This document shows, one piece after another, positions 1 to 39,396 of a stretch of DNA of 39,396 nt (position 1 is the stretch's first letter; each line of letters starts with the position of its first letter). A program made the position numbers and the translations under genes. The notes beneath the pieces are model-generated. The model saw nothing but the letters and a program-made list of their open reading frames with translations. It did not search any database and was not told the DNA's origin. Origin of the DNA: Bacteroidales bacterium (GTDB taxonomy: Bacteria > Bacteroidota > Bacteroidia > Bacteroidales > JAADGE01). The stretch is taken from the NCBI GenBank assembly GCA_029934705.1, contig JAOZLS010000004.1:1-39396 (forward strand). The letters are read 5' to 3'.

Positions 1-212
1 CTATAATAAATCTGAATATAAAACACACTTTGCGAAAGCAATTAAATAATTTCATTATCAAAAACTATTGATTTTAATATAATTTTATTGATTACAAAAA
101 ATCATAGCTGTGTACCAAAATGCGTGCCTTGTCAGATTTAAAAACGACTTGATTTAACGCAACAACTTGACTGCTAGATGACTTTTATTGCAATATAAGA
201 TGCGACCCCCTG

Positions 213-228
213 CCCCCTTAAAAGGGGG
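213..228. repeat. GC-rich palindrome CCCCCTTAAAAGGGGG (REP-like intergenic element)
   Basis: 7-bp perfect stem CCCCCTT/AAGGGGG with 2-nt centre, preceded by GACCCCCTG; strong GC contrast with AT-rich flanks. Confidence 0.5.
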
Positions 229-430
229 AATTAAGACGTTTTATAAAATATAAGATTTCAAAATGAGTAAAACTTATTATAAAGAAAAAACCGATAATAA
301 AATAATTCTTTACTTTTTTGTGAATCATTAATTTATAGAACTTTGCCAAAATTTTTCTATAAATAACTGTTTTTTCTTCTATATAATTGTTAAAATTATT
401 TATAATTTTTCATTCTTTTCTTTTATAACA

Positions 431-438
431 TACATTTG
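431..438 (+). promoter_or_regulatory. possible Bacteroidota -7 element TACATTTG upstream of the DUF5686 gene
   Basis: Matches TAnnTTTG consensus 15 nt before the ATG at 453; no clear -33 TTTG. Confidence 0.3.
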
Positions 439-452
439 CAAAAAAAAAACTT

Positions 453-2978
453 ATGAACTATATAAAAATATTTTTTGCAATATTAGTATTCACTCTAATA
501 AGCAAAACAACATTTTCGGCAACAATTTCGGGTAAAATAACCGACTCGCAATTAAATAACTTATCGTTTGCTACAATTTATGTTAAAAATACAACTTATG
601 GCGTATCGGCAGATTATAATGGAAATTATTTTATTGAACTAAAAGCTGGAACCTACACTTTAATATACAGCTTTTTAGGTTATCAACCAGTGGAGAAAAT
701 TGTTACTATTAAAGAAAAGGAAAAATTAATATTGGATGCTTCTCTTACAAAACTAGATGTGCAAATAACTGAAATACAAGTTGTATCGGACAGAAAAAAA
801 CTAGGTAAAATTATTATTGATAAAGCCCGAAAAAACAGACGAACTTATCTTACTAGCGTAAATAATTATAAATGCAAATCGTATATAAAAACATCTATTG
901 AAAATGAATATCGAAAAAATATAATAGATAGTTTAAAAACGAGCAAAGACTTAAACTCATATTTAAAAAAAGAAAAACTTAATTTAGTTGAATATGTGGC
1001 AGAGACATACTATAAAAAGCCAAATAAATTTAAAGAAAATATTATTGCATATCATAACTATACCGAAGAAAAGCCACCAGGAATGGTTATGAGCGTTGGT
1101 GTAGAATATGGCGAACACGAAATTGCTCCTCAGCAACACCATTCGGAAGATCCTTACATTTTCTATAAAAACTCAACTAGTGGTAACTTTAATTTTTACA
1201 AAAACTTATTAAACTTTCCTGTATTATGCGAACAACCAATAGTTTCGCCAATTGCAGCTAACGCTCCCCTATTCTATCGCTATAATTTTGAATATTCGTT
1301 TATTCAAGATAGTGTTAAAATAAATAAAATTAATATTATCCCAAATAACAAAATTGATGCACTATTTTATGGTAGTATTTATATTGAAGACAGTACTTGG
1401 GCAGTTGTTTCGGTTGATTTATCGATAAATGAAAAAGCTCTAACTCTCTACCAAAATTTCAATATAATTCAAAATTATAATAAAATTGCCGATAGTATTT
1501 ATTTACCTGTAAGAACCGATATTACATACACCATTAAAGGCGATGATGGCAAAATATTAGGAAATACAAAAATTATTAATGAAGATTATATAGTAAACAA
1601 AGAAATTGATGCAAAAATTTTTAGTAATGAAGTTATAACATACAAAGTTGATGCTTTTGATCAAGACTCAAGTTACTGGGAAAAGAACAGACCTATAACT
1701 CTAAAAACCAAAGAATTAAACTTCATACAAAAAAGTGATAGCATTCAAGAATATTATATTAGCGATGAATTTTTAGATAAACAAGACTCTATTTTTAACC
1801 GTATAAGTTTGTGGACTCCACTTTTTGGTATAGGGCACAGAAACCACTACACAGGAACCGAGATTTTTCTGGGCGGACTTATGGAACAGGTTGTTCCTTT
1901 TGGCGTTGGCGGTTATAGGCATAAACTTCCTTTAAGATTTAATAAGGATTTAAAAAATGGAATGTTCTGGGAAAATAAAATAAACATTGACTACGGCTTT
2001 GTTAATAAAGACTTAAAAGGGAAAGCTGGTATAGGTTTAACATATTTACCAAAGAAATTTGTACGAACATATATTGAAGTAGGCGATTATTACGACTTAA
2101 TAAATAATTACGCATCGGTAGAACAGAGTTTTAGCCGAAGTAACTATGCTCGTAATAAAACATTTAATATTCGCCAAAGAATCGAAATATTTAATGGACT
2201 ATTTGCCGAACTTGGTTTTACATACTCAAAACAAATTCCTATAACAGATATGCAGCTATCCGAATGGTCGAAAAAACTATTTGGTGAATTAAACGAACCT
2301 ATTGATTTTGAAGAATATACAAAAACAGAATTTACATTAGAACTAAAATACAGAATTGGACAAAAATATATTATCAAAAAGAATAAAAAGATAATTATAG
2401 GAGACGATTTTCCTGAAATAAATTTTATTTACAAAAAGGGAATACCAAATTTGTTAGCTAGTGAAGTAAACTACGATTATTTTGAAATTGGAGCTAAAGA
2501 TATAATGAAACTAGCAAGGTTTGGCGAATCGCGTTGGCAAATTAGGGCAGGAATTTTTACAAATAAAGAAAACTTACGTCTGCTTGAGCATAAATATTTT
2601 AGAGGTTCAGATTCATATTTTTTCTCAAATCCTGTAAATTCATTACAACTTTTAGATGTTACTTTTAATACAAATAATGAGTTTTTACAAGCAAATTATA
2701 TACACCATTTTAATGGTACAATTTTAAATAAAGTTCCTTTATTCAAGTATTTAAAACTATCGTTAGCCGCAGGAGCAAGCACATTAAACATACCCGAGCA
2801 AAATTTTTATCATTTTGAAATGTTTGGTGGAATAGAAAAGGTTTTTAGAATAAAAAAGCAACTTTTTAGGTTTGGTGCTTATGCAGTAACAGCCGACAAT
2901 ACAATTTCGGCTGCTAATACTAGAATTAAAATTGGTATCAGCTTTTTTAATTCTTACACTAATAAATGGGGATTTTAA
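453..2978 (+). CDS. DUF5686 / carboxypeptidase-like regulatory domain outer-membrane protein
   Basis: Signal peptide, N-terminal CarbopepD_reg-like domain (GKITDSQLNNLSFATIYVKNTTYGVSADYNGNYFIELKAGTYTLIYSFLGYQ), long C-terminal beta-rich region. Confidence 0.85.
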   Translation: MNYIKIFFAILVFTLISKTTFSATISGKITDSQLNNLSFATIYVKNTTYGVSADYNGNYFIELKAGTYTLIYSFLGYQPVEKIVTIKEKEKLILDASLTKLDVQITEIQVVSDRKKLGKIIIDKARKNRRTYLTSVNNYKCKSYIKTSIENEYRKNIIDSLKTSKDLNSYLKKEKLNLVEYVAETYYKKPNKFKENIIAYHNYTEEKPPGMVMSVGVEYGEHEIAPQQHHSEDPYIFYKNSTSGNFNFYKNLLNFPVLCEQPIVSPIAANAPLFYRYNFEYSFIQDSVKINKINIIPNNKIDALFYGSIYIEDSTWAVVSVDLSINEKALTLYQNFNIIQNYNKIADSIYLPVRTDITYTIKGDDGKILGNTKIINEDYIVNKEIDAKIFSNEVITYKVDAFDQDSSYWEKNRPITLKTKELNFIQKSDSIQEYYISDEFLDKQDSIFNRISLWTPLFGIGHRNHYTGTEIFLGGLMEQVVPFGVGGYRHKLPLRFNKDLKNGMFWENKINIDYGFVNKDLKGKAGIGLTYLPKKFVRTYIEVGDYYDLINNYASVEQSFSRSNYARNKTFNIRQRIEIFNGLFAELGFTYSKQIPITDMQLSEWSKKLFGELNEPIDFEEYTKTEFTLELKYRIGQKYIIKKNKKIIIGDDFPEINFIYKKGIPNLLASEVNYDYFEIGAKDIMKLARFGESRWQIRAGIFTNKENLRLLEHKYFRGSDSYFFSNPVNSLQLLDVTFNTNNEFLQANYIHHFNGTILNKVPLFKYLKLSLAAGASTLNIPEQNFYHFEMFGGIEKVFRIKKQLFRFGAYAVTADNTISAANTRIKIGISFFNSYTNKWGF

Positions 2979-3048
2979 AATAAAATTAATTTATGTTTTT
3001 TATATCGTCAAGAATTTATTTTCTTTGCAAAATCTTAAAATTTAAAGA

Positions 3049-3561
3049 ATGAAAAGTATTAAGTTAATTTCATTTATAATTTCATTTATTTTTATAAATA
3101 CAGCTTTTTCAGCTGAAGGTATAATTAATAAAACAGATTGCAACCCTCAAGTCGTTAGTGACACATGTGATGTCATTTATTTTAAAAATGGTACGACTCA
3201 AAATGCAAAAATTATTGAAATTACAGAAACAGAAATTAAATATAAATATTGCAATAACCCTAATGGACCTTTAATAACTATTTTTAAACACAAAGTATAT
3301 AAAATATCCTATAAAAATGGAGAATCAGAGTTTATTGAAACAACTAAAAATAAATTCGAAGCCTTATCAATTATTAGTTTTATAGCTGGTTTAGGTGGGC
3401 TTTTTTATTTTGGAATAATACTTGGTGTTGCTTCTATTATATTAGGAAAAATAGCGATTGATAAAACAAAAAAAAATTATAAAAGAGGTAGAAAATTAGC
3501 AATAGCTTCAATTATAATTGGTGCTATTGATATTATAGGTGTTATTGTCTTTTTTTTATAA
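3049..3561 (+). CDS. hypothetical secreted/membrane protein with two C-terminal TM segments (DUF4190-like)
   Basis: ORF with signal peptide, 'NAKIIEITETEIKYKYC' segment, C-terminal hydrophobic helices. Confidence 0.6.
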   Translation: MKSIKLISFIISFIFINTAFSAEGIINKTDCNPQVVSDTCDVIYFKNGTTQNAKIIEITETEIKYKYCNNPNGPLITIFKHKVYKISYKNGESEFIETTKNKFEALSIISFIAGLGGLFYFGIILGVASIILGKIAIDKTKKNYKRGRKLAIASIIIGAIDIIGVIVFFL

Positions 3562-3623
3562 AGATAAAATATTTGTCCTTTTTATAAACGTTATATTAAT
3601 GTAAATAAATACTTAAGAGTAGT

Positions 3624-3968
3624 CTAAATAGTTGCAAAAAAACTATTAAGTTCTGCTTTATTTTTAAATGTTGTTACAGGAACATCTTCAAATTTTCTTC
3701 TATTTGAAGTTTCTGTTTTTCGAACAGCAGAAAACATTGCACTCACATTAATATTTGTATTTATAATATCGATATTCAAATTATTAGTTTTTGTAAACTT
3801 TATAAATTCATGAGCAAAAGACCTTGAAATAAAAGTAATTTTAGAAAAATCAAAAGTGATATCCTTGCCTTTTATACTAAAATCGACCTGATTTTTTAAT
3901 ATACTAATTGATTTCCGACTAGATATAAAAGCTGGATAATAGTCTTTTATGTTTATTATTTTTTTCAT
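3624..3968 (-). CDS. STAS-like domain protein (DUF4325 family)
   Basis: Short ORF with 'GKDITFDFSKITFISRSFAHEFIKF' STAS-like motif; downstream of a HATPase gene on the same strand. Confidence 0.65.
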   Translation of the reverse strand: MKKIINIKDYYPAFISSRKSISILKNQVDFSIKGKDITFDFSKITFISRSFAHEFIKFTKTNNLNIDIINTNINVSAMFSAVRKTETSNRRKFEDVPVTTFKNKAELNSFFATI

Positions 3969-4043
3969 AAGAAAAACTTTTTTTTTGTATAAAGAGCTCT
4001 ATAGAGTTTACAAGTTTACAACTATTAATATGAATATACAAAA

Positions 4044-4943
4044 TTATTCTAAATATGAATATAATTTAAAATTATCTGGTATATTTTTTGGTATTCGTAA
4101 TGCAAGCATTGTTCCTTTCCATTTAAACGAATTTTGTATATTTGTTATTGTTTCATTTTGAGATGTCCAAACATAAAAAGCTGAACCTGAAAATAAAAAA
4201 TATTTTCCTTTTAACCCTTCAACTAACATACGGCGAGTAGTACTTATACCAAAACCTCTTTCTTTCATATCTTTTGTACTTCGTCCATTTATAGCATTTT
4301 GCATAGCTTTAATATCCGTATCAATCTCAGTAAACCCAAAATCTTTATATGTTTGAAGTATGCCCTTTCCTGTGTCAACAATACAAATATCCAAAAATCC
4401 TTTTTGTGGATAATTTTGAACCATAAGCCAACCATTATCAACATTAGCATGGTCAGTAATATTATCAATAGTTTCTGTTAACAAATAACTTAAAACAGAA
4501 ACTATATTTCCTGTTAAATTCAACTGATTATTAAGAATCTTTGAAAAAACAGTTAACAATTGTTCTCTTTCTGTAGAAGAAACAGTTCTCGTAGGAATTA
4601 CACATATAGGTAAATAAGTTTTAAATGAAAATGTTTTTAATTTATCTCTCCATAGGCTATTATTTAATGAGTTTAAACCTTCTGGAAAAAGCAGATAACT
4701 AAAATATTCTCGAATATTAGTATTTAATTCAATATTAACTTTTATACCTGATTGTTTCTTATAGTTAATTATACTTGCAACTGGTAATAAAAAAAAAGGA
4801 AATGCAAAATTTACTTCTTTTAAATCAAATATAAATTCATTTTCATTTTCTGCATTATTAATTTGTTGTAAAAAATCAGTAAGTACCCTAAAAGAAGCTC
4901 CCATACTATCATCTAAAGGTTGTTTAATCTTAATTGTTATCAT
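4044..4943 (-). CDS. ATP-binding protein with GHKL/HATPase domain (anti-sigma/histidine-kinase-like)
   Basis: N-box-like 'LLTETIDNITDHA', 'IVDTGKGI', 'ERGFGISTTRRM' glycine-rich motif. Confidence 0.75.
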   Translation of the reverse strand: MITIKIKQPLDDSMGASFRVLTDFLQQINNAENENEFIFDLKEVNFAFPFFLLPVASIINYKKQSGIKVNIELNTNIREYFSYLLFPEGLNSLNNSLWRDKLKTFSFKTYLPICVIPTRTVSSTEREQLLTVFSKILNNQLNLTGNIVSVLSYLLTETIDNITDHANVDNGWLMVQNYPQKGFLDICIVDTGKGILQTYKDFGFTEIDTDIKAMQNAINGRSTKDMKERGFGISTTRRMLVEGLKGKYFLFSGSAFYVWTSQNETITNIQNSFKWKGTMLALRIPKNIPDNFKLYSYLE

Positions 4944-5011
4944 CTATTTTTGCATATATATTTATAGCTTTTTCTACTTAAACCGCAACCTAAATTAAGC
5001 AATTATAAGCT

Positions 5012-5869
5012 TTATTCACTCTTAATTACTTTAACAACTTTTCCTTTTTCATAAATTTTTGTTGAAATTAATTTGCCTGATGCATCATATATAAAATGCT
5101 TACCTTCTTGTAAATAACCATTTAAAAAGTAACCATCTTTTTCAATTTTTCGTTGTCTATTATAGAAAGTATGATAACCATTACCATCAAAAACTCCGAC
5201 ATTAGTATCATTATTTTCACTGTTGTTAACTACACTATTTTCGCTATTATTAACAACATTAGCATCGTCAGTTTTAATTTGTTTTTGCTCATAAGTTTTA
5301 ATAGAAGCTCCATCACATTGTCCGTTGGCAAAAACTTTTTCTGTTTTAACTTCGCCATTTTCATAGTACTCAGTAATAGTTCCAGATTCTTTTCCGCCCT
5401 TCCAATTTCCTTCTATTTTTACTTTACCATTTTTATGATAATATTTTTGTACACCACTACGTTCGCCATTTTCATTATACGACCAATCGTAAGAAACTTG
5501 TCCATTTTCGTAATACGACTTATATTTTCCTACCCATTTATTATGCTCCCAAATTCCTTCCTCAGAAATTTGTCCATTTTTATAATAAACTTTTGCAGGT
5601 CCTTTTTTCCTATTATTTTTATATGTTATTTCCGATTTTATTTTTCCTCCTTCAAAATAAAACTTCCAAATACCTTGTTTTAAACCATCAACATAATTAC
5701 CATTACTGTTAATATTTACTGAATCCTTATTAATAAAAACCCAATATTTTTGCTTTAAATTATTTGCATCAGTAATATTAACAGTATCGCCTTTCCACAG
5801 TTTAAACGACTGGGAATAAAGGCTTAACGAAATGAAAATAAAGGCTATAAATAGTATGTTTTTTTTCAC
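5012..5869 (-). CDS. toxin-antitoxin system YwqK family antitoxin-like / MORN-like repeat protein
   Basis: Signal peptide and repeats of 'YYENGQ...G.W..G' type. Confidence 0.75.
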   Translation of the reverse strand: MKKNILFIAFIFISLSLYSQSFKLWKGDTVNITDANNLKQKYWVFINKDSVNINSNGNYVDGLKQGIWKFYFEGGKIKSEITYKNNRKKGPAKVYYKNGQISEEGIWEHNKWVGKYKSYYENGQVSYDWSYNENGERSGVQKYYHKNGKVKIEGNWKGGKESGTITEYYENGEVKTEKVFANGQCDGASIKTYEQKQIKTDDANVVNNSENSVVNNSENNDTNVGVFDGNGYHTFYNRQRKIEKDGYFLNGYLQEGKHFIYDASGKLISTKIYEKGKVVKVIKSE

Positions 5870-5931
5870 AGTTATATTTTTTATTTAAAAACTTATACGC
5901 TTTTTATATATTAAATGTTCCAACAACAATA

Positions 5932-8091
5932 TTAATTGCATAATATTTTGACTTGTTCGGCTGCTAATAAATCGCCACGATTTGCTAATTCTTGATAATC
6001 GTTGCAAGCTTCTTTTATTTTTCCTTGCTTTCTATAACAATATGCTCTATAATTATATGCCGAGTTCATATTTGGGCTATTATTTATTACAAATGTTAAA
6101 TCGCTTATTGCTTCATCGTATTTTTGTAATCTTTCGTAAGCTATTGCTCTATTATAGTATCCTGTAATAAAACCTTCTTTTATCGAAATCGCTTTATTAT
6201 AATCAACTATTGCTTCATTATATAATTTTAAACCTGCTTTTGCTAAACCTTTATTTGAATATAATACTTCGGATGTATTATTCATTGATTCTGCTATATT
6301 AAAATCCTTTAAAGCTTCGTTAAAATCATTCATTTTACCTTTTATTATTCCTCTATTTATATAGAATAAATAATTGGTATTATCCATAGATATGGCAATA
6401 TCCATATCGAGCAAAGCATTGGTAAAATACAATAATTCGGCTTTTGCATTTGCTCTATAATGATAGGCATCGGCCGATGTTTGATTAAATTTTATTGCAT
6501 TTGTAAAATCTGAAATAGATAATTTTAGCAATATAGTATCACCTCTATTTTTTGATAATTCAAACCTGCTTACTCCCCTATTATAAAATGCACTAAAATA
6601 ATCGGGTTTGCCGTTTATTGCATTTGTAAAATAATCAATTGCAGCTAATCGATGTTTTAAAGATAATTCATGCTCATTATTATCTGTTAATATTTTTGCT
6701 TCTTTTTCGTTATAACTTCCTAAATTATTCCAAGCTACTACAGATTTTGGAGACTTTTGAACAGTATCGGTCCACAAAGTAAGACTATTTTCCCAAGCAA
6801 AAGTTCTAAAATAAGTAAGCGTTCCAAGCATTACAATATATAAACCTAATACAATAAATGCAGTTTTTTTAAGTTCTGGCTTATTTTCAATTAATTTAAC
6901 AACAAGTATTGCTATAAGAAGAAAAAAACCAATGGATGGGATATATGCATATCTATCGGCGTGCATTGCACTTCCTACAGGTATAAATTGTAAGAGTAAA
7001 ATAATATTTATTATAAAAAAGCCAATTGTAAAAGCTATTTTTATATTTTTCTTTATAAAATAGAAGAATAAAAATACAATAGTTAGAGCTGGTATTAAAT
7101 ATAATGAAAAATAAGATGGTAAAGTTTTATGAATAATATCAGGATATGGGTTTATTGCCGATAAATTTATTGGTAAAATAAGTTGATGTACATAAGTTAC
7201 AAAGGCATAAGCTGCAATTATTATCCTTTGGCCAAAGGTATAAGCTTCTTCAGAAACAATAGCTCCACTACCCTCTTGGGCATTTATTGCAATTAGTCCA
7301 AAATATACTGCTAATGCTAAAAATGGAATTTTCTCTAATAATAATTTTATATCTAATAAATTTCTTTGTCGTAAAAAATCTATTGCAAAAAGAGTTATTG
7401 CCAGCGAAACAGCCTGACCTTTAGACAGTAATGATAACACAAAAAGGAATAATGCTAAAATATAAAATTGAAGTTTTTTTGTATCAATATATCTAACATA
7501 ACTTATTAGCGATATAATAAAAAACAAAGCATACAAAACATCTTTTCTTTCCGAAACCCATGCAACCGACTCAACATGAAGTGTATGCACTCCAAATAAT
7601 AAGCCTGCTATTATAGCAATATTCAAATTATTAAAAAGAAAATATGCTAAAAAGAAAACTGCTATACTAACAAATATATGTAGTAAAATATTTATAAAAT
7701 GAAAAATAAAAGGATTAAAACCTCCCTGTCCATCATCGCCAGCAATAGCATAATCAATTGAAAGACTAATCATTGCCAAAGGATGATAGTTTCCCATGTA
7801 ATATGTATCGGTAGAAAAAAGTTCTTTTATATTTTCAGAAGATAAATCTTGTAAATACGGGTTTTCTTCTATGTAATGATTATCGTCCCAGGTTGTAAGT
7901 TGGTTATTAAATGCTTGATAATACGAGATTGTAGTTAAAAGCGTAATTATAAATATCCAAAAAATAAATATTTTAACAGAAGGCTTATCTTGCAAATTAA
8001 GACTATTTTTTAAACCTGAATTAATCTGCTTTTTTTTAGACTTACCAATAGTAGTAGTTATTTTATTATCTTTATTTTTTTGGCGTTTCAT
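5932..8091 (-). CDS. polytopic membrane protein with C-terminal TPR repeats (TMTC/O-mannosyltransferase-like)
   Basis: 'TWDDNHYIEENPYLQ', 'GNYHPLAMISLSIDYA', 'GVHTLHVESVAWVSERKDVLYALFFIISL', then about six TPR units. Confidence 0.75.
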   Translation of the reverse strand: MKRQKNKDNKITTTIGKSKKKQINSGLKNSLNLQDKPSVKIFIFWIFIITLLTTISYYQAFNNQLTTWDDNHYIEENPYLQDLSSENIKELFSTDTYYMGNYHPLAMISLSIDYAIAGDDGQGGFNPFIFHFINILLHIFVSIAVFFLAYFLFNNLNIAIIAGLLFGVHTLHVESVAWVSERKDVLYALFFIISLISYVRYIDTKKLQFYILALFLFVLSLLSKGQAVSLAITLFAIDFLRQRNLLDIKLLLEKIPFLALAVYFGLIAINAQEGSGAIVSEEAYTFGQRIIIAAYAFVTYVHQLILPINLSAINPYPDIIHKTLPSYFSLYLIPALTIVFLFFYFIKKNIKIAFTIGFFIINIILLLQFIPVGSAMHADRYAYIPSIGFFLLIAILVVKLIENKPELKKTAFIVLGLYIVMLGTLTYFRTFAWENSLTLWTDTVQKSPKSVVAWNNLGSYNEKEAKILTDNNEHELSLKHRLAAIDYFTNAINGKPDYFSAFYNRGVSRFELSKNRGDTILLKLSISDFTNAIKFNQTSADAYHYRANAKAELLYFTNALLDMDIAISMDNTNYLFYINRGIIKGKMNDFNEALKDFNIAESMNNTSEVLYSNKGLAKAGLKLYNEAIVDYNKAISIKEGFITGYYNRAIAYERLQKYDEAISDLTFVINNSPNMNSAYNYRAYCYRKQGKIKEACNDYQELANRGDLLAAEQVKILCN

Positions 8092-8120
8092 ACAAAAACG
8101 GTTTTTCCTATTTTTTAATT

Positions 8121-8555
8121 TTAATATTTATACTCCATCATATAATGTTCTATATCAGCTTCAACAAATTTTTCGCCTTTTTTTTCGAAATTATGAGCTT
8201 CATAAAAACTAACAGCAGAAACTTGTGCATACATATATAATTTTTTCTTAGACAAAGTTAATTCCTCCAAAATATATCTTAATAAAACCGATGCTAAGGA
8301 TTTTCCTCTAAACTTTTTTAAAGTTGCAAAACGTTCAAGCTTAACTCCTTCACTAGTTTCGCGCCAACGTGCAGTACAAACGGGCTTATCGTCATAATAA
8401 ACTAAATAATGTACAGCTTCATCATCTAAGCCATCATATTCCAAAAATTTATCAACACCTTGTTCTTCTATAAAAACCTTATGCCTTATCCTAAAAGCAT
8501 CTTTTAGTAATGCTGGTTTATCTTTGGTAAAACTTTCAATTCGTATTGTTAGCAT
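8121..8555 (-). CDS. GNAT family N-acetyltransferase (ElaA-like)
   Basis: 'AFRIRHKVFIEEQGV', 'ERFATLKKFRGKSLASVLL' acetyl-CoA-binding motif. Confidence 0.85.
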   Translation of the reverse strand: MLTIRIESFTKDKPALLKDAFRIRHKVFIEEQGVDKFLEYDGLDDEAVHYLVYYDDKPVCTARWRETSEGVKLERFATLKKFRGKSLASVLLRYILEELTLSKKKLYMYAQVSAVSFYEAHNFEKKGEKFVEADIEHYMMEYKY

Positions 8556-8608
8556 AATTAAATTTTCAATAGTTTAAATAAATCCGTAAAGTTTATTTTA
8601 TCCAAAAT

Positions 8609-9415
8609 TTATAAAAAATCTTTTATCAATTCATTTGAATAATCCCATAATTTAGTTTGAATATCCTTATCATAACTAACAGGGTTACTTTGCATTGGTC
8701 GTCCGTTTTCTAAATATAAACCTGATGTATTATTTAAAACTTCGGATGTTCCTGCATAAAATAAATTTTGTACTCCCTGACTTAAAGGTCCTCCACCCGT
8801 CCAGGCAGAATTTAATAATTTGGTATCAATAACACCTGGATGCAAAGAGTTTACTGTTACAGGAAAGTCTGCAAAAACATCAGCCAACTTATTCGTAAAT
8901 AAAATATTACATAATTTTGAAAGTGCGTAAGAAGAGTTACCATTATATGATTTTTCGCCTTGCAGGTTTTCAAAATCTATTGATGATGAGTGAATCATTG
9001 AACTAACATTAATAATTCGTGAGTTTTCATTATTTTTAAATAAATCCTGAATTTTTAATGTTAAAAGCTGTGCCGACAAATGATTTACTTGAAAACAAAG
9101 TTCATTATTATCCTCTGTTATAACTCTTTCATGCGAAAAAAGTCCAGCATTATTATAAAATAAATCTATTTTATCAAATTTAGAGTTTATTATGTTTGCC
9201 ATTTCTACAACTTGCTTAAAAGAAGAAAAATCTGCTGTAACTCCAAATATTTTAGAATTACCAGTTTGCGAAATAATTTCACTTACAGTATTTGCAACTC
9301 TTGCTTTATCTCTTCCATGTACAATAACTGTTGCTTCTTTTTTAGCAAACTCTTTTGCTGTTGCTTTGCCTATTCCGTCGGTTGCTCCGGTTATTAATAT
9401 TACTTTGTTCTGCAT
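8609..9415 (-). CDS. SDR family NAD(P)-dependent oxidoreductase
   Basis: 'ITGATDGIGKATA', 'NNAG', 'YALSKLCN' Rossmann and catalytic motifs. Confidence 0.9.
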   Translation of the reverse strand: MQNKVILITGATDGIGKATAKEFAKKEATVIVHGRDKARVANTVSEIISQTGNSKIFGVTADFSSFKQVVEMANIINSKFDKIDLFYNNAGLFSHERVITEDNNELCFQVNHLSAQLLTLKIQDLFKNNENSRIINVSSMIHSSSIDFENLQGEKSYNGNSSYALSKLCNILFTNKLADVFADFPVTVNSLHPGVIDTKLLNSAWTGGGPLSQGVQNLFYAGTSEVLNNTSGLYLENGRPMQSNPVSYDKDIQTKLWDYSNELIKDFL

Positions 9416-9524
9416 TATTTCTTTTTATGTAAACTAGTTATTATCAATTTAATCCATGTTATTCATGGCTTTTTAATATAATTTTAGTGTATCGAAATAC
9501 CTTTATTCGGTAAAAATACAATTT

Positions 9525-10067
9525 TTAAAATATTCTTCTTACTTTTTTCATATAATTTAGATATTCGTTACCATACTGCTCTATACATGCTTTTTCTTCT
9601 TCCTTCATTATTAATATTGAATTTATAAAGTAAAAAACATTAAATATAAACAATATTATTGAATTTGAAGAAATTGAAATTCCTAAAAAAATTATAAAGA
9701 AACTTAAATAAATGGGATGCCTTGATATTCTGTAAATACCCGATGTTACGACTTTATCATATTCTGATATTGCAAAATAAAATATTGAAAGTGAATATGC
9801 TATAAATCCTAATAAAAAAATTGCTAAACCAATGTATAAAAATATTTTATTAGATGAATAAGGCAAAAACACTGGCAATAACATTAAAAACCAGTAAAAT
9901 GTTTTATTTATTAGGGTTGAATATCTTAATTTTGGTTGATTTATAAACCGAGATAAATTATAACGTGGTATAAGTAAAACCATTACCGTTGATGATACTA
10001 AAACTAAAAGTGGTAACAACCACATATTTTGAAATGAAATACTAAAATTTGGTAATAAAAAATCCAT
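9525..10067 (-). CDS. isoprenylcysteine carboxylmethyltransferase-family / PEMT-like integral membrane methyltransferase
   Basis: 'GIYRISRHPIYLSFF' and C-terminal 'EEEKACIEQYGNEYLNYMKKVRR'. Confidence 0.75.
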   Translation of the reverse strand: MDFLLPNFSISFQNMWLLPLLVLVSSTVMVLLIPRYNLSRFINQPKLRYSTLINKTFYWFLMLLPVFLPYSSNKIFLYIGLAIFLLGFIAYSLSIFYFAISEYDKVVTSGIYRISRHPIYLSFFIIFLGISISSNSIILFIFNVFYFINSILIMKEEEKACIEQYGNEYLNYMKKVRRIF

Positions 10068-10088
10068 TTAATTATTTCTTTAAATTTA

Positions 10089-11222
10089 CTAATTACGAGC
10101 ATAAAATAAATCTTCAATTATTTTATCTGAAATAAACTTACCTTTTTTCTCCAAAATTAATTTATTTGACGATAATGTTAAAAAATTTCCTGCTAAATAT
10201 TTTTTTGCAGAATATAAACAAAAATCTGAGTACTTTTTTCCATAATTTTCTTTTATATAAGTAATATCGCTACCCCAAATTGTTCGTAATGACGTGATTA
10301 TATAATCATTATAATTCATTCTATCATCAAGCTCTTCATTTTCATAAAAAAGTTGCCCCTCTCCTATCCTACTTATATATTTTTCGACATTTGAAATATT
10401 CCACTCTCTTTTTTTAATATTATACGAATGTGCAGATGGACCAAGTCCTAAATACTCTTTTTGTTGCCAATATGAAGAGTTATGACGCGAAAAGTAACCG
10501 CTTTTTGCTAAATTTGAAATCTCATAATGTATAAAATCTCGTTTAGCGGACTCTTCAATCAGCATTGTAAAGAACTCATTACTTTTATCCTCTTCTACTT
10601 CACTTAACTTCCCACTTTTTAGGAATTTATAAAATATTGTATTTTCCTCATAACTAAGATGATAAGCTGATAAATGTTGCATTTCTAAATCAAAAAAAAT
10701 ATTCATGTTTTTTTGCCACTTTTCACCAGTCATATTTGGTAATCCGTAAATTAAATCACCACTTATATTTGTAAATCCTTGGTTTTGAGCTTCTTTTACA
10801 GCATTAATAGCCTCACCAGCATTATGTCGCCTATTCATAAGCTTTAAATCGTCATCAAAAAATGATTGAATACCAATACTTAGTCTATTTACAGGTGTTT
10901 TTATTAAGTTTTGTAAATAATGCTTATTCAAATCGTCAGGATTTGCTTCAAAAGTAATTTCGGGATTTGAATTAATTGAGAAATTTGAATATATTTCATC
11001 CAAAATATTTTCTATTTCATTAATTGTCAATAGGGTAGGGGTACCACCTCCAAAGTAAATAGTATCAATATTTTTATCTTGCAAAAAATTATCTTTTATT
11101 TTTATTTCTTTATATAGAGCTTTTATAAAATCATCTTTATATTTTAGCGACGTGGTTTTGTAAAAATCGCAATAAAAACATTTTTTTCTACAAAAAGGTA
11201 TATGAATATAAATTCCCGACAT
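10089..11222 (-). CDS. hemW: radical SAM family heme chaperone HemW (coproporphyrinogen III oxidase-like)
   Basis: 'MSGIYIHIPFCRKKCFYCDFY' CxxxCxxC motif, 'YFGGGTPTLL', 'GDLIYGLP'. Confidence 0.92.
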   Translation of the reverse strand: MSGIYIHIPFCRKKCFYCDFYKTTSLKYKDDFIKALYKEIKIKDNFLQDKNIDTIYFGGGTPTLLTINEIENILDEIYSNFSINSNPEITFEANPDDLNKHYLQNLIKTPVNRLSIGIQSFFDDDLKLMNRRHNAGEAINAVKEAQNQGFTNISGDLIYGLPNMTGEKWQKNMNIFFDLEMQHLSAYHLSYEENTIFYKFLKSGKLSEVEEDKSNEFFTMLIEESAKRDFIHYEISNLAKSGYFSRHNSSYWQQKEYLGLGPSAHSYNIKKREWNISNVEKYISRIGEGQLFYENEELDDRMNYNDYIITSLRTIWGSDITYIKENYGKKYSDFCLYSAKKYLAGNFLTLSSNKLILEKKGKFISDKIIEDLFYARN

Positions 11223-11585
11223 ATTTTAAATTTTGTTAAAGACTATATAAAAAGCTTATTTACAATTAGTTTAATATTTATAGTTTGCTTTTTACCTGCA
11301 AACGAGGTCGATAAAATTAGTAATTTTAATTTTATTTACTTAGATAAAATTATACATTTTTCAATGTTTTTTACTTTATCTATTGTTCTTTTCTTTGAAA
11401 TAAAAAAACCGATAAGAAAAATTTTCCTATCGGTTATATTCGTTTCTTTATTTTTAGCAAGTTTTACAGAAATAATTCAACATACTCTTATTACATCACG
11501 CTCTGGCGATATTAATGATTTTTTTGCTGATATGCTTGGAACTTTTACTGCTATTTTATTCTACTATCTAAAATTTAAAAATTAA
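11202..11585 (+). CDS. VanZ family protein
   Basis: 'DKIIHFSMFFTLSIVL' and 'FTEIIQHTLITSRSGDINDFFADMLGT' motifs; 5' end overlaps hemW 5' end, 3' end overlaps the Rrf2 gene. Confidence 0.8.
   Translation: MNINSRHILNFVKDYIKSLFTISLIFIVCFLPANEVDKISNFNFIYLDKIIHFSMFFTLSIVLFFEIKKPIRKIFLSVIFVSLFLASFTEIIQHTLITSRSGDINDFFADMLGTFTAILFYYLKFKN
11407..11435. repeat. near-perfect palindrome AACCGATA-A-GAAAA-A-TTTTC-C-TATCGGTT inside vanZ
   Basis: 8+5 bp of complementary arms interrupted by a single A/C mismatch; terminator-like appearance but within the CDS. Confidence 0.5.
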
Positions 11586-12018
11586 GTACTCCTTCTGCAT
11601 CATTTATTCCTTTTGCAAAATTTCCTATTGTTTGTTCTTTAAATATTTTCAGTAAATTTGTTCTTACTTCGTGCGATTTGCTATAAAAAGGACAATTTAC
11701 ATCACCTTTCTTTTGATTTTTACAAACCTTCATTCCAATTAAACATTCATAAAACACTTCAACACCATCTATTATTTTAACAATGTCATAGAGGCTAATT
11801 TTTTCGGGCTTTATAGCTAAAGTAAAACCACCATTAGGTCCTTTTGTTGAATTAAGTATCTTATTTTTTGCTAAATTTTGTAAAATTTTACCTAAAAAAG
11901 GAGCTGGCAAATTCAAATCTTTTGATATTTTTTTTATACCTAACTTCTCGTTGTCCTTAGCATTTACAGCTAAATATATAACTGAACGTATTCCGTACTT
12001 ACATGTATTTGAAAGCAT
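11575..12018 (-). CDS. Rrf2 family transcriptional regulator
   Basis: 'CKYGIRSVIYLA', 'KISKDLNLPAPFLGKILQNLAKNKILNSTKGPNGGF', three Cys in C-terminal half. Confidence 0.88.
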   Translation of the reverse strand: MLSNTCKYGIRSVIYLAVNAKDNEKLGIKKISKDLNLPAPFLGKILQNLAKNKILNSTKGPNGGFTLAIKPEKISLYDIVKIIDGVEVFYECLIGMKVCKNQKKGDVNCPFYSKSHEVRTNLLKIFKEQTIGNFAKGINDAEGVLNF

Positions 12019-12202
12019 AATTACTAAATTTTATTTCGGCAAAGATATAAAATTTAACCTGTGAATTACTGAAAAAAGTATATTAATCTATTTTAATACC
12101 TATTTTACTTAGGGATTGCTATGAAATAGTTTGCCAATTTGTCGTCATTCTTTTTCTAACTATTTATGATATTTAAAATGATTATCGACTATTGAATAAT
12201 GA

Positions 12203-12334
12203 GGCTTTAGTTTAAAATGGCGCTGTTATTTTGCCTATTTCAGGTATTTCTCACCTGAAATTTTGAGAAGAAGCGAAGTGAAAACACCTCACTTAGGCAA
12301 TTTATATCGACCAACGACATTTTAAACTAAAGCC
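12203..12334. mobile_element. MITE-like non-coding element, 132 bp
   Basis: Perfect 17-bp terminal inverted repeats GGCTTTAGTTTAAAATG (12203-12219) / CATTTTAAACTAAAGCC (12318-12334), immediately flanked by 8-bp direct repeat AATAATGA (12195-12202 and 12335-12342); no ORF inside. Confidence 0.78.
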
Positions 12335-12430
12335 AATAATGAATAACAATAATCGTAGTATATTGAATTCTATCTGATTACAATTTTAATATTATTAAAT
12401 AGTCATTAATCATTATTCATTTTTAAAACC

Positions 12431-12865
12431 TTATCTTAATGGTATTTTATTAATTCTAGCTAAATGTCTTCCTCCTTCAAATTTGGTTGACAAAAACTTG
12501 TTAACAATTTCAACAGCCAATTCTACTGATACAAAACGAGCGGGTAGGGCACATATATTTGCATCGTTATGCAAACGTGCTAACTCAGCTATCTCAACAG
12601 TCCAGCATAAAGCCGAGCGTATTTGCTGGTGTTTATTAACAGTCATATTTATTCCATTTCCGCTACCACATAACGAAAAACCTAAATCAAACTCTTTACT
12701 ATTAACAGCAGCTGCCATAGGGTGTGCAAAGTCAGGATAGTCAACACTTTTATCCGAATAAGTTCCAAAATCTTTTATTTCATAACCTTCTTTTGTTAAC
12801 ATCTCTATTAAAAACTTCTTAGTTTCAAATCCTGCATGATCGCTTGCAAATGCAATTTTTTTCAT
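12431..12865 (-). CDS. rpiB: ribose 5-phosphate isomerase B
   Basis: 'IAFASDHAGFETK', 'DFGTYSDKSVDYPDFAHPMAAAV', 'GFSLCGSGNGINMTVNK'. Confidence 0.92.
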   Translation of the reverse strand: MKKIAFASDHAGFETKKFLIEMLTKEGYEIKDFGTYSDKSVDYPDFAHPMAAAVNSKEFDLGFSLCGSGNGINMTVNKHQQIRSALCWTVEIAELARLHNDANICALPARFVSVELAVEIVNKFLSTKFEGGRHLARINKIPLR

Positions 12866-13424
12866 TTCTTTGTATTTTAATTAAACTATTTATATTTATA
12901 TACACAATATACTAAATTCCTTATAATTACAAAAGAAATTTGTAGCAAAAATATTGAATTTAACAGGTTGTTAAAACAGATTTGTATAATACTGATTATA
13001 AATGAATTAACATTTCACTGATTTTGTTAGTAACTGTTAAAAACTTTATATTAAAAAATGAAAAGAAAATTTTGTCAATTAAAATAAAATATAAAAGAAA
13101 GCAACATTTTTACTGTGCAAATTTATTTACCAAATCTTATTGAAACTTTCTAACAAGTTTTAACTATAGATTGTAAAAATAAAATTTAATAATTACTATT
13201 TTAATATTGTTTTTAACAGTTGTTAATAAACTATATTAGTTCATTATAAATCAACACTTTAAAATGTACATAACTTTATAAAAAATGTTAATAACATCTT
13301 AATTTCTTAAAAACCAAATATTTTATATATAAATTTGTAAGAATATTAACAGGCTATTATCATTATCATTAATATTTAAATTTAATAAAATAATAATAAT
13401 TTATAATAGGTTTAAAATTATAGA

Positions 13425-14387
13425 ATGGAAAAAAGACAAGAAGAAAATTCAATTAATTATTTTGAAGAAATTAAAAAATTCAGAAAAGAGAAAAATGCAA
13501 TTATTTTGGCTCACTACTATGTTGATGGGGAAATTCAAGATATTGCAGATTTTACAGGCGACAGTTTAGCTCTTTCGCAAAAGGCTGCCGAAACTGATGC
13601 CGATATTATTGTTTTTGTTGGTGTACACTTTATGGCTGAAACTGCAAAAATTTTATCGCCTTCAAAAAAGGTTTTGTTACCCGATTTAGAAGCTGGTTGT
13701 TCTTTGGCTGACTCATGTCCTACGAAAGAATTCGACGAGTTTATAAAACTACACCCTAATCACACAGTCGTTTCATACATTAATACTACTGCTGAAGTAA
13801 AAGCTTTAACCGATATTGTTTGTACTTCATCAAATGCTGTAGAGATTATTAGAACAATTCCTGAAGGTGAAAAAATAATTTTTGGACCCGATCGTAATCT
13901 TGGAAATTATATTAGTAGGCTTACTGGTAGAAAAATGGTAATATGGGACGGTGCTTGCCATGTTCACAATGAATTTTCGTTAGAAGGAATTCTTAAATTG
14001 AAAGAAGAAAATCCAAATGCTAAATTAATTTCTCACCCAGAATGTCCAAAGCCAATTTTGCTAGTATCTGACTTTATTGGTTCAACTAAGGCATTAGTCG
14101 ATTTTTCTGTAAAAGACCCTAGTAATAAGTTTATTGTGGCAACTGAACCTGGAGTTTTGCACGAAATGAAAAAATTAAGTAAAAATAAGGAATTTATACC
14201 AGCACCAGGCGAATCTGGCGAATGTGCTTGTAGTGAATGTGAATATATGAAAAAGAATTCGATAGAAAAACTATATCTTTGTCTCAAAAATGAAACTCCT
14301 GAAATTCTTATGGAAAAAGAATTGATGGATAATGCTCGTAGTTCGATAAATAAAATGTTAGATATTTCTAAAAAATTAGGTTTGTAA
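13425..14387 (+). CDS. nadA: quinolinate synthase
   Basis: 'AIILAHYYVDGEIQDIADFTGDSLALSQKA', 'FVGVHFMAETAKILSPSKKVLLPDLEAGCSLADSC', 'HPECP', 'CACSECEYM'. Confidence 0.95.
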   Translation: MEKRQEENSINYFEEIKKFRKEKNAIILAHYYVDGEIQDIADFTGDSLALSQKAAETDADIIVFVGVHFMAETAKILSPSKKVLLPDLEAGCSLADSCPTKEFDEFIKLHPNHTVVSYINTTAEVKALTDIVCTSSNAVEIIRTIPEGEKIIFGPDRNLGNYISRLTGRKMVIWDGACHVHNEFSLEGILKLKEENPNAKLISHPECPKPILLVSDFIGSTKALVDFSVKDPSNKFIVATEPGVLHEMKKLSKNKEFIPAPGESGECACSECEYMKKNSIEKLYLCLKNETPEILMEKELMDNARSSINKMLDISKKLGL

Positions 14388-14390
14388 ATT

Positions 14391-15965
14391 ATGAAAATGT
14401 TAGTCTTCGGAAAAAATATTGTTTTAAAATTTAGTTGTATAGCTTTTTTAGTTTTAGTAACTATGCAAATAACAGAAGCTCAGCCAAATAATATAAAGGC
14501 GAATGGATATAATATTTTCTATTATCCTAATAAAACTATTTCGGCTGAAGGTAATTTTAAAGATGGAAAACCTATTGGCTACTGGAAATCATACTATCCA
14601 ACAGGAATTTTAAAAACCGAAGGAAACAGAAAAAATGATTTATTAGATAGTTTATGGAAATTTTACGACGAGAAATCTCATCTAAAAGAACAAATTTATT
14701 ATAGAAATGGAGTTAAAAGTGGCTATAATTCTATTTATATTTTTTCTGAAGAAACAAAAAAAAGTATTTTAATTTCTAAAGAGCTTTATGTCGAAGGAAA
14801 ATTAAATGGTAAATCTTTTTACTACGATTCTACTGCAACTCTCACTCATACAATAGAATATGACAATGGTTATTTGCACGGTTTTGAAAAACACTATGAT
14901 AAAACAGGTTTATTAAATTTAATTTTAAGATATTCGCACAATAATTTAACGGATTCAGAGTATATCAACCGTAGAGGCAAGTTTGGAATGAAACAAGGAG
15001 TTTGGAAAGAGTTTTATGAAAATGAAAGAATTAAAACTTATACAAATTACTTAAACGACACTATTAATGGGTATTATAGAGAATATGATAAATATGGAAA
15101 TATTACTAAAACTGAATTTTATAGAAACGGGAAACTATTTGTTCAACAAGAAAATGGCGAATCTTCATTTGAACAAAAAGAAATAAAAAAAGAGTTTTAC
15201 GCTAATGGAGTTGTTAAATCTGTTGGGGCTTTCAAAGATAATGTAAAAGTTGGTACTCACGTTTATTACGATTCTGTTGGAAATATAGAAAATGCTGTAA
15301 TTTACAGTCCTCATGGTATTGTAACAGCTGAAGGAATGACCGACAGCAAAGGCTTTAAACAGGATAAATGGAATTATTTATATCCCGACGGAAAAATTAA
15401 ATCATCCGGAGAATATAAAAATAACAAGAGGGTAGGAGACTGGGTTTTTCTTTATCCAAATGGCATTAAAGAACAGTTTGGTAAGTATAAAAATGGCAAA
15501 GTTACTGGAGTTTGGACTTGGTATTACTCAAATAGTAAAATTCGGCGTAAAGGTAAATTTGTAAAAGGTTTGGAAGAAGGACTTTTTTATGAACTTACAA
15601 AATTGGGCGATACCTTATCCGTTGGCGAATACGTTGGTGGTTTAAAACATGGTAAATGGAAATATAATATCAATGAACATCTTGAAATAGGAAATTATTC
15701 TTTTGGAAAACGTTCTGGTATTTGGACTTATTTTTATCCTGATAACATTAAAGAATTTGAAGGAAATTATATTGAAGGCTACGAAGATGGAAATCACAAG
15801 TACTATTACGCAAACAAAAGATTAAAATTATCTGCTTATTTTTCTGGCGGAATTAAAACAAAAAAATGGAAATATTACGAACCTTATGGTAGTATTAGGA
15901 CAGTAATTGAATATAGAGGAGGGAAAAAATATAGTATTGATGGAGATAAAATTAAAGATAAATAA
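14391..15965 (+). CDS. MORN/YwqK-like repeat protein, signal peptide
   Basis: Many 'YYPTGILKTEGNRKN...W' / 'YPNGIKEQFGKYKNGKVTGVWTWYYSNSKI' repeats. Confidence 0.8.
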   Translation: MKMLVFGKNIVLKFSCIAFLVLVTMQITEAQPNNIKANGYNIFYYPNKTISAEGNFKDGKPIGYWKSYYPTGILKTEGNRKNDLLDSLWKFYDEKSHLKEQIYYRNGVKSGYNSIYIFSEETKKSILISKELYVEGKLNGKSFYYDSTATLTHTIEYDNGYLHGFEKHYDKTGLLNLILRYSHNNLTDSEYINRRGKFGMKQGVWKEFYENERIKTYTNYLNDTINGYYREYDKYGNITKTEFYRNGKLFVQQENGESSFEQKEIKKEFYANGVVKSVGAFKDNVKVGTHVYYDSVGNIENAVIYSPHGIVTAEGMTDSKGFKQDKWNYLYPDGKIKSSGEYKNNKRVGDWVFLYPNGIKEQFGKYKNGKVTGVWTWYYSNSKIRRKGKFVKGLEEGLFYELTKLGDTLSVGEYVGGLKHGKWKYNINEHLEIGNYSFGKRSGIWTYFYPDNIKEFEGNYIEGYEDGNHKYYYANKRLKLSAYFSGGIKTKKWKYYEPYGSIRTVIEYRGGKKYSIDGDKIKDK

Positions 15966-15977
15966 AAAATATTAATT

Positions 15978-16988
15978 TTGGATATTAGAAACGAAGTGTT
16001 AGCCGAAAATGAAGAAGTTCTTGAACAAGTATTGAGACCCGCTTCTTTTTCCGACTTTAAGGGTCAGGCTAAGGTATTAGAAAATTTGAAAGTATTTGTA
16101 CAAGCTGCAAAAATGCGTGGCGAAGCCATGGATCATGTTTTATTGCATGGACCTCCAGGTTTAGGAAAAACAACTTTGTCCAATATTATTGCAAACGAGT
16201 TAGGCGTTGGTTTAAAACTTACGTCAGGTCCAGTACTCGATAAAGCAGGGGATTTAGCAGGCTTACTCACCAATTTGGAAGAAAATGATGTTCTTTTCAT
16301 AGATGAAATTCATAGGTTAAGTCCAGTAATCGAAGAATATTTATATTCAGCAATGGAAGATTACCGAATTGATATTATGATTGATAAAGGTCCTTCTGCA
16401 CGTTCTCTGCAACTTTCTTTAAATAAATTCACATTGGTAGGGGCGACTACCCGAGCAGGTCTTCTAACCTCTCCTTTGAGGGCTAGATTCGGTATTAAGT
16501 TCTTACTTGAATACTATGCTGTGCCAATTCTTACAAATATAATTATTCGCTCAGCATCAATTTTAAATGTCGAAATTCATAAGAATGCAGCTATAGAAAT
16601 TGCTTCACGAAGTAGAGGTACACCCCGTATAGCCAATGCTTTGCTAAGACGGGTTAGAGACTTTGCACAAGTAAAAGGAAATGGAATTATTGATATTGAA
16701 ATAGCAAAATTCTCTTTGGATGCTTTAAACATTGACCAAAAAGGTTTAGATGAAATGGATAACAAAATTTTAACAGTTATTATTGATAAATTCAAAGGCG
16801 GACCAGTAGGTTTAACTACCATTGCAACTGCGGTTGGCGAAGATGCCGGAACTATTGAAGAAGTTTACGAACCATTTTTAATTATGGAAGGTTTTATAAA
16901 ACGAACACCTCGTGGACGTGAAGTTACCGAGAATGCATATAAACATTTAGGAAAAATAAATTATACAGATCAATCATTATTATTTTAG
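15978..16988 (+). CDS. ruvB: Holliday junction branch migration DNA helicase RuvB (TTG start)
   Basis: '[25 protein letters not shown]', '[13 protein letters not shown]', '[21 protein letters not shown]'. Confidence 0.96.
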
Positions 16989-16993
16989 ATATT

Positions 16994-17989
16994 ATGAAAA
17001 TTATTATACCAATGGCAGGAATGGGTAAACGAATGAGACCCCATACTTTAACAAGACCAAAACCATTAATTCCAATTGCAGGTGTTCCAATAGTAAAAAG
17101 ACTTGCCGAAGAAATATCATCTGTTTTAGATTCTAAAATTGATGAAATTGCATTTATAATTGGCGATTTTGGTAAAGAAGTTGAAACCGAACTTATAAAA
17201 ATAGCTAGTGATTTAGGAGCTGAAGGTAAAATTTATTATCAGAATGAAGCTTTAGGTACAGCTCATGCTGTTTTGTGTGCAGAGCTTTCTCTCGCAGGAA
17301 ATGTTATTGTAGCTTTTGCCGATACTCTTTTTAAAGCCGATTTCAATCTTAATTTGAATGATGATGCAGTAATTTGGACTAATAAAGTTTCTAATCCTGA
17401 GGCATTTGGTGTTGTTAAAATTGATAGTACAGGTTTTATTTCGGACTTTGTAGAAAAACCTAAAACTTTTGTTTCAGACTTAGCAATTATTGGAATTTAT
17501 TATTTTAATTCTGGCGAAAATTTAAGAGCCGAATTAAATTATTTAGTCGATAATAAAGTTATTGTAAATGGAGAATATCAACTTACTGATGCTCTTGAAA
17601 ATATGAAAAATAAAGGAGTTAAATTTGTTCCTGCTACTGTTACCGAATGGCTAGATTGTGGAAACAAAGATGCTACTGTTTATACTAATTCTAGAATTTT
17701 ACATCACACAAGAAATTTAATTTCAGATTCTTCTAAATTAAATAATTCAGTTATTATTGAGCCTTGTTATATTGGGAATAATGTTATTATAAATAATTCT
17801 ATAATAGGTCCTTATGCTTCAATAGGAAAAAATTCTGTTATTGAAAATTCAATTATTAAAGAATCTATTTTAATGAAAAATGTTGGTATTGAAAACTCTA
17901 ATATATCTAATTCTATGATTGGTAGCTTTGCTACGGTTATTGGCAAAAGCGAGTCATTAAATTTAAGCGATTATTCAGATTTAAAATAA
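16994..17989 (+). CDS. sugar-phosphate nucleotidyltransferase with left-handed beta-helix C-terminus
   Basis: 'IIPMAGMGKRMRPHTLTRPKPLIPIAGVPIV', hexapeptide-like 'VIIEPCYIGNNVIINNSIIGPYASIGKNSVI'. Confidence 0.85.
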   Translation: MKIIIPMAGMGKRMRPHTLTRPKPLIPIAGVPIVKRLAEEISSVLDSKIDEIAFIIGDFGKEVETELIKIASDLGAEGKIYYQNEALGTAHAVLCAELSLAGNVIVAFADTLFKADFNLNLNDDAVIWTNKVSNPEAFGVVKIDSTGFISDFVEKPKTFVSDLAIIGIYYFNSGENLRAELNYLVDNKVIVNGEYQLTDALENMKNKGVKFVPATVTEWLDCGNKDATVYTNSRILHHTRNLISDSSKLNNSVIIEPCYIGNNVIINNSIIGPYASIGKNSVIENSIIKESILMKNVGIENSNISNSMIGSFATVIGKSESLNLSDYSDLK

Positions 17990-19734
17990 TGAATTTATTT
18001 TCAAAATTTATATATATACTTGCTTTATTCTTAGTTTTTTCTTCTTCTTGCAAGACGACAAAAACTAATGTTATTACAGCAAAACAAATTGAAAAATCCA
18101 AGATGGACTTTACTTATTGGTTTCACGAAGCCAATAAATCTCGCTTGTCCGGTTTTGATGAGCTTGCTGCAAAACAATTTTTAAAAGCATTACAGCATAA
18201 TCCTAACAGTGCCGCCAGTTTTTACTTTTTATCTGTTATAATGTATGAAGATAGTAAACATTCTTTAGCATTGGACTATGTAAGTAGAGCTGTTAGTATT
18301 TCCGATGCAAACTACTGGTATAACTCTCAATTAGCTAAATTGTTGGTTATAAATGAACAATATTCCGAAGCAGAAAAAATATATTTAAAATTAATTAATG
18401 AAAAGCCTAAAAACAAATCTTTATATCTTAGTCTAGAAATGCTTTATAGCGAATCTTCAAACTATAGTAAATTAAAGGATTTATATGTTGTTATGTTGCA
18501 GAAGTTTGGCTACACAAATAAAATAATTCAACATTTAATTTATCTATATTACGATACTAATGATTTTGATGGAGCTTTTACTTTTTTAAATAATTTAATA
18601 AGTGAATTCCCCGAAAATATTTTTTATAAAGTACTTTTGGCTGAACATTATTCAGTTACAAAAAAATATGATAAAGCTAAAGCTATTTATACTAAAATGT
18701 TTGATAATGAAGAAAATAATAGTTCATTTTTATCATCTTATAGTAAGTTTGCATTTATTTTAAAAGATACTTCTACTTATTATTCTATTTTACTCAATAC
18801 TGCTGGCTCTCAGGATATTATTTACAGCGATAAAAAAATATTATTTGAACAAAAAAGTAAGAAGATTCTAAATTCAAATCAATTAATAAAAGTTTATAAT
18901 CTTTTTTATACAACTCATAATACTAAACTTTTGCCTAATAAACTATTAGCAAATTTATATTTTGAAGAAAAAGATTATACATCGGCATATAAATTCTTGA
19001 AACAGGCATTAGTAATTGATAATACCGATTTTACTTTAGTACTGTATTTGCTTGAGTCTGAAAATCAACTTTCTTTATTTCAAGAACTCAAGAAAGATTC
19101 AGAATTTTATATAGATTTTTATCCTAATAAAAGTAAATTACATTTCTATTATGGTAAAGCTCTTTACCTTACAAATAATCTAAAAAAAGCAACTGCTACT
19201 CTTGAGTACGGACTTGAATTTGTATTCAACGACGACCTTCTTTTAGCAAAGTTCTATCACTATTTAGCACTTTCAAATAGAGATTTGAAGAACTATAGTC
19301 AAGCCAACGAAAACTTTTCTCAAATGTATGATAAAAGTACGAAATACTATATAGGAATTAGCGATTATGCCGCTTTTTTAGCTCAACGGAACTTAAATCT
19401 TGATTTTGCAATGGAATTATCGGAACAATGTCTTAGTAATGAGGCAACTTCTTTAAATTTTATATGCAACCATGCCTTTGTACTTCTTAAAATGAAAGAG
19501 TATTCGCAGGCATTAATATTTATGGAAAAATTACCAAAAAGTCATCTTAATTCAGAAAAGCATCTTAATAATTATGCTGATATTTTATTTATGAACAATT
19601 TTAATGATAAAGCCGTTGTTTTTTGGAATAAAGCATATAAACTTAACTCGAATATTTTAATAACAGAAAAATTAAATAATTACAATAAAATTTCAAAGTC
19701 AGAATTCTTTAACAAATATATTTTAAAAAATTAA
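17989..19734 (+). CDS. TPR-repeat lipoprotein
   Basis: Lipobox 'FSSSCKTT' and multiple TPRs; start overlaps previous stop by 1 nt (TAATG). Confidence 0.8.
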   Translation: MNLFSKFIYILALFLVFSSSCKTTKTNVITAKQIEKSKMDFTYWFHEANKSRLSGFDELAAKQFLKALQHNPNSAASFYFLSVIMYEDSKHSLALDYVSRAVSISDANYWYNSQLAKLLVINEQYSEAEKIYLKLINEKPKNKSLYLSLEMLYSESSNYSKLKDLYVVMLQKFGYTNKIIQHLIYLYYDTNDFDGAFTFLNNLISEFPENIFYKVLLAEHYSVTKKYDKAKAIYTKMFDNEENNSSFLSSYSKFAFILKDTSTYYSILLNTAGSQDIIYSDKKILFEQKSKKILNSNQLIKVYNLFYTTHNTKLLPNKLLANLYFEEKDYTSAYKFLKQALVIDNTDFTLVLYLLESENQLSLFQELKKDSEFYIDFYPNKSKLHFYYGKALYLTNNLKKATATLEYGLEFVFNDDLLLAKFYHYLALSNRDLKNYSQANENFSQMYDKSTKYYIGISDYAAFLAQRNLNLDFAMELSEQCLSNEATSLNFICNHAFVLLKMKEYSQALIFMEKLPKSHLNSEKHLNNYADILFMNNFNDKAVVFWNKAYKLNSNILITEKLNNYNKISKSEFFNKYILKN

Positions 19735-19736
19735 AT

Positions 19737-20579
19737 ATGAAAAATTTCAAAATATTAGCTATTTTTTTCACTCTAATTGTTTTTTCCTCTTGTGGAATTT
19801 TCAAGAAAAATAATAATATTAATAACGATAATAATAATAACGTACATAATTATAAATCAGTTCCTTCACCTGATGTCTTAATTGCTATTGATAGTTTATC
19901 TGCAAATTATTTAGACTATAATTCTTTAACAATAAAGTTTTCTGCTGATTATCTAAAAGACGATAAAAAGTCAATTTTAAAAGGACTGCTAAAATTTAAA
20001 AAAGACTCATTTATTTGGGGATCAATACGCCCTGGTCTTGGAATAGAGCTCGCTAGGTTTTTATTTACACAAGATAGCATTAAATTCATTGATCGTTATC
20101 ACAAAGAATATTTTGTTGGTGATTATTCTTTTCTAGAAAAAAAATATAAAATTAAACTTGATTTTAATACAATACAAGCTATTTTAACCGACGAGTTTTT
20201 TATTTATCCACCTAAACCTATTATCGACGATAATCTTGTGGGTTATGTATTGTCCGATTCTTCTAAAAACTTTACTCTTACTCAAGAATTTAAAGTTGAT
20301 ACCTCACTAAATACTCAAGAAATTAAATTTACTGCTAACGATTACAAAATTAAAACAAATGCTGCTGTAATCGGATCCGAAAAGCGAACTTTAACTGTTA
20401 ACTATTCTAACTTTAAAACTATCAACAATCAGCTTTTTCCAACTTTAATAAATTCAATTTTTCTTAATAAGGATAAGTCATTGGTTTTCAATTTAAAATA
20501 TGATAAAGTTATTTTGAATAAGGAAGCAAAGCCAACTTTTAAAATTTCAGATAAATACAAACAAATATATTTTGAATAA
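19737..20579 (+). CDS. DUF4292 domain-containing lipoprotein
   Basis: Lipobox 'VFSSCG', Asn-rich linker, DUF4292-like 'FIWGSIRPGLGIELARFLFTQDSIKFIDRYHKEYF'. Confidence 0.8.
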   Translation: MKNFKILAIFFTLIVFSSCGIFKKNNNINNDNNNNVHNYKSVPSPDVLIAIDSLSANYLDYNSLTIKFSADYLKDDKKSILKGLLKFKKDSFIWGSIRPGLGIELARFLFTQDSIKFIDRYHKEYFVGDYSFLEKKYKIKLDFNTIQAILTDEFFIYPPKPIIDDNLVGYVLSDSSKNFTLTQEFKVDTSLNTQEIKFTANDYKIKTNAAVIGSEKRTLTVNYSNFKTINNQLFPTLINSIFLNKDKSLVFNLKYDKVILNKEAKPTFKISDKYKQIYFE

Positions 20580-21711
20580 TAGATTTTTAACATATTCAAT
20601 ATTTTTAATATTCGCAATTTTTTTAAACTCTAAAATCATTGCTCAGAATGATATTGCCCAAATTGAAAAGCAATTACGACGAACTAAGAATACAATAAAA
20701 AGCGTTGAGAAAAAGCAAAGTCAAAGCTTAACAAAATTAAAGCTTATTAATTCTGAAATTAAGTTACACAAAAAACTTATAAAAAGTTTAAACAGAGAAA
20801 TTATTGTTATTGATAAGAGTATTACGAATAATTTAAAATCAATAAAAGTTTTAAAATCTAGTATTTCAGTTCTTAATAATGAGTATGAGGAATTAATTTA
20901 TTATGCCTACAAAACCAAGGACACTAGGAGTAGGGCAGCCTATATCTTTTCTTCCGAAAGCTTTAATCAGGCATATAAACGTTTTACTTATTTGCAATTT
21001 TTTACCGACTATGTTGAGCAAACTACTGTTCAGCTTAATTTAAAGCGTGATAGTTTGCTGGCTTTAACTAATTCAATGAATATTGATAAAGCTAAAATGT
21101 TAAAACTTAAAGAGAAACAGTCAGATGAGGTTATCGAATTATACGATAATTTAAAGGAACAACAAAGAATTGTCAAAACATTACAATATAGAAAATCTTA
21201 TCTTGAGGCACAGTATAAAACAAAACAATTAGCAAGTAAAACTCTTAAAAACTCTGTACAAGTTCAAAAAATATCCGAAAATGATGGTAATAAATCTCAA
21301 TTTACTTTAAACTTTGAAAAAAGCAAGGGGAAATTAAAATTACCTATTTCTGGTGTTATTACCTCTACTTTTGGCGTTCATAAGCATCCAGTATTAGAAA
21401 ATGTTCAAATTATTAACGATGGAATTGAAATTACTGTTACTAAAAATTCCGATGTAAGAGTTGTACATAAAGGCACAGTAACAAAGGTTGTTTCAATACC
21501 TGGTGCAAATACAGCAATTATAATTAAGCATGGAGTATATTTTACAGTTTACTCCAATTTATCTAAGGTTACGGTAAAAACCGGGCAAATTGTTTATGCA
21601 AATCAAGTTATTGGTAAAATTTTGTGTAATTCAAATACCGAACATGCATATTTAGATTTTCAAATTTGGTACAAACGCACTAAGCTAAATCCGAGCAATT
21701 GGCTTAAATAA
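20572..21711 (+). CDS. murein hydrolase activator EnvC-like / M23 family peptidase-like protein (TTG start)
   Basis: Signal peptide, coiled-coil, C-terminal M23/LytM-like 'GVITSTFGVHKHPVLENVQIINDGIEIT...GTVTKVVSIPGANTAIIIKHG'. Confidence 0.82.
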   Translation: MNNRFLTYSIFLIFAIFLNSKIIAQNDIAQIEKQLRRTKNTIKSVEKKQSQSLTKLKLINSEIKLHKKLIKSLNREIIVIDKSITNNLKSIKVLKSSISVLNNEYEELIYYAYKTKDTRSRAAYIFSSESFNQAYKRFTYLQFFTDYVEQTTVQLNLKRDSLLALTNSMNIDKAKMLKLKEKQSDEVIELYDNLKEQQRIVKTLQYRKSYLEAQYKTKQLASKTLKNSVQVQKISENDGNKSQFTLNFEKSKGKLKLPISGVITSTFGVHKHPVLENVQIINDGIEITVTKNSDVRVVHKGTVTKVVSIPGANTAIIIKHGVYFTVYSNLSKVTVKTGQIVYANQVIGKILCNSNTEHAYLDFQIWYKRTKLNPSNWLK

Positions 21712-21722
21712 TTTATTTTATT

Positions 21723-24700
21723 ATGACAGCATATAAAAGTTTAGTTTCTCAGCTACAGCAATTTATTACAAAATACTATAAGAATATTCTTCTTAAAGGA
21801 GTTATTGTATTCTTTATTTTAACTTTACTTTTGTTACTTCTTATTATCTTTTCAGAATCAATAGCATATTTTTCTGTTTCTATAAGAACGTTTCTATTCT
21901 ATCTGTTTTTACTCAGTTCTATCGGCGTTTTTGTATATTTTATTTTAATACCATTTCTTAAAATTTTAAAATTTGGTAAATTAATTACTTTTGAGCAATC
22001 CTCTAAAATAATTAGTGATTTTTTTCCCGAAATTCAAGATAAGCTGCTTAATACCTTGGAGTTATATAAAAAGAATATGCAGCTAAGCTCGCCCGATGCA
22101 TTAATTATTGCTGGCATTGAACAGAAAAGCTTATCTATTGCCCCTTTTAAATTCAGCAATGCTGTAAATTTTAAAGATAATTTTAAATATTTTAAATATT
22201 TACTTCTGCTATTACTTCTATTTACCGTTTTTTACGCCATTTCAGGCTCTACATTGTTTCAAAGTGTTAATAGGGTTATCAATCACGATGTTTATTATGA
22301 AAAGCCTGCACCGTTTAAATTCTTGCTGGTAAATGATACTTTAAATATAGAGAAGGGGAGTGATGTTACTATTTCTGCCTTAATTGAGGGTAATATTATT
22401 CCTGCAGAGGTAGTTATAAATTTCTCTGGTAATATTTTTGCAATGCAGCGTGATAAACAAAATAAAAGCCTATTTACGCATGAGATTAAAAATCTAAATA
22501 ATAATCTTCAATTTAATTTTTCAGCCCAAAATATTTCTTCTAAACAATTTGAAATTAAGGTTTTACCATCACCAGTACTTCTTAATTTTACAGTGAATGT
22601 TGATTACCCTAATTATACAGGAATTAAAGACAATACTTTTTCAGATGTTGGCGATTTTACTGTTCCACAAGGCACAAAATTATCTTGGGTTTTTAATACA
22701 AAAAACACTGATAGTCTGAAATTTATAACAAAAAAAGAAAATATTCTTCTGGCAAATAACGATAATTTTTATTTTACAAAAACTGCTATTCGAAATTTTT
22801 CTTATATCTTATCTGTTTCAAATCAGTATTTTTTCAATAAAAAATTAATTGAGTACAATATTGCAGTTGTTCCAGATTTATATCCCTCTATTTATGTTAA
22901 TTCTGTAAAAGATACTTCAAACTATTTTTTAAATTATTTTAAAGGAAGAATACTCGATGATTATGGTTTTAAAAATTTAACTTTTCATTATAGAATTGTT
23001 GAACCCAATTTTTCAACGGAAGATAATTCTGTTAAATTTGAAATTATCAATTTACCTTTTAATAAAAATTCTTTAAAAGAAGATTTTTACTTTTCTTACG
23101 ATTTTAGCTTTTTAAATGAACAAAATGGAAAAATCGCACAATTTTTCTTTCAAGTGTCTGATAATGATGGATTTAACGGTTCAAAAAAATCAAAAACTCA
23201 AATTTCTTCATTCGAAATACCTGATATTCAAGCACTTTCCAAAATTGAAGAAACAGCTAATCAAAATGTGATGAATAAAATGGATTTAAGTATCCAATTA
23301 GCTAATGAAATTCAGTCAGATTTGCAGAAACTGCGAGAAATGAATCTTAACAATAATATGTCGGAATGGGAGAATACACAACTATTACAGGAGATTTCGA
23401 CCAAGCAACAACTGCTTGAGAATTTGATAAAAGAAACCAATGAAGAGAACAAGGCGAAGAACAAGTTTCACAACACCTTTAAAAAAGAAGAAGAGGAGCT
23501 TTTGAAAAAACAAATGGAAATTCAAAAATTAATGGATGAAGTTTTTTCTGAGGAAATGAAAGAGCTGATGAAAAAAATTAATGAGCTTCAAAAAAAATAT
23601 GATAAAAAACAGATGCAAGAATTATTGAAAAATAATGAAATGACAAACGAGCAACTTGCGAAACAATTAGAAAGAAACAAAGAATTATTAAAAAGATATG
23701 AAGTTGAAGAGAATGTTGAGAATACAGCCGAAGAATTAAAAAAGTTAGCAGATAAGCAAAAAGAACTTTCGGAACTTACAAAAAATAAAAAGTTTGATAA
23801 AGACTCTTTAAAAAATATGCAAAAATCTTTAAAAGAGGAGTTTCAAAAATTGAAAGATAAATATGAAAAAACTTTAGAGAAAAATAAAGAATTAGAAACT
23901 CCAATGAAGTTAGACGAATTTTCGGAGGAAATGAAAAATATAGAAGATGAATTAGACAACTCTGAAGAAAAGCTCGATCAGAATAAAAAATCTAAAGCAT
24001 CAGAATCTCAAAGCAAGAATTCTAAAAATATGCAAAAGCTAGCCGAAGATATGCAATCTATGATGAGTGGTGGAGGTTCATCTCAACAAGGTGAAGACGA
24101 GCAGTTATTAAAAAAGATGGTTAATAATTTATTACTTTTTTCATTTGACCAAGAACAACTTATAAACGATTTTAAAAATATTTCGCCTCGTGATCCTAAA
24201 TACGTTGAGCTAACAAAAAAGCAACTTATATTAAAAGATAATTTCAAAACTATTAACGATTCTCTTTTCGCACTTGCAAAAAGGCAATCTGCAATTAGCT
24301 CACCAATTATGAAGCAATTAGATTTGATAAATTCTAACCTACAAAGTTCTATTACTTTATTTGAAGCAAAGAAATATAAAATTGCAACTAAACAGCAAAA
24401 TATTGTTATGATGGCTGTTAATAATTTAGCACTTCTTTTAGATCAGGTTTTAAATAATATGCAGAATCAGCAAGGCGGAGGTTCTGGTAAAGGACAGCAA
24501 AAATCTAAAAAACCAGATGGTAGTCAAAAGTCTTTGGAGCAAATGAAAAAAGGGCAGGAATCTTTAAAAAAGCAAATGGAAGATATGCTCAAACAAATGC
24601 AGAATGGCGAAGGACAATTTGATCAAAATGCAATGAATAAAAAACTCGCACAAATGCTTGCTCAGCAAGAAATTTACAAACAAATGATGCAAGAGATGCA

Positions 24701-25055
24701 AGCTAGAGAATCCTTAAGTCCAGAAACTCAAAGAATATTAAATGAAATAAAACAACTTTCGGAATTAAACGAAAAAGATTTAGTAAACAAGAGAATTACA
24801 CCTGCTTTAATTGAAAGGCAAAAGAAAATAACCTCCAGACTTTTAGAAGCACAAAATGCCGAAAATAAAAGAAAAACTGATAATAAGAGAGAATCAAAAC
24901 AAGGCGAAACTAAAACATACAAATCTGCCGAAGATTATTTTAATAAATATAAAAAGAACTCTGTATATAAAGAAGATTTATATAACAAGAGTATCAGATT
25001 AAAGCAGTTTTACAAGAAATTAAATACAAACTATTCCGATAAAATTAATAAGTAA
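21723..25055 (+). CDS. DUF4175 family protein
   Basis: Three N-terminal TM segments, long periplasmic region, very long K/E/Q-rich coiled-coil. Confidence 0.8.
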   Translation: MTAYKSLVSQLQQFITKYYKNILLKGVIVFFILTLLLLLLIIFSESIAYFSVSIRTFLFYLFLLSSIGVFVYFILIPFLKILKFGKLITFEQSSKIISDFFPEIQDKLLNTLELYKKNMQLSSPDALIIAGIEQKSLSIAPFKFSNAVNFKDNFKYFKYLLLLLLLFTVFYAISGSTLFQSVNRVINHDVYYEKPAPFKFLLVNDTLNIEKGSDVTISALIEGNIIPAEVVINFSGNIFAMQRDKQNKSLFTHEIKNLNNNLQFNFSAQNISSKQFEIKVLPSPVLLNFTVNVDYPNYTGIKDNTFSDVGDFTVPQGTKLSWVFNTKNTDSLKFITKKENILLANNDNFYFTKTAIRNFSYILSVSNQYFFNKKLIEYNIAVVPDLYPSIYVNSVKDTSNYFLNYFKGRILDDYGFKNLTFHYRIVEPNFSTEDNSVKFEIINLPFNKNSLKEDFYFSYDFSFLNEQNGKIAQFFFQVSDNDGFNGSKKSKTQISSFEIPDIQALSKIEETANQNVMNKMDLSIQLANEIQSDLQKLREMNLNNNMSEWENTQLLQEISTKQQLLENLIKETNEENKAKNKFHNTFKKEEEELLKKQMEIQKLMDEVFSEEMKELMKKINELQKKYDKKQMQELLKNNEMTNEQLAKQLERNKELLKRYEVEENVENTAEELKKLADKQKELSELTKNKKFDKDSLKNMQKSLKEEFQKLKDKYEKTLEKNKELETPMKLDEFSEEMKNIEDELDNSEEKLDQNKKSKASESQSKNSKNMQKLAEDMQSMMSGGGSSQQGEDEQLLKKMVNNLLLFSFDQEQLINDFKNISPRDPKYVELTKKQLILKDNFKTINDSLFALAKRQSAISSPIMKQLDLINSNLQSSITLFEAKKYKIATKQQNIVMMAVNNLALLLDQVLNNMQNQQGGGSGKGQQKSKKPDGSQKSLEQMKKGQESLKKQMEDMLKQMQNGEGQFDQNAMNKKLAQMLAQQEIYKQMMQEMQARESLSPETQRILNEIKQLSELNEKDLVNKRITPALIERQKKITSRLLEAQNAENKRKTDNKRESKQGETKTYKSAEDYFNKYKKNSVYKEDLYNKSIRLKQFYKKLNTNYSDKINK

Positions 25056-25477
25056 TGGATAATGAAAAAATAATTTTTAATTATGAAGAAATAGACTTTT
25101 CTTTGCAAGAAGAAAAATTAATTATTGATTGGATTAACAAAACAGTACTAGAAGAAAAAAAACAATTAGGTGATATATCCTATATTTTTTGTAGCGATAA
25201 ATATTTGTTAAATATAAATAAGCAATATTTGAATCACGATTATTTTACTGATATTGTAACTTTCGACTATACGGAAGACAATAGTATTTCTGGAGATATA
25301 TTTATAAGTATTGATACAATTGAAGAAAATAGAAAAAAATTTAAAACTACTTTTGATAATGAACTTCACAGAGTTATAATTCATGGAATACTTCATTTAG
25401 TTGGGTATAATGATAAAACCGATGAAGAACAAAAAGTAATGACAGAAAAAGAAAATTATTATTTAAGTATATTATAA
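25055..25477 (+). CDS. ybeY: endoribonuclease YbeY (rRNA maturation)
   Basis: 'GDIFISIDTIEEN', 'ELHRVIIHGILHLVGYNDKTDEE' (HGxLHLxGYDH-type zinc motif); TAATG overlap with the upstream gene. Confidence 0.92.
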   Translation: MDNEKIIFNYEEIDFSLQEEKLIIDWINKTVLEEKKQLGDISYIFCSDKYLLNINKQYLNHDYFTDIVTFDYTEDNSISGDIFISIDTIEENRKKFKTTFDNELHRVIIHGILHLVGYNDKTDEEQKVMTEKENYYLSIL

Positions 25478-25478
25478 A

Positions 25479-27353
25479 ATGGAAGAAATTTATGAGGTTA
25501 TAGTCGTAGGAGCAGGTCATGCCGGTAGCGAAGCAGCTGCAGCTGCCGCAAATCTCGGCTCTAAAACATTACTTATAACTTCGGATATGTCCAAAATTGC
25601 ACAGATGTCCTGTAATCCTGCAATCGGCGGCATAGCCAAAGGTCAGATTGTTAGAGAAATTGATGCCCTGGGTGGTTTTACTGGACTTGTAACAGATAAA
25701 AGTTCTATACAGTTTAGAATGTTGAATAAATCCAAAGGACCTGCTATGTGGAGTCCTCGTTCTCAGTCAGATAGAATGAAATTCTCCGAAGAATGGCGAA
25801 CTATTCTTGAAAATACCGATAATCTTAGTATTTGGCAAGATATGGTTACTGAATTAATTGTTGAAAATGATATAGTAAAAGGTTGCATAACAGAATTTGG
25901 AGCTAAATTTTCAGCCAAAACGGTAATTCTTACAAATGGTACTTTTTTAAATGGATTAATGCACGTAGGCAAATCAGCCGTTGAGGGTGGGAGAGTCTCT
26001 GAACCTGCGTCCAAATATCTTTCCGATTCTATAGGCTTATTAAATATTCCTGTATTAAGAATGAAAACAGGAACTCCTGCAAGAATTGATGGTCGGACCA
26101 TAAATTTTGAAATTTTAAGTGAACAGAAAGGTGATGAAATATCTTCTAAATTTTCTTATTTACCAGAGTCAAAATCAAAATTATTGCAACGAAGTTGTTA
26201 TATGACCTATACAAATAAAGAAACTCATAATATTTTGCAAACAGGTTTTGAATTTTCACCTCTTTTTAATGGTAAAATTAAAGGAGTAGGACCTAGGTAT
26301 TGTCCCAGTATTGAAGACAAACTTGTAACTTTTTCTGATAGAGATTCTCACCTTTTATTTTTAGAACCAGAAGGCGAAACTACGAATGAATATTATATAA
26401 ATGGATTTTCGTCATCCTTACCTTTGGATGTTCAGTATAAAGCTTTACGAAAAATTAAAGGACTCGAAAATGTGGTTATTTACAGACCAGGTTATGCAAT
26501 AGAATATGATTATTTTGATCCATTATATTTGAATCATAGTTTAGAATCTAAAGTTATATCAAACTTGTTTTTTGCAGGACAGGTTAACGGCACAACAGGT
26601 TATGAAGAAGCCGCAGCTCAAGGTTTAATGGCTGGTATTAATGCTTCTCGTAAAATTAATAATTTAGAGCCATTTGTTTTATCTAGAGACCAAGCTTATA
26701 TAGGAGTTTTGATTGACGATTTAGTTAGTAAAGGTGTTGACGAACCTTATAGAATGTTTACTTCAAGAGCTGAATATCGTATTCTTTTAAGACAGGATAA
26801 TGCCGATAAACGCTTAACAGAATTATCGTATAATATCGGATTGGCATCAGAAAGACGGCTTGATTTAGTTAAAGATAAATATATTTTAGTTGATAAAATT
26901 ATTAATTTTTTTAAAGAAACAAGTATAAAACCAGAGCAAATAAATGATTATTTACTAAGTGTTGAAACAACTGGATTAAAACAAAAGGTTAAACTTATAA
27001 GTGTTTTATTAAGACCTCAAGTTTTTATAGCGGATTTATTAAATATTATTCCAGAATTAAATGATATTATTTTGGAAGAAAAAGAAAGAGCAAATGAAAT
27101 ATTAGAGGCTGCCGAAGTCCTTATGAAATACGAAGGATATATAGATAGAGAAAGATTAAATGCCGATAAATTAAAAAGATTGGAGAATGTTAAAATTCCA
27201 ACTGCGTTTATCTATGATAAACTTAAATCTATTTCTACTGAAGCAAGACAGAAACTCTCTAAAATTAAGCCAAAGAATATTGGTCAGGCATCTCGAATTC
27301 CTGGAGTTTCACCTTCGGATATTAATGTACTATTAGTTTTTATGGGAAGATAA
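25479..27353 (+). CDS. mnmG: tRNA uridine-5-carboxymethylaminomethyl(34) synthesis enzyme MnmG
   Basis: 'VIVVGAGHAGSEAAAAAANLG', 'MSCNPAIGGIAKGQIVREIDALGG', 'QVNGTTGYEEAAAQGLMAGINA', 'IPGVSPSDINVLLVF'. Confidence 0.97.
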   Translation: MEEIYEVIVVGAGHAGSEAAAAAANLGSKTLLITSDMSKIAQMSCNPAIGGIAKGQIVREIDALGGFTGLVTDKSSIQFRMLNKSKGPAMWSPRSQSDRMKFSEEWRTILENTDNLSIWQDMVTELIVENDIVKGCITEFGAKFSAKTVILTNGTFLNGLMHVGKSAVEGGRVSEPASKYLSDSIGLLNIPVLRMKTGTPARIDGRTINFEILSEQKGDEISSKFSYLPESKSKLLQRSCYMTYTNKETHNILQTGFEFSPLFNGKIKGVGPRYCPSIEDKLVTFSDRDSHLLFLEPEGETTNEYYINGFSSSLPLDVQYKALRKIKGLENVVIYRPGYAIEYDYFDPLYLNHSLESKVISNLFFAGQVNGTTGYEEAAAQGLMAGINASRKINNLEPFVLSRDQAYIGVLIDDLVSKGVDEPYRMFTSRAEYRILLRQDNADKRLTELSYNIGLASERRLDLVKDKYILVDKIINFFKETSIKPEQINDYLLSVETTGLKQKVKLISVLLRPQVFIADLLNIIPELNDIILEEKERANEILEAAEVLMKYEGYIDRERLNADKLKRLENVKIPTAFIYDKLKSISTEARQKLSKIKPKNIGQASRIPGVSPSDINVLLVFMGR

Positions 27354-27402
27354 ATTTAATAAAAATACCTAGACTGTAACAATAATACTGCATTGAGAAT
27401 TA

Positions 27403-27418
27403 TGTTTCACGTGGAACA
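27403..27418. promoter_or_regulatory. parS-like ParB binding site TGTTTCACGTGGAACA
   Basis: Matches the conserved bacterial parS 16-mer (TGTTNCACGTGNAACA type). Confidence 0.85.
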
Positions 27419-27553
27419 ATTTTATTAATATTCTGCGGTGAGCTTTGTAGTAGTGGTTTCGTTTTTAATAGTGTTTATATGTTTGTTTTTATTACGTTAA
27501 GTTTCTTTTGTAGAATAAACATAGAGTACTTGTTTTTAGTGTGTTTCCGATGT

Positions 27554-27569
27554 GGTTCCACGTGGAACT
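27554..27569. promoter_or_regulatory. parS-like site GGTTCCACGTGGAACT
   Basis: Perfect 14-bp palindrome GTTCCACGTGGAAC; outermost bases deviate from consensus. Confidence 0.75.
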
Positions 27570-27582
27570 ATTATAATTAAAA

Positions 27583-29226
27583 TTGTATAAAATGATAAAT
27601 AAAATAGCAGGAAAAATAGTTGATGTTTTCGGTGAGAAAATATATAATGGAGTGGTGAGTTTTGAAAATGGCGTTATCGTCGATATTGATGCCTCTGAAG
27701 ATGATGTTCCGGATATTTATATTATGCCTGGTTTTGTAAATTCACATGTTCATGTAGAAAGTTCTATGCTTTCTCCTGTCCAGTTTTCACGGTTAGCGGT
27801 TCGTCATGGAACGGTAGCTGTTGTTTCCGATCCGCATGAAATTGCAAATGTAATGGGTGTTGAAGGTGTTGAGTATATGATTGATGATTCAAAAAAAACG
27901 CCAATGAAATTTTATTTTGGTGCACCGTCTTGTGTTCCTGCAACTTCTTTTGAAACATCGGGCAGTGTTTTGGATGCCGATATTATAGATAAATTGCTTC
28001 AAATGAAAGAGATTTATTACCTTTCAGAAATGATGAATTTCCCGGGAGTAATATATGACGACAACGATATACTTGCAAAAATTCAGTTTGCAAAAAAATA
28101 TAATAAGCCAATAGATGGGCATGCTCCGGGTTTAACTGGTGCTGATTTAAAAAAATATGCTAGAGCAGGTATTACAACAGACCATGAAAGTAGTACGGTA
28201 GAAGAGGCGGAGGAGAAGATTAAATTAGGAATAAAATTACAGATTAGAGAAGGTAGTGCAGCAAAGAACTTCGATTCTCTCTATACTTTAATAGATAAAT
28301 ATCCTAATGATGTAATGCTTTGTACCGATGATTCGCACCCAGATGATTTGCTCGAAGGGCATATTGATAAGCTCGTAACAAGAGGTGTTTCTTACAATGT
28401 TAATTTGTTTAATTTATTAAAAGCTACTATAATTAATCCTGTTAATCATTATAAACTTGATGTTGGAATGCTTAGGGTAGGGGATAAAGCCGATTTTATT
28501 GTAGTAAAAGATTTAAAAGACTTTGATGTTGTTGAAACTTATATTGATGGTGTTTGTGTTTTTTTAAATAATATTGTGCATATAAATAATGTTAAATCTG
28601 ATATTATTAATAATTTTAAGAGGAATGCAATTGATGAAAATCAAATTAAGCTTCCTTTTTCCTCAAAAAAAATGCGTGTAATTACCGCCTCTGATGGAAA
28701 ATTATTAACAGGAGAGGAAGTTGTTTTGCCCAAAAATGTTGATGGTTTTATTGAGTCTGATGTTGATTCTGACATTTTAAAGCTTGTTGTTGTTAATAGA
28801 TATAACAATACGGATTCACCTTCTATAGGTTTTATAAAAGGTTTTGGCTTAAAAAAAGGAGCAATTGCCGAAAGTATAGCTCACGATAGTCATAATATTA
28901 TTGCTGTAGGGACTTCTGATAAGGAGATTGTAGCAGCAATTAATAAGGTAATTGAAAATAAAGGAGCAGTAGTAGCTTGCGAAAATAATCATTTTTCATA
29001 TTTGCCTCTTAATATTGCAGGAATTATGACTAATATGAATGCCGAAATAGCTGCAAATAAATATAAAGAAGTAAATAATCATGCTTTAGAGTTAGGCTCT
29101 AAATTTAAAAATCCATTTATGACTTTGTCTTTTATGGCTTTATTGGTTATACCCGAACTTAAATTAGGTGATAAAGGTTTGTTTAAAATTAATGAATTTA
29201 AACTGTCTAATCTGTTTGTTGATTAA
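27583..29226 (+). CDS. ade: adenine deaminase
   Basis: 'MPGFVNSHVHVESSMLSPVQFSRLAVRHGTVAVVSDPHEIANVMG', 'GHAPGLTGADLKKYARAGITTDHE', 'CTDDSHPDDL'. Confidence 0.93.
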   Translation: MYKMINKIAGKIVDVFGEKIYNGVVSFENGVIVDIDASEDDVPDIYIMPGFVNSHVHVESSMLSPVQFSRLAVRHGTVAVVSDPHEIANVMGVEGVEYMIDDSKKTPMKFYFGAPSCVPATSFETSGSVLDADIIDKLLQMKEIYYLSEMMNFPGVIYDDNDILAKIQFAKKYNKPIDGHAPGLTGADLKKYARAGITTDHESSTVEEAEEKIKLGIKLQIREGSAAKNFDSLYTLIDKYPNDVMLCTDDSHPDDLLEGHIDKLVTRGVSYNVNLFNLLKATIINPVNHYKLDVGMLRVGDKADFIVVKDLKDFDVVETYIDGVCVFLNNIVHINNVKSDIINNFKRNAIDENQIKLPFSSKKMRVITASDGKLLTGEEVVLPKNVDGFIESDVDSDILKLVVVNRYNNTDSPSIGFIKGFGLKKGAIAESIAHDSHNIIAVGTSDKEIVAAINKVIENKGAVVACENNHFSYLPLNIAGIMTNMNAEIAANKYKEVNNHALELGSKFKNPFMTLSFMALLVIPELKLGDKGLFKINEFKLSNLFVD

Positions 29227-29264
29227 AATTTTGTAACTAGCTTATAATTACGTCTTAAAAACTT

Positions 29265-29280
29265 CGTTCCACGTGGAACA
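29265..29280. promoter_or_regulatory. parS-like site CGTTCCACGTGGAACA
   Basis: 15 of 16 bases match TGTTCCACGTGGAACA; contains the 14-bp palindrome GTTCCACGTGGAAC. Confidence 0.82.
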
Positions 29281-29292
29281 GAATATTTAATT

Positions 29293-31110
29293 ATGGAAAA
29301 TACTGTGTTAACTAAACTTCGGGGTATAGCTAAATTGCTTCCTTCGTTACCAGGTGTTTATCACTTTTACGATGAAGTTGATACTGTTATTTATATTGGT
29401 AAAGCAAAAAATTTACAGAAACGAGTCTTATCATATTTTACAAAGAAACATGACTCAGGGAAAACACGTGTTCTTGTTAAAAAAATAAGAAAAATTAGTC
29501 ATATTGTAGTAGAAACTGAAACTGATGCCTTGCTGTTAGAGAATAATTTAATTAAAAAGCATCAGCCAAAGTATAATATTTTACTAAAAGATGATAAAAC
29601 CTATCCCTGGATTTGCGTAAAAAATGAAGACTTCCCTCGAGTTTTTATGACACGAAATTATATAAATGATGGTTCAAAATATTATGGACCCTATACTTCT
29701 ATCTATCTTGTTAAAACTATACTTAAATTATTTAAGGACTTATTTAAGTTAAGAACTTGCAAACATAATTTATCTACTAAAAATATATTAGCAAATAAAT
29801 TTAAGGTTTGTTTAGAATATCATATAAATAACTGCAAAGCTCCGTGTGTTGGACTTCAAACGGCTTATGAATATGATAAATATATAGATCAAATACATAA
29901 TATTTTAAAAGGAAATTTCACAAATGTTATTCAATATTTGAAAACAATAATGACTAGCTATGCAACGAAATATGAATTTGAAAAGGCACAAGACATAAAA
30001 GAAAAACTAGATATACTTAAAACTTATCAAAAGAAATCGACAGTAGTTAGTAATAATGTTGGGAACGTTGATGTTTTTTCAATTGATTCTGACGAAGATT
30101 TTGTATTTGTTAATTACCTAAGAGTTGTTAATGGTGCTATTATTCAAGTACAAACTCTAGAATTTAAACAAAAAATTGACGAAAGTTTAGAAGATATCTT
30201 GCCTAGTGCTATTACCGAAATTCTATATACAAAAACTACAGGATTTAGTAATGCAAAAGAAATAATTGTTCCTTTTAATATCTATTATAATATAAATAAT
30301 ACGAAGATTACTGTACCGCAAAAGGGCGAAAAACATAAGCTTTTAGAATTATCACAAAGAAATTTAAAGTATTTTATCTTAGAAAAAAAGAAGAAAAAAA
30401 CTTTAGTAGATCCAGACAGACATAAAAACAGAATTCTACTGAAAATAAAGCAAGATTTACGTTTATCTGAGCTTCCTGTTCACATAGAGTGTTTTGATAA
30501 TTCCAATATACAAGGTACAAATCCTGTGGCTGCTTGTGTGGTTTTTAGAAATGCAAAACCTTTTAAAAAAGATTATAGGAAATTTAAAATTAAAACCGTT
30601 GTAGGTCCCGATGATTTTGCTTCAATGGAGGAGGTTATGTCTCGCAGATATAAAAGATTACTAGACGAAAAACAAGGATTACCACAATTAATTATTATTG
30701 ATGGAGGTAAAGGGCAGTTGTCATCTGCTTATAAAAGTCTAAAAGAATTAAATTTGCATAAAACTATTGCGATAATAGGAATTGCTAAAAGACTTGAGGA
30801 AATATTTTTTCCAGGAGATAATATCCCTATTTATTTAGATAAAAATTCAGAAACATTAAAAGTAATTCAGCATGCAAGAAATGAAGCTCATCGTTTTGGT
30901 ATAACTTTTCATAGAGATTTAAGATCAAAAAATTTTATAAAATCACAGCTTGAAAATATTCCGGGGGTAGGAGAGAAGACAATTATTAAATTATTAACAG
31001 AATTTAAAACTATTGATGCAATTTTTTCTAAAAATATCGACGAAATTGCTAAAATTACCGGAATTAGTAAAGCTAAAATAATTTTGGAATATTTAGGTCA
31101 AAATCTCTGA
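29293..31110 (+). CDS. uvrC: excinuclease ABC subunit C
   Basis: GIY-YIG-type 'LPGVYHFYDEVDTVIYIGKAKNLQKRVLSYF', 'IECFDNSNIQGTNPVAACVVF', C-terminal HhH. Confidence 0.95.
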   Translation: MENTVLTKLRGIAKLLPSLPGVYHFYDEVDTVIYIGKAKNLQKRVLSYFTKKHDSGKTRVLVKKIRKISHIVVETETDALLLENNLIKKHQPKYNILLKDDKTYPWICVKNEDFPRVFMTRNYINDGSKYYGPYTSIYLVKTILKLFKDLFKLRTCKHNLSTKNILANKFKVCLEYHINNCKAPCVGLQTAYEYDKYIDQIHNILKGNFTNVIQYLKTIMTSYATKYEFEKAQDIKEKLDILKTYQKKSTVVSNNVGNVDVFSIDSDEDFVFVNYLRVVNGAIIQVQTLEFKQKIDESLEDILPSAITEILYTKTTGFSNAKEIIVPFNIYYNINNTKITVPQKGEKHKLLELSQRNLKYFILEKKKKKTLVDPDRHKNRILLKIKQDLRLSELPVHIECFDNSNIQGTNPVAACVVFRNAKPFKKDYRKFKIKTVVGPDDFASMEEVMSRRYKRLLDEKQGLPQLIIIDGGKGQLSSAYKSLKELNLHKTIAIIGIAKRLEEIFFPGDNIPIYLDKNSETLKVIQHARNEAHRFGITFHRDLRSKNFIKSQLENIPGVGEKTIIKLLTEFKTIDAIFSKNIDEIAKITGISKAKIILEYLGQNL

Positions 31111-31346
31111 TATACTATTCGTTTTACTACCCATTATAAAATTGGTATAATTGCCTGGATATGAATTGTATTGCATTAAAAAGACCTATATTTAACCTCT
31201 TGTATTAGCCATTAAATTAACCGCCAAGCACAACCGCCCTTGTTATTTAAAGCTAAGAGACTTTAAAAAACTCAATTTTATTATAAATTACAATTTTTTT
31301 TATTTTATCTTTATTTATTCAAAATTAAAGATGTAAATTTTAAATT

Positions 31347-32831
31347 ATGATTTCTGATAAAAAAAAAACAAATAATAAAAAAGAAGAATTAATTTCGAAC
31401 TCAAAAAATATATGGTTGATAGTAAGAGATTTTTTTTACGATACTTTAAATATTACAGAAGGAACAGATATAAATGGAACTATTGAAGGAATAAAAAAAG
31501 ATATTATTTTTAAAGGACATAGTGTTTGGATTTTAATCGCTTCAATTTTTATTGCATCAATAGGTCTTAATCAAAACTCAATACCTGTAATTATTGGAGC
31601 TATGTTAATTTCTCCGCTTATGGGACCAATTATTGGTATAGGATATTCTGTAGGAACAAATGATTGGGATACTTTGAAAAAATCTTTAAGATATTTTTCA
31701 GTAGCAGTAATAATTAGTATTCTTACTTCTACTATATATTTTTTCTTCAGTCCACTTAAAGAAGCTCAGTCTGAGCTGTTTGCACGTACTCAACCTACAT
31801 TACTTGATGTTTTTATCGGTTTATTTGGTGGTTTAGCTGGAATTGTTGCTGGTTCACGACGCGAAAAATCTAATGTTATTCCAGGTGTTGCAATTGCTAC
31901 TGCACTTATGCCTCCTTTGTGCACGGCTGGCTATGGTTTAGCTACAAGTCAAATGACTTTTTTTATAGGTGGCTTTTACTTGTTTTTTATAAATTCTATT
32001 TTTATAAGTGTTTCTACTTTTGTTGTTGTTAGATATTTACATTTTCCTCTTCAAAATTTTGTTAGTAAGCATCGCGAAAAAAGAATTAAACTATATATGG
32101 GCATTTTTATTTTGATTGTTATTATTCCAAGTGGTGGAATGTTTTGGAATGTTGCTCAAGAATCAAGGTTTAACTATCGTGTAAACGAATTTATTTCAGA
32201 TAATTTTGCCGAATACAAGCAAAATATAATTTATAAGAATATCGTATATAATGATACTTTATCTGAAATAACTATTTATTTAACTGAAAGAAAGTTTTCC
32301 GAGGCTCAAATTCTTGATTTGAAAGATAAATTAAATGAATACGGTTTGGGTGGCAACACTAAAGTTGGAATTAATGTTACAGATTCTACAAATCTTATAA
32401 TTAATCAGGAAGAAAATAGTTTAGACTCACTTGCAAATAAAGTAAATAATATAGGCTCTGAACTTAGTAAATCCCTAAGAGTTGGTATTTTAGAAGATAT
32501 TTATAAGAAACAAGAGATTATAATTACGGGTAAAAATGATAGAATTTCATTTTTAGAGAATCAACTTATTAATATTAAGAAAGATTCAATTCCTTTTATA
32601 AAATTACGTAAAGAACTAGAAATACAATATCCTAAATTAGAAATGTTTGCTTTTTCAAAAGCGATTGAATCTGACTTTATCACAGGTAGAATAGATACAA
32701 TTCCAATGTTTTTAGTTAAGTGGAAAAGATATACTAAAAGTTACTTAATGAAAAAAAATGAATTGGAATTAGAAAAATGGCTTAAAGTTAGGTTTGATAT
32801 GGATACGTTGAAAATTGTGCGATATAATTAA
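31347..32831 (+). CDS. DUF389 domain membrane protein with long C-terminal extension
   Basis: 'SIGLNQNSIPVIIGAMLISPLMGPIIGIGYSVG', 'GLAGIVAGSRREKSNVIPGVAIATALMPPLCTAGYGLA'. Confidence 0.85.
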   Translation: MISDKKKTNNKKEELISNSKNIWLIVRDFFYDTLNITEGTDINGTIEGIKKDIIFKGHSVWILIASIFIASIGLNQNSIPVIIGAMLISPLMGPIIGIGYSVGTNDWDTLKKSLRYFSVAVIISILTSTIYFFFSPLKEAQSELFARTQPTLLDVFIGLFGGLAGIVAGSRREKSNVIPGVAIATALMPPLCTAGYGLATSQMTFFIGGFYLFFINSIFISVSTFVVVRYLHFPLQNFVSKHREKRIKLYMGIFILIVIIPSGGMFWNVAQESRFNYRVNEFISDNFAEYKQNIIYKNIVYNDTLSEITIYLTERKFSEAQILDLKDKLNEYGLGGNTKVGINVTDSTNLIINQEENSLDSLANKVNNIGSELSKSLRVGILEDIYKKQEIIITGKNDRISFLENQLINIKKDSIPFIKLRKELEIQYPKLEMFAFSKAIESDFITGRIDTIPMFLVKWKRYTKSYLMKKNELELEKWLKVRFDMDTLKIVRYN

Positions 32832-32899
32832 AATATTTTTTTGGAAAAGTTTGTTTAAATATTAATGTTTGAAGATATATATTGAATCTAAATTATGGT

Positions 32900-33277
32900 T
32901 TATATAGTTGTCTCCTTTATATTTACAGCAATCTTATTTAAAATTATTTTTACTTCAGAATCAATTGTATGATAGTTTAATTTTTCTTTTGTATTGTAAA
33001 TTATCATAATATTCATCGATATTTCCTGTTGCTGTATAATATCTTTAATAATATTATTTGAAAGTCGGTAAGATTCTCGAAGTTGTCTTTTAATTTTATT
33101 TCGATTAACTGCTAGTTTAAAAAGTTTTTTAGGGACACTTACAGCAATTTTAACAACTGATTCTTCTTTTTTGTTAAAGATAGTATATCCGCACTTTAAA
33201 TTGTCCGTATAAAGAAATTTCCCAGTTGAAAACAAATGGGAAATTTCTTTATTACTTTTAAGTCTTTCTATTTTCAA
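32900..33277 (-). CDS. rnpA: ribonuclease P protein component
   Basis: 'LFSTGKFLYTDNLKCGYTIF', 'KIAVSVPKKLFKLAVNRNKIKRQLRESYRL' RNR motif. Confidence 0.93.
   Translation of the reverse strand: MKIERLKSNKEISHLFSTGKFLYTDNLKCGYTIFNKKEESVVKIAVSVPKKLFKLAVNRNKIKRQLRESYRLSNNIIKDIIQQQEISMNIMIIYNTKEKLNYHTIDSEVKIILNKIAVNIKETTI
33209..33252. repeat. 16-bp perfect inverted repeat inside the 5' part of rnpA
   Basis: ATAAAGAAATTTCCCA (33209-33224), 12-nt loop, TGGGAAATTTCTTTAT (33237-33252). Confidence 0.8.
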
Positions 33278-33297
33278 TAGCTTATTTCTTGTGCTTG

Positions 33298-34047
33298 TTA
33301 TACGTTTTTTTTGATAAATTTATCAATAGCCATAGTCATAGATGGAGCTTCCTTTGTAGGAGCTTTTATATCTAAACGTAAGCCAGCCTTTTTTACAGCA
33401 ACTGCAGTGGATGTTCCAAATGAAGCTATTTTAGTTCCATTTTGTTTAAATTCAGGGAAATTCTCAATTAAAGATTCAATTCCTGAAGGACTAAAAAACA
33501 CTAAAACATCATAATTTACTTCACTTAAGTCTGATAAATCGGCACTTACAGTTTTGTACATTACAGCCTTTTCAAAATTAATCTTACTCTTTTTTAATTT
33601 TGTAGGAATTGTTGCTTTATGAACATCTGCTACAGGTAGTAAAAATTTTTCCTTTTGGTGTTTTGACAAAATTTCTAATAAATCGTCAAAGGTTCTTTTA
33701 CCAAAGAAAATTTTTCGCTTTCTGTAAGTAATATACTTTTGTAAATACAGAGCTACAGACTCGCTAACACAGAAAAATTTCATATCTGTTGGTACAGTTA
33801 TTCTTAACTCTTCTGCTAAACGAAAGTAATTGTCTATTGCAGTTTTACTGGTAATTATAACTGCTGTGAAATTTAATAATTTCACCTTTTGTTGTTTAAA
33901 TTCACAAACATCAATACCTTCTATGTCAATAAATTGCCTGAAGTCTATTTTTATTTTGTGTTTCTCGGCCAAATCAAAATACGGAGATTTTTCGTTAGTT
34001 GGTCGAGGTTGAGATACTAGAATGTTTTTAACTTTCACACCTATCAA
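33298..34047 (-). CDS. hemD: uroporphyrinogen-III synthase
   Basis: 'VKNILVSQPRP', 'VIITSKTAIDNYF', 'YDVLVFFSPSGIESLIENF', 'IASFGTSTAVAVKKAGLRLDIKAPTKEAPSMTMAI'. Confidence 0.88.
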   Translation of the reverse strand: MIGVKVKNILVSQPRPTNEKSPYFDLAEKHKIKIDFRQFIDIEGIDVCEFKQQKVKLLNFTAVIITSKTAIDNYFRLAEELRITVPTDMKFFCVSESVALYLQKYITYRKRKIFFGKRTFDDLLEILSKHQKEKFLLPVADVHKATIPTKLKKSKINFEKAVMYKTVSADLSDLSEVNYDVLVFFSPSGIESLIENFPEFKQNGTKIASFGTSTAVAVKKAGLRLDIKAPTKEAPSMTMAIDKFIKKNV

Positions 34048-34075
34048 GTTTTAGTTATCTAATAATTAGTTTTAG

Positions 34076-35062
34076 CTATAAAGTTCTAGAAATTAGTAAA
34101 TCTATAGAATTTAAAAGCAGTAAAACAGGGATTATTTCGAGAGTGCAAAAGTACAAAAATAAATACAATATATTGATATTATGTTGCATATTTATTTTTG
34201 CAAGTCTTAATGTTCTTATTATCAGAGTTAAGGATGCACTTATAAGACCAATAATTATTGCAATTTTTGGAAAATCGGAATATGCTATTAATAATAATAT
34301 TGGGATAAAGGCAATTCCTATCGCTTGGTTAAATAATTTTAAATTAAAATTATATTCTTTGGACAATTGTATCTTTAAAAATATTATACCTAATATTTTG
34401 TTCAAGAATAATTGTAAGTTGTTTAATATTAATAAAATAAATAATATAACTGCTGTCGTTGGTAAAATAGAACTAATAGGTAGTATTTTATAAATCATAA
34501 GCGAAGCTATAATAAATATTGATGAACTTATATAGTAATTTAGTGATAGAAATATGTTTATTTTTTTTGGATTTTTTGAATGCTCACGAAAATAATTATT
34601 GGAGCTACGATAACTTATTACTGATAATAGAATTGTCTTTATATGATTTTTATAAAGGCTTTTGGAAAAAATTAAAATTATGATTCCTAAAAGAAATGTT
34701 CCTAAAAGAAAATATGATAAGTTAGTATTTTCGTTTACTTCAACCCTATTATTTTCAACAGGTATCTCTTGAATATAATCCCGTGCTGATATTTCATGTT
34801 CTAAAAATTCAGCTTTTTTTAATGCTTTTGTATAGATATATGATGTAGTATCTGTGTCTGCTTTATTGCTGATAGTGAGTTCCTTATTTGTTTTTTGAGA
34901 AACGTAATGCGAATAGCTTAGCTGGTTTTGTAATAAACCATCGTTCGTGTTTTTGTAACTACTTGAATATATATACGAAGTACTATCTACGTTATTATTA
35001 AGATTATCTGGCTGATATGTTTTTTGTTTTATTTTCAAGACTAAGTATATTATTTGCGACAA
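34076..35062 (-). CDS. DUF4271 domain-containing membrane protein (start uncertain, TTG)
   Basis: C-terminal multi-TM region, gene position immediately upstream of hemD as in other Bacteroidota. Confidence 0.7.
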   Translation of the reverse strand: MSQIIYLVLKIKQKTYQPDNLNNNVDSTSYIYSSSYKNTNDGLLQNQLSYSHYVSQKTNKELTISNKADTDTTSYIYTKALKKAEFLEHEISARDYIQEIPVENNRVEVNENTNLSYFLLGTFLLGIIILIFSKSLYKNHIKTILLSVISYRSSNNYFREHSKNPKKINIFLSLNYYISSSIFIIASLMIYKILPISSILPTTAVILFILLILNNLQLFLNKILGIIFLKIQLSKEYNFNLKLFNQAIGIAFIPILLLIAYSDFPKIAIIIGLISASLTLIIRTLRLAKINMQHNINILYLFLYFCTLEIIPVLLLLNSIDLLISRTL

Positions 35063-35243
35063 AAATATTCATTTTTATTATACTTTGTAAATAAAAATTG
35101 ATTTCTTTCAAATCTTTTATTTCTTTTACCTCCAAAATTTCATTTTAGGAACAACTTTTGATAAATTAATTCTAGTCTTTTTAACTAAGGATTGAAAATT
35201 TAGTAACTTACTTAATATTCATTCCTAAATACTTTTTATTTTA

Positions 35244-36422
35244 ATGAAAAATATAGAAAATGGATTTATTGATTATTTTAATATCGATGAATTATTAACT
35301 GAAGAACACCTACTTATAAGGAAGTCGGTTCGAGATTGGGTAAATATAAATGTTTTACCAGATATTGATAAATATAACCATGAACACGAATCGCCTGTAC
35401 ATTTAATTAAAAAATTAGGAGATATAGGAGCTTTAGGTCCGTTTATTTCTGAAAAATATGGTGCTCCTGGTATGGATTATATTTCTTATGGACTTATTAT
35501 GCAAGAACTTGAAAGAGGTGATACAGCTATTCGCTCTACAGCTTCGGTTCAAAGTTCTTTAGTAATGTACCCTATACAAGCGTTTGGTAGCGAAACTCAA
35601 AAACAAAAATTCTTGCCCAAATTAGCTAAAGGCGAAATAGTTGGGGCATTTGGATTAACAGAGCCGAATCATGGATCAGACCCAGGTTCTATGGAAACCA
35701 AGTTTGTTGATAAAGGCGACCATTATTTATTAAATGGTGCTAAAATGTGGATTACAAATTCACCAATTGCCGATATTGCTATTGTTTGGGCAAAAAATGA
35801 AGAAGGTGTTGTTAAAGGTTTAATTGTTGAAAAAGGTTTAGAAGGTTTTACAGCTCCTGAAACTAAAAATAAATGGTCGTTACGTGCTTCAATTACAGGA
35901 GAATTGGTTTTTGATAACGTAAAAGTTCCAAAAGAAAATTTATTACCCAATGTTAAAGGACTTAAAGGTCCTATGATGTGTTTAAATTCTGCTCGTTATG
36001 GTATTGCGTGGGGAGCTTTAGGAGCAGCAGCTGATTGTTTGCAAACTGCAGTGAAATATTCAATGGAACGAAAACAATTTAATGTTCCTATTGCATCTTT
36101 TCAATTAACACAGAAAAAAATTGCAGAAATGCTTACTGAGCTAACCTCTGCACAGCTTATGGCTTGGCGACTTGGTAAATTAATGAATGACAATAAGGCT
36201 ACTCCTTCGCAAATATCAATGGCAAAAAGAAATAATGTTTTTATGGCGTTGAAAATAGCTAGGGAATCAAGGCAGATACTCGGGGCAATGGGTATTTCTG
36301 GCGATTATCCCATAATGCGACACATGATGAACTTAGAATCTGTAATTACTTACGAAGGAACTCACGATATACATTTGCTTATTACAGGCTTTGATGTTAC
36401 TGGTATTCCCGCTTTTAAGTAA
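35244..36422 (+). CDS. acyl-CoA dehydrogenase (glutaryl-CoA dehydrogenase-like)
   Basis: 'GAFGLTEPNHGSDPGSMETKF', 'MWITNSPIADIAIVWAK', 'NSARYGIAWGALGAAADCLQTAVKYSMERKQF', 'TYEGTHDIHLLI'. Confidence 0.92.
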   Translation: MKNIENGFIDYFNIDELLTEEHLLIRKSVRDWVNINVLPDIDKYNHEHESPVHLIKKLGDIGALGPFISEKYGAPGMDYISYGLIMQELERGDTAIRSTASVQSSLVMYPIQAFGSETQKQKFLPKLAKGEIVGAFGLTEPNHGSDPGSMETKFVDKGDHYLLNGAKMWITNSPIADIAIVWAKNEEGVVKGLIVEKGLEGFTAPETKNKWSLRASITGELVFDNVKVPKENLLPNVKGLKGPMMCLNSARYGIAWGALGAAADCLQTAVKYSMERKQFNVPIASFQLTQKKIAEMLTELTSAQLMAWRLGKLMNDNKATPSQISMAKRNNVFMALKIARESRQILGAMGISGDYPIMRHMMNLESVITYEGTHDIHLLITGFDVTGIPAFK

Positions 36423-36469
36423 TAAATATTAAAGTAATTCAGTATAAAATTTCAATAAAAAAATATAAA

Positions 36470-38140
36470 ATGAATATTTTAAAAAACAAAAAAAAGTTTT
36501 TCTTTATTTCAGTACTAGCTATATCCATTAGCTTTTTCAGTTTTAAAGCTTTTGACGATGGAGACGATTTTAGTATTGCCAAAAATCTTGAAATTTACCA
36601 TTCGGTAATTAGAGATATTAGACTTTATTATGTTGATGAAGTTGATTTAAGCAATTTAATAAAAGAAAGTATTGATGAACTTTTAAAAAAGCTTGATCCT
36701 TATACTGTATATTATCCAGAATCGGATATTGAAAAATATACTTTTATGAGAACAGGTGCCTATGGTGGAATTGGAGCTTCTATTTCAAATAATGGCAAAA
36801 GCTTAATAGTATCTAATGTTTACAAAGATTCTCCTGCCTATAAAAGTGGCCTAAAAATTGGCGATGAAATTATGGCAATTGATGGAAAAAGGATTACTCA
36901 GCTTAATATTAAGGAGATAAGAAAAAATATAAAAGGTGAACCAGATAGTGAACTTAACTTTAGTATAAAAAGGTATGGTTTGGATAAAGAGCTTACTTTT
37001 AAGATTCTAAGAAAGAAAATACAAATTAAAAATATAACATATTCGTCAGTTTCCAATGATAATATCGCTTATATTAAAATTCGTTCTTTTAAGCAAAATA
37101 CAGCAAGCGAATTTCAAAAAGCTTATGTAAAGCTTAATGATAGTCTTCAGTTAAAAGGTTTGATTATTGATTTACGTGGAAACCCTGGAGGATTACTGAA
37201 TGAAGCAGTTAAAATAGTGAATTTATTTGTACCTAAAAACTCCGTTGTTGTTTCAACTAAAGGAAAAGTAAAATCATGGAATACTATTTTCAAAGCTAAA
37301 AATGATCCAATATCATTAGATATTCCTATAACAGTATTGGTAAGTAATTCATCAGCATCTGCTTCCGAAATTGTTGCGGGTGCATTTCAAGATATGGACA
37401 GAGCTGTTATTATTGGTCAAAAAACTTATGGGAAAGGCTTAGTTCAATCAACAAGAGATCTTGCTTATAATACTAAAATAAAGATTACAACTGCTAAATA
37501 TTATGTACCAAGTGGAAGATGTATTCAAATTGTTGATTACTCGCATAGAAATGCTGATGGAACAGTTAGTAGTATTCCTGACTCCTTAATTAAAAAATTC
37601 ACCACTAATAATGGTCGTACAGTGCTTGATGCTGGTGGAATTATACCTGATATAAAAACAACAAACAAACACAATACTCCTATTATTAAAAGTTTAATTC
37701 GAAATAGAATTATTTTTAATTTTTGCACTAAGTATTTTTATGAACATCCACAAATTAGCGAAGCCCACTTGTTTAAAATAGATGATAAGGTGTTCGAGAA
37801 TTTTGAAAATTTTGCTACAACTCAAGAATTTGATTATAGTTCCCAAACTTATCGTACTTTAAATAAGTTGTTGAAAACTGCTGAAAAAGAAAACTATAGT
37901 AAAGAAGAAATACTTAAAATAACTAAATTAAAAGATGATTTTGTTTTAAATAAAAAACAAGATATAAGAAAAAGTAAAGCTGAAATACAGTTATTATTAG
38001 AAAGAGAAATTGTTTTAAGATACTATTTATCAGCAGGCTTAGTAGATTTTGATATGAATAGAGATTCTGTTATTGGTGAAGCTAAGATTATTATAAATGC
38101 AAAGGATAAGTACAATAAAATATTAAATATTAATAATTAA
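36470..38140 (+). CDS. S41 family C-terminal processing peptidase
   Basis: PDZ 'GLKIGDEIMAIDGKRI', 'GLIIDLRGNPGGLLNEAVKI', 'VLVSNSSASASEIVAGAFQDMDRAVIIGQKTYGKGLVQ'. Confidence 0.93.
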   Translation: MNILKNKKKFFFISVLAISISFFSFKAFDDGDDFSIAKNLEIYHSVIRDIRLYYVDEVDLSNLIKESIDELLKKLDPYTVYYPESDIEKYTFMRTGAYGGIGASISNNGKSLIVSNVYKDSPAYKSGLKIGDEIMAIDGKRITQLNIKEIRKNIKGEPDSELNFSIKRYGLDKELTFKILRKKIQIKNITYSSVSNDNIAYIKIRSFKQNTASEFQKAYVKLNDSLQLKGLIIDLRGNPGGLLNEAVKIVNLFVPKNSVVVSTKGKVKSWNTIFKAKNDPISLDIPITVLVSNSSASASEIVAGAFQDMDRAVIIGQKTYGKGLVQSTRDLAYNTKIKITTAKYYVPSGRCIQIVDYSHRNADGTVSSIPDSLIKKFTTNNGRTVLDAGGIIPDIKTTNKHNTPIIKSLIRNRIIFNFCTKYFYEHPQISEAHLFKIDDKVFENFENFATTQEFDYSSQTYRTLNKLLKTAEKENYSKEEILKITKLKDDFVLNKKQDIRKSKAEIQLLLEREIVLRYYLSAGLVDFDMNRDSVIGEAKIIINAKDKYNKILNINN

Positions 38141-38518
38141 ATTATTTTATTACTATTGACTACTTTCAGTTTTATAATTATATAATTTATTTGTAGTTAA
38201 TGTCTTAACCTACTTGTTTACTTTAATTAATAATTATTTATAACCGCTATTAACATTTCTCAAATTATTTTGTTGCGTAATATTGGTTATTTTTACACTT
38301 TATTTGATATTGTGTTTACTATTTGGTACAGTTGTTGTTTTATACTTTATAATTAATTTGATAATTACTATATACTTGTAAAGATGTCAATTAGTGTTGT
38401 CAAATCAAGTGTTCTTTAAAAATTTTTAATTATTTTTGCTTAAAGTATTAGTATAATTGAATTTTTTTTTCATAAATTTGCCCATGAATTTAAGTTTCAT
38501 TTAAAAGCCAATAAGATT

Positions 38519-38905
38519 TTGAAATTTAGTAATTTAGTCATATTAATAATTTTTGTTAGTTTGTCTGCATTTAAGATAAATGATACTTTTGAAATGAATA
38601 ACCCTTCGGTGAAGATTATATCAGAAGAAATTGATGTAAAACAAGCAGGAGACATTATTGTTTTTTCGGTGAAACTCTGTTCTGCGGATAATCTTAAAAT
38701 ATTTTCGATTACACCAACAGTAAAAGGGCAAAATGAAGATTCAGAATTAAAATATATTTTTAACAGTAATACAAAGCATGCAACAATTAATTATTATTAT
38801 GTAGTACCAGAAAACTTTAAAGATAATGGAGAATTAGAATTCTCATTTTATTTGGAAGATTCTAGTAAAAAGGTAGTTGTAGAAAAAAAAATATTTATTG
38901 AATAA
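38519..38905 (+). CDS. hypothetical secreted protein (TTG start)
   Basis: ORF with N-terminal hydrophobic segment; preceded by TAAATTTG (38473-38480). Confidence 0.5.
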   Translation: MKFSNLVILIIFVSLSAFKINDTFEMNNPSVKIISEEIDVKQAGDIIVFSVKLCSADNLKIFSITPTVKGQNEDSELKYIFNSNTKHATINYYYVVPENFKDNGELEFSFYLEDSSKKVVVEKKIFIE

Positions 38906-38942
38906 AAGAAGTTTAATAAAATTTAATATTAGTAGAGCAATG

Positions 38943-38974
38943 TTTGGAAATTGTTAAAAAATAATATATTTTTG
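38943..38974 (+). promoter_or_regulatory. Bacteroidota-type promoter TTTG-N20-TATTTTTG
   Basis: -33 TTTG (38943-38946), 20-nt spacer, -7 TAnnTTTG (38967-38974), 32 nt before the ATG at 39007. Confidence 0.5.
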
Positions 38975-39006
38975 TAAAACAAACTTGTCTCGATAAAATT
39001 ATAGAA

Positions 39007-39396
39007 ATGAATAAAGTTTATATTGATGGTTCACAGGATACACCCTCTATTATTTTAGATAAAGAGATAGAGAAACTAGAAATAAGTGGGAAATCTTTTC
39101 CTGCTGATGTAAGTGCTTTCTATAAGCCTGTTATAAGTTGGTTGGATGAATATAGTGAAAGTCCATTAAAAGAGACTGTTTTTGTATTGAAAATGGATTA
39201 TTTTAATACAGCATCATCAAAAGTTTTGTTAGATATACTATATAAACTCGAAGATTTATCAAATGAAGGTAACAATGTTAAAATTGTTTGGTATTATCCT
39301 GATGATGATGAAGATATGAAAGAAACTGGTGAAGAATATGACGAAATTGTTGATGTCAATTTTGAACTAATAGAATACGTCATTGAATATGACGAT
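39007..39396 (+). CDS. SiaC family regulatory phosphoprotein (DUF1987), truncated by window end
   Basis: Open ORF to window end (130 codons, absent from the ORF track): MNKVYIDGSQDTPSIILDKEI...FPADVSAFYKPVISWLDEYSESPLKETVFVLKMDYFNTASSKVLLDILYKLEDL...VKIVWYYPDDDEDMKETGEEYDEIV. Confidence 0.85.
   Translation, partial: MNKVYIDGSQDTPSIILDKEIEKLEISGKSFPADVSAFYKPVISWLDEYSESPLKETVFVLKMDYFNTASSKVLLDILYKLEDLSNEGNNVKIVWYYPDDDEDMKETGEEYDEIVDVNFELIEYVIEYDD

Follow-up and report, generated by a model that had tools for sequence, protein, structure and literature searches.

An intergenic MITE with IS1595-type ends carrying an inverted pair of REP-like hairpins in a Bacteroidales genome

The rpiB-rrf2 locus

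The window, i.e. the whole stretch of DNA that was analysed (39,396 nucleotides), corresponds to contig 177 of a draft Bacteroidales genome of 4.26 Mb (G000), which is 95% complete and divided into 519 contigs. Between an Rrf2-type regulator gene and rpiB lies a short element whose anatomy is given below in the coordinates of the window.

11575-12018, minus strand: Rrf2-type regulator gene flanking the element (name taken from the initial annotation, in agreement with the translation)
12195-12202, no strand: left copy of the 8-bp target-site duplication (TSD), AATAATGA (direct reading and TSD statistics over 21 copies)
12203-12219, plus strand: left terminal inverted repeat (TIR) of 17 bp, GGCTTTAGTTTAAAATG (direct reading, TIR scan and comparison with IS ends)
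12231-12262, plus strand: REP-like unit 1, head TTGCCT followed by the stem-loop ATTTCAGGT...ACCTGAAAT
12263-12274, no strand: linker joining the two REP-like units (boundaries approximate)
12275-12301, minus strand: REP-like unit 2, in opposite orientation to unit 1, starting on the minus strand with TTGCCTAAGTGAGGTGTTTTCACTTC (boundaries approximate)
12302-12317, no strand: right subterminal segment, TTTATATCGACCAACGA region, which belongs to the MITE and not to the free REP-like units
12318-12334, minus strand: right TIR, CATTTTAAACTAAAGCC, the exact reverse complement of GGCTTTAGTTTAAAATG
12335-12342, no strand: right copy of the 8-bp TSD, AATAATGA (direct reading)
12431-12865, minus strand: rpiB, flanking the element on the other side (name taken from the initial annotation, in agreement with the translation)

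Direct reading of the sequence bears out the initial annotation of this site as a 132-bp element (12203-12334) with perfect 17-bp TIRs and an exact 8-bp TSD, at the positions originally given. The lack of an ORF was also correctly described, the longest one found in the element being of 26 aa. Two additional repeats are located in the same intergenic region. A segment of about 45 bp beside the MITE (12109-12153, TTAGGGATTGCTATGAAATAGTTTGCCAATTTGTCGTCATTC) is another short interspersed repeat, with seven further sites in the genome at 86-93% identity. Contig 416 holds a 95% copy of the AT-rich segment 12391-12430 (AATAGTCATTAATCATTATTCATT), to which several genomes of the family add tandem-like relatives.

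Copies in the host genome

The 148-bp stretch made of the element and its TSDs produces 41 alignments when compared to its own genome, and the TIR is found with at most two mismatches at 25 and 23 sites on the two strands, vs 3 and 1 for a reversed control pattern. These matches comprise about 20 near-complete MITE copies located on separate contigs, plus fragments; the initial proposal would have been undermined by a single-copy element, and this is clearly not the case. Two ends could be delimited in 21 copies, most of which measure 130-132 bp, the size outliers being a variant of 143 bp, a deletion form of 97 bp and a copy of 246 bp with an insert. The latter (C433:18867-19112, L073) is flanked by an exact TSD, and its extra insert measures roughly 115 bp.

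An exact 8-bp TSD borders 9 of the 21 two-ended copies, and at least 7 of the 8 bases match in 16 of them, a count that never rose above 7 in 20,000 rounds of a control where the flanks were re-paired. When exact flanking repeats were screened at lengths of 6-12 bp, length 8 alone was observed. Each TSD-bearing copy occupies a separate AT-rich intergenic site, the target sites being 90% A+T, and no ORF of at least 90 aa is overlapped by a MITE copy. A paralogous empty site was also sought with the joined flanks; no continuous match was obtained, only short pieces of other repeats. The family displays the usual features of a MITE: it is short, devoid of a transposase ORF, bounded by TIRs, flanked by a TSD of fixed length and dispersed in multiple copies.

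The copies differ from their consensus by 0-9%; the window copy is 3.8% away, copy C56 is the consensus itself, and the TSDs of seven other copies already display one mismatch. The MITE family is real and not extremely old, and not all of its insertions are fresh. The recent insertion suggested initially is for this reason only partly supported.

The same site in related genomes

A homologue of rpiB followed by one of rrf2 is present in nine genomes, eight from the same family and one from the same order, and the element is absent from the interval in all nine. The aligned gap between the two genes is about 70-101 bp in the eight family genomes and 13 bp in the single order-level genome, vs 412 bp in the window. 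The initial description of a non-autonomous transposable element is well founded, as the element is multi-copy, bounded by TIRs, flanked by 8-bp TSDs at independent sites and missing from this interval in relatives. Since the intergenic sequences of the relatives are too diverged, the empty-site comparison that had been suggested establishes the absence of the element at rrf2-rpiB and not the exact pre-insertion allele with a single AATAATGA, which was seen in none of them.

Beyond this interval, no full-length match to the MITE was found among the 98 relatives scanned, and no occurrence of the TIR with its subterminal bases in an exact scan of genome-contig and viral-contig collections. Similar MITEs were likewise not found in plasmids.

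The mobilising family

A match restricted to bases 1-25 of the MITE occurs at five places in a family relative belonging to another genus (G014). One of these is a complete IS of 1087 bp (L063:387-1473) encoding a 340-aa transposase that matches NCBIfam transpos_IS1595 (NF033547, 1.5e-54) and Pfam DDE_Tnp_IS1595 (PF12762, 1.1e-11). The left 25 bp of this IS are identical to the MITE consensus and differ by one base from the window copy (12203-12227). Its right TIR is one base off, and on the right side the similarity between the MITE and the IS extends over about the first 20 bp only. The two flanks of the L063 IS do not match each other as a TSD; its right flank ATAACTTT is found again to the left of a further copy (L066), a sharing that may reflect a joined or recombined pair.

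The L063 IS is the only complete one found with near-identical ends. Its transposase has 36 relatives in named genomes, nearly all of them Bacteroidota, and GGCTnTAGTTTA-type ends together with exact 8/8 TSDs are observed in more than 10 of these elements; no relatives were found in viral contigs. IS1595 elements with A/T-rich 8-bp repeats have also been reported elsewhere (PMC12561309). Judging from its ends and its TSD, the MITE can be assigned to the IS1595 family, where the initial annotation had considered such an assignment out of reach, and its call for a transposase-encoding element sharing the TIR is answered by these same IS1595 elements. The IS1595-type ends of the MITE lead us to infer that it would be moved in trans by a transposase of this family.

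In the draft genome itself, a search for an intact IS1595 transposase was negative; a fragment of about 37 residues lies at the end of contig 211 and is not accompanied by the TIR of the MITE. This negative result weakens the case, less so in view of how fragmented the assembly is: an active IS could sit in the gaps of an assembly of 519 contigs that is 95% complete, or the MITE may be orphaned. An autonomous partner in the same genome does not define a MITE, as the partner can be lost.

The same genome harbors a second element with related ends (C39:8614-8806, L068), 193 bp long and flanked by the exact 8-bp TSD TTTATATT, whose palindromic interior is different. Judging from this one clear example, palindromic repeats may have been captured by IS1595-type ends on more than one occasion in this genome. 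Related IS1595-type ends enclosing a different palindromic interior are also seen from C49:1981 onward (L069).

The hairpin pair in the interior

The interior of the MITE, overlooked in the initial annotation, is a separate repeat family. It is composed of two outward-facing stem-loops of the form TTGCCTnnnnCAGGTG-TTTT-CACCTGnnnn, arranged in the consensus as TTGCCTATTTCAGGTGTTTTTACCTGAAAT, linker and the reverse of TTGCCTAAGTGAGGTGTTTTCACCTCGCTT; unit 1 of the window copy bears an insertion in its loop. The 16-mer CAGGTGTTTTCACCTG, allowing at most one mismatch, is found at 60 sites of the genome and its reversed control at none. Only 19 of the 60 sites fall within MITE copies and 41 lie outside, where the hairpins are either solo or in inverted pairs. 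In these free hairpins the head tTGCc/aT and the GGTG-TTTT-CACC part are constant and the outer arms are variable. Two core-only copies (L025, L027) contain both hairpins along with the linker that is conserved in the MITE copies, with no TIRs.

The hairpin is also present in other genomes of the order, including families without any full-length match to the MITE. Inverted pairs with the same composition are found free in a genome from another family (G085). Another genome from a family other than that of the host (G086) contains about 60 sites (for example at C427:10526-10983, L224), among them an array whose spacings are multiples of 62 bp.

Covariation was evaluated on 48 distinct hairpins collected from the host and from other genomes of the order. 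Standard pairs occupy 94.2% of the stem pair cells, and two-sided changes affect 84 cells vs 27.8 expected on shuffling, a control that is inflated by the kinship of the copies. The covariation score is 0.439, vs 0.116 after shuffling; sliding the partner by one to three columns, a control in which kinship is preserved, makes the score collapse. Since the conserved inner stem served to locate the sites, the informative part is that of the four outer pairs, which played no role in the search and hold most of the two-sided changes; the covariation of these outer pairs is strong.

Classical REPs start with GTAG or CGTC heads and are often associated with a RAYT gene (PMC3733652, PMC6006769). Like REPs and REPINs, the present core combines a short palindrome and a conserved head with numerous intergenic occurrences, both single and as inverted pairs; its head is TGCC or TGCA, and no RAYT gene flanked by the palindrome was found among the PF01797 loci examined. 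As it departs from REPs in these two features, it is named REP-like and is not filed as a REP. Since the hairpins exist free, in core-only copies and in the pairs of G085, the interior of the MITE is most readily understood as a REPIN-like unit that the MITE carries. The hairpin family is apparently undescribed, a weak statement that relies on the open full texts, none of which contains the exact 16-mer.

The core might instead represent a REPIN of the classical type that is mobilised by a RAYT (Y1 tyrosine transposase) and now rides in the MITE as well. The head tetranucleotide followed by a stem-loop, occurring solo and in inverted pairs in tens of intergenic copies, would fit such an origin, as would RAYT subclass 2.6, found mostly in Bacteroidetes and flanked by atypical secondary structures (PMC6006769). 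However, none of 26 PF01797 (Y1) loci checked across G000, G005, G014, G036, G085 and G086 displays a recognisable copy of the hairpin in the examined flanks. No recurrent transposase-like gene family accompanies the hairpins in 60 stretches, where the only groupings, of two or three ordinary genes each, are small and attributable to chance, and the head is not GTAG. These results make a RAYT origin rather doubtful. In the host genome, two near-identical Y1-type transposase genes with a YILNQEEHH motif are arranged in tandem (C17:2685-3699, L108 and L109); they show no association with the hairpins.

Interpretation

The element is interpreted, with a probability of roughly 0.9, as an IS1595-family MITE, with ends and TSDs of that type, carrying an inverted, outward-facing REP-like pair similar to a REPIN or BIME. 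An IS1595-family transposase acting in trans on the IS1595-type ends would insert the MITE in AT-rich intergenic DNA and generate the 8-bp duplications. Plausibly, a REPIN/BIME-like unit was captured by a pair of IS1595 ends, and the composite would then have spread to about 20 sites; the direction of this capture is presumed, whereas the independent REP-like units and the covarying stems are observed. A broader proposal, which we regard as speculative and rather unlikely, is that the TGC-headed CAGGTG-TTTT-CACCTG stem-loops found across the order constitute a separate REP-like class of mobile DNA. They would be disseminated by some transposase that is not a linked RAYT, and also as passengers, in the form of inverted pairs, of mini-transposons with IS1595 ends.

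The reverse course of events was also considered, i.e. a MITE derived by internal deletion from an IS1595-family IS, with core hairpins that arose inside and later leaked out. The 25-bp left end common to the MITE and the IS is compatible with such a course, and L025 and L027 might represent MITEs that decayed and lost both ends. The core nevertheless bears no similarity to the body of the IS, the outer arms are far more diverse in free hairpins than in MITE-borne ones, and both free hairpins and inverted pairs exist in families of the order without a full-length MITE match, all of which renders this derivation improbable. Finally, the very stable fold (z = -5.9) would suit a regulatory RNA, or an attenuator, conserved in the rpiB-rrf2 region. 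As the primary explanation this reading is refuted by some 20 copies at unrelated loci with 8-bp TSDs, by the absence of the element at orthologous loci and by searches of the element that returned neither an Rfam family (a single chance match below threshold) nor an intrinsic terminator signal. An incidental effect of the element on rrf2 expression is possible, and its hairpins might influence neighbouring transcripts in general.

As an IS1595-family MITE, the element is of a known kind, and its nested composition is unusual. A MITE that would otherwise have stayed anonymous now has a mobilising family, and one sort of small repeat, the REP-like pair, is seen nested within another, a MITE of the DDE-transposase type. 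If such nesting were a regular route, it would help to account for the persistence and spread of REP-like palindromes in genomes without a linked RAYT.

Comparison with known systems

The closest counterparts of the outer part are the IS1595-family MITEs, in particular the ISHwa6-related MITE of Haloquadratum walsbyi (165 bp, PMC3852290), which like it has ends of the IS1595 type and 8-bp direct repeats, contains no ORF, measures 100-200 bp and is present in multiple copies. Unlike the latter, the present MITE is bacterial, its TIRs are of the Bacteroidota IS1595 type and an inverted pair of REP-like hairpins is found inside. With the Bacteroidota IS1595 ISs (L063 and its relatives with exact TSDs) it shares the terminal GGCTnTAGTTTA motif and AT-rich 8-bp TSDs, in addition to the 25-bp consensus end identical to that of L063, whereas the transposase and the remaining IS body are missing.

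The core resembles REPINs and BIMEs (Bertels and Rainey 2011, PMC3116915), as well as GTAG and CGTC REPs (PMC3733652), in that it is made of two short palindromes in inverted orientation, whose head is conserved and which are found both singly and paired in the genome, and by its covarying stems. It differs from them by the TGCC or TGCA head, the TTTT loop, the lack of a linked RAYT among the loci searched and the location of the pair inside a transposon with TIRs and TSDs. The BrickBuilt MITE of Porphyromonas gingivalis (PMC4596501) offers a parallel for the composite as a whole, being a Bacteroidota MITE in which IS-type ends enclose an unrelated internal repeat; its ends are however of the IS5 type and its cargo is a 23-bp minisatellite rather than stem-loops.
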